Shown: piece after piece, positions 1 to 64,000 of the stretch
Position numbering within the stretch: the stretch's first letter is position 1
Layout: each line of letters opens with the position of its first letter
Assembly: GCF_003675855.1 (NCBI RefSeq)
Contig: NZ_RCIH01000002.1
Span: 257,654-321,653, forward strand
Direction of reading: 5' to 3'
DNA from: Halostella salina
GTDB lineage: Archaea > Halobacteriota > Halobacteria > Halobacteriales > Natronoarchaeaceae
DNA length: 64,000 nt
Translations under genes and position numbers: made by a program
Notes under the pieces: generated by a model
Seen by the model: the letters and a program-made list of their open reading frames with translations, nothing else
The model's database searches: none
Told to the model about the DNA's origin: nothing

Positions 1-1
1 C

Positions 2-283
2 GACCTGACGCTCGCGGAGACGGCCGCGGTGCTCTCCGAGGTCACCGGCGTCGACGTGGACGCGTACAACGTCCCCATCGAGGACGCCTACGAGGACTTC
101 GGCGAGGAGTTCACCGTGATGTGCGAGTGGTTCAACGAGGTCGGCTACGACGCAGACATCGACCAACTCGCCGAGACGTTCGGCTTCGAGTTCACGACGC
201 TGCCCGAGTACCTGCGCGACCACGGCTGGGCGGAGAAAGAGGGCATGGCCGCCGTCCCCGGCTGGGTCAAGGCGATGCAGTAA
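2..283 (+). CDS. NmrA-like NAD(P)-binding protein, 5'-truncated by the window edge
   Basis: The reading frame is open from base 2 and ends at the TAA at 281-283. Only the last 93 residues are inside the window, so the Rossmann-fold N-terminus with its glycine motif is missing. The visible tail (a helical segment ending in a PEYLRDHGW-type motif) resembles the C-terminus of NmrA/HSCARG-family atypical short-chain dehydrogenases, which bind NAD(P)(H) and often act as redox sensors rather than enzymes. That family assignment rests on the tail alone and is moderate. The gene converges on the tungstate transporter ATPase gene, only 6 bp away. Confidence 0.6.
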   Translation, partial: DLTLAETAAVLSEVTGVDVDAYNVPIEDAYEDFGEEFTVMCEWFNEVGYDADIDQLAETFGFEFTTLPEYLRDHGWAEKEGMAAVPGWVKAMQ

Positions 284-289
284 CGTCGG

Positions 290-1342
290 TCACACTTCTT
301 CGATCAGGTGAACTGCTTCGGGGGCGACTGCGAGCGCCACCGTCGCGCCGCGCTCGACCCCGGCGCGCTCGAATTCGGTCGCGCCGACCGCCGCAGTGAC
401 CGCCACGTCCGCACCGTCGATGGCCACCGTCACGCGGTACTCGTCGCCTTCGTGGAGCCACCGGGTGACGGTACCGTGGAGCACGTTCCCGCCGTCGGGT
501 TCGCTTACCGAGCCGCCGGCCCCCTCAAGGCGGATCCGTGCGGGCCGGACGCAGGCCGTCACGGACGCCCCGGCTGGCGCGTCCCGCGCCGAACGGATGG
601 TCCGGTCGCCCAGTGCGAGCGCGACGCCGTCGCGATCGCGCTCGACGACGCGCGCCTCGAACACGTTCTCGCTGCCGGTGAACCGCGCGACGAACGGCGT
701 CGCCGGGCGGTCGAGCACGCCCGAGGGCGTGTCGACCTGTTCGATTTCGCCGTCGCGCATCACAGCCACGCGGTCGCCGACCGCCGTCGCGACGCGGCGG
801 TCGTGGGTCACGAGCACCGTCGGGACGCCGATCGAGTCGAGCGCGTCGTGGAGCGCCTCGCGGAGGCGGCGGCGGACCGGCGCGTCGAGGTTCGCCAGCG
901 GCTCGTCCAGCAGGAGCGCGTCGGGGTCGGCCGCGAGCGCCCGGGCGAGCGCGACGCGCTGGCGCTCGCCGCCCGACAGCGCCGTTGCCGGGCGGTCCAG
1001 CACCTCCGCGACCTCCAGTGTCGCGGCCAGGTCTTCGACGCGCTCCGGCCCTGCCCCGGCGTACGCGACGTTCTCGCGGGCGGTCATGTGCGGAAAGAGC
1101 GCGCCGTCCTGGAACACGACGCCGACGCCGCGCTCCTCGGGCGGGCGGCCGTCGATGCGGCGGCCCGACAGCGAAACTTGCCCGCCGTCCGGGTCGAGCG
1201 TGCCGGCGACCAGCCCGAGCAGCGTCGTCTTCCCGCAGCCGGACGGGCCGAGGACGGCCAGCACCTCGTCGTCGACCGACAGGTCCACCGGCCCGAGCCG
1301 GAAGCCGTCGAACGCCTTCGTGAGGTTTCGGACGGCGAGCAT
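290..1342 (-). CDS. Tungstate/molybdate ABC transporter ATP-binding protein (WtpC/ModC-like)
   Basis: This 350-residue cytoplasmic ATPase would power oxyanion import. It has a Walker A motif (GPSGCGKTT) near residue 35, a Q-loop (VVFQDGALFPH), an LSGGERQRVALARAL signature, a Walker B LLLDEPLANLD and a switch His (VTHD). A roughly 130-residue C-terminal TOBE-like domain follows, as in ModC/WtpC/PotA ATPases. I start it at the ATG of MLAVRNLTKAF (1342), because any upstream extension in this frame is arginine-rich out-of-frame sequence overlapping the permease. The stop of the permease gene lies 2 nt upstream, so the three transporter genes form one minus-strand operon in the order binding protein, permease, ATPase. 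Family membership is clear. The substrate is inferred from the neighbouring WtpA-like protein. Confidence 0.9.
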   Translation of the reverse strand: MLAVRNLTKAFDGFRLGPVDLSVDDEVLAVLGPSGCGKTTLLGLVAGTLDPDGGQVSLSGRRIDGRPPEERGVGVVFQDGALFPHMTARENVAYAGAGPERVEDLAATLEVAEVLDRPATALSGGERQRVALARALAADPDALLLDEPLANLDAPVRRRLREALHDALDSIGVPTVLVTHDRRVATAVGDRVAVMRDGEIEQVDTPSGVLDRPATPFVARFTGSENVFEARVVERDRDGVALALGDRTIRSARDAPAGASVTACVRPARIRLEGAGGSVSEPDGGNVLHGTVTRWLHEGDEYRVTVAIDGADVAVTAAVGATEFERAGVERGATVALAVAPEAVHLIEEV

Positions 1343-1344
1343 GG

Positions 1345-2148
1345 TCAGGCCAGTGGGTTCGAGCCGAGGGCGTTCAGCGCGGCGAGCGTGGCGACGGCGA
1401 CGCAGACGAGGACGACCGCGACCGGGAACGCGGCGTCGATCCCTGCGGTGGTAAAGGACACCCAGATCTGGACCGGCATCGTCCGGGGGTAGTACGCGAG
1501 CATGATCGTCGCGCCGAACTCCCCGAGCGCCCGGGCGAAGGCGAGGGTGATCCCGGCGAGCACGCCCGGCCACGACAGCGGGAGCGTCACGCGCCGGAAC
1601 GTCGTCAGCCGCCCCTTGCCCAGCGACCGCGACGCGTGCTCCAGGCTCGGGTCGACGCTCTCGAACGCCGCTTTCGCCGTGACGACGACGAACGGCGACG
1701 CGACGAACGTCTGTGCGAGCACGACGCCGACGAGCGAGCGCGTCAGCGGCAGGCCGCTCGCGGCCGCCAGTTCGCCGAGCGCGGTGCCGGGGCCGACCAC
1801 GGTGAGCAGGAGCATCCCGCTGACCACCGGCGGGAGGACGAGCGGCAGCACGACGGCGGCGGTGACCAGCGTCGCGGCCCGGCCGTCGGCGCGGGCCAGC
1901 CAGTACGCCAGCGGCAGGCCGAGCGCCGTGGCGACCGCGGTGCTGGCGGCGGCGGCCGTCACGGAGGTCCGCACGGCGGCGAGGACCCGCGGCGTCGTCA
2001 ACTGTTCCCAGACGGCCGCCGGCGGCTGTGCCACCAGCAGCGACGCGAGCGGGACGAGGTAGTACAGCAGGAGGACGCCCCCGAGCGCGAGGGCGACGGC
2101 CAGCGGGTCGAGCCGCCGTCCGGCGGCCTCAGAGCGCGTCGGGAACAT
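1345..2148 (-). CDS. Tungstate/molybdate ABC transporter permease (WtpB/ModB-like)
   Basis: This 267-residue integral membrane protein has about six hydrophobic segments. The binding-protein-dependent transport (EAA-type) loop is readable around residues 170-190 (EHASRSLGKGRLTTFRRVTL) and would contact the ATPase. A LGEFGATIMLAY segment near residue 215 is typical of ModB/WtpB/CysW permeases. The start codon lies 20 nt inside the upstream binding-protein gene, and the stop is 2 nt before the ATPase start. Such tight packing suggests translational coupling within a single operon. The role is channel formation for tungstate or molybdate released by the binding protein. Substrate choice between the two oxyanions cannot be read from this subunit. 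Confidence 0.9.
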   Translation of the reverse strand: MFPTRSEAAGRRLDPLAVALALGGVLLLYYLVPLASLLVAQPPAAVWEQLTTPRVLAAVRTSVTAAAASTAVATALGLPLAYWLARADGRAATLVTAAVVLPLVLPPVVSGMLLLTVVGPGTALGELAAASGLPLTRSLVGVVLAQTFVASPFVVVTAKAAFESVDPSLEHASRSLGKGRLTTFRRVTLPLSWPGVLAGITLAFARALGEFGATIMLAYYPRTMPVQIWVSFTTAGIDAAFPVAVVLVCVAVATLAALNALGSNPLA

Positions 2149-3028
2149 CGCCCCTGTACCGCGGGTAGTTCGCGGGCGCTCCGAAGCCGAACTCGTCGAG
2201 GTACGCCCCGGCGACGTGCGTCTCGAACGCGTCGACCGCCGGTTCGGCGTCCCGGCGGAGCGTCGCCGCGTAGCTGATCGGCCCGCCCCGGACCGTCTTG
2301 CCGCCCGGCAGTTCGTACGTCGCGGTCGCGTACTCGTCGGCGCGGTCGGGGTCGCTCAGGTCGACTGCCGGCGGGAGGGCGACGAAATCGTATCCGCGGT
2401 CGAGGGCCATGCTCCGATAGGTGAACGCGGCGTCGACCCCGCCCGTCTCGAACTGGCTCAACAGCTGCGTCTCGGGGTACACCTGGTCGCGCTCCGGGAT
2501 CGCCGTGCGGAGGTCCGCGTCCGTCCCGTAGTGCTCGGTCGCCAGTTCCAGCGCGAACAGGGTGCGGTAGCCGAGCGGGTCGAGGTCGGGGTCCGTCCGG
2601 CCGAGCGACACGCCGCCGTTCAGGAGGGGTCGGTACCACCCCTCGCGGCCGGCTTCCGCGACGCGCCGGCCGCCCTCGCTGTCGCCGTCGTACGCCAGCA
2701 CGACCGCGTTGGTGGCGAACTCCGCGTACCAGTCCGGGTGGAGCGGCCCGTCGAACAGCGCTGTGTCCGCAAGCGTCACGATGTCGGGGTCCTTCGCGCC
2801 CTCCGCGACGAGCCGGGCCGCCCGCGCGGAGCCGTGTGCCTCGACCCGGAGCGGGGCATCGACGCGCTCGCGGAGCCCGTTCTCCAGCGCGTTCTGGAGG
2901 CTCCCGGCGGCCAGCACGGAGACGGCGTCGCCGCCGCCGGACACCGCCCCGCAGCCCGCCAGCCCGGCGACGCCGCCCGCTGCGGCCGAGAGCAGCGTCC
3001 GTCGCCCGACGCGGTCGTCGCCGTCCAT
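2129..3028 (-). CDS. wtpA: Tungstate/molybdate-binding lipoprotein, WtpA type
   Basis: The 299-residue product begins with a Tat motif (GRRTLL after an acidic start) and a lipobox (LAGC) near residue 25. It should be exported folded and anchored to the outer face of the membrane. The core has the AGSLQNALE strand near the N-terminus and a GRTDPDLDPLGYRT motif in the middle; the latter matches the WtpA family of tungstate/molybdate-binding proteins rather than classical bacterial ModA. I use the ATG at 3028 rather than an upstream in-frame start because the Tat signal then sits at the N-terminus, and the longer frame runs through the divergent promoter. It heads the wtp operon and is transcribed divergently from a Tfx-type regulator 61 bp away. 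Confidence 0.85.
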   Translation of the reverse strand: MDGDDRVGRRTLLSAAAGGVAGLAGCGAVSGGGDAVSVLAAGSLQNALENGLRERVDAPLRVEAHGSARAARLVAEGAKDPDIVTLADTALFDGPLHPDWYAEFATNAVVLAYDGDSEGGRRVAEAGREGWYRPLLNGGVSLGRTDPDLDPLGYRTLFALELATEHYGTDADLRTAIPERDQVYPETQLLSQFETGGVDAAFTYRSMALDRGYDFVALPPAVDLSDPDRADEYATATYELPGGKTVRGGPISYAATLRRDAEPAVDAFETHVAGAYLDEFGFGAPANYPRYRGDVPDAL

Positions 3029-3089
3029 GGATGTGCAATCGAAACGGTTCGACCTAAAGCTTATCCCAAACGGTTTCGTTTGATCCGCC
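3029..3089. promoter_or_regulatory. Divergent wtpA/Tfx promoter with two short palindromes
   Basis: This 61-bp gap must hold both promoters. An A/T-rich core (TAAAGCTTATCC, about 3055-3066) could serve as TATA box in both directions. On each side of it lies a perfect interrupted palindrome: TCGAA-N4-TTCGA at 3039-3052 and CAAACG-N4-CGTTTG at 3067-3082. Both sit where a bound protein would block or recruit the transcription machinery. Seen directly: the palindromes and their positions. Inferred: that they are binding sites, most simply for the adjacent Tfx-family protein. Confidence 0.5.
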
Positions 3090-3515
3090 ATGCCGACCGC
3101 CGAGGACACCGCGCTGACCGACCGGCAGGTCGAGGTGCTCGAACTCCGGGAGGCGGGCCTCACTCAGCGCGAGGTCGCCGAGCGCCTCGGGACGACCGCC
3201 TCGAACGTGAGCGCGATAGAGCGCGCCGCCCAGGAGAACGTGGGACAGGCCCGGCGGACGCTCGAACTGGTGCGGACGCTCCGGTCGCCCGTCCGCTTCA
3301 CCGTCGACGCCGGGACGTACTTCGAGGACCTCGTCGACGCGGTGTACGACCACGGCGACGAGGCCGGGATCAAGGTGGACTACTGCACGCCCGAACTGAA
3401 CGCCCACCTGTACGGCGAACTGGAGGACCACGTCGCCGACAGCCGCCTCGACACGGCGGTCGAGGTCGGCCTGACGGAGGACGGCGAGGTGAAGGTGTAC
3501 GTCGACGGGGCGTAG
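3090..3515 (+). CDS. Tfx-family DNA-binding transcriptional regulator
   Basis: The 141-residue protein starts with a helix-turn-helix (residues about 8-40, LTDRQVEVLELREAGLTQREVAERLGTT) and continues with a mixed C-terminal domain ending in VEVGLTEDGEVKVYVDGA. This arrangement matches Tfx, first described in Methanothermobacter as a regulator binding the molybdenum formylmethanofuran dehydrogenase (fmdECB) promoter. The gene is divergent from a tungstate/molybdate transporter, so a role in oxyanion-responsive control of that transporter is the natural inference. The ATG at 3090 follows the A/T-rich core by about 25 nt, fitting a leaderless mRNA. It converges with the MFS gene, 10 bp away. Confidence 0.82.
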   Translation: MPTAEDTALTDRQVEVLELREAGLTQREVAERLGTTASNVSAIERAAQENVGQARRTLELVRTLRSPVRFTVDAGTYFEDLVDAVYDHGDEAGIKVDYCTPELNAHLYGELEDHVADSRLDTAVEVGLTEDGEVKVYVDGA

Positions 3516-3525
3516 CGCGCCGGAG

Positions 3526-4719
3526 TCACTCGCCCCCGTCCTGTGCCGGCAGCAGGAGGAACAGCAGTGCGGCGACCGCCGTGACGACCGCGAGCAGGTA
3601 GAACGACTCGTCGAGCAGCCCGCGGTCCGACAGCACCCCCACGACAGTCGAGCCGCTGGCCCCGAGCAGGAAGAAGACCGTCCGCAGGAACCCCCACGCC
3701 GTCCCGGTGCCCTCGGGCGGCAGCGCGTCGATGATGTACGCGTTCATCACCGGCTGGACCGCCATCTGCCCGGCGAGCAGGGCGACCACGGCGGCGACGG
3801 GAACCAGCCCGCCGACCCACGGGAGCGCGGCCAGCGTCGCCACGGTCGCGGCGGTCACGACGGCCATCACCGCCCGCGTCCCGTAGCGGTCGACCGCGTC
3901 GCCGCCGGCCAGCTGGAACGCCGCGCCGGCGACGAACAGGAGCGCGAACAGCGCGCCGGCGACGCCCTGGCTGAGCTCCTTCGCCCGGATGAGGTACGTC
4001 GGGAGGAAGGCGGTCAGCGCCTGGAACGTGAACAGCATGAGCGTCAGGGCCGCGACGGCCGTCACGACCTGCCGGTCCGCGAGCGCGCGGCGGAGCGTCC
4101 GGGCGAGCGGCGCGTCGGCGTCGTCGCTCCCCTCGCTCCCCGTATCGGCCGGAACGTACCGCCACGTCGCGACGGCGGTGGCGAGAAACAGCGGGACGGC
4201 CAGCCCGACGCCGAGCCGCCAGCCGTCCGTCGACCCCTCCGCGAGGAGGCTGGCGACGAAGGGAAGCGCTGCCGACCCGAGGCTCCCGGCGGCGAGCGTG
4301 ATCCCGAACGCCCGGCCCGGCGTCGGCGCGAACAGGTTCGAGAGCGCGATGCCTCGCGGCGGCCCGAACAGCCCCGTCCCGAGCCCGAACAGCGCGCAGG
4401 CGACGAGGAAGACGGCGAAGACGGGTGCGACCGCGGTCGCGGCCAGGCTCCCGCCCGCGAGCACGAGGCTGACGGCGAGCAGCGTCCGCTCGTCCACCCG
4501 GTCGGCGAGCGCCCCCGCGGGGAACTGCATCACGCCGTAGCCGACCCAGATGACGGAGACGGCCAGCCCCGCGGTCGCGTCGTCGATGTCGAACGCCGTC
4601 CGCACCTGCGGCAGGATCGCGGGCAGCAGGAAGCGCGCGCCCAGCGTGAGAAACCAGCCGACCGCCAGCGCGGTTAGCGCCGGTACGAGGCTGTCGTCCG
4701 TCCGGTCCCGTGAGTCCAC
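3526..4719 (-). CDS. Major facilitator superfamily transporter
   Basis: The product is a 12-helix secondary transporter of about 397 residues. The signature loop between helices 2 and 3 is present (GALADRVDERTLL), and the N-terminal half contains a GYGVMQFPAGALADR segment typical of MFS proteins in the anion/sugar/drug antiporter group. I place the start at the GTG at 4719 rather than a TTG ten codons earlier, because an A/T-rich box (GATTTCTTGT, about 4745-4756) lies at the usual leaderless distance from the GTG. The substrate is unknown. The gene converges with the Tfx regulator and is followed upstream by an unrelated dUTPase-like gene in the same direction with its own spacer. Confidence 0.85.
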   Translation of the reverse strand: MDSRDRTDDSLVPALTALAVGWFLTLGARFLLPAILPQVRTAFDIDDATAGLAVSVIWVGYGVMQFPAGALADRVDERTLLAVSLVLAGGSLAATAVAPVFAVFLVACALFGLGTGLFGPPRGIALSNLFAPTPGRAFGITLAAGSLGSAALPFVASLLAEGSTDGWRLGVGLAVPLFLATAVATWRYVPADTGSEGSDDADAPLARTLRRALADRQVVTAVAALTLMLFTFQALTAFLPTYLIRAKELSQGVAGALFALLFVAGAAFQLAGGDAVDRYGTRAVMAVVTAATVATLAALPWVGGLVPVAAVVALLAGQMAVQPVMNAYIIDALPPEGTGTAWGFLRTVFFLLGASGSTVVGVLSDRGLLDESFYLLAVVTAVAALLFLLLPAQDGGE

Positions 4720-4788
4720 GTTGCCCGAGGATCCTCGGCCGGCGGACAAGAAATCACGGATCGCGGAACCGCGGCGCGCGTCCCGTCG

Positions 4789-5211
4789 CTAGTCGGCGTC
4801 GACGACGGTCGACACGCGGGCGTTCTCCTTCAGCCGGATCCCCGCGCCGCCGACCGACAGCGGCACCGGCCCGAGTTCCGCGACGGTCATCGTCGGGTGG
4901 CTGGCCCCGCGCTCGCGCAGTTCGCGTCGCGGCTGGACGGTCAGCGCCGCGTCGCCGGCGACCGACTCGTTGTACGCGACGAGGTACTGCCCCGCCTCCA
5001 GGTGCCACCACTCGTAGTCGTCGTCCTCGTTGCGCCACGTGCGCTCGTGGGGCGTGCGCTCGGCGTCGGTCAGTTCGCCGCCGCCGAAGTCGACGCGGCC
5101 GGGCGCGGTCACCTCGTACACCTCGCTCACGGTGAGGTCGACGCCGTCGTCGTGGACCTGCGTCGGTTCGTGGAGCAGTCCGTCGACGTGGCTCGCGATG
5201 TCGTCGGTCAT
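4789..5211 (-). CDS. dUTPase / dCTP deaminase-like nucleotide hydrolase
   Basis: The 140-residue product shows the jelly-roll pattern of the dUTPase/dCTP-deaminase superfamily: GVDLTVSEVYEV, GRVDFGGGEL, WWHLEAGQYLVAYNE and a C-terminal GGAGIRLKENARVSTV strand. Members remove dUTP or deaminate dCTP to keep uracil out of DNA. Haloarchaeal relatives are usually annotated as deoxyuridine triphosphate nucleotidohydrolase or as dCTP deaminase-like. I cannot decide between the two reactions from the sequence; the canonical dCTP deaminase motif with catalytic Glu is not obvious. It lies alone between the MFS gene and tfb on the minus strand, so it is probably transcribed by itself. Confidence 0.75.
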   Translation of the reverse strand: MTDDIASHVDGLLHEPTQVHDDGVDLTVSEVYEVTAPGRVDFGGGELTDAERTPHERTWRNEDDDYEWWHLEAGQYLVAYNESVAGDAALTVQPRRELRERGASHPTMTVAELGPVPLSVGGAGIRLKENARVSTVVDAD

Positions 5212-5299
5212 CGCCCGACAGTACGGCCCGCCCGGAGGAAAAAGTGGCCGTCGTTGCGGCCGGGAACCGCCGGCGATGCGTCCGGACCGACGCTGCGCT

Positions 5300-6262
5300 C
5301 TACGCGTCGCCTTCCAGCACCGCCGTTTGCTCCTGGTACCGGTTGCGGATGGTGACCTCCGTCACCTGCGCGACCTCGGCGACCGCGCGCTGGGTCTGCT
5401 TCTCGTCGCAGTCCAGCGACGCGGTGTAGATCGCTGCCGCGGCGAAGCCGGTCGGCGACTTGCCGGAGTGGAGCCCCTCCTTCGCGGTCCGCTCGACGAT
5501 CTCGCGGGCTCGCGTCCGGACGCTCTCGCTCACCTCTAGCTCCGAGCAAAAGCGCGGGACGAACTGCTTCGGGTCGACCGGCTTCATCTCCAGCCCGAGC
5601 TCCTGGGAGATGTAGCGGTACGTCCGGCCGATCTCCCGGCGGTCGACGCGGGACACCTCGCTGATCTCCTCCAGGCTCCGGGCGATCCCCTCCTTGCGGC
5701 AGGCGGCGTACAGCGTCGCGGTCGCGACGCCCTCGATGGACCGGCCCCGGATGAGGTCTTTCTCCAGGGCCTTCCGGTACATCACGCTCGCTATCTCCCG
5801 GACGAACCGCGGGACGCCCAGCGCCGATGCCATCCGGTCGATCTCGGAGAGCGCCTGCTTGAGGTTACGTTCGCCGGCGTCGCGGGTCCGGATCCGGCGC
5901 TGCCACTTGCGGAGCCGGTGGAGCTGGCCGCGCTTCTCCGAGCCGATCGACCGGCCCTTCGCGTCCGTGTTGCGCCAGTCGATGTCGGTCGTCAGTCCCT
6001 TGTCGTGCATGGTCTCAGTCGTCGGCGCGCCGACGCGGGACTTCTGCTGGCGCTCCTCGTGGCTGAACGCGCGCCACTCGGGGCCGTAGTCTATCGCCTC
6101 CTCGTCGACGACGAGCCCGCAGTCGTCACAGACCAGCTCCCCCCGGTCGGGGCTCTGGACGAACTGGTCGGCCCCACACTCCGGGCATTCCGACTCCGAC
6201 TCCGTGTTCTCCGGTTCTATCTCGGCGCGACGACCGCTTCGGTGTGTGTTGAGGCGTGACAT
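5300..6262 (-). CDS. tfb: Transcription initiation factor IIB (TFB)
   Basis: This 320-residue protein is the archaeal TFIIB homologue that bridges TBP-DNA and RNA polymerase. The N-terminal zinc ribbon uses Cys26, Cys29, Cys45 and Cys48 (CPECG...CDDCG). The conserved B-reader/linker follows ([23 protein letters not shown]). Two cyclin-fold repeats fill residues about 120-315, with the second ending in the [16 protein letters not shown] recognition helix that contacts the BRE. Haloarchaea carry several TFBs and the paralogue cannot be named here. Upstream (6263-6538) there is no gene; an A/T-rich patch around 6375-6390 (TTCATAAC on the minus strand) could be the promoter, which would imply a leader of roughly 90 nt. 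Confidence 0.96.
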
Positions 6263-6538
6263 TGTATCTCGGCGAGGGCGGCGGCTGCCGGCGTCCAGGC
6301 GACGACCGAAAAACGCCCCCGACGCTGCCGGCGGTCCCCGTCCCCTCTTCTGCTTTCGCGTTACCGATAGCCACCCTTTGTTATGAACCCGCTATGCTAA
6401 CCGGGCTGAACACAACGGCTCGTTACCGGTTCTACCGCGCCCATCCCCGCCTGCCGCCCGCGACAGCCGGGGGTTTGTCGTGACCTACGGAGCGGTAGGT
6501 GCGGGTTTCACCCGACGGTCGTCGTCCGTTGCTGTCAG
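6263..6538. other. Intergenic region upstream of tfb, no gene seen
   Basis: This 276-bp gap separates tfb from the small zinc-ribbon gene, both on the minus strand. Short open frames on the plus strand here show no haloarchaeal composition and match nothing I recognise. The part next to 6370-6400 is the only A/T-rich patch and is the likely tfb promoter. The part next to 6539 contains short GC-rich inverted repeats, a plausible transcript end for the zinc-ribbon gene. Confidence 0.5.
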
Positions 6539-6691
6539 TTACGCTTTTGCGCGTTCTACCAGACACTTGACGGAGCAGTAGTAGTGCTCGATTTGCTCCT
6601 GACTGCCCTTGAACTCCATCGGCTTGACGACCACGACGTGGGTGTCGTCCTCGGTCGCTATCTCCTCGGTGCAGTTGTTACACTGTGGCAT
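6539..6691 (-). CDS. Small zinc-ribbon protein (50 aa)
   Basis: The 50-residue product has a CNNC pair near residue 4 and a CSVKC pair near residue 42, spaced as in a treble-clef or zinc-ribbon knuckle. Small proteins of this kind are common in haloarchaea and some are annotated as DUF7576-like; I cannot confirm that family here. I start at the ATG at 6691 rather than an in-frame ATG 13 codons upstream, because a Shine-Dalgarno-like GGAGGGGAT directly precedes it. The strand 3' of the gene (6440-6538) holds GC-rich inverted repeats such as TGACCTACGGAGCGGTAGGT-like sequence that may end the transcript. Function unknown. Confidence 0.7.
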   Translation of the reverse strand: MPQCNNCTEEIATEDDTHVVVVKPMEFKGSQEQIEHYYCSVKCLVERAKA

Positions 6692-6801
6692 CCGATCCCC
6701 CTCCGGCGCTGTCCGTTCCCCGACGAGCATTGTCCCCTGTGATCATGCCTCGACCCGAGTAAAACGTCAATCGTAAAACAACTTACGGTCGGGGCGATGC
6801 G

Positions 6802-8112
6802 CTACTCGTCGCGGTCGTACGCGCCGGCCCGGTCCAGCCGACCGCGCGCCTCCAGCACCGACGGCGTGCGACAGACGCCCGGCGCACCCGTGGCCTGCGG
6901 CACCGCGCAGTTGTTGCAGCTTTCACAGACCGCCCGCCCCCCGTCGCTGTCCAGCAACCGCGCCCCCAGTCGCGGCTCGGCGTAGAACGGGCGGCCCACC
7001 CCCACGGCGTCGCAGGCGTCGCCGAGCAGACCGTCCATCTCCCCGCGCCCCCGGATCCCGCCCTCCGCCAGCACCGGCACGTCGACACGCGCCCGGACGC
7101 GCCCGCAGAAGTCGGCGTTCCACGCCGGTTCGAAGTCGTACTGCAGCGACTGCAGCCGGTTCAGCGCGGCGACGATCCGCGCCCGGAGCCGGCTCCCGAA
7201 CGCCGCCGCGTAGCCCGCGGAAAAGCGGTCGTCCTCCCACGCGCGCTTCGGATACTCGCCGCGGACGATGCTCATGTCCCAGACGACCGACCCCTGCACC
7301 GGCACCACCGCGTCGTAGCCGACCGCCGCGGCGCGCTCGGCGATCCGGACGCCGTCGTCGAGCGAGAGACGCCGCCGCACCACCGGCGGCGCGGCCGTCT
7401 CCGCCGGCACCTTCGTCACCAGCGGTACGTCGCCGGCCCGCTCGCGGATCTCGTCGTGGAGGACCTCCAGAAACCGCGTTCGCGCCCGGAGCGACCCGCC
7501 GAACTCGTCGTCCCGGCGGTTGTAGAACGGCGAGAGGAACTGCTGGACGATGCCCATGTTCGCGCCGGCGATGTGGATGCCGTCGTAGCCCGCGTCGACG
7601 AGGCGTTCGGCTGCTCGGCCGAAATCGGCGGCGAGTTCGTACACCTCGGCGGTCGACAGGACGTGCGGGTCGTAGGCGAGAAAGCCCAACCTATCCAGCG
7701 CCCGCAGTTGCCACGGGGGCCGCGAGACGGCGAGTTGCTCCAGCCCGGGATGTTTCTCGCGGTACTCGGCGTGCCACGTTTCCATGCTCCGAAGCCCGCC
7801 GTGTTCCAGCTGCGCGAAGATCCGGCCGCCGTGGTCGTGGACCGCGTCGGCGACTGCCGACAGCCCAGCAACGAACTCGTCGTCGTGGACGCGCGTCATC
7901 CCCGGCGCGGCACAGCCCCCCTCGCCGCGGACGATGGTCGCGCCCTGGAAGATCAGCCCGACGCCCGACTCGGCGGCCGGTTCGAGTTCCGCGACCAGCC
8001 GGTCGGCGGCGTCCGACCCGTTGCCCGCACACTCCAACAGCGGCGCGCGGTAGAGGCGGTTCGGGAGGGTGCAGTCGCCGATTTCCAGCGGTGTGTCGAG
8101 ATCTATCGCCAT
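6802..8112 (-). CDS. Old yellow enzyme-type NADH:flavin oxidoreductase with Fe-S motif
   Basis: This 436-residue enzyme is an FMN-binding TIM barrel of the old yellow enzyme / 2,4-dienoyl-CoA reductase group, which reduces activated double bonds with NAD(P)H. Visible markers are PLEIGDCTLPNRLYRAPL at the start, AQLEHGG, DGIHIAGANMGIVQQFLSPFYNRRDDEFGGSL (the family signature) and VLAEGGIRGRGEMDGLLG near the phosphate site. Near the C-terminus it has C-x2-C-x2-C-x11-C (CESCNNCAVPQ...GVC), the spacing used for the [4Fe-4S] cluster of dienoyl-CoA reductase and trimethylamine dehydrogenase. The large C-terminal NAD-binding extension of those enzymes is absent, so the electron donor is uncertain. 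The gene stands alone. Confidence 0.88.
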   Translation of the reverse strand: MAIDLDTPLEIGDCTLPNRLYRAPLLECAGNGSDAADRLVAELEPAAESGVGLIFQGATIVRGEGGCAAPGMTRVHDDEFVAGLSAVADAVHDHGGRIFAQLEHGGLRSMETWHAEYREKHPGLEQLAVSRPPWQLRALDRLGFLAYDPHVLSTAEVYELAADFGRAAERLVDAGYDGIHIAGANMGIVQQFLSPFYNRRDDEFGGSLRARTRFLEVLHDEIRERAGDVPLVTKVPAETAAPPVVRRRLSLDDGVRIAERAAAVGYDAVVPVQGSVVWDMSIVRGEYPKRAWEDDRFSAGYAAAFGSRLRARIVAALNRLQSLQYDFEPAWNADFCGRVRARVDVPVLAEGGIRGRGEMDGLLGDACDAVGVGRPFYAEPRLGARLLDSDGGRAVCESCNNCAVPQATGAPGVCRTPSVLEARGRLDRAGAYDRDE

Positions 8113-8178
8113 GGCGTGATAGCTGTCCGTCCGTTCATTGTGGCCGAAACGGCGTTACGCTTTGCCCGAATCCACCGG

Positions 8179-8586
8179 CTATTCACGATACGGTACGGTA
8201 GCGTTTCCGCCCCGGTCTGCCCGTACTGCGGTGATCTCGATCACGTATCCGTCTTTACGGACGTACAGATGCGGCGAGCCGTCCGGTTTACGATCGCTAA
8301 ACTCGCTCATTGCCGCCGTTTCGTCCTCCGGCACGACGAAAATGCTGGACCCGTTTTCCGTCGCGTTTTGCCGTAGCATTCTATCGACGATCCCTCGAAT
8401 CGCACCGTCCGCCGTGAACTCGGAATCGGAGTAGTTCACGACCTTCTCTTCCGCCACCCCATCGACGATGCGAACGGAAAACGCCTCGTTGGCAGGTTCG
8501 GCCTCGGTCGGGGTATCGCCTGCCGTCATGCACCCGGCGACAGTCGACAGCAGTAGCAGCGCGATAATTCCGAGCGCCTTCTTCAT
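8179..8586 (-). CDS. Putative lipoprotein of unknown function
   Basis: The 135-residue product begins with a short basic end, a hydrophobic stretch (ALGIIALLLLSTVAGC) and a lipobox Cys at about residue 19. It should be exported by Sec, unlike the Tat-exported lipoproteins elsewhere in this window, and anchored in the membrane. The rest is hydrophilic with no motif I recognise. Base composition is visibly less GC-rich than that of its neighbours, with several A- or T-ending codons, which may reflect recent acquisition. It is separated from the oxidoreductase gene downstream by 66 bp and from cgi121 by 44 bp. Confidence 0.65.
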   Translation of the reverse strand: MKKALGIIALLLLSTVAGCMTAGDTPTEAEPANEAFSVRIVDGVAEEKVVNYSDSEFTADGAIRGIVDRMLRQNATENGSSIFVVPEDETAAMSEFSDRKPDGSPHLYVRKDGYVIEITAVRADRGGNATVPYRE

Positions 8587-8630
8587 CGTGTAAAAACCGC
8601 TCCGGACCTGCCGAGTGTTTTGTGGTGGCG

Positions 8631-9131
8631 CTACTTCTCGACCTCCAGCAGCGCCACGCGCTCGCGGACCAGATCCGCCAGCGCGGCGTCCGTTGCCGTG
8701 CGCTCAGCGTCGGTCACGTCGAAGAACTCCCGTAGCAGTTCCTCGTCGGCGTACTCCACGCCGACGGCCGGCTCGGGGTCGATGTCGAGTCGCTCGCGGA
8801 CGGCGTCGGCCGCGCCGGCCTCGTCGCCGCCGTCGACCAGCACCACCGCCGGCCCCTCGCCCTCGTCGACGCCCATCGCGAGCGCCCGGTTGATCTGCCG
8901 CCGGCCGGCCGCGTACAGCAGGATCTCGACGCCGCGGTCCCGGGCGACGTTCTCGCCGCGCTCGATCGCCCGGTCGGCCAGTTCGACGGCGCGTTCGAGG
9001 TGATCGCGCCCGGCGACGTAGCGCGCGTCGAACGCCTGCACCGTCGCGCCGAACTCGTCGCCGATGGCGTCCAGTTGCTCGACCAGTTCGTCCACGTCCG
9101 CGACCGTGAGTCGTCCCTCGACCAGTTCCAT
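8631..9131 (-). CDS. cgi121: KEOPS complex subunit Cgi121
   Basis: This 166-residue protein matches Cgi121, the KEOPS subunit that binds the tRNA 3' end and the Bud32 kinase during synthesis of N6-threonylcarbamoyladenosine (t6A) at position 37. Seen in sequence: an alpha/beta fold with EILLYAAGRRQINRALAMGV in the middle, the conserved region seen in archaeal Cgi121, and a C-terminal helix. Its start codon shares one base with the stop codon of the upstream hel308 gene (TGATG at 9129-9133), so translation is probably coupled. The hel308-cgi121 pairing is one I recall from other haloarchaea. Confidence 0.88.
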   Translation of the reverse strand: MELVEGRLTVADVDELVEQLDAIGDEFGATVQAFDARYVAGRDHLERAVELADRAIERGENVARDRGVEILLYAAGRRQINRALAMGVDEGEGPAVVLVDGGDEAGAADAVRERLDIDPEPAVGVEYADEELLREFFDVTDAERTATDAALADLVRERVALLEVEK

Positions 9132-11437
9132 CAGAAATCACCCAGGCTCGCCTGCCCCGCGTCGTCCGACTCGGCGGCGTCCCGCGCGGCGGTGCCGTCG
9201 TCCGTCTCGGCTTTCGCGTCGTCGCCCGGTTCGTCGCTGTCGCCCCCCGCGCCCTCGGCCGGCTCGACGCCGTCCATCGACGCGTCCTCGCGGCCGGCGT
9301 TTTCGAGCACGTTCTCGGCGGTCTTCCGACGGCCCCGCAGCGCGCCGAGGACGACGCCCTTGTCGGCCTCGCGGAGTTCGGCGCGGGTCTCGATCCCGGC
9401 GTCGTACAGCCGCCGCGCACGCTTGCGACCGACGCCGCGGACGCCGGCGAGGTCGAGCAGTTCGTCGCCGACGCCGTACTCGACGCGCTTGCGGGCCTCG
9501 CGGACCGCCGGCTCGTGGCCCACCTCGAGTTCGTTCGCCAGCTGCTCGGCGGCGTTTAACAGCCACTCGGCGGTGTCGACCTTCCCGCGGATGTCGCCGG
9601 GACCGACGCCGTAGCGCTCGGCGACCCGGTCCTCGTCGACCTCCTCGGCCCAGTCCTCTAGCAGGCGGGCGGTTTTGAGCGCCGAGAGCCAGTCCTCGAA
9701 ACGGCCCTCCTCGAACTCGCTGGGCGTCGGGCCGAGCAGTTCGCCCTCGCGCTCGTAGCAGAGTTCGGTGTACTCCTCGCGGTCGCCCGACCGGAGGTAC
9801 AGCTCGTACATGTCCGGCGTGCGGGCGACGAGGTGGTAGAGCCCGAGCGCGGTCGGGCGTTCCTCGACGGCGCGCAGGCCGTCGACGATCTCCGCGGCGC
9901 TCATCGGGTCGAGGTAGAGCCGCGAGACGGTGTGCCCGAGGTTCGTCGCGTCGAGCGTCTCGCCCCCGTCGGCGTGGTCGCGCTCGATGAACTCGTTCCG
10001 TTCCAGATACTCCAGCACGTCGTCGGTCACCTGCTCCAGTCGCCCCGGCTCCGCCGACTGCGAGGCGTACAGCGTACGCTCGAGGAAGTCGAGCAGTTCC
10101 CGCCGGGACCGGGCGAAGCCGGTTGCGACCGTCGCCAGCACGTGGGTCCGCAGCGCCGGCTCCGCCGCGAGCTTCGACCGGACGGGTTCGGGGTCGGCGT
10201 ACACGTAGCGGTCGAACAGGTCGTCCAGTTCGTCGTGGTCGTCGGTGATCAGGACGGCCTCGCCGTACGGGTCCATCCCGGGCCGGCCCGCCCGGCCCAT
10301 CATCTGGTGGACCTCCAGCACGTCGAGCGGCTGCATGCCGCCCGCGGTGCCGTCGTAGCGCCGCCAGTCCCGGACGACCACCCGACGACTCGGCGTGTTC
10401 ACGCCCGCCGCGAGCGTCGGCGTCGCGCTGATGACCTTCAGCAGGCGGTCGCGAAAGGCGTCCTCGACGAGCGCGCGGTGCTCGCTCGCCAGTCCCGCGT
10501 GGTGGAACGCCGCGCCGCGCTCGACGGCCGCTGCCAGGTCCTCGCTCGTCTCCGTGTCGCTCACGTCCCGGATCTCCGCGGCGACGGCGGCCAGTTCGTC
10601 GCGCTCGTCGTCGGTGAGGTGGGGCTCGACCGTGTTCGCGAGCCGCCGCGCCGCCGCCTCCGCGTTGCGCCGGGAGTTGACGAACACGAGCGTCGAGCCG
10701 TCGTCTTCGAGCGTGTCCCGGACGACCGCGGCGGTCTGCTTCTCGCCGCCCTGCACCTCCAGCTCGCGCTGCGTGCCGTCGTCGAGGTGGAGCGCGTTCC
10801 CGTAGTGGACTCCCTTCTTCAGGTCGATGGGCCGCCACGTCGTGTCGACGAGTTCGGCGTCGAGCCACTCCGCGATGTCCTCGGCGTTGCCGACGGTCGC
10901 CGACAGCGCAACCGTCTGGAGGCCGGGGTTCAGCTGGCGGAGCTTCGCCAGCGTCACCTCCAGCGTCGGGCCGCGTCCCGCGTCGTCGATCAGGTGGACC
11001 TCGTCGGCGACGACGCAGGACAGGTCCTCGATCCACGACGCGCCGTTGCGCACGAGCGAGTCCACCTTCTCGCTGGTGGCGACCACGATGTCTTTCGTCG
11101 CAAGCCAGTCGCCGTCGCTCTCGTAGTTGCCCGTCGAGACGCCGACGGAGACGCCGTACTCCTCGAACGCCTCGAACTCCGCCTGCTTCTCGCTGGCCAG
11201 CGCCCGGAGCGGGACGATGTACAGCGCCGTCCCGCCCTCCCGGATCGACGACAGCATCGCCAGCTCCGCGATCAGCGTCTTCCCGCTCGCGGTCGGGACG
11301 CTCGCCACCACGTTCTCGCCCTCGGTGACGCCCGCCTCGACGGCCGCGGCCTGCGGGGGGTACAGCTCCTCGATCCCCTCTTCCTGCAGGTGGTCCGTGA
11401 CGCCGGGCGGCAGCCCCGACAGGTCCGCCGTTTTCAT
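9131..11437 (-). CDS. hel308: Hel308-type DNA repair helicase
   Basis: The 768-residue product is a superfamily 2 helicase that acts at stalled replication forks. Motifs: Q-motif region ([11 protein letters not shown], 26-37), Walker A TASGKT (49-54), DEVH (145-148), SAT ([11 protein letters not shown]), [10 protein letters not shown] (motif IV), and the motif VI region ([20 protein letters not shown]). A ratchet domain follows, then a helix-hairpin-helix-like segment ([29 protein letters not shown]) near residue 690. The last 50 residues are an acidic low-complexity tail ending in ASLGDF; an xxLxxF end of this kind is typical of PCNA-interacting peptides. The ATG at 11437 is in-frame with the canonical [10 protein letters not shown] start. 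It leads a two-gene operon with cgi121. Confidence 0.95.
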
Positions 11438-12123
11438 TGCCCCTCCGTAGACGCGTCCCGCGGTTTAAACTGTCGGGTGTGTCGCTGGGGTCCTCCGTTC
11501 GCCTCTCGGTGTCGCCGGTGACTCCGTCTGCGACCGCGACCATCCAATTTTGTATCGTGATATGTGGTTTATCGAGGCTGGATCGGCGGCGATGTTCACG
11601 TACGCACCACCACGGTCAGTATCTCCGTCGTAGCAGCAGCGTTCCGGTGGACGGCGGACGGTCCCGGAGTTCGAGGAACCGGCCGCACCGCGCCCAAGCG
11701 CGAAACGACTCGCCGGTCCTGGGCGGGCGAGTTGGTGTCCCACCGGACATGGTCTCCTCGATGAACCGTGTCGGAATCCACTAACCGATGTGCCCCCGGC
11801 GTGCCCCCCGTTCCGCGGACCCGGAGTGGACCGACTGGGTAGTGTCGGCGAGACGCACGCTCGCCAGTTCTTCATCTCTCGGGAGCCGCGCCGACCGGCT
11901 CTTGGAGAGTCCGTAGTTCGATCGCTTCTCCGTGGGCTCCAGCCGAGAGCGGTGTTCGTCCGGGGGCGTTGATTCGTGCTTGCCCTCTTCCCGCGCGACC
12001 GGGAGGCACATCGGATCGCCACGCTGGACTGGGTAGCCGGACCGGAGCGAACTATCGGGTCCTGATCCGACACCTCGCCCGGTAGGCTACATTAAACTAT
12101 ATAACGATATACAAAACTGACCA
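11438..12123. other. Gene-poor 686-bp intergenic region
   Basis: Short open frames exist on both strands, but none has the acidic composition or codon pattern of the surrounding genes. Proteins read from 11465-12073 (minus) or 11564-11764 (plus) are arginine/serine-rich and look non-functional. The notable structure is a pair of A/T-rich imperfect inverted repeats at 11548-11571 and 12093-12116, bounding about 570 bp. A minus-strand segment around 11700-11780 (reading GDHVRWDTNS...VVVRT) vaguely recalls the HVA1/DUF2945 small-protein family but lacks its core, so it could be a decayed gene. I assign no gene here. Confidence 0.5.
11548..12116. repeat. A/T-rich imperfect terminal inverted repeats around a 570-bp segment
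   Basis: The plus-strand sequence at 11548-11571 starts TTTTGTAT and ends GGTTTA. The minus-strand sequence from 12116 down to 12093 starts TTTTGTAT and ends AGTTTA. About two thirds of the 24 positions agree with small shifts, and both point inward. No clear target-site duplication is visible, and the inside contains no transposase. It may be a degraded mobile element, or two unrelated A/T-rich promoter-like stretches. Confidence 0.3.
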
Positions 12124-12801
12124 CTACCGCCCGTCAGTCCCTGTCGCTTCGAGGAAGTTCCGGAACAGGACACGGGTACGGAGCGACTCGCGGTAGTTCG
12201 CCGCCGTGACGGTCGCAAGCGCCTCGACGCGGTCGTCCTCGGACGCGGTCACGTCGCCCAGCAGCGTCCGGGCGAACTCGGGGTCTACCTCCGGATGGAA
12301 CTGGATCGAGACGTTTCGCCCCGCCCGGAGCGCCTGCACGCCGCGGTCGTTGCTGGCCAGCACCGTCGCGTCGGGCGGCGGGTCGACGACGGCGTCGCCG
12401 TGACAGGCGAAAGCCGTCAACTCGGCCGGTAAGCCGTCGAACAGCGGATCGTCGGGACGGTCGACCGTGAGCGTCCGGTAGCCCAGTTCCGGGTCGCGCA
12501 TCCGCGCGACGGTGCCGCCGAGCGCGTCTGCGATGATCTGGTGGCCGAAGCAGACGCCGAAGATCGGCACGTCGCTGTTCCGGACCCACTCCCGAAGCGC
12601 GCGGACGTACGGTCGGTCGTCGTTGACGCTGTCGACCGACCCGGTGATCACGGCCGCTCCGACCTCGTCGTCGTCGGGCAGTTCGAGTCCCCGAACGTCG
12701 TACTCGACCGGCTCGACGCCGTCGATCGGGTCGATCAGTCGCCGGAAGTTCGCCATGGCCGCTTCGGGACGGTGCGAAACGTTCAGAACCGCGACCCTCA
12801 T
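12124..12801 (-). CDS. Class I glutamine amidotransferase (GMP synthase-like)
   Basis: The 225-residue product is a stand-alone class I glutaminase domain. The nucleophile Cys84 sits in the elbow FGVCFGHQ, and the partner residues are His169 and Glu171 (FHPEVD). Relatives include the GMP synthase glutaminase and the gamma-glutamyl peptidase/YfeJ group, which act on small substrates rather than with a synthetase. No synthase partner is adjacent, so the substrate is unknown. I start at the ATG at 12801 (MRVAVLNVSH); the longer frame is antisense-like arginine-rich sequence. It overlaps the upstream membrane-protein gene by 4 nt (ATGA), which suggests co-translation. Confidence 0.85.
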   Translation of the reverse strand: MRVAVLNVSHRPEAAMANFRRLIDPIDGVEPVEYDVRGLELPDDDEVGAAVITGSVDSVNDDRPYVRALREWVRNSDVPIFGVCFGHQIIADALGGTVARMRDPELGYRTLTVDRPDDPLFDGLPAELTAFACHGDAVVDPPPDATVLASNDRGVQALRAGRNVSIQFHPEVDPEFARTLLGDVTASEDDRVEALATVTAANYRESLRTRVLFRNFLEATGTDGR

Positions 12802-13163
12802 CCGCGCAGCGCGCCGCCGATCGCCCCCGCGAGCGCGCTGTCCAGCGCGAACAGCGTCGCGAGGAAGACGACGACCAGCGACAGGCCGGCCCCGCCGACG
12901 ATGGCGTTGACGGGCTCGGTCACCGTCACGCCGAGGAACGTGACGCCGACGAGCACGAACACCGCGACGAGCAACCCGCCGAACGCGCCGGCGAGCAGGC
13001 CGTGCCACGCGCCGCTGCCGAGGCCGCCGCCGGCGAGGTAGCCCGCGAGGAACCCGCCGATCAGGCCGCCGCCGATCTGCCCGATGATCGGGAGCGCCAG
13101 CCCCACGACCGCGACGGTCAGCCCGACGAGGAAGCCGATGCCGATGGCGCGCCAGTCGGTCAT
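12798..13163 (-). CDS. DUF5518-type small membrane protein
   Basis: The 121-residue product has four hydrophobic segments rich in Gly and Ala, with a GGGLIGGFLAGYLAGGG stretch in the middle. This pattern matches the haloarchaeal DUF5518 family of unknown function. The N-terminus (MTDWRAIGIGFLVG) leads directly into the first membrane helix. Its last codons overlap the amidotransferase start by 4 nt, so the two genes are probably one transcript. Nothing in the sequence suggests an activity. The 140-bp gap upstream (13164-13304) separates it from the DHH gene, also on the minus strand. Confidence 0.75.
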   Translation of the reverse strand: MTDWRAIGIGFLVGLTVAVVGLALPIIGQIGGGLIGGFLAGYLAGGGLGSGAWHGLLAGAFGGLLVAVFVLVGVTFLGVTVTEPVNAIVGGAGLSLVVVFLATLFALDSALAGAIGGALRG

Positions 13164-13304
13164 CGGCGATCACCGCGGGTCGGAACTGTGGGAACAGCTA
13201 TCATCGACTGCTGGCGGTGAGAAGACATCACCTCTCGGGAACGTGGAGGAAACGCTTTGTTATGTCGCAGGTAGCGGCGCTAAGCCCGGATTACTGCCGG
13301 GTCG

Positions 13305-14762
13305 TCAGGACAGCTGCTCCCCGACCAGTTCGTCGACGTGTTCGACGAACTCGGCGCGGGTGCCGTCGGGGATCGTCGCGCCGGCGGCCACGTCGTGCCC
13401 GCCGCCGTCGCCGCCGACCGCGCGGGACGCCTCGGTCATCACGTCCGAGAGGTCCAGCCCGCGGCTTGTCATCCGGGGCGTCCCGCGGGCCGACACCTTG
13501 ACCTCGACTGTGGCGTCGTCGTCCGCGACGTCCGTCTCGCCCTCGTCGACTTCCTTCTCCGCGAACGCGACGATGGGCCGGTCGCGGTCGACGCCGGGCG
13601 TCCCGACGGCCATCCCCGCGACGATGCCGACGATGGTCTCGCGGATGCGGTCGCCGGCGTCGAACCACTGGACGTTGTCCTCGCGGGTGACGCCTTCCTC
13701 TTTCACCCACTCCAGCCCCTCGGAGAGGTTACGGCGGTGGTTCGCCAGCAGCGTCTGCGCGCGGTCGAGCGCGTCCGCCCGGTCGCCGAGACAGACCGCC
13801 AGCCCCACGTCTGCGCGCTCGTACCTCGCGGTCGCGTTCAGCAGCGTGGAGAACTCGCTCGCGTCCCGCAGTTCCGTCCCGGGTGCCTCCGCGGTGAGCG
13901 TGTACGTCGTTCCGACGAGGTCGTCGACCTTCCCGGCCGGGACGCCAGATTCGACTGCGCGCTGAACGAGCGCGCTGGCGACGGTCCGTTTCTCGTCGTC
14001 CGAGAGGTCCGCCCAGCGCCGCCACTCGCCCCCCGACTTCAGGTCGAGATCCAGCCCGTCGAGGAAGCGGAGCGCGCCGTTCCCGTCGTTGGAGATGCCC
14101 GGAATGCGAACGTCCGTCGCGTACTCCAGTAGCTTCGGGAGCGGTCGGGTCTGTTTCCCGTACAGCGCGAGGTCGGTGCCGGTGTCGAGCACGCCAGCTG
14201 CCTCGCCCTCGGCGACGATCTCCGCGTTCGCGCCGACGAGTTCGCCGTCCGTCGCCTGCATATCGCCGACCGCGCCGACGACGGCCAGCGCCGCGAGGTC
14301 CCGATTGTCCCCGGTTTCCGGTTCCAGCGCCCGCGCGAGGACGTAGCTCGCGCCCGCGCCGGAGAGTTCGCTCGCGCCGTCGAGGCCAAAGAGGAGCGGA
14401 TTGAGGTGGAACTCGGTCTCGGCGTCGGCCGGGCGGTGGTGGTCGGCGATGACGGGCGTGAAGTCGCCCTTGGCCTCGTGGTCGGCGATGATCCCGAGCT
14501 GCCCGCTCCCGAAGTCGGTGAAGAGGACGGTGTCGTAGTCGGTCGCGGCGATGCTCGCGATCTCGGTCTCGTCGAGTTGCTTGCTGAACACCGACTCGAA
14601 GGGGATGCCGGCCCGCTCCAGCGCGGTCGCCGCGATGCCGGCGCTCGTCAGGCCGTCCGCGTCGATGTGCGAGGCCAGCAACACCTCGTCGGCCGCGCGG
14701 AGGCGGTCGGCGCAGGCGGCGGCGCGGTCCGCGAGCGCGGGAACGGGTGCGTCCATCGCCAA
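13305..14762 (-). CDS. DHH-family phosphoesterase / RecJ-like exonuclease
   Basis: The 485-residue protein has the DHH motifs of RecJ-type phosphoesterases: HIDADGLTSAG near residue 32, LFTDFGSGQLG near 85, the DHH triad in VIADHHRP near 110, and a DHHA1-like C-terminal GGDGGGHDVAAGA. Archaeal members (RecJ-like/GAN proteins) act as single-strand nucleases, and some associate with the CMG helicase. Which of the several haloarchaeal RecJ paralogues this is cannot be read here. The gene follows hemD by 47 bp, but a GTTTAAGC box at about 14782-14789 lies 25 nt before the ATG, suggesting its own leaderless promoter. An ATG two codons later is an alternative start. Confidence 0.9.
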   Translation of the reverse strand: MAMDAPVPALADRAAACADRLRAADEVLLASHIDADGLTSAGIAATALERAGIPFESVFSKQLDETEIASIAATDYDTVLFTDFGSGQLGIIADHEAKGDFTPVIADHHRPADAETEFHLNPLLFGLDGASELSGAGASYVLARALEPETGDNRDLAALAVVGAVGDMQATDGELVGANAEIVAEGEAAGVLDTGTDLALYGKQTRPLPKLLEYATDVRIPGISNDGNGALRFLDGLDLDLKSGGEWRRWADLSDDEKRTVASALVQRAVESGVPAGKVDDLVGTTYTLTAEAPGTELRDASEFSTLLNATARYERADVGLAVCLGDRADALDRAQTLLANHRRNLSEGLEWVKEEGVTREDNVQWFDAGDRIRETIVGIVAGMAVGTPGVDRDRPIVAFAEKEVDEGETDVADDDATVEVKVSARGTPRMTSRGLDLSDVMTEASRAVGGDGGGHDVAAGATIPDGTRAEFVEHVDELVGEQLS

Positions 14763-14809
14763 CGGCTTGGTGCGGCTCCCGGCTTAAACCTGCGGATCGG
14801 ACGGACCGT

Positions 14810-15553
14810 TCACTCCCGGTAGCTCGGCGCGGCTGCCTCGACGGTGGCGGTCGCCAGCGCCTCGAACGACGCCGTCTCGGGCACCACGTCGACCGCGACG
14901 CCGTGGGCCTCGGCCGTCTCCCGCGTCGGCTCGCCGATGGCCCCGACGACCGCGTCGTTCAGGCCGGCGACGGCGGCGTCGCGGACGCCGCGCTCGGCAG
15001 CGGCCTCGAGGAAATGCTCGACGGTGAGCGAGGAGGTAAAGAGCGCGGCGTCGACTTCGCCGTCGGCGGCCAGTTCGGCCGACTCGCCGCTGCCCTCGGG
15101 GCGGACGAGGCGGTAGAGGACGGTTTCGTGTACGTCCGCGCCCGCGTCGGCGAGGCCGTCGGTGAGCACGTCGCTCCCGTGGTCGCTCCGGGCGACCTCG
15201 ACTCGGTTGCCGTCGACCTCGGCTTCGAGCATTTGGACAAGCCCCGTCGACGAGTACTCCTCGGGGATCAGGTCGACCGTCCAGCCGGCCTCGCGCATCG
15301 CGCGGGCGGTGCGCTCGCCGATCGCCACCAGCGTCGCGTCGCCGGGCGTCCAGCCCGCCTCCGCGACGAGTTCGACGCCGGTCTTGCTCGTCATGACGAC
15401 GTAGTCGCCGGGAGCGGGCGTCTCGCCCGTCGGCTCGACGGCCAGCATCGGGTCCGGAACGGGGTCCGCGCCGAGCGAGTCGAGCAGTTCGACGGCCTCG
15501 TCGGTCCGCTCGTCGTCGGGGCGGAAGACGGCCGCGCGAACGTCGCGGTTCAC
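14810..15553 (-). CDS. hemD: Uroporphyrinogen-III synthase (HemD)
   Basis: This 247-residue enzyme would close hydroxymethylbilane into uroporphyrinogen III with inversion of ring D. The family is poorly conserved. The recognisable parts are VVMTSKTGVELVAE (residues about 50-63), LVAIGERTARAMREAGW, SDHGSDVLTDGLADAGADVHETVLYRLV and DAALFTSSLTVEHFLEAA. All are in the positions expected for a two-domain HemD. Context makes the call firm: it is the third gene in hemC-SUMT-hemD, and its ATG overlaps the end of the SUMT gene by 4 nt. Confidence 0.92.
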   Translation of the reverse strand: MNRDVRAAVFRPDDERTDEAVELLDSLGADPVPDPMLAVEPTGETPAPGDYVVMTSKTGVELVAEAGWTPGDATLVAIGERTARAMREAGWTVDLIPEEYSSTGLVQMLEAEVDGNRVEVARSDHGSDVLTDGLADAGADVHETVLYRLVRPEGSGESAELAADGEVDAALFTSSLTVEHFLEAAAERGVRDAAVAGLNDAVVGAIGEPTRETAEAHGVAVDVVPETASFEALATATVEAAAPSYRE

Positions 15554-16353
15554 GCCGTCTCACCGCCGTCGGAGTCGTCGTCCGCGGGCGTCGCGCCGTC
15601 GCCGCCCCGCCCCTGCAGGAACTCGACGACGCGGTCGCGGCTCGCGGCAACCTCGCCGATGACGGTGATCGCGGGCGGTTCGATACCGTGCTCGTCCCGA
15701 GCGTCGACGATGGTGTCGAGGGTGCCGGTCGCGACGCGCATGTCGGGCCAGGTGCCGCGCTCGACGAGCGCGACGGGGGTCTCGGGATCCATCCCGGCCT
15801 CGCGGAGCGCGCGGGTGTAGTCCGGCAGTTTGCCGACGCCCATCAGGACGACGATGGTGCCGCCGGTGTCCGCGAGTGCTCCCCAGTCGACGGCCGACTC
15901 GTCCTTCGTCGGGTCCTCGTGGCCCGTAACGAAGGAGACGCTGGAGGCGTGGTCGCGGTGGGTGACGGGGATGCCCGCGACGCCGGCCGCGCCGACGGCG
16001 CTGGTGACGCCCGGCACGACCTCGAAGGGGACGCCGTGTTCCGCGAGGTACGCCATCTCCTCGCCGCCGCGGCCGAAGACGAAGGGGTCCCCGCCCTTCA
16101 GGCGGACCACGTCGTTACCGGCCTCGGCGAGTTCGACGAGGCGCGCGTTGGTCTCGGACTGGGGCGTGCGCTCGCCGCCGGCGCGCTTGCCAACGTCCTC
16201 CCGTTTCTCGGCGGGGATCCGGTCGAGTATCTCGGGGCCGGGGAGCTTGTCGTGGAGGACCACGTCGGCCTCGTCGATCAGCCGGGCCGCGCGCACGGTC
16301 AGCAGTTCCGGGTCGCCGGGGCCGCTCCCGACAAGGTAGACGGTGCCGGTCAT
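15550..16353 (-). CDS. cobA: Uroporphyrinogen-III C-methyltransferase (SUMT)
   Basis: The 267-residue enzyme transfers two methyl groups from SAM to uroporphyrinogen III, giving precorrin-2 for siroheme, cobalamin and, in archaea, alternative heme synthesis. The diagnostic VYLVGSGPGDPELLT P-loop-like motif is at the N-terminus. VRLKGGDPFVFGRGGEE lies near residue 85, and PVTHRD and VALVERGTWPDMR follow. The roughly 20-residue acidic tail is haloarchaeal in style. It overlaps hemC (4 nt) upstream and hemD (4 nt) downstream, so the three are one translationally coupled unit. Start at the ATG at 16353; the frame upstream of it is antisense-like. Confidence 0.95.
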   Translation of the reverse strand: MTGTVYLVGSGPGDPELLTVRAARLIDEADVVLHDKLPGPEILDRIPAEKREDVGKRAGGERTPQSETNARLVELAEAGNDVVRLKGGDPFVFGRGGEEMAYLAEHGVPFEVVPGVTSAVGAAGVAGIPVTHRDHASSVSFVTGHEDPTKDESAVDWGALADTGGTIVVLMGVGKLPDYTRALREAGMDPETPVALVERGTWPDMRVATGTLDTIVDARDEHGIEPPAITVIGEVAASRDRVVEFLQGRGGDGATPADDDSDGGETA

Positions 16354-17471
16354 TCCTCGCGTTTGGCCGCGGTCTGTTCGTCCTCCGCGCGCCGGGCGGC
16401 GGCGATCAGGTCGTCGGCACCGCGGTCGGCCAGGTCCCGGGCGAACGCCCGGGCGGCCTCGGCGTGGCGCTCGACGGGCAGGTCCCGCGTCGCGGTCACG
16501 CCCTCCTCGCCGGCGCGGTCGAACACCTGGACGGCGGTGTGGACGTACTCGCCCTGGATGACCGCGTGGACGCCGATGGGGGCGACGCAGCCCCCGCCCA
16601 GTTCCGAGAGGACGGAGCGCTCGACGGTCGTCTCGACGCGCGTCCGCGGGTGGTCGAGCACCGTGTGCAGGTCGTCGGCCACGTCGCCGTCGGCGGCCAC
16701 GACCGCGAGCGCGCCCTGACCGGGCGCGGGGACGAACTCGTCGGTCGGGAGCCGCTGGTAGTCGACGTGGTGGGCGAGGCCGCTCCGTTCCAGCCCCGCC
16801 TCGGCGAGGACGACGGCGTCGTATTCGGTCTCGACCTCCCGCTCCATCGCCCGGCGCTCGATCTCGCTCAGGTCGTCGAACCACTCCTCGACGGTGCGGT
16901 CGTACGGGAACTCGTAGTCGTCGTCGCCGGCGTTGCCCTTGCGCTCCTTCTCCTCCTCCGTGCGTTCCTCGTGCTCGCGCTGGAGGCTCGGCGCGAGCAG
17001 TTTCTCGATCCGCGTGTCGACGTTGCCCCGGAGGGGTTCGATTGTCAGGTCCGGCCGCGCGTTGCGGACCTGTGCCCCCCGGCGGAGGCTCGACGTGCCG
17101 ACGGTCGCCCCCTCCGGCAGTTCGTCGAGGCGGCGGCCGTCCGGCGTCACCAGCGCGTCGCCCGGCGCGGCGCGCTCGGGGATGCCGGCGACGACGAGGC
17201 CGTCGGGCTGGTCGGTCGGCATGTCCTTCATCGAGTGGACCGCGGCGTCCACGTCGCCCGACAGCACTTGCTCGTCCAGGCTCCGGACGAACGCGCCGGT
17301 CTTGCCGAGGCGGTGGATGAGTTCGTCGCTCACCCGGTCGCCCTCCGTCTCCACCTCCACGAGTTCCGCGTCGAGGCGGCGGTCCTCCAGCGCCGCCTGC
17401 ACCGTCGCCGCCTGGCGGGTAGCGAGGTCGGAGCCTCGCGTCGCCAGCCGGAGCGTCCCGTTCGTGCTCAT
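16350..17471 (-). CDS. hemC: Hydroxymethylbilane synthase (HemC) with haloarchaeal insertion
   Basis: This 373-residue enzyme polymerises four porphobilinogens into hydroxymethylbilane. Seen: LRLATRGSDLATRQA at the start, AVHSMKDMPT, GTSSLRRGAQ, PLRGNVDTRIEKL, and LGGGCVAPIGVHA with the Cys that carries the dipyrromethane cofactor. Between NVDTRIEKL and YDAVVLAEAGLERSG lies an acidic, charged insertion of roughly 55 residues (REHEERTEEEKERKG...) that bacterial HemC lacks. A GGGGGAGAT ribosome-binding sequence precedes the ATG at 17471. It heads the hemC-SUMT-hemD operon. An 82-bp palindrome lies 61 bp upstream. Confidence 0.95.
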   Translation of the reverse strand: MSTNGTLRLATRGSDLATRQAATVQAALEDRRLDAELVEVETEGDRVSDELIHRLGKTGAFVRSLDEQVLSGDVDAAVHSMKDMPTDQPDGLVVAGIPERAAPGDALVTPDGRRLDELPEGATVGTSSLRRGAQVRNARPDLTIEPLRGNVDTRIEKLLAPSLQREHEERTEEEKERKGNAGDDDYEFPYDRTVEEWFDDLSEIERRAMEREVETEYDAVVLAEAGLERSGLAHHVDYQRLPTDEFVPAPGQGALAVVAADGDVADDLHTVLDHPRTRVETTVERSVLSELGGGCVAPIGVHAVIQGEYVHTAVQVFDRAGEEGVTATRDLPVERHAEAARAFARDLADRGADDLIAAARRAEDEQTAAKREE

Positions 17472-17532
17472 ATCTCCCCCTCGGCGTTCCTCCTTGAAAC
17501 CCCCTTCGTAACGCGAGTTCGCCCTCGCGGTC

Positions 17533-17614
17533 ATACTGTTTGCTCTCACTGTGTACCGGCGGTCACCGGTACCGGGACGGGTGACCATCGGTACCTGGCG
17601 AGAGCAAACAGTAT
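17533..17614. repeat. 82-bp palindromic element, copy 1
   Basis: The outer arms ATACTGTTTGCTCTC (17533-17547) and their exact complement (17600-17614) form a perfect 15-bp inverted repeat. Inside it a second set of arms pairs 13 of 15 positions (about 17552-17566 with 17580-17594), around a GGTACC core. The whole element could fold into one long hairpin. It abuts the TGA of the membrane-protein gene (17614-17616) and lies upstream of hemC on the same strand. A second copy is at 23285-23360. Confidence 0.85.
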
Positions 17615-18078
17615 CAGGGCGTCCCGACGTGCTCGTGGCGCTGGTAGAGGTAGTACAGCGACACCGCAACGTTCAGCAGGAACGCGGTCGCCACGATACC
17701 GATGACCGCCACCAGCGCGTACAGCGCGGGGTCCGGCTCCCACCCGACATCGGCCTCCCGGACCGCCGTCGCGTCGAAGTAGAGCGCGACGGGGAAGAGC
17801 AGCCCCAGGACGCTGCCCACCATCCCGATCAGAAACACCGGCAGGAGGATCGCCACGAGCGGCCCCGCGAACGCGGCGGGTCCCATCATCGGCCCGCCCA
17901 TCGGCACCACGCCGAACCCGAGCGCGAAAAACACGGACGCGATGACCCAGCCGAACACGAGGAACCCGAGCAGGGAGAGCACCGGCATCGCCGCGATGAC
18001 GTACCACCAGTTCGAGTCGACGCGGTTCGCCGGAGAGCCGACGCCGTCGTCCGCGGGGGAGGGATCAGGTGCGGCCAT
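17614..18078 (-). CDS. Four-helix membrane protein of unknown function
   Basis: The 154-residue product has a short hydrophilic N-terminus followed by about four hydrophobic segments: WWYVIAAMPVLSLLGFLVFGWVIASVFF, a Gly/Pro/Met-rich second region, VAILLPVFLIGMVGSVLGLLFPVALYF, and a last helix ending LYYLYQR. I recognise no family with confidence. A clear TATATAA box at 18101-18107 lies 23-29 nt upstream of the ATG, so the mRNA is probably leaderless. Its stop codon touches the palindromic element at 17533-17614. Confidence 0.7.
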   Translation of the reverse strand: MAAPDPSPADDGVGSPANRVDSNWWYVIAAMPVLSLLGFLVFGWVIASVFFALGFGVVPMGGPMMGPAAFAGPLVAILLPVFLIGMVGSVLGLLFPVALYFDATAVREADVGWEPDPALYALVAVIGIVATAFLLNVAVSLYYLYQRHEHVGTP

Positions 18079-18100
18079 ACGAGATATGACGCCGTCTTGG

Positions 18101-18107
18101 TATATAA
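18101..18107 (-). promoter_or_regulatory. TATA box of the 17614-18078 membrane-protein gene
   Basis: TATATAA stands out in GC-rich surroundings and is centred about 26 nt upstream of the ATG at 18078, the spacing expected for a leaderless haloarchaeal promoter. The stop-adjacent repeat element ends just beyond it. Confidence 0.6.
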
Positions 18108-18127
18108 ACCTCCGAACTACGGGTCGA

Positions 18128-18360
18128 CGACTGATCCGACGCTGGGGCCAGCGCGAGCGCGCGGCGCACGACGCGCCGCGGGCGAGTGTTCGGGGAAGGG
18201 CAGGCCGTCGGATCCATAGGGTTGGAGGGGTCCAGCATACGGCGGCGAAGCCGCCGTTTCACCGCCGGAGCGGGACTCCGTCCCGCGGAGGCGGCCTTTT
18301 TGGCCGAGCTTTTTGCCGGGAGGGGTGCGCCGCAGGCGCACCCGACCGGGAAAAAGGTCG
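18128..18360 (-). repeat. Stop-adjacent multi-hairpin element, copy 1
   Basis: Read on the minus strand from the stop of the HTH gene, the order is: CGACCTTTTTCCCGGTCGGG directly after the TAG; a GGTGCGCC/GGCGCACC hairpin; GCAAAAAGCTCGGCCAAAAA; a GC-rich hairpin; GGCGGCTTCGCCGCC followed by GTATGCT; and GCCTGCCCTTCCCCG. The same boxes recur in the same order at 33130-33378 and 55081-55302, and more loosely at 31660-31959. No protein is encoded that I would accept. It ends just before the promoter of the next minus-strand gene. Confidence 0.8.
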
Positions 18361-18960
18361 CTAGAAGTCCACGTCCGTCTCCATCCCCTCGGTGGCGTCG
18401 TCGAGGCCGTCCTCCTGCACGTCATCGGTCAGGCCGCCGGTCAGGTCGCCGTCGGCGAGCAGGCGGTCGAACTCGTCGCGGTAGCGGTCGTTGGCCCCGC
18501 GGGACTCGTTTTGCGCGCGGACGACGCGCCGGTAGCGGCGGACGGTGGACTCGCTCACGTCGAACGCGTCGGCGAGGTCGGCGGTGCTGGGGTCCGTCTG
18601 CAGGCGATCACGGAGGGCGGCCAGATCGAACGGCGCGTCGGTGTCCCGGTCGCGGACGAGATGGAGGTCGAGGCGGGCGCGGAAGACGGTCTTCCGCGAG
18701 GCGTCGAGTTCGCGGGCGATTGCGGCGTCGCTCTCGCCCTCGTAGAACAGTTCGACCAGGTCCGCGAGCGCGCCGTCGCCGAGGTCCGTGTCGAACCCGT
18801 AGCGGTCGCGCATCTGCCCGATCACGCCCTCCAGTTGCTCCCGCTTGCCCTCCGTCTCGTCCGTCAGGGAGCCGGGCGTCTCCTCCTGGGACTCCGTCAC
18901 CGTCTCCTCGTCGGTGACGTCGATGAAGATGTCCCGGAGCTCCTCCGTTTTCTCGTCCAT
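18361..18960 (-). CDS. Tandem helix-turn-helix protein (conditioned-medium-induced protein 4-like)
   Basis: The 199-residue acidic protein has two helix-turn-helix-like segments: SDAAIARELDASRKTVFRARLDL (about 83-105) and STADLADAFDVSESTVRRYRRVV (about 128-150). Its N-terminus (MDEKTEELRDIFIDVTDEETVTESQEE) matches haloarchaeal proteins annotated as conditioned medium-induced protein 4, a name from quorum or stationary-phase expression work in a haloalkaliphile. A DNA-binding role is inferred from the HTH pair. I start at the ATG at 18960; an A/T-rich TTTTATGT (about 18992-18999) lies upstream. Its TAG is followed immediately by copy 1 of the stop-adjacent element. Confidence 0.72.
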   Translation of the reverse strand: MDEKTEELRDIFIDVTDEETVTESQEETPGSLTDETEGKREQLEGVIGQMRDRYGFDTDLGDGALADLVELFYEGESDAAIARELDASRKTVFRARLDLHLVRDRDTDAPFDLAALRDRLQTDPSTADLADAFDVSESTVRRYRRVVRAQNESRGANDRYRDEFDRLLADGDLTGGLTDDVQEDGLDDATEGMETDVDF

Positions 18961-19036
18961 TGGTCGTATGGAACGCCCTTGCCTTTGGCGACACATAAAA
19001 GCTTGTCGCAGGACGCCGCGGGGATGGGGCACGCTC

Positions 19037-19066
19037 GTAAACCACGCTTCGAATCTTGGTAAACCA
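19037..19066 (+). promoter_or_regulatory. Two GTAAACCA repeats upstream of bioY
   Basis: GTAAACCA occurs at 19037-19044 and 19059-19066, two direct repeats 22 bp apart (two helical turns). They lie just upstream of a TATA-like GTATTAG (19071-19077), which is itself about 28 nt before the bioY ATG. This is the arrangement of an operator for a biotin-responsive regulator. The regulator itself is not in this window, so the assignment is inference. Confidence 0.4.
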
Positions 19067-19101
19067 GATCGTATTAGTGGGTGCCGTCGAGAGGGGTCGG
19101 C

Positions 19102-19683
19102 ATGAGCACGGACACGGATTCGGTCGAACTGGTCGACGACCTGACCGTCGGGTTCATCGCACAGGCCGCGCTGCTGGCGGCCTTTGTCGGCGCGGGGGCG
19201 TACGTGTCGTTCCCGCTGCCGTTCTCCACGGTGCCGGTGACGCTGCAGGTGCTCGGCGTGTTCCTCGCCGGCATCGTGCTCGGGCCGGTCTGGGGAACTG
19301 TCTCGATGGTGCTGTATCTCGCCGTCGGCGCGATCGGGGTGCCGGTGTACGCCGGCGGTGCGGCGGGCCTTGGGACGCTGGTCGGGTCGACGGCGGGCTA
19401 CCTCTGGTCGTATCCGGTCGCGGCGGCGCTGATCGGCGGGATCGTCCACCGCGGCACCGACCTCCGCGACCCGGCGACGGTGTCGGTGCCCGTCGTCGTG
19501 GCCGCGCTGGTTGTCGGCACCGTCGTCATCTACGCGGGCGGCGTCGCGGGGCTGATGGCGGTCGCGGGCTACGGCGTCGAGGAGGCCGTCAGCGTCGGGG
19601 CGCTGGTGTTTCTCCCCGGCGAGGCGGTGAAGATCGCCGTCGCGACGGGGCTGGCCCGGAGCGGCCTCCTGCCCACGCAATGA
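19102..19683 (+). CDS. bioY: Biotin ECF transporter substrate-binding component BioY
   Basis: The 193-residue membrane protein has six hydrophobic segments and the BioY hallmark PFSTVPVTLQVLGVFLAGIVLGPVWGTVSMVLYLAVGAIGVPVYAGG, followed by LVGSTAGYLWSYPVAAALIGG. BioY is the S component of an energy-coupling-factor importer that binds biotin in the membrane. I choose the ATG at 19102, preceded by GAGGGG, rather than an in-frame codon 7 residues earlier. Its stop overlaps the start of bioM (ATGA). bioY-bioM-bioN form one plus-strand operon. Confidence 0.93.
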   Translation: MSTDTDSVELVDDLTVGFIAQAALLAAFVGAGAYVSFPLPFSTVPVTLQVLGVFLAGIVLGPVWGTVSMVLYLAVGAIGVPVYAGGAAGLGTLVGSTAGYLWSYPVAAALIGGIVHRGTDLRDPATVSVPVVVAALVVGTVVIYAGGVAGLMAVAGYGVEEAVSVGALVFLPGEAVKIAVATGLARSGLLPTQ

Positions 19684-20381
19684 TCGAGACGCGGGGACTG
19701 GTCCATCGCTACGGCGACGCGACGGCGCTGTCCGGCGTGTCGCTAACCGTCCCCGACGGCGAGTTCCTCGTTCTTGCGGGCGCGAACGGGAGCGGGAAGA
19801 CGACGCTCGTCCGCCACTTCAACGGCCTCCTGTCCCCCGACGATGGCGAGGTGCTGGTCGACGGCACGCCGGTGAGCGAGGACCTCGTTGCCACGCGGAC
19901 GCGCGTCGGGATGGTGTTCCAGACCCCGCGGGACTGCTTCGTCGCGGCGACGGTCGGCGCGGACGTGGCGTTCGGTCCGGAGAACCTCGGGCTGGATCGG
20001 GCGGAGATCGACCGGCGGGTCGACGACGCACTCGCGGCCGTCGGCATGGCCGGCCGCCGCGACGACCGCATCGACGAACTCTCCGGCGGCGAGCAGGAAC
20101 GAGTTGCCATCGCGGGCGCGCTGGCGATGGAGCCCGACCACCTCGTCCTCGACGAGCCGTTCACCGGCCTCGACGAGCCGGCGCGGCGGTCGGTGCTGGA
20201 GCGGCTCGAAGCGCTCCACGACGGCGGGACGAGCGTCGTCGTCGTCACGCACGACCTCCGGGGCGTGGGCGCGCTGGCCGACCGGATCGTCGCGCTGTCG
20301 GACGGCGAAATCGCGGCCGACGCGCCGCCGGACGGGGCGGCCGCCGCGCTCTCCGGCCTCGACGTGCGCGTGCCATGGTGA
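19680..20381 (+). CDS. bioM: Biotin ECF transporter ATPase BioM
   Basis: This 233-residue ABC ATPase energises biotin uptake through BioN and BioY. It has Walker A GANGSGKTT near residue 37, Q-loop MVFQTPRDCFVAATV, signature LSGGEQERVAIAGALA, Walker B LVLDEPFTGLD and the switch His in VVVVTHD. The Q-loop with TPRDCFV matches EcfA/CbiO-type ATPases rather than classical importers. The ATG at 19680 overlaps the bioY stop; its own stop lies 7 nt past the bioN start, indicating coupled translation. Confidence 0.92.
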   Translation: MIETRGLVHRYGDATALSGVSLTVPDGEFLVLAGANGSGKTTLVRHFNGLLSPDDGEVLVDGTPVSEDLVATRTRVGMVFQTPRDCFVAATVGADVAFGPENLGLDRAEIDRRVDDALAAVGMAGRRDDRIDELSGGEQERVAIAGALAMEPDHLVLDEPFTGLDEPARRSVLERLEALHDGGTSVVVVTHDLRGVGALADRIVALSDGEIAADAPPDGAAAALSGLDVRVPW

Positions 20382-21079
20382 GCTACGAACCGGGGTCGTC
20401 GCTGGCCCACGGCTTCGACCCGCGGGCGAAGCTGGCGTTTCAGGTCGCCTTCGCCGCCGCGGCGTTCGCCCACGCCTCGCCGGCGGGACTGGCGGCGTCG
20501 ACGATGCTGGCGCTTGCCGTCCTCGTCGCAGCGGAGCTGTCGCCGCTCCGGGCGCTGTGGTCGTTTCGCTTTCCGCTCCTGTTGCTCGCCGCCGCCCCCG
20601 CCCTCGCCGCGGTCAAACTCGGCCCGCCGTGGCTCGACCCCGCCGCCGCGCTCGACTCGGCGCGGCTCGCCTACCGCGTCGTCCCCGTCTTCCTCGTCAG
20701 CGCCGCCTACGTCCGGACGACGCCGGTCCGGGCGTCCCGGGCGGCGCTCCAGCGCGTCGTCCCGGGGAAGGCGGGCCGGGTGCTCGGTGCGGGGGTCGCC
20801 ATCACGATCCGGTTTTTCCCGGTGGTGCTCGCGGACCTGCGCCGGATCCGCGAGGCGTCGGCCGCCCGCCTCGGCGACGAGCGGTCGCTCCGCGACCGGA
20901 TGCGCCTCGTCACGCTGGCCGGGATCCAGCGGGCGTTCGGGCGGGCGGACCGGCTCGCGGTCGCGCTCCGGGCCCGGTGTTTCTCGTGGAACGCGACGCT
21001 CCCGGCGCTTGCGTTCCGCCGGCGGGACGCCGCGCTCTGCCTGCTGGCGTTCGCGCTGGCGCTGTCGCCGCTGCTGTAA
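20375..21079 (+). CDS. bioN: Biotin ECF transporter transmembrane protein BioN
   Basis: The 234-residue protein has four to six hydrophobic segments and the coupling helices of EcfT/CbiQ proteins, with the Ala-Arg-Gly-type signatures appearing as REASAARLGDERS (about 165) and VALRARCFSWN (about 205). It connects the ATPase BioM with the S component BioY. It overlaps bioM by 7 nt. The 85 bp downstream contain a GATTTAAGC promoter box for the next gene. Confidence 0.88.
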   Translation: MVSYEPGSSLAHGFDPRAKLAFQVAFAAAAFAHASPAGLAASTMLALAVLVAAELSPLRALWSFRFPLLLLAAAPALAAVKLGPPWLDPAAALDSARLAYRVVPVFLVSAAYVRTTPVRASRAALQRVVPGKAGRVLGAGVAITIRFFPVVLADLRRIREASAARLGDERSLRDRMRLVTLAGIQRAFGRADRLAVALRARCFSWNATLPALAFRRRDAALCLLAFALALSPLL

Positions 21080-21131
21080 ACCGACCACACGTTTTCGATT
21101 TGCCCCCGACGGCGCGGCGACTCGGGTGACA

Positions 21132-21140
21132 AGATTTAAG
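21132..21140 (+). promoter_or_regulatory. TATA-like box of the EtfD-like gene
   Basis: GATTTAAGC lies about 25-33 nt upstream of the ATG at 21165, consistent with a leaderless transcript starting at or next to the start codon. The same TTTAA core precedes the DHH gene, htpX and nmd3 in this window. Confidence 0.55.
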
Positions 21141-21164
21141 CGGCCGCTGTCCGCGTGATCGTAC

Positions 21165-23264
21165 ATGACATACGTGGCCCAGGCGTCGGACGCGGTCACG
21201 CGGGAGACCTTCTGGACCATCAGCGACGTCGGGAAGGTCGCGTTCTACTACCTCGCGGCGGTCGCGATCCTCGTGTTCCTCTACGGGGTGTACGACCGCT
21301 TCGCCCGCTACGCCCGCGGCACCGACGACCCGTTCGAGCGGCTCGACGACCTGCCCCGCCGGGTGGTGTCGGCGACGACGACCGTCTTCTCCAACCGCAA
21401 GCAGTTCGACCGCGACCTGTACGGCGGCGTGATGCACGCATTCATCTTCTGGGGGTTCCTGACCCTGCTCATCGGGACGACGATCCTCGGGATCGACATG
21501 GACATCGCCCGGACGGTCGGCGAGTCGTTCTGGACGGGCGACTTCTACCTGGCCTACTCGCTGACGATGGACGCGATGGGCCTGCTCTTCGTCGTCGGGA
21601 TCGGGATGGCGATCTACCGGCGCTACTGGGTCCGCAACGAGCGCCTGTGGGGCAAACACACCGGCGTCGAGGACGACCTGTTCGTCTGGTCGCTGTTCGT
21701 GCTCGGCGTCGGCGGCTACGTCACCGAGGGCCTGCGGATCCTCGGCACCGGCTTCCCCGAGTTCGAGACGGTGAGCTTCGTCGGCTGGTTCGTCGCGCTC
21801 GTGCTCCAGGGGGCCGGCCTCGACGCCGCCGGGGCCGAGGCGCTGTACTGGTGGTCGTGGTGGTCCCACGCGATCATCGCCCTCGTCTTCGTCGCCGCGG
21901 TGCCGTACGCCAAGCCGTTCCACATGATCTCCTCGTACGCCAACGTCGTCACGAGCGACGATCAGGCCGGCAAGCGCCTCCCCGGCGTCCCCGCGGACGC
22001 CAGCCCCGAGGAGATCGGGTACACCGACGTGGACGACTTCTCCTGGAAGGACCGCCTCGACCAAGACGCCTGCACGAAATGCGGCCGGTGTTCGTCGGCG
22101 TGTCCGGCGAAGGCCTCGGGCCGCCCGCTCGACCCGCGGGACGTGATCCTCGACCTGAAGTCCTACCGCGAGTCGCTCGACGCCGGCGAGACGGAGGAAC
22201 AGCCCATCGTCGCCGACGGCGGGACGAGCGTCATCAACAGCGAGACGATGGAGTCCTGCATGGCCTGCATGGCCTGCATGGACGCCTGCCCGGTCGACAT
22301 CGAGCACCTGAAGCAGTTCACGGAGATGAACCGCCGGCTGACCGAGTCCGGGCAGATGGACGCCAACGTGCAGGACGCGATGATGAACGTGTTCCAGAAC
22401 GGCAACACGTTCGGCGACCCCGAGCGCAAGCGCCCCGAGTGGACCGAGGATCTGGACTTCGAGGTGCCCGACGCCCGCGAGGAGCCGGTCGAGTACGTCT
22501 GGTACGTCGGCGACTACCCCAGCTACGACGAGCGCAACCGCCGGATCGCCCGGGCGCTGGCCACCGTGTTCGAGCGCGCCGGTGTCGACTACGGCATCCT
22601 CTACGAGGACGAGCAGACCGACGGCAACGACGTGCGCCGCGTCGGCGAGGAGGGCCTCTACGAGATGCTCGTCGAGGACAACGCGGCCGCCATTCAGGAC
22701 TGCGAGTTCGAGAAGATCGTCTGTACGGACCCCCACTCGTACAACACGTTCATGAACGAGTACCCCGAGTTCGACGCCTGCGAGTGGACGGCCGACGACG
22801 TGTTCCACTACACGCAGGTCGTCGACGAACTGGCCGAACGGGGCGCGCTCGACCTCGACGGGACGGAACTCAACTACACCGTCACCTACCACGACCCCTG
22901 TCACCTCGGCCGGTACAACGACGTGTTCGAGGCCCCCCGAGACCTCGTCCGGGCGACCGGCGCGGACCTCTACGAGATGCCGCGCAACCGCTCCGATTCG
23001 TTCTGCTGTGGCGGGGGCGGCGGCGGCCTCTGGATGGAAGTCGAGGAGGAGACCAAACCCAGCGAGGAACGTCTGCGCGAAGCGCTGGAGGACACCGACG
23101 CGGGCGACGCCGTCGAGAAGTTCGTCGTCGCCTGCCCGATGTGCGCGACGATGTACGAGGACGGCCGGAAGACCGGCGGCTTCGAGGACGACATCGAGGT
23201 CGTCGGGCTGACGGAACTGCTCGCCGAGGCGATCGGGGAGGAAGAGCGGGTCGCGGCGGCATAG
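21165..23264 (+). CDS. Membrane-bound Fe-S reductase, EtfD / heterodisulfide reductase-like
   Basis: The 699-residue protein joins three modules. Residues 1-255 carry about six hydrophobic segments resembling a NarI/HdrE-type heme-b membrane domain, with several His residues. Residues 300-376 hold two ferredoxin-type motifs: Cys303/306/309/313 (CTKCGRCSSACP) and Cys365/368/371/375 (CMACMACMDACP). The C-terminal half has CCG-type cysteine-rich domains (HDPCHLGRYN, then CCGGGGGGLWME, then a CPMC). This matches EtfD of actinobacteria, which passes electrons from ETF to menaquinone in beta-oxidation, and HdrD/GlpC relatives. No etfAB genes are nearby, so the electron donor is not shown by context. 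It has its own promoter box at 21132-21140. Confidence 0.85.
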   Translation: MTYVAQASDAVTRETFWTISDVGKVAFYYLAAVAILVFLYGVYDRFARYARGTDDPFERLDDLPRRVVSATTTVFSNRKQFDRDLYGGVMHAFIFWGFLTLLIGTTILGIDMDIARTVGESFWTGDFYLAYSLTMDAMGLLFVVGIGMAIYRRYWVRNERLWGKHTGVEDDLFVWSLFVLGVGGYVTEGLRILGTGFPEFETVSFVGWFVALVLQGAGLDAAGAEALYWWSWWSHAIIALVFVAAVPYAKPFHMISSYANVVTSDDQAGKRLPGVPADASPEEIGYTDVDDFSWKDRLDQDACTKCGRCSSACPAKASGRPLDPRDVILDLKSYRESLDAGETEEQPIVADGGTSVINSETMESCMACMACMDACPVDIEHLKQFTEMNRRLTESGQMDANVQDAMMNVFQNGNTFGDPERKRPEWTEDLDFEVPDAREEPVEYVWYVGDYPSYDERNRRIARALATVFERAGVDYGILYEDEQTDGNDVRRVGEEGLYEMLVEDNAAAIQDCEFEKIVCTDPHSYNTFMNEYPEFDACEWTADDVFHYTQVVDELAERGALDLDGTELNYTVTYHDPCHLGRYNDVFEAPRDLVRATGADLYEMPRNRSDSFCCGGGGGGLWMEVEEETKPSEERLREALEDTDAGDAVEKFVVACPMCATMYEDGRKTGGFEDDIEVVGLTELLAEAIGEEERVAAA

Positions 23265-23284
23265 CCGGACTGCTCGGTTCATCG

Positions 23285-23360
23285 TGGTTGCTCTCACTGT
23301 GTGCCGGTGGTCGCCGGTACCGGTACGGGTGACCACCGGTAGTTGGCGAGAGCAAACACT
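23285..23360. repeat. Palindromic element, copy 2
   Basis: This copy is about 90% identical to the core of the element at 17533-17614 and lies in the same orientation. Inner arms CCGGTGGTC/GACCACCGG pair perfectly around the same GGTACC-containing core, and GCTCTC/GAGAGC close the stem. The outermost arm bases have diverged. It starts 20 bp after the stop of the EtfD-like gene and ends 56 bp before the antitoxin gene. Confidence 0.8.
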
Positions 23361-23415
23361 GCCGGTCTCTCCATCGGACCGCGTGTTTCAAGTCCGAACA
23401 CGTTCAATCGAAGGT

Positions 23416-23646
23416 ATGGGAATCGTCCGGGACTCCGAGCACAGCGACGGCGTACCGACGGTCGAGGGGACCGGGATCCGGGTCGAGGACATCGCCTCGG
23501 CGTACGAACACAGCGGATACGACCCGGACGAGATCACGCAACTATACCCCGATCTCAGTCTCGGAGACGTGCATCGGGCCCTCGCATACTACTACGACCA
23601 CATCGACGACTTCCGGTCGCCCTCATCCGATCCGGCCTCCGCATGA
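23416..23646 (+). CDS. DUF433-type antitoxin
   Basis: The 76-residue protein has the pattern of DUF433 antitoxins: VPTVEGTGIRVEDIASAYEHSGYDPDEITQLYPDLSLGDVHRALAYYYDH, a compact helix-turn-helix-like domain. Such proteins are commonly paired with DUF5615 PIN-like toxins. The ATG at 23416 gives the normal length; an earlier in-frame codon would run through the palindromic element. It overlaps the toxin gene by 4 nt (ATGA at 23643-23646). It probably represses its own operon, inferred from the family. Confidence 0.83.
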   Translation: MGIVRDSEHSDGVPTVEGTGIRVEDIASAYEHSGYDPDEITQLYPDLSLGDVHRALAYYYDHIDDFRSPSSDPASA

Positions 23647-23969
23647 CGAGACCGCTGTACTGCGACGAGAGTATCTGGATCCCTGCGGCCGACGGACTCC
23701 GTCGGCGCGGGTGGACGGTTCACACGGCACGTGACGAAGGAACCCTAGGCGATCCCGACCGTGCGCAGTTGCGGTACGCAGTCGAACACGACTGGCTGCT
23801 GCTGACGTTCGACGACGATTTTCTCTCGCTCGTCGAAGGCCAGGCGCTGGAGCACAGCGGCGTGATCTACGTGCGCCAGGCCGGACGGGAGATCGGTGAC
23901 GTGGTGAAAGCGGTCGATGAACACCTACAGCACCGACCCGACGGCGATCGGTCGATACACTACCTCTAG
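23643..23969 (+). CDS. DUF5615 PIN-like toxin
   Basis: The 108-residue product has the Mut7-C/PIN-like pattern of DUF5615: an acidic start (LYCDESIW), a central Asp (LGDPDRAQLRYAVEHDW) and LLLTFDDDFLSL, giving the acidic residues expected at an RNase active site. It is translationally coupled to the DUF433 protein, so the pair is a toxin-antitoxin module of the VapBC-like kind. The target RNA is unknown. Sitting alone next to a palindromic repeat, the module looks like a mobile accessory unit. Confidence 0.83.
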   Translation: MTRPLYCDESIWIPAADGLRRRGWTVHTARDEGTLGDPDRAQLRYAVEHDWLLLTFDDDFLSLVEGQALEHSGVIYVRQAGREIGDVVKAVDEHLQHRPDGDRSIHYL

Positions 23970-24000
23970 CCGCTGGGCACGGACCAGCCGAATCGCCGAG

Positions 24001-24591
24001 TCAGCCGAACCGCGCTTCCCACTCCTCGCGGAGCACGCCGAAGTACACCATGTCGACGTACTCGCCGTTGACGTTCTCGGCCTCGCGGGCGACGGCCTCG
24101 CGCTCCATGCCGCACTTCTGCAGGACGCGTTTCGACCCCTCGTTGGTCGCCAGCGCCCGGCCGCGGACGCGGTGGAGGCGAAGCTCCTCGAACGCGTAGC
24201 GGACGATCAGCCGGGCGGCCTCGGTCATGATCCCCTGCCCGTGGGCCTCGGGCGTGAGCCAGTAGGCGATCTCGGCGTGGCCCGCCGATCCGTCGATGTC
24301 GAACAGCGAGACGGTGCCGAGGACCCCGCCGTCGCGCGGGCCGTCGCTCTCCGCGTTCTCGAAGCTGCGCGCGCCGTCGTCGACGCAGACGGCCAGTTCG
24401 ACGCCGGCGTCGTCGTCGGAGGTGCGCTCCTCGAAATGTTCGCGGGTGGTTTCGAGGTTGGTCGGGGACGCGCTCGTCAGCGGCCGGCGGACGCGCGGGT
24501 CGTCGATGTTGTCCCGGATGAACTCGAGGTCATCCTCCTCGACAGTGCGGAGAGTGACGCACTCGCCCCGCAGGAAGGCAGCGCCGGGCAT
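24001..24591 (-). CDS. GNAT acetyltransferase, RimJ/RimL type (1)
   Basis: The 196-residue product is a GCN5-related N-acetyltransferase. The acetyl-CoA site is in YWLTPEAHGQGIMTEAARLIVRYAFEELRLHRVRGRALATNEGSKRVLQKCGM, the RimJ/RimL-type arrangement used to acetylate protein N-termini or antibiotics. It starts MPGAAFLRGECVTLRTVEEDDL, nearly the same as the next gene (MPGGTFLAGDRVALRTVEEADL), so the two are tandem paralogues. Its ATG shares a base with the stop of that upstream gene (TGATG). Substrate unknown. Confidence 0.88.
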   Translation of the reverse strand: MPGAAFLRGECVTLRTVEEDDLEFIRDNIDDPRVRRPLTSASPTNLETTREHFEERTSDDDAGVELAVCVDDGARSFENAESDGPRDGGVLGTVSLFDIDGSAGHAEIAYWLTPEAHGQGIMTEAARLIVRYAFEELRLHRVRGRALATNEGSKRVLQKCGMEREAVAREAENVNGEYVDMVYFGVLREEWEARFG

Positions 24592-25130
24592 CAGGCCGTC
24601 ACCTCTTCGTCCCACTCGCGGGCGAGCAGGCCGTACATGTGGGTGTCGACGTGCTCGCCGTCGACGTACTCCTCGTCGCGCTGGACGCCTTCGTGGGTGA
24701 AGCCGAGTCGCTCCAGCAGCGCGCGGGACGCCTCGTTCGGCCCGATGGCCCGGGCGTGGACCCGGTGGAGGCGGCGCTCGGCGAAGGCGTAGTCGAGCAG
24801 GAGCGAGACGGCCTCGGTCGCGTACCCCTCGCCCTGCTCCTCCGGCGTGAGCCAGTAGCCGACCTCGGCGTGGCCCGCCGAGTCGTCGACGTGGAACAGC
24901 GCGACGTGGCCGACCGGCTCGTCGTCGACGCAGGCCAGCAGGACGGCGTCGTCGCCGTCGTACAGGTCCTCGAAGCGCTCGCGCTGCTGTTCCATGTTCG
25001 TCGGGCGGTCGAACGTCATCGGGCGGCGCGTCGCGGGGTCGTTCCGGTGGTCGCGGAGGAAGGGGAGGTCCGCCTCCTCGACCGTGCGGAGGGCCACGCG
25101 GTCGCCGGCAAGGAAGGTGCCGCCGGGCAT
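24591..25130 (-). CDS. GNAT acetyltransferase, RimJ/RimL type (2)
   Basis: The 179-residue product is the paralogue of the following gene. It carries the same acetyl-CoA motif (YWLTPEEQGEGYATEAVSLLLDYAFAERRLHRVHARAIGPNEASRALLERLGF), and the two proteins align along most of their length; the downstream copy has an extra loop of about 15 residues in the middle. Tandem duplication is the simplest explanation. It leads the two-gene minus-strand operon. Substrate unknown. Confidence 0.88.
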   Translation of the reverse strand: MPGGTFLAGDRVALRTVEEADLPFLRDHRNDPATRRPMTFDRPTNMEQQRERFEDLYDGDDAVLLACVDDEPVGHVALFHVDDSAGHAEVGYWLTPEEQGEGYATEAVSLLLDYAFAERRLHRVHARAIGPNEASRALLERLGFTHEGVQRDEEYVDGEHVDTHMYGLLAREWDEEVTA

Positions 25131-25199
25131 ACCCGAATCTGTCTCCCGACTGGAGATAGTTCTACCGACGGTGTGTGAACGAGTGACGCCCTCGCCCGG

Positions 25200-25832
25200 T
25201 CAGAGCAGCGCCGTGACGTACTCGCCGAGGTAGATCCACGTCAGCGCGATCCACGTCTGGAACAGGAGGCTGCCGACCGCCGAGAGGGCGACGAACTCGC
25301 GGTCGCTCATCTCGGCCAGTCCGGCAGGGACCGTGAGCATTCCGCGGGTGAACAGCAGGGCGTTGCTCACGGGGACGACGATCCGGCCCCAGCGGTCGAA
25401 CCAGCCCTCGAACCGGTCGAGCGACGACGCGCTCACCCGGAACCAGGACCGGTCCAGCAGGTAGCTCCGGCCGTAGCGCTTGGCGACGGTGAACAGCGCG
25501 AACTGGCCGACCGTCGCGCCCGCCACCGCGGCGAGGATGATGAGCGCCGTGTCCGCCGTCGAGTTCGACAGCAGGGCGATGCCGGCGGGGACGAGCGCCT
25601 CGCTGGGCGCGAAGTACAGCAGCATCGCGCCCTCGAGGATCAGGATGGCGAACAGCGCGACGAGTCCGTACCGGTCGAGCCACTGCCGGGCGAGCTGCTC
25701 GTCGCCGAGAAACACGAGCGCGATCCCGACGACTGCGGCGACCGCGACGCCGGCGGCCAGCGCGATCGGGCCGTACTCCGAGAGGAGCCGGCGGACGCGG
25801 CCGCGCTCGACGGAGGGGGCTTCCGACTGCAT
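25200..25832 (-). CDS. DedA family membrane protein
   Basis: The 210-residue protein has a hydrophobic N-terminal helix, then the DedA/SNARE-associated domain. Seen are the re-entrant region [43 protein letters not shown], a basic-aromatic helix ([19 protein letters not shown]) and [18 protein letters not shown]-like text (here [29 protein letters not shown]). DedA proteins are lipid-scrambling or proton-coupled transporters affecting membrane homeostasis. It is divergent from hemB, with about 120 bp between their starts. Confidence 0.85.
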
Positions 25833-25926
25833 TCGTCCGCGTAAACCACCACGCCGGTAATAGGCCTTGTGACACGTCGTTGACGGCGACCTGCTGGTCT
25901 CCGGCCCGCGAGCGGACCGCGCCGCC

Positions 25927-25933
25927 TTTTATC
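25927..25933 (+). promoter_or_regulatory. TATA-like box of hemB
   Basis: TTTTATC lies about 22-28 nt before the hemB ATG at 25955, fitting a leaderless start. Confidence 0.55.
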
Positions 25934-25954
25934 GCCGCGCTCCAATGGCCGACC

Positions 25955-26935
25955 ATGACTCTCACCCGACGTCCGCGCCGCCTGCGACAGGACGGCGTCC
26001 GCGACCTCGTCAGCGAGACCGACCTCGACGCCAGCGACCTGATCGCGCCGGTGTTCGTCGACGCGACGGTCGACGAGCGCCGTCCCATCGAGTCGATGCC
26101 CGGCCACGAGCGCGTCCCCGTCGACGAGTCGGTCGCCCGGGTCGAGGAACTGCTCGCCGTCGGCGTCGAGTCCGTGATGCTGTTCGGCGTCCCCGAGTCC
26201 AAGGACGAGCGCGGCACGCGCGCCTGGGCCGAGGACGGCGTCGTCCAGCGGGCGACCCGGCGGATCGCCGACGAGACCGACGCATACCTGATCACGGACG
26301 TGTGTCTCTGCGAGTACACGGACCACGGCCACTGCGGGGTGCTGGAGGACACAGCAGCCGAGGACCCGGACGTGACCGTCCGCAACGACGAGACGCTCGA
26401 CCTGCTTTCGAAGACGGCCGTCTCGCACGCGAACGCGGGCGCGGACATGGTCGCCCCGTCGAGTATGACCGACGGGATGGTCGGGGCGATCCGGGAGGAC
26501 CTCGACGCCGCCGGCCACGACCACGTGCCGATCCTGAGTTACGCGGTGAAGTACGAGAGCGCCTTCTACGGTCCGTTCCGCGACGCGGCGGACGGCGCGC
26601 CCGCCTTCGGCGACCGCCGCCACTATCAGATGGACCCGGGCAACCGCCGCGAGGCGATTCGCGAGGCCGAACTCGACGTGGAGCAGGGGGCCGACGCGCT
26701 GATGGTCAAGCCCGCGCTCCCCTATCTCGACGTGGTCAGCGACGTGCGCGAGAACTTCGAGCATCCCGTCGCCGCCTACAACGTCAGCGGCGAGTACGCG
26801 ATGCTGCACGCCGCCGCGGACAGGGGGTGGCTGGATCTGGAGGCGACCGCGGTCGAGTCCCTGCTGTCGATCAAACGCGCCGGCGCGGACCTGATTCTGA
26901 CGTACTTCGCGGAGGACGTGGCCGACGCGCTGTAG
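25955..26935 (+). CDS. hemB: Delta-aminolevulinic acid dehydratase (HemB)
   Basis: The 326-residue enzyme condenses two 5-aminolevulinates to porphobilinogen. The two Schiff-base lysines are in [16 protein letters not shown] (near residue 198) and [12 protein letters not shown] (near 252). The metal site has the zinc-type cysteines in [14 protein letters not shown] (near residues 115-128), so this is a Zn-dependent rather than Mg-only form. I start at ATG 25955, following the TATA-like box, rather than at an upstream in-frame codon. hemB is a single gene here, a few kilobases from hemC-SUMT-hemD and hemL. Confidence 0.96.
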
Positions 26936-27180
26936 CGGGTCGTCGCCCGCCGCTTCGGCGTCGCGCCCCGGCGACGGTCGGGACTCGTCGCAATTTCTGC
27001 CCGAACGTTTGCCGCGGTTCGGTAGACGAATGACCGATTATCCGGTGTACATACGGACGCCCATGAACCTTATATTCGTAATACCGGATATTACTTCGGA
27101 CGCCCGTCGATGAAGGGGAATGTATATCACCCAAACGTCAACGCTAAGGGTTATATTGTTACCGATATTGTCCATCTACC
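26936..27180 (+). promoter_or_regulatory. Upstream control region of the amt-PII gene
   Basis: The 245 bp between hemB and the leader ORF contain no gene. From about 27030 it is markedly A/T-rich. Two direct repeats of the form CCGG-N8/9-CGGACGCCC occur at 27042-27062 and 27084-27105, about 42 bp apart. A TATA-like TTATATT follows at 27151-27157, placed 24-30 nt before a GTG at 27181. The repeats are well placed to bind a nitrogen-responsive regulator upstream of the promoter; the binder is unknown. Confidence 0.5.
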
Positions 27181-27276
27181 GTGAGCTGGAACACGAACAT
27201 GGCGTTTGGAACCGGAATAGAGAACGAACGTATACCTGAGGTAACTGAGTCGGGTGTCCCGGCGGTGGTCGCCTGA
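27181..27276 (+). CDS. Predicted 31-codon leader ORF coupled to amt
   Basis: From the GTG at 27181 (or an in-frame ATG at 27199) an open frame runs to the TGA at 27274-27276, whose last base is the A of the amt start codon (TGATG). The TATA-like box at 27151-27157 lies at the leaderless distance from the GTG. The encoded 25-31 residues are hydrophilic and match no family I know. The likely role is translational: ribosomes finishing the leader would restart on amt. It is short, so chance cannot be excluded. Confidence 0.4.
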
Positions 27277-28997
27277 TGCTGTCGGACGTGGTGCTGCAGG
27301 CGACCGTGGAGGACCTGGAGACGATCGTGGAGGGTGTGAACCTCATGTGGGTGCTGGTCGTCACCTTCCTGATCTTCTTCATGCACGCCGGCTTCGCGAT
27401 GCTGGAGGCGGGGCAGGTGCGCTCGAAGAACGTGGCGAACCAGCTGACGAAGAACCTGCTGACCTGGAGCGTCGGCGTCCTCGCCTTCTTCGTCGTCGGC
27501 GCGGGCGTCTCGACGGTCATCGGGACGCTGACGAGCAGCGGGACCTTCGCGCCCGCCGACCTCTACAGCACGATGACGACCAACGCGGTCAACGACTGGG
27601 TCGGCTGGCTGTTCGGCGCGGTGTTCGCGATGACCGCCGCGACGATCGTCTCCGGCGCGGTGGCCGGTCGCGCGAAGCTCCGCGCGTACGTCAGCTACAC
27701 GGTCCTGCTGGCCGCGGTCATCTACCCCGTCGTCACCGGCTTCACCTGGGGCGGGGGCCTGCTGGCCGTCAACGACGGCGCGGCGAACGGCTTCATCGCC
27801 AGCGCGCTCGGTGACGTCGCCTTCGCCGACTTCGCGGGCGGCATGATCGTCCACGGGATGGGCGGTATCGCGGGGCTCACGGCGGCGTACGTCATCGGCC
27901 CGCGGATGGACCGCTACAACTCCGACGGCTCCGCCAACGTCATCCCCGGTCACTCGATGACGTTCGCGGCGCTTGGCACGCTGATCCTCGCCTTCGGCTG
28001 GTACGGCTTCAACGTCGGCACGGCCGCGACGGTCTTTGCCGTCGAGGACGGCTCGATAGTGCTCGGCGCGTTCGACTACGTCGGCCGCGTCGCGCTCAAC
28101 ACCACGCTCGGCATGGCCGCGGGGGCCGTCGGTGCCGGGGCGGCGGCGCTGTACAAGTCCGGCAAGGTCGACACGCTGTACGTCGCGAACGGGCTGCTCG
28201 CCGGACTGGTCGGCGTGACCGCGTCCGCGAACGTCGTCGTCTGGTACGGCGGCATCATCTCCGGCTTCGTCGCCGGGGCGCAGCTCCCCTTCGTCTTCGA
28301 ATTCGTCGAGAAGCGCCTGAAGATCGACGACGTGTGTGCCGTCTTCCCCGTCCACGGCTCGGCCGGGGTCGTCGGCGCGCTGCTGCTGCCGTTCTTCCAC
28401 GTCGACGGCTTCAGCGCGAGCCTGCTCGCGGCGCAGGTCATCGGCGTCGTCGTCATCTCCGCGTGGACGATCCTGGCGACCGCCGCGGTGTTCGGGCTGT
28501 TCAAGTCCATGGGCCAGGCCCGCGTCTCGCCGGAACACGAGCGTGACGGCCTCGACGTCTCCGAGCACGGCGTCGACACCTACCCCGAGTTCGGCAAGCC
28601 CGACACCGTCACCGACGGCGGGATGGACGTCGTCCGCACGGACGGCGGCTCCAGCGGCATCAAGATGGTCACGGCCATCGTGCGCCCGGACCGCCTCGGC
28701 GACGTGAAGCAGTCGCTCGCGGAGGTCGGCGCGCCGTCGCTCACCGTGACGAACGTCTCCGGCCGCGGCAGCCAGCCCGCGAAGAAGGGCCAGTGGCGCG
28801 GCGAGGAGTACACGGTCGACCTGCACCAGAAGGTGAAAGTCGAGTGCGTCGTCGCCGACATCCCGGCCGACGACGTGGTCGCGGCCATCGCCGACGGCGC
28901 GAAGACCGGCGAGCCCGGCGACGGGAAGATCTTCGTGATGCCCGTCGAGGACGCGATGCAGGTCCGCACCGGCAACACGGGTCCCGAGGCTGTGTAG
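27276..28997 (+). CDS. amt: Ammonium transporter Amt fused to a C-terminal PII (GlnK) domain
   Basis: The 573-residue protein has an Amt/Rh transporter at residues about 15-415 with eleven hydrophobic segments. It carries the twin pore histidines (His193 in IVHGMGG, His360 in FPVHGSAG) and signature [13 protein letters not shown] near residue 35. A linker of about 45 residues leads to a complete PII domain (462-573: [17 protein letters not shown]-loop [20 protein letters not shown], and the B/C-loop region). Amt conducts ammonium; PII normally binds Amt as a separate trimer and blocks it when nitrogen is plentiful. Here inhibitor and channel are one chain. The residue equivalent to the uridylylated Tyr51 of GlnB/GlnK is Trp507, so control must be by nucleotides and 2-oxoglutarate. 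Confidence 0.93.
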
Positions 28998-29099
28998 GCG
29001 AACGAACTCTCGTAGCCGTATCCGGCCCGCGCGGAGCCGTGATCCGCGCGCTTTGCGGTCTGTTCTCCGGCACCCTCGTCCGCTTAGCGCCGCGGTCGG

Positions 29100-29225
29100 T
29101 CAGACGGTAAACCCCGGTATGACGGTGGACACGTCGACGCCGGCGACGACGACCGAAACGAACGCGAGAAACGCCAGCCCCGCCCCGAGGTAGAGGAGAT
29201 ACTCCAGCTTGGTTGGCAGGTCCAT
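29100..29225 (-). CDS. 41-residue single-span membrane protein
   Basis: A short open frame from ATG at 29225 to TGA at 29100-29102 encodes 41 residues: a short N-terminus (MDLPTKLEY), a 20-residue hydrophobic helix (LLYLGAGLAFLAFVSVVVAG) and a short outer tail. Composition is that of a real haloarchaeal membrane peptide. I recall similar short proteins next to transporters but cannot name the family. It lies between amt and the EamA gene. It reads in the same direction as EamA and starts 55 bp past the end of that gene, so it could be a downstream operon member. Confidence 0.55.
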   Translation of the reverse strand: MDLPTKLEYLLYLGAGLAFLAFVSVVVAGVDVSTVIPGFTV

Positions 29226-29280
29226 GGCGGCGTTCCGTCCCGAACGGACGTAGCCGTGTCGGCCGACGACTCGCGCCGGC

Positions 29281-30183
29281 CTACGTCGCGGTCCACGCCC
29301 GCAGCTCCGCCCGGAGCGCCCGGCGCTTGACGAGCGCGAACCCCGCGAACACCACGGCGAAGCCGACGACCGTCGCGGCGGTGAGCGATTCGCCGAGGGC
29401 GGCCCACCCCGCCAGCGCGGCGAACACGGGCACGAGGTAGTTCACGAGGTTGATCTCGACGGAGCCGAGCAGGTCCAGCAGCGAGAAGTACAGCAGGTAG
29501 CCCGCGCCGCCCGCGACGACGACGAGGTACGCCATCGCGACGGCGGCCCGCGGCGTCCACGCCACCGCCTGCGACTCGCCGAGTGCGAGGCTGGCGACGT
29601 GGAGCAGTGGCGCGCCGACGACCATCGCCCACCCCTGGAGCGCCGGGGTCGGGAGGTCGGTCCGGACGCGCTCTATCGCCACCGCGCCGACCGCCCACGC
29701 CATTGCGGCCCCGAACACCAGCGCCACGCCGAGCGCCGAGGCGTCGACGCTTCCGGTATCGGGCCGGGCGACAACCGCGACGCCGACCAGTCCGAGCAGG
29801 AGGCCGACGACGGTCGGCGCGTCGAGGCGCTCGCCCGGGAGCGCGACCGATGACGCGCCCGCGGTGATGACCGGGATGGCGCTCACCACGACGGCGGCGA
29901 CGGCGCTCGTGACGTACTGCTGGCCGGCGAACAGCAGCGCGTGGTGGGCCGCGATGATACAGACGCCGGCGGCGACGACCGCCAGCCAGTCGCGACCCGC
30001 GGGCCGCCATCGCCCCTCGCCGAGCGCCGCGTACCCCAGCACCAGCACGGCGACCGCGTCGAAGCGAAACGCCGCGAGCAGCGCCGGTGGCAGCACTTCC
30101 AGCCCCGCCTTCGCCGCCGGGAAGGAGGTGCCCCAGACGGCTCCCAGCAGGACGAACCCGACCGCAGTGCGGTACCGTGCCAT
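29281..30183 (-). CDS. EamA/DMT-family transporter
   Basis: The 300-residue protein has ten hydrophobic segments arranged as two EamA repeats. The first is GAVWGTSFPAAKAGLEVLPPALLAAFRFDAVAVLVLGY; the second, after the midpoint, includes LVNYLVPVFAALAGWAALGESLTAATVVGFAVVFAGF, the typical repeat end. Members export metabolites or drugs, and the substrate is unknown. An A/T-rich AAAATAGTTT (about 30207-30216, minus strand) precedes the ATG by about 27 nt. It is divergent from hemL, 113 bp apart. Confidence 0.88.
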   Translation of the reverse strand: MARYRTAVGFVLLGAVWGTSFPAAKAGLEVLPPALLAAFRFDAVAVLVLGYAALGEGRWRPAGRDWLAVVAAGVCIIAAHHALLFAGQQYVTSAVAAVVVSAIPVITAGASSVALPGERLDAPTVVGLLLGLVGVAVVARPDTGSVDASALGVALVFGAAMAWAVGAVAIERVRTDLPTPALQGWAMVVGAPLLHVASLALGESQAVAWTPRAAVAMAYLVVVAGGAGYLLYFSLLDLLGSVEINLVNYLVPVFAALAGWAALGESLTAATVVGFAVVFAGFALVKRRALRAELRAWTAT

Positions 30184-30224
30184 ACCCGTCCGTCGCCCGG
30201 CGCGGGCAAAACTATTTTCATCAT

Positions 30225-30241
30225 GTTGACAATTGTTGACA
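30225..30241. promoter_or_regulatory. GTTGACA direct repeat in the EamA/hemL divergent promoter
   Basis: GTTGACA occurs twice with a 10-bp period (30225-30231 and 30235-30241), one helical turn, in the only A/T-rich part of the 113-bp gap between the two divergent genes. It may bind a regulator. I have no independent support. Confidence 0.25.
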
Positions 30242-30296
30242 CGGTCGGCGGGCGCGTCCGGAAACGGTTTTCCCGGGGCCGTTCCAACTTCGGCCT

Positions 30297-31637
30297 ATGA
30301 CCCACGAGCAGTCCCGCGACCTCTACGACCGCGCGCTGTCGGTGATGCCCGGCGGCGTCAACTCCTCGGTCCGTGCGGCGATCGAACCGTACCCGCCGTT
30401 CGCCGAACGCGGCGACGGCGGCCACCTGATCGACGCGGACGGCAACCGCTACGTCGACTGGGTGATGGGCCTCGGCCCGCTGCTGTACGGTCACGACACG
30501 CCCGAACCGGTGCAGGCGGCTGTCCAGTCCCGCGCCAGCGAGGGGCCGATGTACGGCATGCCGACCGAGGTGGAGGTCGAACACGCCGAGTTCGTCGCCC
30601 GCCACGTCCCCAGCGTCGAGATGATTCGCTTCGTCAACAGCGGCACCGAGGCGACGGTGTCGGCGGTGCGCCTCGCCCGGGGCTACACCGGCCGGAACAA
30701 GATCGTCGTCATGCAGGGCGGCTACCACGGCGCGCAGGAGTCGACGCTCGTCGAGGGCGACGCCGACCACCCGCGGCCCTCCACCAACGGCATCCCGCAG
30801 TCGTTCGCCCAGCACACGCTCCCGGTCCCGTTCAACGACGAGGAAGCGATTCACGAGGTGTTCGAGGAGCACGGCGACGACATCGCGGCCGTGCTGATCG
30901 AGCCGATCCTCGCGAACAAGGGGATCGTGACGCCGGTCGACGGCTATCACGAGACCGTCCGGGAACTCACCGAGGACCACGGCTCCCTGCTCATCTGGGA
31001 CGAGGTGATCACGGGGTTCCGCGTCGGCGGCCTCCAGTGCGCCCAGGGGAAGTACGGGATCACGCCCGACGTGACGACGTTCGGGAAGATCATCGGCGGC
31101 GGCTACCCCGTCGGCGCGATCGGCGGGAAATCGGGGATAATCGAACACTTCACGCCGTCGGGCGACGTGTTCCAGGCCGGCACGTTCTCGGGCCACCCCG
31201 TGACGATGGCCGCCGGCCTCGAAACGCTGCGCTACGCCGCCGAGAACGACGTGTACGACCACGTCAACGACCTCGGGGACAAGCTCCGGCGCGGCCTCAC
31301 TGACATCGTCGCGGACCAGGCCCCCGAGTACACCGTCGCCGGCGTCGACAGCATGTTCAAGGTGCTGTTCACCCGCGACGCGCCCGACGACTTCGACGGC
31401 CACTGCGAGGCCGGCTGCCGGCAGCGCCCCGACTGTCCGCGCTACGACCACTGCCCGAAGAACGGCACGGACGTGGCCGCCGGTGAGACCGACCGCTGGC
31501 GGCGCGTGTTCTGGCCGAAGATGAAGGAACAGGGCGTGTTCCTCAGCCAGAACCAGTTCGAGTCCCAGTTCGTCAGCTACGCCCACACCGAGGAGGACGT
31601 GGAGACGACGCTGGAAGCGTACAAGGAGGCGCTGTAG
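30297..31637 (+). CDS. hemL: Glutamate-1-semialdehyde 2,1-aminomutase (HemL)
   Basis: The 446-residue PLP enzyme converts glutamate-1-semialdehyde to 5-aminolevulinate, the entry to tetrapyrroles. It shows [11 protein letters not shown] at the start, [18 protein letters not shown] (about 112-129), WDEVITGFR and the PLP lysine Lys264 in [15 protein letters not shown]. Unlike bacterial HemL it has a cysteine-bearing insertion at residues about 365-392, with Cys370, 374, 380 and 386. The gene starts 113 bp from the divergent EamA gene and converges with radA, the two separated by a 322-bp region holding copy 4 of the stop-adjacent element. Confidence 0.96.
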
Positions 31638-31659
31638 CGCGGGATTCGTCGATCACTTG

Positions 31660-31959
31660 ACGGCCAGTGCGAGGTCGCTCGCCCCCGGCGAGCGTCCGAG
31701 CGCCCGGGGAAGGGCAGGCTGTCGCTACGACAGCACCCGCGAGCGAGCAATGCGAGCGAGCGGTCCAAGGAACCATCGAGGGCCGGCTCCGCCGGCCAGA
31801 GGTGGTGACGCCGTGATTTTGGTCGAGCTTTTGCCGAGTCAAGCGGACCCGGCGCGAAGCGCCGTGGTTCGCGCTACGTGGTTCGAGACGGCGAAGCCGT
31901 CTCGTCATCACGGAAACCGCGAAGCGATTTCCGAACGACAGCGCAAAAGCTCGTCGTCT
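31660..31959 (-). repeat. Stop-adjacent multi-hairpin element, copy 4 (divergent member)
   Basis: This 300-bp stretch follows the radA stop on the minus strand. It keeps the order of the family boxes but with changes: GACGACGAGCTTTTGC directly after the TAA, GGCAAAAGCTCGACCAAAAT, several hairpins (for example GGCCGGCTCCGCCGGCC and GAGACGGCGAAGCCGTCTC on the plus strand), and the invariant GCCTGCCCTTCCCCGGGCGCTCG. It fills the whole gap between the convergent hemL and radA genes. Confidence 0.7.
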
Positions 31960-32994
31960 TTATTCGGGCTTCAGCCCGCCGTCCTCGACGCGCATCACGG
32001 CCTCGCCGTCGGCGAGGTTCGGGGCGTCGACGAGCCGGACGATCCGCTTGTCGCCCTTGGACTTGCGGAGGTAGATGCGGAACGTGGACTTGTGGCCGAG
32101 GATGTTCCCGCCGATGGGCTGGGTCGGGTCCCCGAAGAAGGAGTCGGGGTTCGAGGCGACCTGGTTCGTCACGAGGACCGCGACGTTGTGGAGGTTGCCG
32201 ACTTTATCGAGGTCGTGGAGGTGCTTGTTCAGCTTCTGCTGGCGCTCGGCGAGTTCGCCGCGGCCGACGTACTCGGCGCGGAAGTGGGCGGTCAGCGAGT
32301 CGACGCAGAGCAGGCGGATCGGGTACTCGTCGTCCTGCGTCTCGTTGGCGAGCTCCTGGGCCTTCTCGGCGAGCAGCATCTGGTGGTTGGAGTTGAACGC
32401 CTTGGCGACGTGGATCTTGTCGAGGACGCTCTCGATGAGGTCGTCCATCGCCTCGTCGTCGTCGGGGCCGCCCTCGATCTCGCGGTCTTCCATGAACGCC
32501 TCCAGCGCCTCGTCGGACAGGCCCCGGACCATGTCGTCGATGCGCTCCGGGCGGAACGTGTCCTCGCTGTCGATGAACATCGCGGCACCGCCGAGGCCGC
32601 CGTGCTCCTTGGGCAGCTGAACGTTGACGCACAGCTGGTGGGTGACCTGGGACTTGCCGGAGCCGAACTCGCCGTACACCTCGGTGATCGACTGCGTCTC
32701 GACGCCGCCGCCGAGCAGCTCGTCGACCTCGTCGATCTGCCAGCTGAGCTTGCCGATCTTCTCGCGGCGCTCCAGCACGGCCGCGCCCGTTTCGAAGCCG
32801 CCCACGTCGGCGGCCTCGCGGGCCGCCTGGACGATGTCGGCGGCGGTGCTGTCGCCGACGTCCGCGGTGTTCGACAGTTCGCTCGGGCTCGCTACCGCGA
32901 GGCCCTGGAAGGAGTCGAAGCCAGCATCCTTGAGCTTCTCTGCGGTTGCGGGACCGACGCCGGGTAGGGTTTCGAGGTCTGCATCTGCTGCCAT
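31960..32994 (-). CDS. radA: DNA repair and recombination protein RadA
   Basis: The 344-residue archaeal recombinase forms filaments on single-stranded DNA and exchanges strands. It has an N-terminal helix-hairpin-helix ([34 protein letters not shown]), Walker A GEFGSGKS near residue 110, a Walker B-like [15 protein letters not shown] and the L1/L2 loop regions ([21 protein letters not shown]). There is no intein, although haloarchaeal RadA genes can carry one. The start at ATG 32994 follows a TACATAAA box (33018-33025) at leaderless distance. The gene is bracketed by two copies of the stop-adjacent element. Confidence 0.97.
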
Positions 32995-33017
32995 ACCTAT
33001 CCGTAAGCTACCCCTGC

Positions 33018-33025
33018 TACATAAA
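33018..33025 (-). promoter_or_regulatory. TATA-like box of radA
   Basis: The plus-strand TACATAAA (minus-strand TTTATGTA) is 24-31 nt upstream of the radA ATG, fitting a leaderless promoter. No SOS-like or other operator is evident. The stop-adjacent element copy 2 ends about 100 bp further upstream. Confidence 0.55.
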
Positions 33026-33129
33026 CCCCGGTTAACAGGAGAGTGGAAGTAAAACCGGGAGACAGCGTCGGGTGGATCCGAACCGATGTGGGAAGGTTTA
33101 GGAGGAAGAACGCGCGGAACGGCCGGAAC

Positions 33130-33378
33130 GAGCGCGCGGCGCACCGTCGCGCCGCGGGCGAGCGCCCGGGGAAGGGCAGGCCGTCCGCGGTCGGTGTCGA
33201 GCATCCGCGCGAGCGAAGCGAGCGCGGTTCCAGCGCACCAGCATACGGCGGCGAAGCCGCCGTTTCGCCGGACGCGGCCGGTGGCCGCGTCCGGAGTTTT
33301 TGGCCGAGCTTTTTGCCGGGAGGGTGCCCGCAGCGCGCCGGCGGCGCGCGAGGACACCCGACCGGGAAAAAGGTCGTC
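33130..33378 (-). repeat. Stop-adjacent multi-hairpin element, copy 2
   Basis: On the minus strand, directly after the TAA of pspAB: GACGACCTTTTTCCCGGTCG, a variable GC hairpin, GCAAAAAGCTCGGCCAAAAA, a hairpin (CGGACGCGGCC/GGCCGCGTCCG), the GGCGGCTTCGCCGCC hairpin followed by GTATGCT, a second variable hairpin, and GCCTGCCCTTCCCCGGGCGC followed by a GCGCGCCGC-rich end. Copy 1 is nearly identical in the fixed boxes, while the hairpin stems differ in sequence but keep pairing. Confidence 0.8.
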
Positions 33379-33984
33379 TTAGTCCCAGGGATGCGCCCCG
33401 TCCTCGCTGGGCCACAGCGGGTACCAGTACTCCCTGTCGGCCTCGACGTCGAGTTCGCCGTCGAGGACGCTCTCCAGTTTGAACTCCGCGGAGTTGTCGC
33501 GCTCGTTGCCGGGGCGGGGAGCGAAGGGGTAGTACGCGCCGCGGCGGAACGAGTAGACCCAGTAGACGGGGTCGCCGTCGCGCTCGAAGCCGAAGACGGC
33601 GGCGAGCAGGCGGGAGCCGTAGTCGCGCTCGATGAACGTGTCGGCGGCGAAGTGGAGGCTGGTCACGAGGTCCTCGTAGTCGTCGTCGGCGAGCACGACC
33701 CAGCGGTAGCCGTGGTCGTCCTCGTGGAGCTCCGCCTCGGTGCCGGTTTCGGCCTCGCCCGCTTCGAGGATGGCGACGACCTCGTCGACGGCGTCCGCGA
33801 AGTCCGTGCTGTCGACGTCGGCGAAACAGAGCGCCGCCTCGTCGACGGCGTCGTACCCCAGGTCCGCCTGCATGGTGAGATACGCCGTGCTCATCCCGAA
33901 CAGGTCCTCGGGGTCGGCGTCGCGCCCGGCGTCGGACTCCGCGCGGACGCCGAGCAACTCCCGTACACCGTCGAGCAGTCCCAT
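33379..33984 (-). CDS. pspAB: PspA-associated protein PspAB
   Basis: The 201-residue acidic protein matches the haloarchaeal PspAB family (MGLLDGVRELLGVRAESDAGRDADPEDLFGMSTAYLTMQADLGY...), named for association with the phage-shock protein PspA in the membrane-stress response. The C-terminal half includes YWVYSFRRGAYYPFAPRPGNERDN and ends in a Trp-rich YWYPLWPSEDG. The htpX membrane-protease gene lies 1.6 kb away on the same strand, beyond the plus-strand trehalase-like gene, supporting a membrane quality-control neighbourhood. Start at ATG 33984. Its stop is followed immediately by copy 2 of the stop-adjacent element. Confidence 0.8.
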   Translation of the reverse strand: MGLLDGVRELLGVRAESDAGRDADPEDLFGMSTAYLTMQADLGYDAVDEAALCFADVDSTDFADAVDEVVAILEAGEAETGTEAELHEDDHGYRWVVLADDDYEDLVTSLHFAADTFIERDYGSRLLAAVFGFERDGDPVYWVYSFRRGAYYPFAPRPGNERDNSAEFKLESVLDGELDVEADREYWYPLWPSEDGAHPWD

Positions 33985-34095
33985 GCGTGTGAGTCGGGCC
34001 GCCCACGCCTTAATCGGTTCCCCCCGCGGCCGCCCGGCGTGGCATCGCATATGAGAACGGTTATTTACTGGTGTCGTATATGAGTCCGAACTGGT

Positions 34096-35577
34096 ATGAC
34101 CCGCGCGCCACAGCTGGACGGCGACCTCTTCGAGGCGGTCCAGCGGCGGGCGGTGTTCGAGGACTCCAAGACGTTCGTCGACACCGTGCCGCTGTCGGAC
34201 CCCGCCGAGATACGGCGACGGTTCAGCGAGCGGCGCGGCGACGCGGAGTTCGACCTCGACACGTTCGTCCGGAGACACTTCGCCGTCGACCGGGACTACG
34301 AGCCGCCGGACCTGCCCGCAGACCGGACGATGGCCGAACACGTCAGACACCTCTGGGACCACCTGACCTACGACCCGGCCGACCACTCGGGCAGTTCGCT
34401 CATCCCGCTGTCGGACGCGTACGTGACGCCGGGCGGGCGCTTCCGCGAGTGTTACTACTGGGACAGCTACTTCACCGCCGAGGGGCTGGCCGTCTCGGGC
34501 CGGTACGACCTGATCGAGAGCGTGGCCGACAACTTCGCGGCGCTGGTCGACCGCTTCGGCTTCGTCCCGACGGCGAACCGCGAGTACTACACCTCGCGCT
34601 CCCAGCCGCCCCTGTTCTACCGGACGGTCGACGTGCTCGCCCGAGAGCGCGGCGAGGCGGCGGTCCGGCCGTACCTCGACGCGCTGACGACTGAACACGA
34701 CTTCTGGATGGACGGTGCGGACGAGCGCGAGCCGTGGAGCGCGGGCCGTCGGACCGTCCGACTCGACGACGCCGTGCTCAACCGCTACTGGGACGACGTG
34801 GCCGAGCCGCGCGAGGAGGCGTATCGCGAGGACGTGGCGCTGGCGGAGCGCGCCGACCGCCCGGCGGAGCGCCTGTACCGCGACGTTCGGGCCGCCTGCG
34901 AGTCCGGCTGGGACTTCAGTAGCCGCTGGTTCGACCCCGACGAGGGGATGGAGCGCATCCACACGACGGAGTACGTTCCGGTCGACCTCAACGCCGTCCT
35001 CTACGGCTTCGAACGGACGCTGGCCGGCTGGTTCGCGGCGACCGACTCCGAACGCGCGGCGGCGTACGAGGACCGGGCGGCGCAGCGGCGGGAAGCCGTC
35101 GAACGGTACTGCTGGGACCCCGAGCGGGCGTTCTACTTCGACTACCGGTGGACGACCCGCGAGCCGAGCACGAGCTGGACGCTGGCGGGTGTCGTCCCGC
35201 TGTTCGTCGGGCTCGCGTCGCCCGAGCGGGCCGACGACGTGGCCGACGCGCTCCGCGAGCGGTTCCTGCGGGAGGGCGGGCTGCCGGCGACGCTCACCGA
35301 GAGCGGCCAGCAGTGGGACGCGCCGAACGGCTGGGCCCCGCTCCACTGGATGGCCGTCGAGGGGCTGGAGCGCTACGGGCACGGCGATCTGGCACGGAAG
35401 GTGGCCGACCGGTGGCTCGCGGCGAACCGCGCGCAGTTCGAGCACACCGGTCGAATGCTGGAGAAGTACGACGTGTGTGACCCGACCGCCCCCGCCGGCG
35501 GCGGCGAGTACGAGCTCCAGCACGGCTTCGGCTGGACCAACGGCGTCGCGCTCGCGCTGCTGGACCGGTATCAGTAG
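34096..35577 (+). CDS. GH37 trehalase-like glycoside hydrolase
   Basis: The 493-residue protein has both trehalase signatures: PGGRFRECYYWDSYF (about 112-126; consensus PGGRFxExYxWDxY) and QQWDAPNGWAP (consensus QWDxPNGWAP) near residue 415. SGWDFSSRWF in the middle carries the expected catalytic Asp region. GH37 enzymes split trehalose, a compatible solute, into two glucoses. There is no signal peptide, so it should be cytoplasmic and able to turn over internal trehalose. The second-to-last motif region (GGGEYELQHGFGWTNG) completes the family pattern. It sits alone between pspAB and htpX; activity on trehalose itself is inferred. Confidence 0.9.
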   Translation: MTRAPQLDGDLFEAVQRRAVFEDSKTFVDTVPLSDPAEIRRRFSERRGDAEFDLDTFVRRHFAVDRDYEPPDLPADRTMAEHVRHLWDHLTYDPADHSGSSLIPLSDAYVTPGGRFRECYYWDSYFTAEGLAVSGRYDLIESVADNFAALVDRFGFVPTANREYYTSRSQPPLFYRTVDVLARERGEAAVRPYLDALTTEHDFWMDGADEREPWSAGRRTVRLDDAVLNRYWDDVAEPREEAYREDVALAERADRPAERLYRDVRAACESGWDFSSRWFDPDEGMERIHTTEYVPVDLNAVLYGFERTLAGWFAATDSERAAAYEDRAAQRREAVERYCWDPERAFYFDYRWTTREPSTSWTLAGVVPLFVGLASPERADDVADALRERFLREGGLPATLTESGQQWDAPNGWAPLHWMAVEGLERYGHGDLARKVADRWLAANRAQFEHTGRMLEKYDVCDPTAPAGGGEYELQHGFGWTNGVALALLDRYQ

Positions 35578-36449
35578 CCCTCCATCTGCCGTTCGAGGTC
35601 GCGCAGGCGCTCGACGCGCTTCTCGGTCGGCGGGTGCGTGCTGAACAGCCGCGAGATCATCCCCTTCGAGATGGGGATGACGAAGAAGGCGTTCATCTCC
35701 GCCTCGTCGCGCATGTCACGCGTGGGGATGTTGTCCATCTCGCCGGAGATCTTCAGCAGGGCGTTCGCCAGCGCGGAGGGCTGGCCGGTGATGGTCGCGC
35801 CGCCGCGGTCCGCGGCGTACTCGCGGTAGCGGGACAGCGCCCGGATGAGGACGTAGCTGATGATCCACACCACGAGCGAGACGCCGATAGCGACGATGAC
35901 GCCGCCACCGCCGTTGCGCCGCTGGCCGCCGCCGAAGAACGCGCCCCACCGGACGACGATGAACGCGATGGTCGAGAGGAACGAGGCAAGCGTCATCACG
36001 GTCATGTCCCGGTTCTTGATGTGGGCGAGTTCGTGGGCGATCACGCCCTCCAGTTCGTCCTGGTCCAGCGTGCGCAGCAGTCCCGTCGTCACGCAGACCG
36101 CGGCCTTGCGCTGGGAGCGACCCGTCGCGAACGCGTTCGGCACCCTGTCGTCGGCGACCGCGACGGTCGGCTTCGGCAGGTCGGCCTGCTGGGAGAGCCG
36201 CGAGACGGCGGCGTGGAGTTCGGGGTACTCGTCCTCGGACACCTCCGAGGCTCCCATGCTCCACAGCGTCAGCCGGTCGCTGAAGAAGTACTGCGTCAGC
36301 GAGAACCCGCCGAAGAGCACCGCGATCATGAGGATGCCGCCGCCGATGTACGAGACGAGCACGGCGGCGAAGACGATGTACAGCGCGAACAGCAGGAACA
36401 TCGTCACGAACATCCGCAGGCGGAGCCCCCAGTCCGTTTTCCACTGCAT
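35571..36449 (-). CDS. htpX: Membrane zinc metalloprotease HtpX
   Basis: The 292-residue protease removes damaged membrane proteins. Two hydrophobic segments open it (residues about 10-55). The zinc motif HELAH is at 139-143, with further hydrophobic segments and the third ligand region EYAADRGGA near residue 215. A TRDMRDEAEMNAFFV stretch and SRLFSTHPPTEKRVERLRDLE finish the family pattern. Its stop overlaps the end of the convergent trehalase-like gene by 7 nt. A GCTTTAACC box at 36472-36480 lies at leaderless distance upstream. Confidence 0.94.
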   Translation of the reverse strand: MQWKTDWGLRLRMFVTMFLLFALYIVFAAVLVSYIGGGILMIAVLFGGFSLTQYFFSDRLTLWSMGASEVSEDEYPELHAAVSRLSQQADLPKPTVAVADDRVPNAFATGRSQRKAAVCVTTGLLRTLDQDELEGVIAHELAHIKNRDMTVMTLASFLSTIAFIVVRWGAFFGGGQRRNGGGGVIVAIGVSLVVWIISYVLIRALSRYREYAADRGGATITGQPSALANALLKISGEMDNIPTRDMRDEAEMNAFFVIPISKGMISRLFSTHPPTEKRVERLRDLERQMEGY

Positions 36450-36471
36450 ACCGCACCCTACGTGGGCAGGC

Positions 36472-36530
36472 GGTTAAAGCGTCGCGCCGCCGACGGCTTC
36501 CCCGGCGGCGTCCGAGCAATCGGTTTAAAG
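36472..36530. promoter_or_regulatory. Divergent promoters of htpX and nmd3
   Basis: The minus-strand box GCTTTAACC (36472-36480) serves htpX. The plus-strand box GTTTAAAG (36523-36530) is 25-32 nt before the nmd3 ATG. Both fit leaderless starts. The 40 bp between them are GC-rich with no repeat. Confidence 0.55.
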
Positions 36531-36554
36531 GCGAGAGCGCCGTACGGGGCGGCA

Positions 36555-37676
36555 ATGAGCGAATCACGCGCGTTCTGCCCGCGCTGTGGCGACGCCGTCG
36601 CCGAGCGCGAGGGCCTGCGCCCGGGCGAGGCCCGCAGCGACCCGAACCTCTGTGACGCCTGCTACTTCGAGGACTTCGAACTCGTCGCCGCGCCCGACCG
36701 CATCGAGGTGCAGGTCTGCTCGCAGTGCGGCGCGGTCCACCGCGGCAACCGCTGGGTCGACGTGGACGCCCGGGACTACACCGACGTGGCCATCGACGAG
36801 GTGAGCGAGGCGCTCGGCGTCCACGTCGACGCCCGCGAGGTCACCTGGCAGGTCGACCCCGAGCAGGTCGACCAGAACACGATCCGGATGCACTGCTACT
36901 TCACCGGTGTCGTCCGCGAGACGCCGCTGGAGGAGCAGGTCGTCGTCCCCGTCAAGATCTCCCGGGGCACCTGCGACCGCTGCGGCCGCATCGCGGGCGA
37001 CTACTACGCCAGCATCGTCCAGGTGCGCGCGGCCGACCGCGACCCAACACCCGAGGAGGTCGAGCGAGCCGAGGCCATCGCCCACGAGGTCGTCGAGGAG
37101 ATGGAGGCGACGGGGGACCGCAACGCGTTCGTCACGGAGGCCACGGAGACCGACGACGGCCTGAACCTCAAGGTGTCGACCAACAAGATCGGCAAGAAGA
37201 TCGCCCGCCGTGTCACGACCGAGTTCGGCGGCTCGTTCGAGGACCACGAGACGCTCGTCACCGAGGACGAGGACGGCGAGGAGGTGTACCGGGTCACGTT
37301 CGCGGTTCGCCTCCCGCCCTTTACGCCCGGCGACGTGATCGACCCGGAGGACGGCGACGGCCCCGTTCTGGTTCGGAGCGTCCAGGGGAACCTGAAGGGG
37401 CGACGGCTCGCCTCGGGCGACCAGTACGAGGCGTCGTTCGAGGACGGCGACGCGCCCGCGGCGCGGACGCTCGGCACCGTCGACGACGCCGCCGAGACGA
37501 CGCTGGTCGCCGTCGAGGACGAACACGCCGTACAGGTGCTGGACCCCGAGACGTACGAGTCCAAGACCGTCGCCCGCCCCGACTACCTCGACCCGGACGC
37601 CGACGCGGTGCCGGTGCTGAAACACCGAAACGGGCTTCACGTGCTCCCCGAGGACGCCGTCGCGGACGATGCGTGA
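36555..37676 (+). CDS. nmd3: NMD3-family ribosome export/biogenesis protein
   Basis: The 373-residue protein has four CxxC pairs in the first 140 residues (CPRCG, CDACY, CSQCG, CDRCG), the two zinc-binding pairs of NMD3, then a KOW-like/OB-like middle (RMHCYFTGVVRETPLEEQVVVPVKISRGTCDRCGR). NMD3 in eukaryotes escorts the 60S subunit; the archaeal role is taken to be large-subunit maturation or quality control. The C-terminal third (PARTLG...HGLHVLPED-like) is acidic. The ATG at 36555 follows a TATA-like box. It overlaps the next gene, a tRNA-modification-like enzyme, by 8 nt. Confidence 0.88.
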   Translation: MSESRAFCPRCGDAVAEREGLRPGEARSDPNLCDACYFEDFELVAAPDRIEVQVCSQCGAVHRGNRWVDVDARDYTDVAIDEVSEALGVHVDAREVTWQVDPEQVDQNTIRMHCYFTGVVRETPLEEQVVVPVKISRGTCDRCGRIAGDYYASIVQVRAADRDPTPEEVERAEAIAHEVVEEMEATGDRNAFVTEATETDDGLNLKVSTNKIGKKIARRVTTEFGGSFEDHETLVTEDEDGEEVYRVTFAVRLPPFTPGDVIDPEDGDGPVLVRSVQGNLKGRRLASGDQYEASFEDGDAPAARTLGTVDDAAETTLVAVEDEHAVQVLDPETYESKTVARPDYLDPDADAVPVLKHRNGLHVLPEDAVADDA

Positions 37677-38721
37677 GGACGACCTCGACGCGGCGGACGA
37701 CCTCGCCGCCGTCGTCGAGAAACCCCGAGCGGAGGTCGCCATCGAGTCGCTCCGCGCCGAGGGCGTGTACGACGACGCGCGGAGGGTCCGCGAGTACGGC
37801 GACGCCGTCGCCCTGCCCGTGACCGAACCACCCGACGAGACGGAGGTCCGCGAGGTCGTCCGGCAGGTCGACCCCGACCGTCGAAACCCCGACCTCGACA
37901 CCCTGCTCCGCGACCGCGGCTGGACCGACGACGAACTCGCCCGCGCACCGGGGTCGTGGAGCGTCGTCGGCAGCGTGATCCTCGTCACGTTCGACGACTG
38001 CCCCCGCGAGTCGGAGGTCGGCGAGGCGCTGCTGGAACTGCACGGCGCAGCCGACACTGTCGTGGCCAGCGAGGGCGTCAGCGGCGAGCGCCGCGAGCCG
38101 TCGGTCCGGGTCGTCGCGGGCGACGGCGACACCGAGACGGTCCACACGGAACACGGCACGCGCTACGCGCTCGATCTGGCGGAAGTGATGTTCAGCCCCG
38201 GCAACAAGGCCGAGCGCGCCCGGATGGGCGACGCTATTTCGCCCGGCGAGCGCGTCTTCGACATGTTCGCGGGGATCGGCTACTTCACGCTCCCGATGGC
38301 CCGGGCCGGCGCACACGTCACCGCCGCGGAGATCAACCCGACCGCCTTCCGCTACCTCACCGAGAACGCCGTCCTCAACGACGTGCAGGACCGCGTCAGC
38401 CCCTACCGCGCGGACTGCCGCGACGTGGAGACGACCGCGGACCGCGTCGTGATGGGCTACTACGACGCCACCGAACCGACCGAGGACGCTGACGGCCCGA
38501 CCTACGAGTACCTCGACGCGGCGCTCGCCGCGCTCGAATCGGGCGGTGTCGTCCACGTCCACGACGCCTGCCCCGAGGCGCTGCTGTGGGACCGCCCCGT
38601 CTCGCGGATCGAGGCGGCCGCCGCCGAGCGCGGCCGCGAGGTCGAGGTGCTGGACAGACGGCGCGTCAAGAGCCACAGCGAGGGCGTCGCCCACGTCGTC
38701 GTCGACGCCCGGATGTCGTAG
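37669..38721 (+). CDS. Trm5/Taw2-family tRNA position-37 modification enzyme
   Basis: The 350-residue protein has the D2/D3 arrangement of archaeal Trm5-like enzymes. The SAM fold shows VFDMFAGIGYFTLPMARAGAHVTAAEINPTAFRYLTENAVLN, with SPGNKAERARM upstream. Trm5 methyltransferases have a NLP/NPP-type motif after the third strand; here it reads RVVMGYYDATEPTED, which I recall as the Taw2 (TYW2) type that transfers the aminocarboxypropyl group of SAM in wyosine synthesis. I therefore prefer Taw2 over Trm5, but not firmly. It is co-transcribed with nmd3 (8-nt overlap). Confidence 0.75.
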   Translation: MREDDLDAADDLAAVVEKPRAEVAIESLRAEGVYDDARRVREYGDAVALPVTEPPDETEVREVVRQVDPDRRNPDLDTLLRDRGWTDDELARAPGSWSVVGSVILVTFDDCPRESEVGEALLELHGAADTVVASEGVSGERREPSVRVVAGDGDTETVHTEHGTRYALDLAEVMFSPGNKAERARMGDAISPGERVFDMFAGIGYFTLPMARAGAHVTAAEINPTAFRYLTENAVLNDVQDRVSPYRADCRDVETTADRVVMGYYDATEPTEDADGPTYEYLDAALAALESGGVVHVHDACPEALLWDRPVSRIEAAAAERGREVEVLDRRRVKSHSEGVAHVVVDARMS

Positions 38722-38744
38722 TTACCGCTGGACTCGCCGCCAGC

Positions 38745-38960
38745 CTATCGAATCCGCCGACGAGCTCCAACGGCCACCGCTGCAGCCACTATCGCCAGCA
38801 ACGCGGCACCCAGGTACACGACGTTCGGAGTACAGGCACCGCCCGCGCTCTGTGCACACATCCGGCGCTGAAAGGCGTACCAGACCGCTACGATGGCCCC
38901 CGCGGCGGCCAGGACGGCCAGCAGATCCAACCCATGGACGATGGTTGCCTCCCGATTCAT
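38745..38960 (-). CDS. Two-helix small membrane protein
   Basis: The 71-residue product has two hydrophobic segments (GLDLLAVLAAAGAIVAVWYAF and VVYLGAALLAIVAAAVAVGA) joined by a 20-residue loop with two Cys, and ends with a basic RRRIR tail. No family recognised. The gene lies 23 bp past the end of the convergent Taw2-like gene. The ATG at 38960 is followed upstream by an A/T-rich spacer. Function unknown. Confidence 0.65.
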   Translation of the reverse strand: MNREATIVHGLDLLAVLAAAGAIVAVWYAFQRRMCAQSAGGACTPNVVYLGAALLAIVAAAVAVGARRRIR

Positions 38961-39038
38961 GGTTGCATGTCGCTGGAGTGAGTGAAAAAATGCTCCCCCG
39001 GACGATGGCTGTTTTCCGTCGAGGTCCGGCGTCCTCGG

Positions 39039-39290
39039 CTACCACTTCGGTCGGATCCCGCCGTGATAGATCAGGTGCGCGCCCGCACCGACCATCCCGA
39101 GACCGAGCAGTCGTATCCGCCGTCGCGACGCGTCGCCGGGGTCGAACTCCACGTCGAGGGCGACGCCGTACCCCACTTCCGCCGTCCACAGCAACAGTCC
39201 GGGGACGAGCAGGTGGGCGACCCCGACCAGCACCAGGGCGAGGCCGGCGAGTCGCGGGCGGTCGGCGTCGGCGACCGAATCGGCGTCCAT
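39039..39290 (-). CDS. Two-helix membrane protein of unknown function
   Basis: The 83-residue product has hydrophobic segments LAGLALVLVGVAHLLVPGLLLW and RIRLLGLGMVGAGAHLIYHGG. I start at the ATG at 39290; an in-frame ATG 12 codons upstream (39326) is possible, but the extension is basic and its upstream region lacks a TATA-like box, whereas GGTTTGTTC lies before 39290. It reads towards the 71-residue membrane-protein gene in the same direction. Unknown function. Confidence 0.55.
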   Translation of the reverse strand: MDADSVADADRPRLAGLALVLVGVAHLLVPGLLLWTAEVGYGVALDVEFDPGDASRRRIRLLGLGMVGAGAHLIYHGGIRPKW

Positions 39291-39350
39291 GCCGTCGGCT
39301 AGGGGCCGTCGGAACAAACCATTCATGGTGTTCGACGCGCACGTTCGGGT

Positions 39351-39434
39351 ATGGACCGTCAGCAACTCATCTCGCTGCTGCTCGTGGGGCTGATGCTCAT
39401 GTCCTCCATCGCGTACGCGGCGAGCGTTATCTGA
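39351..39434 (+). CDS. 27-residue hydrophobic peptide
   Basis: The ATG at 39351 opens a 27-codon frame encoding a short basic start (MDRQQL) and a hydrophobic helix (ISLLLVGLMLMSSIAYAA). I recall near-identical short proteins in other haloarchaeal genomes, so it is likely real, but no function is known. It could be a single-span membrane peptide or an uncleaved signal-like sequence. It is divergent from the 39290 gene and converges on the helicase gene. Confidence 0.5.
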   Translation: MDRQQLISLLLVGLMLMSSIAYAASVI

Positions 39435-39461
39435 CCGTGCCGCGACGGACGCATCGCCCGG

Positions 39462-41300
39462 CTACTCGGTGTCCCACACGTCCGCGATGGGGCTTTTCTT
39501 CTCGGAGCTGCTCGACCCGTCGGAACTGCTCGACCCGCGGGATCTGCCGGACGTTTCGGTCGACTCGCTTTTCCCGCCATCCCCGCCCGAACGACGCCGT
39601 CCGGACGACCGCGACCGGCCGGTCCCGCCCGTGCCGCTGCTCGCCGCGCCGGGGTCGAAAGCGGGCAGGTCCGGGCGCGTCATCCGGTCGACCTGGTCGT
39701 GGAACCAGTCCGGCATGGCGCTCCGGGCGCGGTCGAACAGGTCCAGCAGCGACGAGTCCGCGAGGTACGTCGCGCCGTGGTCGTCCGGCGCGCGGACGAC
39801 GCGGCCGCAGGCCTGGATGACGGTGCGGAGCGTCGTCCGGTAGTACCACGCCCACTGGTCGTCTTCCAGTCGGTGGGCGACCCGCGAGTCGTTCGTGTTC
39901 GGGAACGGGGCCTTGCAGACCACCTGCCAGCGGGCGAGGTCGCCCTCCAGGTCCAGCGCTTCCTCCATCTTCACCGAGAGGAAGACGTCCGGGTCGTCGG
40001 TCGCCTTCCACGTTTCGAGGGCGTCGTCCCGGCCGTCGCGGTCGTGCGAGCGGACGCGGTCGGCGACGCCGAAGTCCGCGAGCAGGTCGCGCAGGCGCTC
40101 CTGGATCGCGTAGGAGTGGCAGTGGACCAGCCCCTTCTCGTCGCCGTGGCGTTGCATGATCCGGACGAGGACGCGGGCCACGTCCGGGAGCGTCTCGTCG
40201 CGCTCGGCGTAGGTCATCTTCCCCTGCGTCACGTCGTACAGCGGGCGGTGCTCGACGGGGAACGTGTGGCCGACGTCGACCAGCGCCACGTCGGCGGGGT
40301 CGAGCCCGACCTGCCGGCAGAAGGCAACCTTGTCGAGGATGGTCGCCGACAGCAGGGCAAAGCGGTTCCCGCGGTCCCAGACGGTGTGCTTGAGGTACTT
40401 CTCGGGGTTCAGCGGCTTGATCGTGAGCGGGCCCCCCTCTCCCCCGGCGTCGCCGCCGCGGCTCCCGGCGGCCTCCTGGTCGACGAGCCACTCCGTCGCG
40501 CTGTCGGGGTCGCGGTAGTCGTCGACGAACCAGTTCAGCTCGGAGATCAGCTCCTGCAGCCGGTCGCGGGTGCGGGCCTCGTCGGCCGTGAGTTCGGCCT
40601 GCGCGAGCAGGTCGTCCTTCCGGCGCTCGCACGTCCCGACCAGCGCGTCGGCGTACTCGACGGCGCGCTCGACGGAGTCGACGTCGGGCACGCGCAGGTC
40701 GTCCCAGATGGGCACCGAGCGCGGGCCGAGTTCGACGGTCGCGTACATCTCCGCCCACTCCGCGAGCCCGTGGGCCTCGTCGATGACGCAGACGTCGCGC
40801 TTGCGGAACACGTCGGAGCCGGCGGTCTGCATGAAGTACGCGAGCGTCATCGCGGCGATGCGGCGGTTCGACGCGATGGCCCGGTCCGAGAAGTACGGAC
40901 AGCGGTGCTTCACGGAGCAGTCGTACCCCGACTCCCGGACGCAGGGGGCCTGGTTGACCGGCGTCCCCTCCTCGTTCGGCAGGATGCAGGTGTAGTTGCC
41001 CTTCCCGCGGATCACGTTCAGGTCGTCGAGCAGGGGGTCGGCCGCGGCGTCGTCCAGCTGTGACACCTGCGGCGTGGTGTAGTAGGCGTCGGTCGCGTCA
41101 CTGGGCGACGCCTCGTCGGCCCGGCGGGCGCAGCCGGCGATGGCCCGCGCGAGCAGCGACTTGCCGCTCCCGGTCGGCGCGCGCACGAGCACCACGTCGT
41201 TCCCGGCGGCGAAGGCGTCGCGGATGTCGTCGAGTGCGTCCCGCTGGTTTCCCCGGTACGACGGCGCGGGGAACTCGTCGTGGATCCGCTCGGTGTTCAC
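39462..41300 (-). CDS. XPD/DinG-type superfamily 2 DNA helicase
   Basis: The 612-residue protein has Walker A PTGSGKS (42-48), a DEAH box (CVIDEAHGLAEW), and C-terminal helicase motifs including VHCHSYAIQERLRDLLADFGV and the final QACGRVVRAPDDHGATYLAD (motif VI). Between motifs I and II are four Cys (YTCILP, APCVRES, YDCSVKHRC), consistent with the [4Fe-4S] cluster of XPD/DinG helicases. The last 70 residues are Ser/Gly-rich and acidic, unlike XPD, and probably disordered. Such enzymes unwind DNA in repair. It stands alone on the minus strand. Confidence 0.92.
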   Translation of the reverse strand: MNTERIHDEFPAPSYRGNQRDALDDIRDAFAAGNDVVLVRAPTGSGKSLLARAIAGCARRADEASPSDATDAYYTTPQVSQLDDAAADPLLDDLNVIRGKGNYTCILPNEEGTPVNQAPCVRESGYDCSVKHRCPYFSDRAIASNRRIAAMTLAYFMQTAGSDVFRKRDVCVIDEAHGLAEWAEMYATVELGPRSVPIWDDLRVPDVDSVERAVEYADALVGTCERRKDDLLAQAELTADEARTRDRLQELISELNWFVDDYRDPDSATEWLVDQEAAGSRGGDAGGEGGPLTIKPLNPEKYLKHTVWDRGNRFALLSATILDKVAFCRQVGLDPADVALVDVGHTFPVEHRPLYDVTQGKMTYAERDETLPDVARVLVRIMQRHGDEKGLVHCHSYAIQERLRDLLADFGVADRVRSHDRDGRDDALETWKATDDPDVFLSVKMEEALDLEGDLARWQVVCKAPFPNTNDSRVAHRLEDDQWAWYYRTTLRTVIQACGRVVRAPDDHGATYLADSSLLDLFDRARSAMPDWFHDQVDRMTRPDLPAFDPGAASSGTGGTGRSRSSGRRRSGGDGGKSESTETSGRSRGSSSSDGSSSSEKKSPIADVWDTE

Positions 41301-41337
41301 TGTCGGGGGTCGAACACCCGCGGCGTCCTAAACCTGA

Positions 41338-41550
41338 CTACTCGTCGCCGGGGAGGGCGGCCACGTCCGCCGCGGTCGGGTCGTCGGGCAACTCCTCGAT
41401 GCAGTCGTAACAGAGGAAGTGTTCGGTGCCGTCGGCGTCGAACTCCAGCGTGACGCCCCCCGTCTCGTCGGCGTCGAACGTCCAGAGGTTCGCGATGCCG
41501 CCCGCTATCTTGACGGGGCGGCCGCAGCCGTCGCAGGGGTCCGTGGTCAT
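41338..41550 (-). CDS. Small zinc-ribbon protein (70 aa)
   Basis: The 70-residue product has a CDGC pair near residue 6-9 and a CYDC pair at 47-50, with a beta-rich segment (NLWTFDADETGGVTLEFDADGTEHFL) between them, the layout of a zinc ribbon. The acidic C-terminus is typical for the group. Haloarchaeal proteins of this kind are annotated as DUF7561-like; I do not rely on that. Start at ATG 41550. It follows the helicase gene in the same direction 37 bp away and could be part of the same transcript, but function is unknown. Confidence 0.65.
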   Translation of the reverse strand: MTTDPCDGCGRPVKIAGGIANLWTFDADETGGVTLEFDADGTEHFLCYDCIEELPDDPTAADVAALPGDE

Positions 41551-41626
41551 GCCGGACCCTCCGCGCTCGGCGGGCAAAAGCGGTTCCCCGACGCGCTTTT
41601 GCTGGGCGCTCACGTACCACGCGCGC

Positions 41627-42478
41627 ATGGAGGTCAACTGCGAGGGCTGTGCCGGCTGCTGTCTCGACTGGCGGGCGCTCGCGGACCGCGACCTCGACCA
41701 CGAGCGCCGCGGCCCGTACGAACCGCTCGACGACGCGTACAACCTCGTCGCGCTCACCCGCGAGGAGGTCCGGGCGTTCGTCGACGACGGGCTGGCCGAC
41801 GCGCTCCGCCCCCGCCTCTGGCGCGACGAGGACGGCGTGACCGTCGACGGCGTGTCGCTGGCTGCGGTCGGCGGCCGCCCGGCGTTCTACGTCGGCCTCC
41901 GGAAAGCGCCCAAGCCGGTCGCGCCGTTCGGCCGGGAGGCGGCGACGTGGCTCCCGGCCTGCGCGTTCCTCGACCCGGCGACGCTCCAGTGTCGGATCCA
42001 CGGCGAGGACCGCTACCCGAGCGAATGCGCGGAGTACCCGGGCCACAACCTGGAACTCGACGCCGAGGCGGAGTGCGAGCGCGTCGAGGACGCGTTCGGC
42101 GGCGAGCGCCTGCTGGACGACGAGCCGCCCGACGGGATGACGGGGCCGCTGTTCGGCCCGCAGGCCGTCGGCCAGAAGGTGTTCGTCCACCCGGAGCCGG
42201 ACCGGCTCGACGGCACGGTCGAGCGCCTCGTCGCGGACGACCTCACGCCGGCTGACCGCGCGGAGTTCGTCGCCGTCGCCGCGGCCGCCAGCCCCGGGAC
42301 GACGGCGGTGGACGAGGCGACGTACGAGCGCACCCGCGAGGCGGCGCTCGCCGCGGACTCGTGGGTCGGCCGCGCCCTCGCCGAGTGGCGGGAGCGCGCC
42401 GACCGGGCGGATCCGGACCCCTCGCTCGCCGAGCGCGTGGAGACGCGTCGTGGCGCACCCGAAACGCCGGGGTGGTAG
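41627..42478 (+). CDS. YkgJ-family cysteine-cluster protein
   Basis: The 283-residue product starts with the cysteine-cluster pattern CEGCAGCC (residues 5-12) and has CAFLDPATLQCRIHGEDRYPSECAEYP in the middle, as in YkgJ/DUF109 proteins thought to bind zinc or an iron-sulfur cluster. The C-terminal third is helical and acidic, with no further motif. Function unknown. The ATG at 41627 is preceded by GCTTTTGC at promoter distance. It is divergent from the zinc-ribbon gene. Confidence 0.82.
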   Translation: MEVNCEGCAGCCLDWRALADRDLDHERRGPYEPLDDAYNLVALTREEVRAFVDDGLADALRPRLWRDEDGVTVDGVSLAAVGGRPAFYVGLRKAPKPVAPFGREAATWLPACAFLDPATLQCRIHGEDRYPSECAEYPGHNLELDAEAECERVEDAFGGERLLDDEPPDGMTGPLFGPQAVGQKVFVHPEPDRLDGTVERLVADDLTPADRAEFVAVAAAASPGTTAVDEATYERTREAALAADSWVGRALAEWRERADRADPDPSLAERVETRRGAPETPGW

Positions 42479-42580
42479 TCGGCGACCGCCACTGGTCGAC
42501 TGTGAACCCGTCGCTGGCCGGGCAGGATCACGGTGCGGGCGACGTGCCCGCGAGGCGGTAGGACAGCAGGAGAGGCGGCC

Positions 42581-42754
42581 CTACGAGGATTTGATCTGCT
42601 CGAACTGATTCAGCAGGTCCTCGGTCGACTCGCCGGAGTCGTACTCGACGGAGCCGTTGTACACGGTCCGCTCGTCGTCGAAGTCGGCGTCGACCTCGCT
42701 GTTTTTCTGCTCGCGCCGCTCGTGTTCGTCCTCGTCATAGGCACCCATTGACAT
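42581..42754 (-). CDS. DUF5786 haloarchaeal small acidic protein
   Basis: The 57-residue product reads MSMGAYDEDEHERREQKN... and ends ...EDLLNQFEQIKSS, which matches DUF5786, a very conserved haloarchaeal protein of unknown function that I recall by its unusual start. It is highly charged and lacks cysteines. The ATG at 42754 is preceded by an A/T-rich stretch (ATGATAAGCAACTTG on the plus strand, 42768-42782), a likely promoter. It is transcribed alone. Confidence 0.82.
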   Translation of the reverse strand: MSMGAYDEDEHERREQKNSEVDADFDDERTVYNGSVEYDSGESTEDLLNQFEQIKSS

Positions 42755-42841
42755 GGCACGTACCTACATGATAAGCAACTTGCGCATTTCAATGTAACGG
42801 TCGATCAGGTCCGACGTACGGACCGGCGACGACAGCGCCGC

Positions 42842-44602
42842 TCAGGCCCGGTATCGGAGTCTGCCGGCTGCCGAAACGTCACCGTCGTCCGCCAGGTCCC
42901 GGAGCAGCGTCAGTTCTCGCTCCAGGTCGTCGTCGCCGATGGCGGTCAGTTCGCGCTCGAAGTGGTCGGCGAACGCGTCGAACCGCCGCCGGTACGGCTC
43001 CGACACGGTCAGCGGGTCGGACCGGCGCTCCCAGCGGCCGAGTTCGTCGTCTGGGACCGGTTCGATCCCGTCGTCGCCGTCCTCGCCGGTGCGCTCGTCG
43101 ACCATCCACGACCGCATGAGGTCGGCGTACCGCGCGAGCAGGACCGCCTTCCGGATCCCCGTGTTGTCGAACGTCTCGGGACCGCGGTCGGGGAACCGGA
43201 CGGTCCGGGTCCGCTCGCGGCGCTGCCCGGTTCTGGTCTCGTACGACGCCGAGAGCGACAGTTCCGGGTCGCTCCCGGTTCGTCGAACCTTCACGAGGAT
43301 GACGCCGCCGCGGGTCCGGCCGCCGTCGGTGGGTGACGGGAACAGCGTGTTCGCCCTGACGAGCGACTCGCTGGCGTCCTCGGCGGCCGAGGAGCCGTAC
43401 ACCGCCTCGACCGCGTAGCCGTCCGCGTCGAGTTCAAGCGAGAGGTCGAACACGAGCGGCGTCACCATGTACTCGAACTCCTCGTCGAGCCGTTCCTCGA
43501 ACTGGTCCGCCGAGCGCACCGAGTAGTAGTTCGCACCGCTGACCGCCGTGAGCGCGTCGACGAGTTCGGTGTTGAAGTCGACGCCCATTCCGACGAACGT
43601 CGTGTACACGTTCCGTGTGGCGTTTTCCGCGGCGACGTCGACGAGACCGTCCTCCGCGGTCGTCCCGCGGTTCGGCATCGCGTCGGTGAGATACACCATC
43701 CGCGTCTCGTACTCGGTCTGGTCGGCGTCGGCGTACTCCGCGAGCAGGTCGGTGCCGGCGTCGGCCCCCGCCGAGAGGTTCGTCCCGCCGCCAGCCTTGA
43801 GTTCCCGGATGTGGTCGCGGATCGCGTCCATGTCCGTCCGGCGGACCTCCCGTACCGGCTTGGCGACGTGGGAGTCGCCGTTGAACAGCACCATTCCGAA
43901 GCGGTCCTCGCCGCCGAGGTGGTCCGTCATCGACGCGATCACGTCGGTCGCAACGTCCATCTTCGGGCGCTCGGTGTACTCCTCGACCTCGTGGCGGTTG
44001 CCGAAGCGGTCGTAGTAGTACCGGTCGAACGGGCTGCTCATCGACCCCGAGATGTCGAGGACGACGACGAGGTTCAGCGTCTTGCGCTCGAAGTCCTCGA
44101 TCCCGGAGTTCAGCCCGACGGTGAGGTATCGCTCTGGCTCGCCCGACAGCGGGTCGGCCGAGACGGCGGTACTGTAGGAGGGACAGAACAGCGAGCTACA
44201 GCGTCCGTCGCTCCCGGTGTCGAAGTAGTACCGGTTGAACAGCCCCTCGTGGGACAGGTCGGCGGGGACCGGCAGGTACCCCTCCTCGACGTTGGCCCGG
44301 AAGTTGTTCGCGTCCATCGCACCGCCGGTCGTGAGCCCGACGCTCTCCGCGGAGTCGACCGACGCCGTCAACTGGACGCTGTTCGTCGCGTTCACGCTCC
44401 CCGAAACCGGGGTGGCGGTCACCTCGTCCGGGTCGTACTGCCAGTCGTCGACCTTCTCGAACGACGGCGGCGTGGTGGTCGTCTCGTCCGGCGCGGACGG
44501 TCCCGACTGTCCGGGTGCGCGCTGTGAGCACCCCGCGAGACCGAGCGCCCCGGCCGCGGCGGCCAGCCGGAGGAACCGTCTGCGCGAACTGGGTCGTGAC
44601 AT
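42842..44602 (-). CDS. Tat-exported lipoprotein with von Willebrand factor A domain
   Basis: The 586-residue protein begins with a Tat motif (SSRRRFLRLAAAAGALGLAGC) and lipobox Cys near residue 24. The vWA domain (about residues 175-370) shows the metal-ion-dependent adhesion site: VVLDISGSMSSPF (DxSxS), a Thr in the TNLSAGADAGTDLLA loop, and YLTDAMPN. It should sit on the cell surface and bind a partner. A long acidic C-terminus of low complexity follows. No gene cluster explains the partner. Start at the ATG at 44602; a longer frame is antisense-like. Confidence 0.82.
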   Translation of the reverse strand: MSRPSSRRRFLRLAAAAGALGLAGCSQRAPGQSGPSAPDETTTTPPSFEKVDDWQYDPDEVTATPVSGSVNATNSVQLTASVDSAESVGLTTGGAMDANNFRANVEEGYLPVPADLSHEGLFNRYYFDTGSDGRCSSLFCPSYSTAVSADPLSGEPERYLTVGLNSGIEDFERKTLNLVVVLDISGSMSSPFDRYYYDRFGNRHEVEEYTERPKMDVATDVIASMTDHLGGEDRFGMVLFNGDSHVAKPVREVRRTDMDAIRDHIRELKAGGGTNLSAGADAGTDLLAEYADADQTEYETRMVYLTDAMPNRGTTAEDGLVDVAAENATRNVYTTFVGMGVDFNTELVDALTAVSGANYYSVRSADQFEERLDEEFEYMVTPLVFDLSLELDADGYAVEAVYGSSAAEDASESLVRANTLFPSPTDGGRTRGGVILVKVRRTGSDPELSLSASYETRTGQRRERTRTVRFPDRGPETFDNTGIRKAVLLARYADLMRSWMVDERTGEDGDDGIEPVPDDELGRWERRSDPLTVSEPYRRRFDAFADHFERELTAIGDDDLERELTLLRDLADDGDVSAAGRLRYRA

Positions 44603-44714
44603 GGGCCAACCGACGCGTAGCAGGGCTATCAGGCTACGGAAAGCTAAAATCGCCGTTTGAGCTTCGGCGGCGGCGATCGCCCGACTTTTGCCCGCGTGCC
44701 GCCTTCGGCAGCGT

Positions 44715-45035
44715 ATGGCCGAGTTCGACCCCGAGAAGTTCGAGGACAAGTACGCGAACTACTTCACCGAACTCCAGCGGGCGTACAAGAACGCGTTCGA
44801 GCGGATGAACGAGCGGTACGACTCGGAGCTGATCCACGCCATCGACCAGCAGGTGCTGAACGAGAGCGAGCCGTTCTACGAGGGGGACGGCGAGTTCCGG
44901 ATTGACCTGCCCGAGAACCCCGGCGACCGGGTCACCGGGATCATCGTCGACGACGAGAAGCTTGACGAGACACTCGACATCTACGTCGACGAACTGGAGG
45001 CGGAACTGCGGTCCGTGTTCGGCTTCGAGGAGTAG
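44715..45035 (+). CDS. DUF5783 haloarchaeal protein
   Basis: The 106-residue product is acidic and helical (FDPEKFEDKYANYFTELQRAYKNAFERMNERYDSELIHAIDQQVLNESEPFYEGDGEFRIDLPENPGDRVTGIIVDDEKL...), matching the haloarchaeal family DUF5783 as I recall it. Function is not known. The ATG at 44715 follows GCCTTCGGCAGCGT. It precedes the Nfu gene by 88 bp and may be expressed with it. Confidence 0.75.
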   Translation: MAEFDPEKFEDKYANYFTELQRAYKNAFERMNERYDSELIHAIDQQVLNESEPFYEGDGEFRIDLPENPGDRVTGIIVDDEKLDETLDIYVDELEAELRSVFGFEE

Positions 45036-45123
45036 CGCGGTGCCGAACTCCGGCCAGTCGCCCTCGACCCGGGCGAACACGAGGCACAAAAGGTTCAAGG
45101 GTGCTGGCCGCCAATCGGTGTTT

Positions 45124-45483
45124 ATGAGCACTGACGCCCAGAACGACGGCGACGACCTGGAAGAGCGGGTGTCGAACTTCCTGCGACGGAACTTCCCGCA
45201 GATCCAGATGCACGGCGGCAGCGCCGCCATCCAGAACATCGACCGCGAGACCGGCGAGGTGTCGATCCAGCTCGGCGGCGCGTGTTCGGGCTGTGGCATC
45301 TCCCCGATGACCATTCAGGCGATCAAGAGCCGCATGGTCAAGGAGATCCCCGAGATCGAGAAAGTCCACGCCGACACCGGCATGGGCGGCGGCGGCGGTG
45401 GCGGCATGGAGCCGTCGTTCCCCGGCGAGACCACCGACGACGGCGACGACGGCGCGGACGAGGGGCCCCAGGCCCCCTTCTGA
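45124..45483 (+). CDS. NifU C-terminal-domain (Nfu) iron-sulfur protein
   Basis: The 119-residue product carries the Nfu domain: IQMHGGSAAIQNIDRETGEVSIQLGGACSGCGISPMTIQAIKSRMVKEIPEIEKVHAD. The CSGC cysteine pair assembles or carries an Fe-S cluster. The rest of NifU (IscU-like and ferredoxin domains) is absent, the usual state in archaea. The Gly-rich and acidic tail is disordered. It probably delivers clusters to apo-proteins. Start at ATG 45124. Confidence 0.92.
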   Translation: MSTDAQNDGDDLEERVSNFLRRNFPQIQMHGGSAAIQNIDRETGEVSIQLGGACSGCGISPMTIQAIKSRMVKEIPEIEKVHADTGMGGGGGGGMEPSFPGETTDDGDDGADEGPQAPF

Positions 45484-45538
45484 CGCCGCCCGGCGCGGAT
45501 AAGCAGTCTTTTTAACGCTCCGGCGACCCCCCGTAGGT

Positions 45539-47041
45539 ATGACTACCGCGGACGCGTCCGGTCGGGACGTCCTCTTCGTCGTGATGGACACGGTGCGGAA
45601 GGACCACCTGTCCGTCTACGGCTACGACCGCCCGACGACGCCCGGACTCGAGGCGTTCGCCGAGGAGGCGGCGGTGTACGAACAGGCAGTCGCGCCGGCA
45701 CCGTGGACCCTCCCCGTCCACGCCTCGATGTTCACGGGCCGGTACCCCAGCGACCACGGGGCGAATCAGGAGAACCCGTACCTCGAAGGGTCGGCGACGC
45801 TCGCCGAGTCGCTGTCGGCCACGCACGAGAGCGCCTGTTACTCCTCGAACGCCTGGATCACGCCGTACACCCACCTCACCGACGGGTTCGACGACCAGGA
45901 CAACTTCTTCCAGGTGATGCCCGGCGAGTTCCTGAGCGGCCCGCTGGCGAAGGCCTGGAAGACGATGAACGACAACGAGCGCCTCCGGAAGGCCGCCGAC
46001 TGGCTCGTCAGCCTCGGCAACAAGGCCCACGAACACTTCGCCAGCGGCGGCGGCTCGGACTCCAAGACGCCGCAGGTGATCGACCGCACGCAGGAGTTCG
46101 TCGACGGCGTCGACGAGGACGAGAACTTCTTCGCGTTCGTCAACCTGATGGACGCCCACCTCCCGTACCACCCGCCCGAGGAGTACCAGGCGGAGTTCGC
46201 GCCGGGCGTCGACTCGACGGACGTGTGCCAGAACTCCAAGGAGTACAACTGCGGCGCGCGCGACATCGACGACGACGAGTGGGGGGACATCCGCGGGCTG
46301 TACGACGCCGAGATCCGACACGTCGACGCCGAACTCCGCCGACTGTTCGACTGGCTCCAGGCCGAGGGTCGCTGGGAGGACACGATGGTCGTCGTCTGTG
46401 CCGACCACGGCGAACTCCACGGCGAACACGACCTGTACGGCCACGAGTTCTGTATCTACGATCCCCTGGTCAACGTGCCGCTCATGCTGAAACACCCGGA
46501 CGTCGACCCCGGCCGGTACGAGAAGCAGGTCGAACTGATCGACCTGTACCACACCGTGCTCGACCACGCCGGCGTCGACCCGAACGCCCCGGACGCCGTC
46601 TCGCTCGACGACCAGCGGTCCCTGCTCTCCGACGACTACCGCGGGTTCGACGACGGCGAGTTCGCGTTCGTCGAGTACTCCCGCCCGGTCGTCGAGCTGA
46701 AACAGCTCGAAGAGAAGGCAAGCGCCGCGGGGATCACGCTCGACGAGGACTCCCGGTTCTACTCGCGGATGCGTGCGGGACGGCGACCCGACGCCAAGTA
46801 CATCCGAAACGAGCGGATCGACGACGAGGCCTACCGGATCGACGAGGACCCCGGCGAAACGGAGAACGTTCTCGGTGCCGACGACGAGGCCGTCGCCGAG
46901 GTCAAGGCGGCGCTGGGGCGGTTCGAGGACGACGGCAGCGGTCCCTGGGAGGGCGACGCCGCCGGCACCGACGAAGCCGTCCTCGACGACATGGACGAGG
47001 ACGCGAAGGAACGCCTGCAGGACCTCGGCTACATCGACTGA
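45539..47041 (+). CDS. Alkaline phosphatase/sulfatase-fold enzyme with Thr nucleophile
   Basis: The 500-residue cytoplasmic-type protein has the sulfatase fold: metal ligands near the start (VLFVVMDTVR, Asp17) and the ADHGELHGEHD motif (Asp289-His290) later. In the active-site segment APWTLPVHASMFTGRYPSDHG, sulfatases have Cys or Ser (which becomes formylglycine); this protein has Thr57. That matches the phosphotransferase/phosphodiesterase branch (as in LtaS or EptA-type enzymes) more than true sulfatases. I therefore do not call it a sulfatase. No signal peptide is seen. The next gene, a flippase-like membrane protein, follows after 1 nt, so the two are probably coupled. Confidence 0.8.
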   Translation: MTTADASGRDVLFVVMDTVRKDHLSVYGYDRPTTPGLEAFAEEAAVYEQAVAPAPWTLPVHASMFTGRYPSDHGANQENPYLEGSATLAESLSATHESACYSSNAWITPYTHLTDGFDDQDNFFQVMPGEFLSGPLAKAWKTMNDNERLRKAADWLVSLGNKAHEHFASGGGSDSKTPQVIDRTQEFVDGVDEDENFFAFVNLMDAHLPYHPPEEYQAEFAPGVDSTDVCQNSKEYNCGARDIDDDEWGDIRGLYDAEIRHVDAELRRLFDWLQAEGRWEDTMVVVCADHGELHGEHDLYGHEFCIYDPLVNVPLMLKHPDVDPGRYEKQVELIDLYHTVLDHAGVDPNAPDAVSLDDQRSLLSDDYRGFDDGEFAFVEYSRPVVELKQLEEKASAAGITLDEDSRFYSRMRAGRRPDAKYIRNERIDDEAYRIDEDPGETENVLGADDEAVAEVKAALGRFEDDGSGPWEGDAAGTDEAVLDDMDEDAKERLQDLGYID

Positions 47042-47042
47042 C

Positions 47043-48077
47043 GTGACTGACGCTACCGGCTCAGTCGACCTGTCGGACGCGTTCGACCGGCGGACGGTGG
47101 TGAAGATAGCCGTCGGGTTCGCCGTGGCCGTCGTGCTCGTCTACCTCCTTGCGGTCGCCGTCGGCTGGGAGCGGACTCTGGCGCAGCTTCGCGGGGCGGA
47201 GCTTCGATGGATCGCCGCCGGCTGTCTCTCGACGCTGTTCTGTCTCGCCGCCTGGGGGAAGGCGTGGCAGATCGTGCTCCGCGAAGGCGGCATCGACGTG
47301 CCGTACCGGAAGCTCGTGGTGACGTACTTCGCCGCGACGTTCGCCAACTACGTGACGCCGCTCGGACAGGCCGGCGGCGAGCCGTTCATCGCCTACGTCC
47401 TCTCGAAGGACACCGACGCCAACTACGAGCAGAGCCTCGCCAGCGTCGTCACCGCCGACCTGCTGAACCTGCTCCCCTTCTTCAACTTCGCCGCGGTCGG
47501 TCTCGGCTACCTGCTCCTCGGATCACAACTCACGGCGACCGCCGCCGACCTGGCGGTGGGGCTCGCCGCGCTGGCGGTCGGCATCCCGGCGCTCGTCGTC
47601 ACGGGGTGGCAGTACCGGCAGCGAGTGGAGGCGCTCGTCCTGCGACTCGTCGACCCGCTTTCCCGGCTGACCGACCGGATCTCCGTCGAGGGCGTTCGCG
47701 CGCGGATCGACCGCTTCTACGAGTCGGTCGGCCGGATCACGTCGTCACCGCGGGCGCTCCTGACCGCGACGGGCTTTGCGTACGTCGGCTGGGTGTTCTT
47801 CGCGCTCCCGCTGTACTTCTCCGGGCTGGCGCTCGACCTGCCGGTGCCGCTGTTGCTCGTCTTCTTCGTCGTTCCGGCGAGCACGCTCGCCGGGATGGTG
47901 CCGACGCCGGGCGGGCTCGCCGCCGTCGAGGGGGCGCTCGTCGGCCTCGTCGTCGCGCTGACGGCGCTTTCGGCCGCCGACGGGCTGGCCATCGCGACGG
48001 TGTACCGGATCGCGAGCTACTGGTTCGCGCTCGCGGTCGGCGGGGTCGCCGCGCTCTGGGTGCTCGCCCGCGTTTAA
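47043..48077 (+). CDS. Flippase-like (AglD/LPG-synthase TM domain) membrane protein
   Basis: The 344-residue protein has eight or nine hydrophobic segments of the UPF0104 / lysylphosphatidylglycerol-synthase transmembrane family, including GKAWQIVLREGG, TYFAATFANYVTPLGQAGGEPF, and PTPGGLAAVEGALVGLVVAL with its Pro-Gly pair. AglD-type relatives act in protein glycosylation or lipid flipping. The GTG start at 47043 comes 1 nt after the stop of the sulfatase-fold gene, so the two are translated together. That suggests a shared lipid- or glycan-linked phosphate substrate; this is inference. Confidence 0.8.
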   Translation: MTDATGSVDLSDAFDRRTVVKIAVGFAVAVVLVYLLAVAVGWERTLAQLRGAELRWIAAGCLSTLFCLAAWGKAWQIVLREGGIDVPYRKLVVTYFAATFANYVTPLGQAGGEPFIAYVLSKDTDANYEQSLASVVTADLLNLLPFFNFAAVGLGYLLLGSQLTATAADLAVGLAALAVGIPALVVTGWQYRQRVEALVLRLVDPLSRLTDRISVEGVRARIDRFYESVGRITSSPRALLTATGFAYVGWVFFALPLYFSGLALDLPVPLLLVFFVVPASTLAGMVPTPGGLAAVEGALVGLVVALTALSAADGLAIATVYRIASYWFALAVGGVAALWVLARV

Positions 48078-48973
48078 CGCAGGTCGCGGCTCCGTTCCCA
48101 CGCGCGTAGCAACCCAGTCAGCGTCCGCGTTACCGGGACGTCGATCCCGTGCTCGGCCGCCCGGTCGACGACGTGGCCGAGTATCGCGTCGACCTCCGTC
48201 CGCCGTCCCTCGCGGACGTCCTGGTACATCGAGGACTCGTTGTCGGCCGTCGCCGTCGCCACGTCCTCGACAGCAGCCAGTGCGACTCGGTTCGGGAGTC
48301 CGATATCTTCGGCGCGGGCGACTCGGGCGGTTTCGCGGGCCGCCGCCCTTGCGAGGTCGTTCGCCGGGCCGTCGAGCAGCTCCCCGTTCTCGACGCGGGC
48401 GAGCGCCGTGACCGCGTTGATACCGGCGTTGACCGCGAGCTTCTCCCAGAGCCGACGCGGCATGTCGTCAGCAACGGTGACGTCGAGGTCCGCCCGGCGG
48501 AACGTACGGGCGACCCGTGCCGCGGCCGCGGAGTCGCCGCCCTCGTGCGGCCCGACGGCCAGCTCGCCGACGCCGGTACACTCGACGCGGCCAGGCTCCC
48601 GGAGCACCGCGCCGTACGTCGCAGTGCCGGCGAGGACGGGACAGTCCAGCCGCTCGGCGAGCGTCGCCTCGTTGCCGACCCCGTTCTGGAGCGAAAGCGC
48701 GGCGTCATACTCGCCGGTCGCCAGGTCGCGGGCGGCGGTGGGCGTGTCGAACGCTTTCACCGTCACGACGGCGAGGTCTGCCGTCAGTCCAGTCCCGTCG
48801 GTTGTCGCGGCCGGTCGAACGTCGAGCGACACCGTGCCGTCGACCGAGAGCCCCGACTCGCGGACCGCACGGACGTGTGGGTCGCGCCCGACCAACGTCA
48901 CCTCGTGCTCCTGCGCTAGGAGGCCGCCGACGAGGCTGCCGAGGCTCCCCGCGCCGTAGACGACGATATCCAT
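48074..48973 (-). CDS. panE: Ketopantoate reductase (PanE/ApbA)
   Basis: The 299-residue enzyme reduces ketopantoate to pantoate with NAD(P)H in coenzyme A synthesis. The N-terminal Rossmann motif is MDIVVYGAGSLGSLVGGLLA, followed by LVGRDPHV. The family markers LSLQNGVGNEATLAERL (residue ~100) and NDMPRRLWEKLAVNAGINAVTAL-like text (here DDMPRRLWEKLAVNAGINAVTALARVENGEL) contain the catalytic Lys and Asn. SSMYQDVREGRRTEVDAILG near the end holds the catalytic Glu. It converges with the flippase-like gene (4-nt overlap). Confidence 0.92.
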   Translation of the reverse strand: MDIVVYGAGSLGSLVGGLLAQEHEVTLVGRDPHVRAVRESGLSVDGTVSLDVRPAATTDGTGLTADLAVVTVKAFDTPTAARDLATGEYDAALSLQNGVGNEATLAERLDCPVLAGTATYGAVLREPGRVECTGVGELAVGPHEGGDSAAAARVARTFRRADLDVTVADDMPRRLWEKLAVNAGINAVTALARVENGELLDGPANDLARAAARETARVARAEDIGLPNRVALAAVEDVATATADNESSMYQDVREGRRTEVDAILGHVVDRAAEHGIDVPVTRTLTGLLRAWERSRDLR

Positions 48974-49016
48974 ACCGCCCCCGACGCGTCCGGCGGTAAT
49001 CAGACTGCCGACGTAG

Positions 49017-49355
49017 TCAGTCCTCCGTCCAGTACATCAGCGCCTCCCTCTCGGAGCCACAGCCGGGACAGCGGTCCGGGAGGCCGCCGCTGATCTCCCC
49101 CATCTCGCCGCACTCAGTACAGCGCCACATCAGCTCGGCTTCGCCGAAGTCGTGGCCGGAGCGCGCGTGCTCGACGCTCAGCCCCTCGACGCCGTCCCGG
49201 GTCGTCACGAAGAAGCCGCCGCGCTCGAACCCGCGGATGTTGCCGAGCTTTTCGCCCTCGTCATCGTAGACGGTCTGACCGATGTCGAGGCGGTTAACCT
49301 CCTCTTCGGCCTCTGCGTCCCCTTCCGCTGCCGGTGTCTCCCCCTCTCCAGACAT
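49017..49355 (-). CDS. Haloarchaeal protein with C-terminal rubredoxin-like zinc ribbon
   Basis: The 112-residue product has an acidic start, a PRC-barrel-like beta-rich middle (DIGQTVYDDEGEKLGNIRGFERGGFFVTTRDG) and a C-terminal knuckle pair CTECGEMGEISGGLPDRCPGCG, like the rubredoxin-type ends of rubrerythrins. Haloarchaeal relatives are annotated as DUF7130. The zinc knuckle may bind zinc or iron. Start at ATG 49355. Function unknown. Confidence 0.72.
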   Translation of the reverse strand: MSGEGETPAAEGDAEAEEEVNRLDIGQTVYDDEGEKLGNIRGFERGGFFVTTRDGVEGLSVEHARSGHDFGEAELMWRCTECGEMGEISGGLPDRCPGCGSEREALMYWTED

Positions 49356-49535
49356 ACCCGATCCTACCGCGGCGATTCGCATAAACGTGGGGCGAACTGC
49401 CGTAACAGAGCGAACAGGCGACGTGTCCGTTCGCGGGGCGGGTCGTCGCACATCCGCCTCGGCCGCCCCGCGGCGATGGGTCAGGTCACGGCGGCGCTGG
49501 CCGCGGCTTCGAATAAAAGGGTTCGCTCGCGGGAC

Positions 49536-52500
49536 TCACATGAAGTCCGCGATGCCAGTCTGCTTGTTTTTGTCGTTCTCGAAGATGCTCTCAAGTGATT
49601 TTTCGAGCACCTCCAGCCGCTGTTTCGTGTAGTCGCGGGTGCCGTACTCCTCGGCGACCTGGATCGCGGTGTCCATGTACTTGTTCACCGACCCCTGGTG
49701 GACGGTGAGGTTCACGTCGCCGCCACACTCCCGGCAGTCGCCCGACAGCGGCATCCGGCGGTACTTCTCGCCGCAGTCGAGACAGCGCGTCTCCTGCCGG
49801 GAGAACGCCCGGAGGTTCCCGATGAGGTCCGGCAGGAAGTGGAACTCGATGACGCGCTCGGCCACGTCCGTCTCGTCGACGGCCCGGAGCTTCCGGGACA
49901 GCTCCAGCTGGGCGTCCATCTTGTCCATCATCGAGCCGAGCGTCTTGTACGCCGACAGGTCCGGCCCCATCGCCAGGTCGGTCGTGTCGTGGGTGTGGTC
50001 GAACCCGGCGTACTCCCGGTCGGTGCCGAGGGTGTCCTCGGCTATCTCCACGTCGACCTCGCCGGGGTCGGCCATCTCGCGGGTCGCCTCGTAGAACTCC
50101 CTGGAGTACTGCGAGACCACGTCCATGTTGTGGGCCTCGTCGTCGATCTCCGAAGGGTCGATGCGTGAGGACATGACCAGCGGCGCGTCCATCTGCCCGC
50201 CGCGCTGGTCGGGCAGGTACGACTTGCTGAAGTTGAGCAGGCCGTCGAGCAACAGCATCACGCAGTCTTCGTCGCCGTCGCACTGCTTCTGCGAGGTGTC
50301 GTTCGCTATCAACGAGTGTGTCCCTTCGACGGTGAGACAGTACGTGTGGTCGGTGTCGGCCTCGACGTACTCGACGTCGGTGACTTCGTCGACCAGATAC
50401 TCTCCACTCCCCCCGTCGAAGACGCGCCGTCCCAGGGGTTTGATCGCTTCGACCTGTGTGGTCAGTCGGTTCTGCTTTCGCGACAGGTGGAAGCCTACCT
50501 TTTCGGCGAACCGGACGGCGTCCGACGAGGAGACGTGAAGCACGTACGACTTCGCCGACATCGGAACGTCGCTCTCGTAGAACTCGGGGAAGTTCCCGCT
50601 GAGTGGAACCGGATCCGAGGTTCTGACGCGCGCCGAGATCCCCAGCCGGGTGAGTAGCGCGAGCATGTCTTCCTTCAGCGTCCGACTTATTGTCGTTGCC
50701 GAAACCTTCAGCGAGTCTTTTTCCACGGTGCCATCGCCGCTGAAGTATCCGCTGAGGTACGCGGCGACGATATTGTCGGGGGCATCGAAGATACATTCTG
50801 GAACGCGTTTATTCGCAGCGCCCGTTCCACAGTCGAGCACCGTCTCGAAGAACAGTCGCGGTAACCGTCCCGAGACGGTGACTTTGTACTCGTTTTCGCG
50901 GTACGGTTCGACCCCGAGTCTGGCCCGAAACGTGTCGACGAAGAATTCCCGTGCTTCCGTTTCGACCCCGGAGACGGTCGTCTGATGGATCGTGCCTTTG
51001 GGTGTTGCCTGCTCACGAGTGAACCCCTCCGCGGCGAAGTATCCTAAGAGCGTGGCGAGGTCCGCATCGAGATCGACGATCCTGTCGATTTCGGCGGTGT
51101 CCCGCTTCATCCCAAGGGTGACATCGTCCGGGACACACTCGGAGACAGCGGCCGGTGACCCGAGCAGGTCGATAAGTAGCGACGCCGGGAAACTTCCTCG
51201 ATAGACGTAATTACTCAACGCCTTCTTCGTGAGACCGAGGAATTCGGCAGTGCTCTTCAGCGGATAGAACTCCCCGTCCCAGTGGTCCGCGAGTTCTTCT
51301 GTGAAAAGGTCGTAGAGTTCCTCTTTGTCCAACCCCTTCACCATGAGTGACTCGTGGGGAACCTCGTCGCTGGTGAGGAACTCTTCGAGCAGGTCGAATC
51401 GAACATCCGAACCGGGCACGTCTACCTCCGCCGGAGTCACCAGCGAATCGGACGACGTAATCTCGCTTGCTCGCTTTGCCGCGAGTCCGTCCTCATCGAA
51501 GACATGCACATCGTGGTCCGGCGTGACAGTGATCTCCCGACCGCTGCGAGTTTCGATCTCGACGAGGTGGTCGGGAGAGCGGTGTTTCGACAACGCCTCG
51601 ACCGGTTTCTGCACTATCTCTCCGTCCTCGTCCAGTGACGGAACACGTACGTCGCCGTCTAACTCCTGCACGAGCGTTCCGAAGTCGTCCACATCCGGAT
51701 CGTGGAGCCGGTTCTCCACGAGTTCACGGATCGCCTCGTAGTGCCACTGTCCTGCCTCGTCCTCGTACCAGACCTTCGTTTCGGGATGGAAGCAGTTCCG
51801 CCGCTTCGAGGCGTGGAAGAACGGATGCGCGTACCCCACCGCCGCGCTGGTGAAGCCGATCACGCGGCCCACGACGGCCGCGCTCGTGTGGGGGGCCATC
51901 CCGAACACCAGTTCGCCGACGAGGTCGTCGCGCTCGTCCAGTTCGTAGTAGGGGTCGAGGTCGTAGAACTGCGCCAGGAGGTCGTCGACGAAGTCGGCGG
52001 TCTTCAGGAGGTGTTCGGCCGCACCGTCCGAGAGGACGACGTCCTGCACCTTCAGTTCGACCAGCTGGTCGTCGTGCTGGAGCGGGTCGCCGTGGATGTC
52101 CTCGTCGTAGCCCAGTTGGCGGAACTGGTCGACGGTGACGTCGAGTTCGGCGGGGCGGACCGAGGTGACCGGGAGGTCCGTCATGTCGTAGCGGACGGTG
52201 CCGTCCTTGAACGCGGAGACGCCGTGTTTCGACCGGAGGATCCCCTTGTCGACCGCTTCGGGCGTCTTGTTCGTCGAGGTGAGCCCCTTGACGCCTTTGA
52301 GGATGTCGAAGGCGTTCTCGCGCTCGCCGACGCGTTCCAGGGCCTCGCGGTACTCGGCGTGAACGTCGACGACTCGGGACTCGACGGAGGTGCCGTCGAC
52401 CTCGCAGCGCGAGCAGTGGACGCGCCCGGCCTCGTCGGGCTCCAGCTCCTGCTCACAGCTCGGACACTCGTAGTGCGGTTCGGTGTGCGCGCCGCAGTCG

Positions 52501-54560
52501 GGGCACTTCGGGCGGAACGTCTCGCCGCCGCAGCCGGGACACTCGCGGCGGCCGACCTCCACCTCGACCTCGCCGGGGGTGTCGGACATGGAGTCGGCGT
52601 GGCCCGCGGCGGCGGCCACGTCGCGCTGGCTCCCGCCGGCCTCGCCGATGGGGAAGAGGGTGTGGACGGCGGGGCTGAGTTCGCGGGACTCCGACTTCTC
52701 CGGGCGGCCCATGCGGTTGCCGATACGCGTGGGCGCGCGCTCGCGGACGGTGAACGGCGCGACCTCGTTGACCGCCTTCACCGCGTTGTCCCAGTCGCGG
52801 GCCTCGGGCGAGAGGTCGTCCCACGTCCGGTCGAGGGTTTCGGTGAGGCCGAGCGAGCGGACGAGCGGCCGCCAGACCGGGACGGTTACCGCGTCCGATT
52901 CCTGTCGGTGTTCGACGAGCAGCGCCTCCAGCGCCGCCCGGACCGGGTCGGCGTTCTCGACGAGCAGGTCGCCGTCGACGACCTCGCCGGCGGCGACGGC
53001 GTCGGCGAGCGCCTCGAACTCCGCGACCGTGAGGTCGTGCCAGAGATAGGTGTACGCCGGGTGGAGCGGGGCGTCGTACTCGGTCGCCCATTCGACCGCC
53101 TCCTCGGGGTCGGGGTCCTCCAGGTCGACGCGGACCGAGTCGGCCATCGCCTGCACGTCGGCGGCGGTGTCCTCGAACTCCTGGACCCACCACTCGAACG
53201 CGTAGGCGGCGGGAGCAAGGGGGTGGTTGTTCTCGACGAACTCGCCGTAGTTGACGAGGTACTCGCCGAGGTCGAGTATCTTCTCGACGCCGTTCCGGAT
53301 CTCGAGGGCCTCCTCGGGGTCGTCGATCCGGCGCACGTCGCCGTTGGCGAGGCGGACGGTCGGCCCCTCGATTGAGTCGACCGGGACGACGCCCGCGGCC
53401 TTGCCGGGGCGCTCGGTCTTGATCTGCGTCCCGGTGGCGAGGAAATCGTCGACGAGGTGCATCGTCGCCGGGTGGACGCCGGCGGTCGCGAACCCGTGGT
53501 TGCGCGCGCGGCCGTAGCGCAGGCGGAAGCCGCCGGTTTCGCTCGGGTGTGAGAAGACCGGGCGGCCAGCGATGAGGTCGCGCAGGAACTTCCAGGACTC
53601 GTCGACGCGGGGCGGGCCGTCCGGCTCGTTGGTGCCACCGTCGTCGCCCTCGGCGGCCTCGCCGTCCGACTCGTCATCGGAGTCCCCGTCGGCGTCGCCG
53701 CCGTCGTCACCTTCCTCGTTCCCGATGGTGCCGTCGATGAGGTCCTGGAGCCACGGCCAGTCGACCTCGTCGAGGTTGCGCGTGTAGCGCTGGATCTTCG
53801 GGGCCTTCAGCGCGATCCCCTCGGCGAGGACGAGACACATCCCGCCGCGGGGGTTGTTCGTGTCGACCCGTTCGAGGTCGCGGAAGCCGGACACCTCCTC
53901 GTCGCCGGTCGGCTCCCCGTCCAGCATGATTGGGACGTGCTCGGCGATGAACTTCGACTCCTTGTCCTTCGGGGAGTACTGGAGCCCGGTCTCGTCGTCG
54001 TACAGCGACACCTCCTCGGCGTAGCGCTCGACCTCGTCGTCCCGGGCCCTGTACTCGTCGACGCCGATGAGCGCGCGGGTGTAGTCCGCGACAAGCACCG
54101 AGAGGGCCTGCGCGGTCCCGCCGGCCGAGCGGATCGGGCCGGCGTAGTACACGTTGACGAACTCCGTGCCGTCGTCGTTCTCGAGCAGTTCGACGCGGTC
54201 GATCCCCTCGATGGGGGCGGCGACGACGCCCTCGGTGAGCAGCGCGACGGCGGTGCGGACAGCGCCCTCGACCTTGCCGGCCTTCGTCTCGTAGTCGCCG
54301 ACGCGGCCCTCCGCGAAGTCCTTCGCGAGTTCGAGCGCCGCCTCCTCGCGGCTCATCTCGCCCTCCAGTTCGCGCACGCGCTCGGCCACGCCGTCGATCC
54401 CGAGGATGTTCTCGACGCGGTCGGCCATGTCCTTGGCGACCGGGATTTCGACCTTGGTCTCGGGGTCGTGGCCCTGTTCGCGGGCCGCGCGGGCGACTTC
54501 GAACGCGTCGTCGAGGCCGGATTCGAGCCGTTCGAAGTACCGTTCGTCCTCGGGCCGCAT
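49536..54560 (-). CDS. polC: DNA polymerase D large subunit (DP2), intein-containing precursor
   Basis: The 1674-residue precursor is the catalytic subunit of the archaeal replicative PolD. Removing the 504-residue intein (923-1426) leaves a 1170-residue polymerase. Seen: the N-terminal DP2 region (YYAGPIRSAGGTAQALSVLVADYTRALIG), a long acidic haloarchaeal insertion near residues 275-320, zinc motifs (CPGCGG...CPDCG, CPSCEQE...CSRC), the catalytic CDGDEDC (Asp1428, Asp1430) and a C-terminal zinc ribbon (CLDCGEKYRRMPLSGDCREC) before the DP1-binding end. The ATG at 54560 abuts the stop of the upstream PPC-domain gene. The proofreading DP1 subunit gene is not in the window. Confidence 0.97.
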   Translation of the reverse strand: MRPEDERYFERLESGLDDAFEVARAAREQGHDPETKVEIPVAKDMADRVENILGIDGVAERVRELEGEMSREEAALELAKDFAEGRVGDYETKAGKVEGAVRTAVALLTEGVVAAPIEGIDRVELLENDDGTEFVNVYYAGPIRSAGGTAQALSVLVADYTRALIGVDEYRARDDEVERYAEEVSLYDDETGLQYSPKDKESKFIAEHVPIMLDGEPTGDEEVSGFRDLERVDTNNPRGGMCLVLAEGIALKAPKIQRYTRNLDEVDWPWLQDLIDGTIGNEEGDDGGDADGDSDDESDGEAAEGDDGGTNEPDGPPRVDESWKFLRDLIAGRPVFSHPSETGGFRLRYGRARNHGFATAGVHPATMHLVDDFLATGTQIKTERPGKAAGVVPVDSIEGPTVRLANGDVRRIDDPEEALEIRNGVEKILDLGEYLVNYGEFVENNHPLAPAAYAFEWWVQEFEDTAADVQAMADSVRVDLEDPDPEEAVEWATEYDAPLHPAYTYLWHDLTVAEFEALADAVAAGEVVDGDLLVENADPVRAALEALLVEHRQESDAVTVPVWRPLVRSLGLTETLDRTWDDLSPEARDWDNAVKAVNEVAPFTVRERAPTRIGNRMGRPEKSESRELSPAVHTLFPIGEAGGSQRDVAAAAGHADSMSDTPGEVEVEVGRRECPGCGGETFRPKCPDCGAHTEPHYECPSCEQELEPDEAGRVHCSRCEVDGTSVESRVVDVHAEYREALERVGERENAFDILKGVKGLTSTNKTPEAVDKGILRSKHGVSAFKDGTVRYDMTDLPVTSVRPAELDVTVDQFRQLGYDEDIHGDPLQHDDQLVELKVQDVVLSDGAAEHLLKTADFVDDLLAQFYDLDPYYELDERDDLVGELVFGMAPHTSAAVVGRVIGFTSAAVGYAHPFFHASKRRNCFHPETKVWYEDEAGQWHYEAIRELVENRLHDPDVDDFGTLVQELDGDVRVPSLDEDGEIVQKPVEALSKHRSPDHLVEIETRSGREITVTPDHDVHVFDEDGLAAKRASEITSSDSLVTPAEVDVPGSDVRFDLLEEFLTSDEVPHESLMVKGLDKEELYDLFTEELADHWDGEFYPLKSTAEFLGLTKKALSNYVYRGSFPASLLIDLLGSPAAVSECVPDDVTLGMKRDTAEIDRIVDLDADLATLLGYFAAEGFTREQATPKGTIHQTTVSGVETEAREFFVDTFRARLGVEPYRENEYKVTVSGRLPRLFFETVLDCGTGAANKRVPECIFDAPDNIVAAYLSGYFSGDGTVEKDSLKVSATTISRTLKEDMLALLTRLGISARVRTSDPVPLSGNFPEFYESDVPMSAKSYVLHVSSSDAVRFAEKVGFHLSRKQNRLTTQVEAIKPLGRRVFDGGSGEYLVDEVTDVEYVEADTDHTYCLTVEGTHSLIANDTSQKQCDGDEDCVMLLLDGLLNFSKSYLPDQRGGQMDAPLVMSSRIDPSEIDDEAHNMDVVSQYSREFYEATREMADPGEVDVEIAEDTLGTDREYAGFDHTHDTTDLAMGPDLSAYKTLGSMMDKMDAQLELSRKLRAVDETDVAERVIEFHFLPDLIGNLRAFSRQETRCLDCGEKYRRMPLSGDCRECGGDVNLTVHQGSVNKYMDTAIQVAEEYGTRDYTKQRLEVLEKSLESIFENDKNKQTGIADFM
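50283..51794 (-). other. Intein in the PolD large subunit (504 residues)
   Basis: The insertion starts with Cys923 (RRN/CFHPETKVWYEDEAG) and ends with Gln1426 before the extein Cys1427 (QKQ/CDGDED). It has the N-terminal splicing block (CFHPETKV), the block-B-like TPDHDVHVF, two LAGLIDADG homing-endonuclease motifs (LATLLGYFAAEGF and YLSGYFSGDGTV) and the C-terminal block (TYCLTVEGTHSLIANDTSQ). Codon use is less GC-rich than the exteins. The last residue is Gln, not the usual Asn, as described for the Pyrococcus abyssi PolII intein. Confidence 0.93.
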
Positions 54561-54980
54561 CTATAACCAGAGGTCCAGGTCGGTGGTCTCGTCGTGCTCG
54601 CGCTCCAGCGTCGTGTCGAACGTCCGCATGTACACCTCGCCGGCGAAGACGGTGGCGGCGTTCAGGTGCCCCGCGAGCGCCTCGCCGTCGGGCCGCGAGA
54701 GCGTCGCGTGCGTGTGCGCGAACCTATCCCCGTTGAGCCACGAGACGTTGCCGACGCAGCCGGCGACCTCCAGGTGTTCGTCGAACTCGACCGGTTCGTA
54801 CTCGAACGTCTCCTGGTCGTAGAACCAGACCTCCGCGTCCTGTACGGCTCCCATCGCGGCGAACCAGGCGGCGTCGGCGTCGGCCTCGGCGGCGAGCCCC
54901 TCGATCTCCTCGCGCCAGTCGGCCCCGTTGTCGAGTCGAGCCAGATACTCCCCCGTGGTCTCGACCTCGCGGTATTGCAT
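54561..54980 (-). CDS. PPC/DUF296-domain protein
   Basis: The 139-residue product matches the PPC (DUF296) fold: YREVETTGEYLARLDNGADWREEIEGLAAEADADAAWFAAMGAVQDAEVWFYDQETFEYEPVEFDEHLEVAGCVGNVSWLNGDRFAHTHATLSRPDGEALAGHL. Plant members bind DNA through a fused AT-hook; archaeal and bacterial ones stand alone and may bind metal through the HTHATLS His pair. The start at ATG 54980 drops a 9-residue extension without support. Its stop touches the polC start with no gap, so the two may be co-transcribed. Role unknown. Confidence 0.82.
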   Translation of the reverse strand: MQYREVETTGEYLARLDNGADWREEIEGLAAEADADAAWFAAMGAVQDAEVWFYDQETFEYEPVEFDEHLEVAGCVGNVSWLNGDRFAHTHATLSRPDGEALAGHLNAATVFAGEVYMRTFDTTLEREHDETTDLDLWL

Positions 54981-55080
54981 ACCAACTGGAAGCGTCGGCC
55001 AGGGCAAAAAAGGTGCGTATCCCGGGAGGTCCGCTCGCGCCTACAGAGCTACGCCCAGGAAATCACCCGAAAGCGGCCGG

Positions 55081-55302
55081 GCGGACGGCGAGGACCCGGA
55101 ACGGGCCGAGCCGTCCAACCCGGGGAAGGGCAGGCCGTCGGCTGTGGTCGTTGTTGGGTCGAAGCGATCGAGCATACGGCGGCTTTGCCGCCGTTTCACC
55201 GCCGGAGCGGGGCGAAGCCCCGCGGAGGCGGCCTTTTTCATCGAAGTTTTTGCACCGAGCGGTTCGCCGGAGGCGAACCCGAGGTGGAAAAAGTTCGTCG
55301 TT
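55081..55302 (-). repeat. Stop-adjacent multi-hairpin element, copy 3
   Basis: On the minus strand, after the TGA of the 56-residue gene: ACGACGAACTTTTTCCACCT, a GGTTCGCC/GGCGAACC hairpin, GCAAAAACTTCGATGAAAAA, a GC hairpin, the GGCGGCAAAGCCGCC hairpin then GTATGCT, and GCCTGCCCTTCCCCGGG followed by a GGACGGC/GCCGTCC hairpin. The fixed boxes match copies 1 and 2; the stems have compensatory changes. The element ends before the PPC gene promoter. Confidence 0.8.
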
Positions 55303-55473
55303 TCAGCGCCAGGCCGGAAGTGTCGGCGCGTCGTCGACGTGTACCGAAAGCCAGGCACCGTCCTCGCTGATGTCGGCGATGACGTACTCCTGGCTGCTGC
55401 CGTCGCCGTCGACGGCACCCATAACTTCAGCATCGTCGGCGGGGTCGTCCGGGCCCGACGGGTGGGTCGCCAT
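55303..55473 (-). CDS. 56-residue haloarchaeal acidic protein
   Basis: The frame from ATG 55473 to TGA 55303-55305 encodes 56 residues: an acidic start, VMGAVDGDGSSQEYVIADISEDGAWLSVHVDDAPTLPAW in the middle and end. I recall this pattern (…MGAVD…YVIADIS.D.AWLS…APSLP.W) as a conserved small haloarchaeal family, possibly numbered DUF7556. A TTTATAA box on the minus strand at about 55497-55503 lies at leaderless distance. No function is known. Its stop is followed directly by copy 3 of the stop-adjacent element. Confidence 0.7.
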   Translation of the reverse strand: MATHPSGPDDPADDAEVMGAVDGDGSSQEYVIADISEDGAWLSVHVDDAPTLPAWR

Positions 55474-55559
55474 GGGAATGTTTAATTTTCAGTCAGTTAT
55501 AAACGCGTCGGAACGACAGAGACATTCACTGGTTATGGTGTTAACGGAAACTACCAAAC

Positions 55560-55575
55560 AACTACGATTGTAGTT
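55560..55575. promoter_or_regulatory. AACTAC-N4-GTAGTT palindrome in the dpp promoter region
   Basis: This perfect 6-bp inverted repeat is in the A/T-rich 192-bp gap (55474-55665) between the divergent 56-residue gene and the peptide-binding lipoprotein gene. A BRE/TATA pair for the latter (AACGGAAAATTTAAAC, about 55624-55639) follows. The palindrome may bind an operon regulator. Unsupported otherwise. Confidence 0.4.
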
Positions 55576-55665
55576 ATCAGCTGGTCTCATTTCCCGGAAC
55601 CCCAGTCCCTGCCCCCGTCTCATAACGGAAAATTTAAACTGGTAGATGCGAAAGGGGGGTTTGGG

Positions 55666-57510
55666 ATGACAGATAATGACACTACCCGCCGTCGATTCCT
55701 GCAGGCGACCGGCGGGGCTGCGGCAGCCGTAGCGCTGGCCGGTTGTTCCGGCGGCGGCGGCGGAGACGAAACCGACACCGACACCGACACGCTCACCCAA
55801 GCCTCGGAAACGGAGACGTCGACTCCGGAACAGGAGCAAAGCGACAAGACGTACAACGTCATCAATTCGACCCTGACGACCCTTGACCCCGTCGCGAGCA
55901 CCGACGAGGCGTCGAGTATCGTCATTCACAACCTCCACGACGCACTGACGAACTACGTCAACGGCACGACGACGACCGAGCCGCTGCTCGCCGAGAGCGT
56001 CGAGACCAACGATGACGGCTCGGTGCTCACGTTCAACCTCCGTTCCGACGCCACGTTCAACGGCGACTACGGCAACGTGACCGCCTCGGACGCCGTTTAC
56101 TCGCTCGAACGGCTCGCGCAGTCCGACAACTCGCGTCGCGCCGGCTTCCTGCTCGGCGACCTGGGTGTCGAGCACGAGACCGACAGCGACGGCAACTACG
56201 TCCCCGGCTCGATCGCCGTCGAGGCCGAGGACGAGTCGACGCTGACGATGAGTCTCGCGCAGCCGTTCCACGCGACGATGGAGATGCTGGCGTACGACCC
56301 GTTCTCGGTCATTCCGGAGGGCATCGTCGGCGACATCGAGGGGTACGAGGGCGAGATGGAATACGAGACGTTCGCCCAGAGCGGCTCCATCGGCGCTGGG
56401 CCGTTCACGCTGGACACGTGGAGTTCGGGCAGCGAGGTCATCATCAACGCCCGCGACATCGACGACTACCACGGTCCCGGTCCGTACATCTCGTCGGTCA
56501 ACTGGCAGATCATCGAGGACGCCAACGCGGCGTACACGTACTCGGTGATCAACCGGAACGCCGACAAACCGAGCATTCCGAACGCACAGTACGACGCCGG
56601 CAAGGTTTCCATCGAAGGGCGTGACAGCCAGGGCCGCCAGTACGGGACGTACGGTCCCCTCGAGAACGACCTGACGGCGAACTACTACCGGGTCGAGCAG
56701 CTCACGACCTACTACATCGGCTTCAACGCCGCCGAGGTGCCGAAGTTCGTGCGCCAGGCCGTGGCGTACGTCACCAACCAGAGCCAGATCGTCAACGAGG
56801 TCCTCAGCGGCCCCGGGAAGACGGCGTCGCACTTCACGCCGCCGAACATCTACCCCGGCGGCGCGAACGCCTACCTCGAACACGAGTCGAACTACCCGTA
56901 CGGGCTCGACGAGACCCGCATCGGCGAGGCGCGCTCCATCATGGAGGAGAACGGCTACAGCGAGGACGACCCCTACGAGGTCACGTTCACTCGCTACGCC
57001 GGCAGCCAGTTCTTCACGGACGTGGCGAACATCCTCCGCGACCAGCTCGCCTCCGCCGGCGTCCAGCTCAACCTCGAGGAGGCCCAGTTCAGCACGCTGA
57101 CCGAGCGCGGTCGCAACGGCGACCTCGACATGTACACGCTCGGCTGGGGCGCGGACTACCCCGCACCGGACAACTTCCTGAAGCTGCTGAACCCGCCGAA
57201 CACGGACACGTCGCAGTCGGCACCCCTCAGCTACCTCAACTGGGACGCCGACGAGAGCGAGGCGGCCCAGCAGGCTGCCGAGGCCTGGCAGAAGTTCAAG
57301 GAGAACCCCGCTCCCGAGGCCGGGCAGGAGGCCCGTAACGAGGCCTACGTCACGATGGAGGAGGCCAACTGGGAGGACGTGATGTTCCTCAACATCTTCC
57401 ACCCGATCGTCGAGAAATACTCCTACGACTGGGTCGACAAGCCCCGCGTCGGCGCGATGGGCGGCTCGTCACAGAAGGAGTCCAGAGTCCGCATCGAGGA
57501 CCGCGAATAA
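55666..57510 (+). CDS. Peptide/nickel ABC transporter binding lipoprotein (DppA type)
   Basis: The 614-residue protein has a Tat signal (TTRRRFLQATGGAAAAVALAGC) with lipobox Cys, an acidic Asp/Thr-rich spacer (GDETDTDTDTD...) of about 35 residues lifting it off the membrane, and the family-5 extracellular binding domain (DPVASTDEASSIVIHNLHDALTNYV... and VTASDAVYSLERLA...). It captures di- or oligopeptides, or nickel complexes. It heads a five-gene plus-strand operon. An AAGGGGGG ribosome-binding sequence lies 10 nt before the ATG, and a TTTAAA box further up; unlike many neighbours this mRNA has a leader. Confidence 0.9.
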   Translation: MTDNDTTRRRFLQATGGAAAAVALAGCSGGGGGDETDTDTDTLTQASETETSTPEQEQSDKTYNVINSTLTTLDPVASTDEASSIVIHNLHDALTNYVNGTTTTEPLLAESVETNDDGSVLTFNLRSDATFNGDYGNVTASDAVYSLERLAQSDNSRRAGFLLGDLGVEHETDSDGNYVPGSIAVEAEDESTLTMSLAQPFHATMEMLAYDPFSVIPEGIVGDIEGYEGEMEYETFAQSGSIGAGPFTLDTWSSGSEVIINARDIDDYHGPGPYISSVNWQIIEDANAAYTYSVINRNADKPSIPNAQYDAGKVSIEGRDSQGRQYGTYGPLENDLTANYYRVEQLTTYYIGFNAAEVPKFVRQAVAYVTNQSQIVNEVLSGPGKTASHFTPPNIYPGGANAYLEHESNYPYGLDETRIGEARSIMEENGYSEDDPYEVTFTRYAGSQFFTDVANILRDQLASAGVQLNLEEAQFSTLTERGRNGDLDMYTLGWGADYPAPDNFLKLLNPPNTDTSQSAPLSYLNWDADESEAAQQAAEAWQKFKENPAPEAGQEARNEAYVTMEEANWEDVMFLNIFHPIVEKYSYDWVDKPRVGAMGGSSQKESRVRIEDRE

Positions 57511-57645
57511 CTCGGCTTCGCGGCCGTTTTTTCCGTACGTGAACGAACGTACCGCCGTCCGTTTCGAAGCGGAACGCAAATAATGCCCGAACGAACAAAC
57601 CGTTATAACGATGAATACAGACAACGCGGAGCATAGGGTAATACC
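57511..57645 (+). terminator. Partial terminator and second promoter between binding-protein and permease genes
   Basis: Right after the lipoprotein stop, CGGC-N6-GCCG (57513-57526) is followed by six T residues (57527-57532), a terminator-like signal. About 70 bp on, CGTTATAACG (57601-57609) precedes the permease ATG by 37-45 nt. Such a processing or attenuation site would let the binding protein be made in excess over the membrane subunits, as is usual for ABC importers. Confidence 0.5.
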
Positions 57646-58686
57646 ATGAGTCGTTGGTCGTACCTCGGCAAACGACTGGTCCTGTCGATCCCCGTCATCC
57701 TCTTTGGGGTCACAGTGACCTTCATCGCGATCCGGATGGGACCGATCGACCCCGTCGCCGCGGTGTACGGACAGAACGCGGACCCCGACGACATGGCACG
57801 CCTGCGGCAGAACCTGGGGTTGAACCAGCCGCTCTGGCAGCAGTACATCGACTTCGCCTGGGACCTGTTCCGATTCGACCTCGGCCAGTCCTGGGTGATT
57901 CAGGCGGGCCGGAGCACCGAGTCCCTGATCTGGTCGCGCGCCCCCCGGACCATCTGGATGGGCTTCTGGGCCATCCTGATCCCGCTTTTCATCGGGATCC
58001 CGCTGGGCTTTTACGCCGGCCTGAACCCCAACACTATCGGTGACTACTCGGCCTCCTTCGGCGGCATCGTCTGGCGCGCCATGCCGAACTTCTGGCTGGC
58101 CGTGCTGCTGCTGGTCGGGCTCTCACGGTCCGAGGACATCCTCTTTGGCTTCAACTGGAAGCAGTTCATCGTCCACACACCGGTGGTGATCGGTACCAAC
58201 GAGTTCCAGGCCGCCTGGGACGGTCTCAGAGCGGGACAGATAGAACCCGTCCAGTGGGTCAAAGCGACGAAACAGATACTCCCCGCCGCCGTCGTCCTCG
58301 GCTCCGCGTCGATGGGCAACGAGATGCGTATCGGTCGGACCGCGATGCTCGAGACGAAGAACTCCAAGTACGTGGAGATGGCGAAGGCGAAGGGAGTCCC
58401 CGACCGCGTGCTCGTCTGGAAGCACATGTTCCGTAACGCCCTGATCCCGCTCGTTCCGGTCATCACGGCCGAGGCGGGGCTGCTGCTCGGTGGCTCCGTG
58501 CTCGTCGAGACGGTGATGGCGATAAACGGCATCGGGCAACTGTTCTTCCGGGCGCTGGTACAGGGTGATATGCCCGTCGCAGGGGCGTTGATGTACATCT
58601 TCATCCTCCTGCTTGTCTTCATCAACATCATGCAAGACCTGCTGTACACCATAATCGACCCACGGGTCGGCTACGAGAGTCAGTAA
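57646..58686 (+). CDS. Peptide ABC transporter permease (DppB type)
   Basis: The 346-residue protein has six hydrophobic segments and the DppB/OppB start (YLGKRLVLSIPVILFGVTVTFIAIRMGPIDPV). The EAA loop lies near residue 245 (KYVEMAKAKGVPDRVLVWKHMFRNALIPLVPVITAEAGLLLGGSVLVE), where it contacts the ATPases. Relative to bacterial DppB there is a long extra loop near residue 165-205 (EDILFGFNWKQFIVHTPVVIGTNEFQAAWDGLRAGQIEPVQWVK). Second gene of the operon, 2 nt before the next. Confidence 0.93.
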   Translation: MSRWSYLGKRLVLSIPVILFGVTVTFIAIRMGPIDPVAAVYGQNADPDDMARLRQNLGLNQPLWQQYIDFAWDLFRFDLGQSWVIQAGRSTESLIWSRAPRTIWMGFWAILIPLFIGIPLGFYAGLNPNTIGDYSASFGGIVWRAMPNFWLAVLLLVGLSRSEDILFGFNWKQFIVHTPVVIGTNEFQAAWDGLRAGQIEPVQWVKATKQILPAAVVLGSASMGNEMRIGRTAMLETKNSKYVEMAKAKGVPDRVLVWKHMFRNALIPLVPVITAEAGLLLGGSVLVETVMAINGIGQLFFRALVQGDMPVAGALMYIFILLLVFINIMQDLLYTIIDPRVGYESQ

Positions 58687-58688
58687 CG

Positions 58689-60218
58689 ATGAGCCGCTAC
58701 ACTACCGACACCGACGACGTATCGCTTCGAGAACGCGTCCGGTCGAACCCATCCCCGGCGCTTCGCTGGCTGGCCGTCGCAGCGGTCCTCTTTGCGCTGC
58801 AGGCGGGTGCCGTGTTCGGGGCGATGATGGAACTGCCGCCGTGGAACGGGATCGCCGAACGGCTGTTCGGTCTCCCGGTGGTCGCACTGCTGGAACCCGT
58901 CGGTGCGGCCCTCGCCGCCGCCGGCGACAGGCTCGCTGATATCCCCACCCTGCTGTCCCGCGAGCTGATCCCGAACCGCGGCCACCGGGTCCCCGGTGGG
59001 CCGATCTTCGAGACGACGGTCGCCGGGTTCAACATCGTCTACTGGCAGTGGGACGGGACGTTCCTCGGCCTGCCGGCGGCGATCGCGTGGGCCATCCGCG
59101 TCGCGGTCGTCTACATCTACGCGTTCGTCTGGCTCGCGTGGCTCTGGAAGGGGTATCTCGTCTTCCGTGAACACTACCGCTACGCCAACTGGACGCCGGC
59201 TGACGACATTGTCGACCGGATGCGGACCCACCGCTGGGGCCAGTTCGGCTTCATCGTCATCACGCTGTTCGTCGTGATGGCTATCTTCGCCCCGGCGCTC
59301 GGCCCGACGACCGTCGAGGAGAACATCCGGACGCCGTACAGCTACGAGACGGAGTATCTCGACAAGGAGACCGGTGAAGTCAGGTCGACGCTTATCGGGA
59401 ACGCGAACCTCGGCTCCCGCTCGCGCGGGGCCGGCGACGAGAACTACGGGATCGGAACGTACGACAGCTTCGACAGGTGGCACCCGTTCGGGACATTGAG
59501 TAACGGAAAAGACCTGTTTACCTTCATCGCCACCGGGGCGAGAACGTCCCTGTTCATCGGTATGATCGCCATCGGCATCTCCTCGTCCATCGCGTTCGCG
59601 CTGGCGATGGTCACCGCATTCTACAGGGGTGCTGTGGACCTCTCGGCGGTGCTGATAAGCGACTCGATCCAGGCGATGCCGCGGCTGCTGGTCCTGATCG
59701 GGGCCGCGGTGATCTTATCAGGGACATGGATAGACGAAATATACAACGGAGGGTTCCTCCTGGCGGTGCTGTTCGGCGCGTGGGGGTGGCCCGGACTGTG
59801 GCGCGCGGTGCGTGGGCCGTCGCTACAGGTCGTCCAGCGTGAGTGGGTCGACGCCGCGAAGAGCTACGGGCAGACGCCACGCCGGATCATGCAAAAGCAC
59901 ATGGCTCCCTACGTCATCGGCTACCTGCTCATCTACGCGTCGATGAACCTCGGCGGGATCATCATCGGCACGTCCGCGCTGTCGTTCCTCGGGCTCGGCG
60001 TCACCGCGCCGACGCCCGAGTGGGGCCGTGCCATCGACATGGGACAGGACTACGTCGCAACCCAGTCCTGGCACATGTCGATCATTCCCGGCGTGCTCAT
60101 CGTGATCGTCGTGACCGCGTTCAACGCGCTCGGTGACGGCATCCGCGACGCGATCGACCCGCAGAGCGACGACGGCAGCGCCAGCGGCGAATCCGCCGCG
60201 GCGGGTGGTGGCGCATGA
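58689..60218 (+). CDS. Peptide ABC transporter permease (DppC type) with N-terminal extension
   Basis: The 509-residue protein is about 200 residues longer than typical DppC. Residues 1-165 add a block with two or three hydrophobic segments, then a normal DppC begins around 190 (RTHRWGQFGFIVITLFVVMAIFAPAL). Between helix 1 and the core is a further insertion (TVEENIRTPYSYETEYLDKETGEVRS...). The EAA loop (REWVDAAKSYGQTPRRIMQKHMAPYVIGYLLI) is intact near residue 395. It overlaps the next gene by 4 nt. The extension may be haloarchaeal-specific; its job is unknown. Confidence 0.9.
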   Translation: MSRYTTDTDDVSLRERVRSNPSPALRWLAVAAVLFALQAGAVFGAMMELPPWNGIAERLFGLPVVALLEPVGAALAAAGDRLADIPTLLSRELIPNRGHRVPGGPIFETTVAGFNIVYWQWDGTFLGLPAAIAWAIRVAVVYIYAFVWLAWLWKGYLVFREHYRYANWTPADDIVDRMRTHRWGQFGFIVITLFVVMAIFAPALGPTTVEENIRTPYSYETEYLDKETGEVRSTLIGNANLGSRSRGAGDENYGIGTYDSFDRWHPFGTLSNGKDLFTFIATGARTSLFIGMIAIGISSSIAFALAMVTAFYRGAVDLSAVLISDSIQAMPRLLVLIGAAVILSGTWIDEIYNGGFLLAVLFGAWGWPGLWRAVRGPSLQVVQREWVDAAKSYGQTPRRIMQKHMAPYVIGYLLIYASMNLGGIIIGTSALSFLGLGVTAPTPEWGRAIDMGQDYVATQSWHMSIIPGVLIVIVVTAFNALGDGIRDAIDPQSDDGSASGESAAAGGGA

Positions 60219-61450
60219 GCCAGACCATCCAGCGGTCCGAGCGGGACACGTCGTACCCGCTGCTCGCTGTCGACGACCTGCAGACGTCGTTCTTCACCGA
60301 CAAGGAGACGATCCGCGCCGTCGACGGCATCTCCTTCGACATCGAGAGCGGCGAGACGGTCGGGATCGTCGGCGAGAGCGGTTCCGGAAAGAGCGTCACC
60401 GCACGGTCGATCATGGGGCTCATCGAGGACCCCGGCCGCATCCTCGAAGGGAGCAGCATCCGATACAGCAACCCCGAAACTGTCGAGCGGTTCGCCCGGA
60501 ACTACACGGACGCGACGGTCGACGTCGCGCCCGGCGAGCGGATCCCCGCCGACGAGGACGGGTTCATCGCGCTGGCCGAAACCGAGGGCAGCGGGAGCGA
60601 CGTAACCGTCGACTCCGGGTACGTCGACCTCGCACGAGCGCCCGACGAGGCCGTCCACGACATCCGCGGTGGCGACATCGCGATGGTGTTCCAGGACCCG
60701 CTGTCGAGCCTCAACCCGGTGTACACCGTCGGCAACCAGATCAAGGAGTCGCTGCGGCTCCACCGGGGACTCCGCGGGCAGGAGGCCACCGAGGAGGCGG
60801 CGAACCTGCTCGAGGCCGTCGGCATCCCCGACGCCAACCGACGGCTCAAGGAGTACCCACACCAGTTCTCCGGCGGGATGCGCCAGCGCGCGGTGATCGC
60901 CACGGCGCTTGCCTGCGACCCGGACCTGCTCATCTGCGACGAGCCGACGACGGCGCTGGACGTGACGATCCAGGCCCAGATCCTCGACCTCCTCAAGGAG
61001 TTGCAGGCGGAGCGGAACCTCGGTATCATGTTCATCACGCACGACATGGGCGTGATCGCCGAGATCACCGACCGGGTCAACGTGATGTACGCGGGCGAAA
61101 TCATCGAGAAGGCACCGGTCGCGGAGCTGTTCGAGAACTCCCGGCACCCCTACACCGAGGGGCTGCTGGGGTCGATCCCCGGCCGGAACGTCGGTGCGGA
61201 CCGCCTGAAAACGATCGAGGGGGACGTACCGACGCCCAACGAACCGGCGACCGACTGCCGGTTCGCGCCGCGGTGTCCGAAAGTGTTCGACGAGTGTACG
61301 AAGGTCCACCCCGAGCACGTCTCGGTCGGACGGGAGTCCGAACACCACACCACGGCCTGCCTACTCTACCCCGAGGATATGAGCAGAGGGGAGGCGGTCA
61401 ACGAACACGAGCGACTGGGCGACGACCCGGAGGTGAGTTCCGATGAGTGA
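60215..61450 (+). CDS. Peptide ABC transporter ATPase (DppD type) with insertion
   Basis: The 411-residue ATPase has Walker [10 protein letters not shown] near residue 52, Q-loop [12 protein letters not shown], signature [16 protein letters not shown], Walker [14 protein letters not shown] and switch MFITHDMG. Between Walker A and the Q-loop it has an insertion of about 45 residues ([32 protein letters not shown]...) that ordinary DppD lacks. The C-terminal oligopeptide-type domain includes [25 protein letters not shown] with its cysteines. It overlaps dppC and dppF (8 nt). Confidence 0.92.
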
Positions 61451-63020
61451 ACAAGCGTACGGCGACCGGCAGACGGAAGTGAGCACGGAGCAGCGCTCCG
61501 GCGAGACACTCGTCGACGTCGACGACCTGAAGACGTACTACGGCAGCGAAGGCGGGCTGTTCGGCGGGAAACCGGTCAAGGCCGTCGACGGCGTCAACTT
61601 CACGATCGAGAAAGGCGAGACGCTCGGCATCGTCGGCGAGAGCGGCTGCGGGAAGACGACGCTGGGGCGGACGCTGATCCAGCTCGAATCGGCGACTGAC
61701 GGGCAGGTGAACTACGCGGGAACTGACATCACGACCCTGGACGGGAAGGAGCTCAAGGAGTGGCGGCGCAACGTCCAGATGGTGTTCCAGGACCCCGACT
61801 CCAGCCTCAACAACCGGATGACCGTCGGCGAGATCATCCGGGAACCGCTGGACGTCCACGACTGGCCGACGTTCGAGGTCGGCGTGCAGGGCGTCGAGAA
61901 CGAGCGCGCCACCGTCGAGGGCGAGATGGTGCGCCACGTCGCCCAGGCGAAGTACGAGGACAGCGACATCGTCGTCACGCCCGAGGCCGAGATCGTCCAC
62001 CTGCGCGAGAGCGCCCCGATCGAAAGCTCGGAGCTGACGATCACGGCCACGGAGCGCGACGACGGGGTCACGGTCGAGGTGTCCGTCTCGAAGTCGCGCT
62101 CCCAGCTACGCCGTCGACGCGTGCGGAGCCTGCTCGAAACCGTCGGCCTGCAGGAGGAGCACTACTTCCGGTACCCCCACCAGTTCTCCGGCGGCCAGCA
62201 GCAGCGCGTCGGGATCGCCCGGGCGCTCGCGCTCGAACCGGACTTCGTCGTCCTCGACGAGCCGGTGTCGGCGCTGGACGCCTCCGTGCAGGCGAAGATC
62301 CTGAACCTGCTCGAGGACCTTCAGGAGGAGTTCGGACTCACCTACCTCTTCATCGCCCACGACCTCTCCGTGGTGCGGCACATCTGTGACCGCGTCGGCG
62401 TGATGTATCTGGGCAACATCATGGAGATCGGCGAGACGGAGGAGCTGTTCGAGAACCCGTCGAACCCGTACACGCACTCGCTGCTGTCCGCGATCCCCGA
62501 GCCGGACCCGACGATCGAGAAAGACCGGATCACCCTGCGCGGGACGCCCCCGAGTCCGCGGGACCCGCCGGCGGGCTGTCCGTTCTCGACGCGGTGCCCG
62601 ATGAAGGTCCGGCCCGACGAGTTCGCCGACCTCGACGACGAGGTGTGGACCGCGATCGAGGTGTTCAGGGAAGTCCTCCGCGAACGGGCGCGGGCGGAGC
62701 GGACGACCGTCGAGCGGGTCAAGGAGTTCCTCGACATGGACACCCGCTTTGCGAGCATCGACGAGATCACCGAGGAGCTGTTCGGCGACCTCGACGTGCC
62801 GTCGTCGGTCCAGACCCACGTCAGCGAGGCCGCCTCGAAGGTGGCAGACGGCGAGGAGGAAGCCGCCAAGGAGTACCTGGCCGAGCAGTTCGGCAGCGTC
62901 TGTGACGAGGAGTATCCGACCCCGCGCGAGGTGAGCACGACCGGGCGGACGAGTCGCTGTCACCGTCACGACGCCGAGTACACGGAGCCGAGCCAGCTCG
63001 AACAAGGGCTCGGCGACTGA
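61443..63020 (+). CDS. Peptide ABC transporter ATPase (DppF type) with two insertions
   Basis: The 525-residue ATPase, versus about 330 in bacteria, has Walker [10 protein letters not shown] near residue 62, Q-loop [12 protein letters not shown], signature [16 protein letters not shown], Walker [14 protein letters not shown] and switch LFIAHDLS. Two insertions stand out: about 85 residues between REPLDVH and [13 protein letters not shown] (beta-rich, [16 protein letters not shown]...[21 protein letters not shown]), and about 110 residues inside the C-terminal oligopeptide domain, between [12 protein letters not shown] and FGSVCDEEY...SRCHRHD. The latter splits the Cys motif of that domain. 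The last gene starts on its stop (TGATG). Confidence 0.92.
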
Positions 63021-63427
63021 TGGCACGCCGCGGCACTCCCGTCTGGCTTCGTCGGGGCGTCGACGGGCTGGTGTACGCCGTCGCGCTCACGGCCGTCACG
63101 TTCGGGGTCGGAGCGGCCGTCGCCTTCGCCGCCAGCTACGGCTGGACCGGGGTGAAGTACTGGCTGTTCTTCGTCGGCTGGGTGCTGCTCGGCTACGGGG
63201 GGCTGAAGCTCCGGCCGCGGAAGGCCTGGAAGGACCCCTCGGAGACGGGCGTCGACGACCAGTCCGTCGAGTCCCGCTTCGAGTCCGCCACCCGGCGGAT
63301 CGTGCCGGACAGCGTCGCCGTCCCGGCGGTCGACCGGTGGTCGGGCGGCGCGCGGCTGTTCCTCGGGGGCGTGTTCGTCCTCGTGACATCGATCGCCATG
63401 GAGTTCCTGTTCGGCGTCGGGGGGTGA
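63020..63427 (+). CDS. Small membrane protein at the end of the dpp operon
   Basis: The 135-residue product has two hydrophobic segments near the start (GLVYAVALTAVTFGVGAAVAFAASYGWTGVKYWLFFVGWVLLGYGGLKL) and one at the end (LFLGGVFVLVTSIAMEFLFGVGG), with a hydrophilic middle. Relatives in haloarchaea follow dpp operons; I recognise no function. Its ATG shares a base with the dppF stop, so it is translated with the operon. Confidence 0.75.
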   Translation: MARRGTPVWLRRGVDGLVYAVALTAVTFGVGAAVAFAASYGWTGVKYWLFFVGWVLLGYGGLKLRPRKAWKDPSETGVDDQSVESRFESATRRIVPDSVAVPAVDRWSGGARLFLGGVFVLVTSIAMEFLFGVGG

Positions 63428-63491
63428 CGGCGCGGCGGTCGCCCGTCCGGTATAACAACAGGTTTACCCCGGACGATAATCAGAAACGAGT

Positions 63492-64000
63492 ATGCGAGAC
63501 GCAGACGACCCGAACGACGGCCCCGAGGAGTTCGACGCCCCGGGTGCGCCGGAGGAGCTGTCGGCCGGCGCCGACATCCACAAGAACGCCTGGAGTCAGA
63601 CGATAGACGACATGCAGGCGCTCGGATCGGAACTCCGGGACGAGGGCTGGGAGACGGTCATCACGTCGCTCGCGGTCGACACCGCACCGGAACCGCCGGA
63701 GGACGGCCCGGAGGGACGCTGGGGGCTGGTCCACGTGGTGCCCGACAACAACGCCGAGCCCATCCAGGAAGCCGTCGCGGCCGGCGAGTTCCCGAAGTTC
63801 GACGTGTTCCGTGCAACCGCGGAGGGTCGGATCTTTCTGGTGACCCAGCTGCTCGACCCGGAGACGAAGACGGCCGTCCTCGTCGCGGGGAACTTCCAGC
63901 GCCGGCTGGCACGCGGCGCGGTCAGGACGGCGATGGAGCACGACGAGTTCTACACCCACCTCCAGACGCTCGACGGGACCCACCTCGGTTCGTTCCGTCA
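63492..64000 (+). CDS. Uncharacterised haloarchaeal protein, 3'-truncated by the window edge
   Basis: The frame from ATG 63492 is open to the end of the window, giving at least 169 residues without a stop. The protein is acidic and soluble: DADDPNDGPEEFDAPGAPEELSAG..., then WETVITSLAVDTAPEPP...GLVHVVPDN and GRIFLVTQLLDPETKTAVLVAGNFQR. I recall this as a conserved haloarchaeal family (perhaps DUF7529) but cannot confirm it, and function is unknown. Upstream, GGTATAACAACAGG (about 63450-63463) is a TATA-like box about 30 nt before the ATG. Confidence 0.7.
   Translation, partial: MRDADDPNDGPEEFDAPGAPEELSAGADIHKNAWSQTIDDMQALGSELRDEGWETVITSLAVDTAPEPPEDGPEGRWGLVHVVPDNNAEPIQEAVAAGEFPKFDVFRATAEGRIFLVTQLLDPETKTAVLVAGNFQRRLARGAVRTAMEHDEFYTHLQTLDGTHLGSFR

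What the first reader, a model, noticed from the sequence alone, without database searches (positions are those of the whole stretch)
45539..48077. Sulfatase-fold enzyme with Thr in place of Cys/Ser, coupled to a flippase-like protein
The active-site segment reads WTLPVHASMFTGR; the residue that becomes formylglycine in sulfatases is Thr57. Such Thr-nucleophile enzymes transfer phospho-groups to lipids or glycans. One nucleotide separates it from a UPF0104/AglD-type membrane protein. The pair could modify a lipid-linked glycan or phospholipid head group. Automatic annotation as sulfatase would mislead.
Basis: partly seen in the sequence, partly recalled or inferred. Interest (0 to 1): 0.5.

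Follow-up and report, generated by a model that had tools for sequence, protein, structure and literature searches.

The report
Sulfatase-like enzyme paired with flippase
In a salt-loving archaeon, a protein that looks like a sulfate-removing enzyme but lacks that enzyme's key residue sits beside a lipid-flipping membrane protein, and it may well be one of the missing enzymes that add sulfate to this group's membrane sugar-lipids.

Summary
In detail: a 500-aa sulfatase-fold protein with Thr57 at the formylglycine place, one nucleotide before an LPG_synthase_TM (flippase-like) gene, in a Halostella-like haloarchaeon. The enzyme is a single-copy orthologue in 213 of 391 Halobacteria genomes. A flippase-like gene lies beside it at 49 of 80 loci, in three arrangements that use three separate flippase lineages. 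At 21 of 80 loci it lies with two glycolipid-type glycosyltransferases and a second alkaline-phosphatase-superfamily protein (CL9). Phospho-transfer is not the best fit. Two proven Halobacterium salinarum N-glycan sulfotransferases (Agl30, Agl31; PMC11980604) have this fold; their inferred genes resemble CL9 and this protein, with Ser at the Thr57 place in inferred Agl31. Presence also follows sulfated glycolipid in the few named cases: this gene without CL9 in Haloferax (S-DGD), both in Haloterrigena turkmenica (S-DGD, 2S-DGD), neither in Haloarcula marismortui and H. hispanica (congener H. argentinensis makes no S-DGD). Best reading: a cytosolic sulfotransferase for diglycosyl archaeol (mannose-6-sulfate), the neighbour moving the lipid. 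Activity, donor and topology are untested. Halorubrum makes an S-DGD without this gene; 31 of 80 loci lack the neighbour.

The parts
45539..47041 (+). Sulfatase-fold (alkaline phosphatase superfamily) enzyme, 500 aa, here called SULF; no hydrophobic stretch that would mark a signal peptide or membrane span
   Evidence: PF00884 148.9 bits; model pTM 0.83 with S1-sulfatase fold, VIA Z 31.4 to 6hr5; highest 19-residue hydropathy 0.81
45707..45709 (+). Codon of Thr57, at the place of the formylglycine Cys
   Evidence: Thr in 80 of 80 orthologues
45587..45589 (+). Codon of Asp17, predicted metal ligand (followed by Thr18)
   Evidence: invariant in 17 and in 45 aligned orthologues
46403..46408 (+). 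Codons of Asp289-His290, predicted metal ligands (Asp-His as in phosphonate monoester hydrolases)
46442..46444 (+). Codon of His302, at or beside the place of the catalytic Lys of sulfatases; invariant
   Evidence: aligned to Lys in 6pt4, one place off in 4upk
47043..48077 (+). LPG_synthase_TM / UPF0104 flippase-like membrane protein, 344 aa, GTG start, arrangement-A lineage
   Evidence: PF03706 150.1 bits, TIGR00374 117.3 bits; A clade 100/100 in the tree

Best explanation
[quoted passage not shown] A divalent metal held by Asp17, Asp289 and His290 would activate Thr57; Thr57 takes the sulfuryl group from a donor (PAPS is the obvious guess) and passes it to the sugar hydroxyl. The neighbouring LPG_synthase_TM protein then carries the (sulfo)glycolipid to the outer leaflet. 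Shown here: fold, residue replacement, orthology, recurrent coupling, glycolipid-type gene neighbourhood in one group, co-absence with the flippase gene in part of Haloarcula. Shown in print: sulfatase-fold haloarchaeal relatives are sulfotransferases. Inferred: substrate, sulfate position, donor, enzyme-bound intermediate, direction of flipping.
For: (1) Precedent: VNG1056C/Agl30 and VNG1057C/Agl31, alkaline-phosphatase-like proteins, sulfate the Hbt. salinarum N-glycan, and also the Haloferax glycan when expressed there (PMC11980604). In a genome that is probably Hbt. salinarum (G063) the inferred Agl31 gene matches this family (hhalign E 5.8e-21 over 292 columns, 26% identity; Ser at Thr57; His61, His207, Asp289, His290, His302 kept), and the inferred Agl30 gene matches CL9 (29%, E 7e-31). 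(2) Neighbours: 21 of 80 loci hold SULF with CL9 and two GT4 enzymes whose best NCBIfam matches are LTA glycolipid-anchor IagA/BgsA (271.7 bits, cut-off 460) and alpha-monoglucosyldiacylglycerol synthase, then GlcNAc-PG synthase; the flippase there also matches GlcN_PG_flip (all below cut-off). (3) Distribution: 15 Haloferax-genus (g38) genomes with SULF have no CL9, 0 of 15; three Haloferax strains make S-DGD but no 2S-DGD. SULF with CL9 in Haloterrigena turkmenica (G202), which makes both. Neither in Ha. marismortui and Ha. hispanica, while Ha. argentinensis lacks S-DGD. Halomicroarcula rubra F13, Haloferax profundi and Hfx. marisrubri have SULF and S-DGD-1. (4) In one survey S-DGD (mannose-6-sulfate) was seen in the one Halolamina strain, not in the one Haloarcula or the six Halorubrum strains (PMC8160830); Halolamina salifodinae has SULF, Halorubrum (g7) does not. 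(5) Within the Haloarcula genus (32 genomes) SULF is in 16; the A-type flippase is in 14 of those 16 and in 0 of the 16 without.
Against: No activity, donor or product was tested. Halorubrum makes an S-DGD yet 6 of 6 Halorubrum-genus (g7) genomes looked at lack SULF; I explain this by CL9, which is itself a guess. The seven-strain lipid table is small, and S-Gly-AHH and PE show the same absence in Ha. argentinensis, so S-DGD is not the only lipid that fits. Natrinema gari has S-DGD but no 2S-DGD, although 35 of 35 SULF-carrying genomes of the Ht. turkmenica family outside g78 and g82 carry CL9. Alkaliphilic species are often reported without glycolipids, while SULF is common in that family. 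The CL9 counts come from genomes chosen because they carry SULF (Haloferax, Natrialbaceae) or belong to Haloarcula, not from a random draw. No flippase gene was found in the fetched stretch at 31 of 80 loci. In g44 SULF lies beside AglB, which would fit an N-glycan substrate. SULF is only about 25% identical to the inferred Agl31, and the two do not group together in the tree. The naming of G063 and of its Agl30/31 genes is inferred. The residue set also fits LtaS/EptA-type phosphotransferases.
Confidence: 0.56

Rival explanations
1. Phospho-transferase of the LtaS/EptA kind: Thr57 takes phosphatidyl or glycerophosphate from a phospholipid and puts it on the glycolipid, e.g. to make glycocardiolipin (S-DGD-PA, DGD-PA, TGD-PA). 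This is nearest to the first reader's view.
For: Thr at the nucleophile place and Asp-His metal ligands; weak partial NCBIfam matches to phosphoethanolamine transferases and LtaS (36.6 and 24.9 bits against cut-offs 500 and 970); flippase partner.
Against: Ha. argentinensis makes TGD-PA and DGD-PA, though the two genus members I could name, Ha. marismortui and Ha. hispanica, lack the gene; Ht. turkmenica has the gene and no S-DGD-PA or DGD-PA is marked for it. No hydrophobic stretch for a membrane anchor or export, whereas LtaS and EptA work outside the membrane (recalled).
Confidence: 0.15
2. Sulfotransferase for an N-glycan or another lipid-linked glycan (dolichol-phosphate-linked sugars, S-Gly-AHH), not for diglycosyl archaeol.
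For: Agl30/Agl31 act on the N-glycan; in g44 SULF lies beside AglB and a PopT-like polyprenyl-phosphate transporter; DedA/UptA-like gene in the Natrialbaceae cluster; S-Gly-AHH has the same presence pattern as S-DGD in seven strains.
Against: The agl clusters of the window genome and of G063 carry their own, different paralogues; AglB is in 14 of 14 genomes searched, with or without SULF, and near SULF in only 2 of 160 loci; the linked GT4s match glycolipid families best.
Confidence: 0.18
3. A hydrolase (sulfatase or phosphodiesterase) that turns over the same lipids.
For: S1-sulfatase fold, Z about 31; Asp-Asp-His metal set as in phosphonate monoester hydrolases.
Against: No Cys/Ser for formylglycine in 80 of 80; His61 in place of the CxPxR Arg and no Lys at His302/Glu303; probably cytosolic, and linked to biosynthetic rather than catabolic genes in the clustered group.
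Confidence: 0.06

Closest known systems
Agl31 (VNG1057C) and Agl30 (VNG1056C) of Halobacterium salinarum, N-glycan sulfotransferases (PMC11980604)
   Same: Same superfamily fold in a haloarchaeon; Agl31 is cytosolic; inferred Agl31 keeps the His61, His207, Asp289, His290 and His302 equivalents; the cluster partner CL9 resembles inferred Agl30.
   Different: About 25% identity, Ser instead of Thr, apart in the tree; Agl30/31 sit in the aglB cluster (PMC11980604), SULF mostly does not; SULF is coupled to LPG_synthase_TM genes.
S1-family sulfatases and phosphonate monoester hydrolases (4upl, 4upk, 6pt4, 6hr5)
   Same: Fold (Z 27-31) and Asp-Asp-His metal pattern of the phosphonate hydrolases.
   Different: No formylglycine Cys/Ser, no CxPxR Arg, no catalytic Lys.
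LtaS / EptA / MCR phosphotransferases
   Same: Thr nucleophile, metal Asp-His, conserved His (their residues recalled).
   Different: No membrane domain or export; partial, weak profile matches.
LPG_synthase_TM family (MprF flippase domain, GlcN-PG flippase, AglD C-terminal part)
   Same: P0002 is covered nearly end to end (22-333) by PF03706.
   Different: No synthetase or glycosyltransferase domain attached; substrate unknown.

Membership tests
Formylglycine (S1, PF00884) sulfatases | Sulfatase fold and PF00884 profile | tested here: met
   148.9 bits against 25; VIA Z 31.4, rmsd 3.0, 347 aligned, 6hr5
Formylglycine (S1, PF00884) sulfatases | Cys or Ser in CxPxR that becomes formylglycine, with Arg | tested here: not met
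   Thr57 and His61 at these places; Thr in 80 of 80 orthologues
Formylglycine (S1, PF00884) sulfatases | Sulfate-ester hydrolysis | not testable with these tools
   needs enzyme assay
LtaS/EptA/MCR phosphotransferases | Thr nucleophile with Asp-His metal ligands | tested here: met
   Asp17, Thr57, Asp289, His290 invariant; that these define the family is recalled
LtaS/EptA/MCR phosphotransferases | N-terminal membrane domain, catalytic domain outside the cell | tested here: not met
   no 19-residue stretch above 0.81 hydropathy; first strand already at residue 11
LtaS/EptA/MCR phosphotransferases | Curated profile cut-off reached | tested here: not met
   36.6 of 500 (NF028537), 24.9 of 970 (NF053595)
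Haloarchaeal sulfatase-fold sulfotransferases (Agl30/Agl31 kind) | Homology to a shown sulfotransferase | tested here: met
   hhalign probability 99.4, E 5.8e-21 to inferred Agl31; identity of that gene is inferred
Haloarchaeal sulfatase-fold sulfotransferases (Agl30/Agl31 kind) | Grouping with Agl31 in a tree | tested here: inconclusive
   27-row tree, weak deep forks and long branches; SULF and Agl31 apart
Haloarchaeal sulfatase-fold sulfotransferases (Agl30/Agl31 kind) | Sulfate transfer to a sugar | not testable with these tools
   needs deletion plus lipid and glycan mass spectrometry
LPG_synthase_TM / TIGR00374 flippase-like (P0002) | Profile over cut-off | tested here: met
   PF03706 150.1 of 33.4; TIGR00374 117.3 of 43.2
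LPG_synthase_TM / TIGR00374 flippase-like (P0002) | Lipid flipping | not testable with these tools
   needs a flipping assay

The most novel reading that the evidence does not exclude
Haloarchaeal sulfoglycolipids are made by a two-enzyme position code of sulfatase-fold Ser/Thr sulfotransferases: this enzyme sulfates mannose O-6, CL9 sulfates O-2, both together give S2-DGD (mannose-2,6-disulfate), CL9 alone gives the Halorubrum lipid, neither gives unsulfated lipid. Each is tied to LPG_synthase_TM flippases, of which three separate lineages have come to lie beside the first enzyme.
Probability: 0.33. Interest if true: 0.8.

Novelty: new variant of a known kind. Interest (0 to 1): 0.62.

Why it matters
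The sulfated glycolipids of haloarchaea are abundant in several genera and are used as taxonomic markers; three searches of the held library found no paper that joins them to genes (most subscription papers are not held). If right, one single-copy gene, present in about half of the class (213 of 391), can be deleted in Haloferax and read out by one mass peak. It would also extend the idea that a hydrolase fold has been turned into a sulfotransferase, unlike the usual P-loop sulfotransferases (recalled), and would correct the 'sulfatase' label on more than two hundred archaeal proteins.

Tried and rejected
Considered and set aside: PGS synthesis (Haloferax profundi and Hfx. marisrubri have SULF and no PGS; a group of Halorubrum strains has PGS, while Halorubrum genomes lack SULF). 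PGP-Me synthesis (in all taxa, while SULF is in 213 of 391). Glycocardiolipin synthesis (see rivals). N-glycosylation as the general role (AglB does not follow SULF). A simple 'all SULF genes sit with a flippase' claim: false for 31 of 80 loci.

Led nowhere or only in part: the agl regions fetched of Halobacterium sp. DL1 (G033) and G066 held no clear Agl30/31 pair. Three paper searches for genes of the sulfated glycolipids found no paper. The search for Halostella lipids gave nothing usable in its ten listed papers, so the window organism's own lipids are unknown. My simple gene caller assigned no SULF call at 4 of 80 loci (L051, L088, L109, L110); SULF was found there by tblastn, and the counts use tblastn. 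Of the 49 partners one (L034) is only a short fragment match. One named locus counted as type A (L171) has its flippase 1.9 kb away; the 49 of 80 count is from the unnamed loci only. For the 80 named loci one search gives 36 with and 44 without.

Recalled, from no call: metal ligands of LtaS/EptA/MCR and that these act outside the cell; that S-DGD-3 of Halorubrum carries a 2-sulfate; PAPS as donor; the match of contig lengths to Halovivax ruber, Halalkalicoccus jeotgali and Natronomonas moolapensis (not used as evidence).

Confidence went from 0.57 to 0.56, the N-glycan rival from 0.17 to 0.18.
Full report
What is there. The finding is correct in its sequence details. ORF 45539-47041:+ encodes 500 aa (P0001, here SULF) and ORF 47043-48077:+ encodes 344 aa (P0002), with one base between. 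P0001 is a sulfatase-fold protein by profile (PF00884, 148.9 bits) and P0002 is LPG_synthase_TM over nearly its whole length (PF03706, 150.1 bits). The window lies in a Halostella-like genome: the best relatives in the named collection are Halostella pelagica and a Halobacteriales MAG, both at 86%; nearer records may be left out by that tool.

Active site. In alignments with solved relatives, Thr57 falls on the Cys of 4upl and 4upk and of 6pt4, and His61 on the Arg of CxPxR; Asp17, Asp289 and His290 fall on Asp, Asp and His of 4upk; His302 falls on a Lys in 6pt4 and one place off it in 4upk. Asp17, Thr57, His61, His207, Asp289, His290 and His302 are invariant in 17 and in 45 aligned orthologues, and Thr is at place 57 in 80 of 80. 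The AlphaFold model (45 sequences, pLDDT 78, pTM 0.83) has the S1-sulfatase fold: VIA Z 31.4 to 6hr5, 29.5 to 6hhm and 5g2u. 6hhm and 5g2u are also the best structural matches that PMC11980604 reports for VNG1057C and VNG1056C. P0001 has no hydrophobic stretch, so it is probably cytosolic.

Distribution. At E <= 1e-80, 213 of 391 Halobacteria genomes hold it, one copy each. Looser relatives are many (52 of 59 relatives have something at E <= 1e-20); full-length paralogues score about 230 bits or less, against about 500 and more for orthologues, leaving out fragments.

The partner. An LPG_synthase_TM gene lies beside SULF in 49 of 80, with gaps of 0-322 bases: 21 downstream on the same strand (A; one, L034, only a fragment), 3 downstream convergent (B), 25 upstream divergent (C); 31 have none in the fetched stretch. 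In a 70-row tree the A partners (20 rows) and the B partners (3 rows) form clades with support 100/100, and the C partners (24 rows, with three CL9-linked ones) a clade with 100/98; paralogues that are not beside SULF fall between them. So different flippase paralogues have come to lie beside the same enzyme, which is stronger than simple inheritance of a gene pair. Within the Haloarcula genus (32 genomes) SULF is in 16; the A-type partner (300 bits or more; one copy with an in-frame stop) is in 14 of these 16, the two misses being 80% and 58% complete assemblies, and in 0 of the 16 without SULF (best 175 bits). That may be a single evolutionary event.

The neighbourhood. In Natrialbaceae and a few others SULF sits in a cluster: ASST-like protein, DedA/UptA-like protein, flippase, SULF, a 286-aa second superfamily protein (CL9), and two GT4 enzymes. 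CL9 and both GT4s are in the fetched stretch at 21 of 80 loci. One GT4 matches best the LTA glycolipid-anchor IagA/BgsA family, the other alpha-monoglucosyldiacylglycerol synthase and then N-acetylglucosaminyl-PG synthase; the flippase also matches GlcN-PG flippase (all below curated cut-offs, one example genome). Homologues of the two GT4s at E <= 1e-50 are in 72 and 74 of 78 genomes, with or without SULF, so they look like a general pair. The Halorubrum genus (g7; two of six genomes named) keeps GT4, CL9 and flippase without SULF, with about 107 bases between CL9 and the flippase in L238. AglB is near SULF in only 2 of 160 loci, both g44.

Known precedent. PMC11980604 (outline with abstract, sections 17, 21, 23 and passages seen) shows by deletion and by expression in Haloferax that VNG1056C (Agl30, membrane) and VNG1057C (Agl31, cytosolic), alkaline-phosphatase-like proteins of the aglB cluster, are sulfotransferases. 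Genome G063 is probably Hbt. salinarum: two contig pieces match Hbt. salinarum plasmids at 100% identity, over 62% and 52% of the query, and in one case also plasmids of unnamed Halobacterium species. On one contig of it two adjacent genes fit Agl30 (325 aa, hydrophobic at about 21-39, as the paper states) and Agl31 (459 aa, no hydrophobic stretch). This identification is inferred, not by accession. Inferred Agl31 aligns with the SULF family over 292 columns (E 5.8e-21), keeps the His/Asp/His set and has Ser at Thr57. Inferred Agl30 aligns with CL9 (29%, E 7e-31). The window genome's own agl cluster, on contig C3, holds further Ser/Thr paralogues. So Ser/Thr at this place is compatible with sulfate transfer, and the two proteins of the glycolipid cluster each have a probable shown sulfotransferase among their relatives. 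SULF and Agl31 do not group together in a 27-row tree with weak deep forks.

Genes against lipids. Yao et al. 2023 (PMC10704169; abstract, passages and the section with its table seen) mark S-DGD in three Haloferax, Ht. turkmenica, Natrialba asiatica and Natrinema gari, not in Ha. argentinensis; 2S-DGD only in Ht. turkmenica and Na. asiatica. Ht. turkmenica (G202) has both. Ha. marismortui (G177) and Ha. hispanica (G115) have neither. CL9 is absent from 24 of 24 Haloarcula-genus genomes searched (16 without SULF, 8 with). It is present in 35 of 35 SULF-carrying genomes of the Ht. turkmenica family (f7) outside genera g78 and g82, one by a partial match, and in 0 of 4 within those genera. In an earlier draw from f7 outside those genera it was in 13 of 14, the miss being a genome without SULF too. 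S2-DGD-1 is mannose-2,6-disulfate (PMC8530250, passages). S-DGD is mannose-6-sulfate in PMC8160830 (passages), which reports it in its one Halolamina strain but not in its one Haloarcula or six Halorubrum strains. Named SULF carriers with reported S-DGD-1 include Halomicroarcula rubra F13 (PMC8600319, passages) and Haloferax profundi and Hfx. marisrubri (PMC7599478, passages), all. The 2-sulfate of the Halorubrum lipid S-DGD-3 is from memory.

Against the reading. Halorubrum makes an S-DGD (PMC2739508, PMC5890160, passages) without SULF. Natrinema gari has no 2S-DGD although its family usually carries both genes. S-Gly-AHH and PE share the seven-strain pattern. Alkaliphiles are often reported without glycolipids. 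In genus g44 SULF lies beside AglB and a PopT-like gene, which would fit a lipid-linked glycan. Nothing here measures activity.

Verdict. The protein is not a formylglycine sulfatase. A sulfotransferase of sulfatase fold acting on diglycosyl archaeol, with a dedicated flippase, is the best-supported reading (0.56); an N-glycan or other lipid-linked substrate and a phospho-transferase remain possible.

Noticed in passing
G000:C8:226356-228372 (L237:6354-8394): The window's own genome has a second pair: CL9-type protein (81% to L081) divergent from a C-type flippase (70%). If the reading is right, this species should make the disulfated lipid.
   Followed up: partly
L235:3354-10177 (G000:C3): The genome's agl cluster beside AglB holds four further alkaline-phosphatase-superfamily-like proteins, most with Ser or Thr at or near the nucleophile place, candidates for glycan sulfotransferases.
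   Followed up: partly
L263:1125-2555:-: Third such protein on the probable Hbt. salinarum agl contig (Thr at the nucleophile place), perhaps VNG1063H, for which PMC11980604 found no role in the N-glycan.
   Followed up: no
L079:1834-8587: Gene order AglB, PopT-like polyprenyl-phosphate transporter, GT4, SULF on one strand in genus g44.
   Followed up: partly
L081:12020-13432:-: ASST-like (arylsulfotransferase PF05935/PF14269) gene near the cluster in many Natrialbaceae; role unknown.
   Followed up: no
49536-54560: The DNA polymerase D large subunit ORF (1674 aa) seems to contain an intein-like insert with lower G+C around 50-52 kb; seen by eye and in the composition table only.
   Followed up: no
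L177:9001-10512: Actinarchaeum halophilum carries SULF at 64% identity with a DedA-like match in the same stretch and no flippase gene found there.
   Followed up: no
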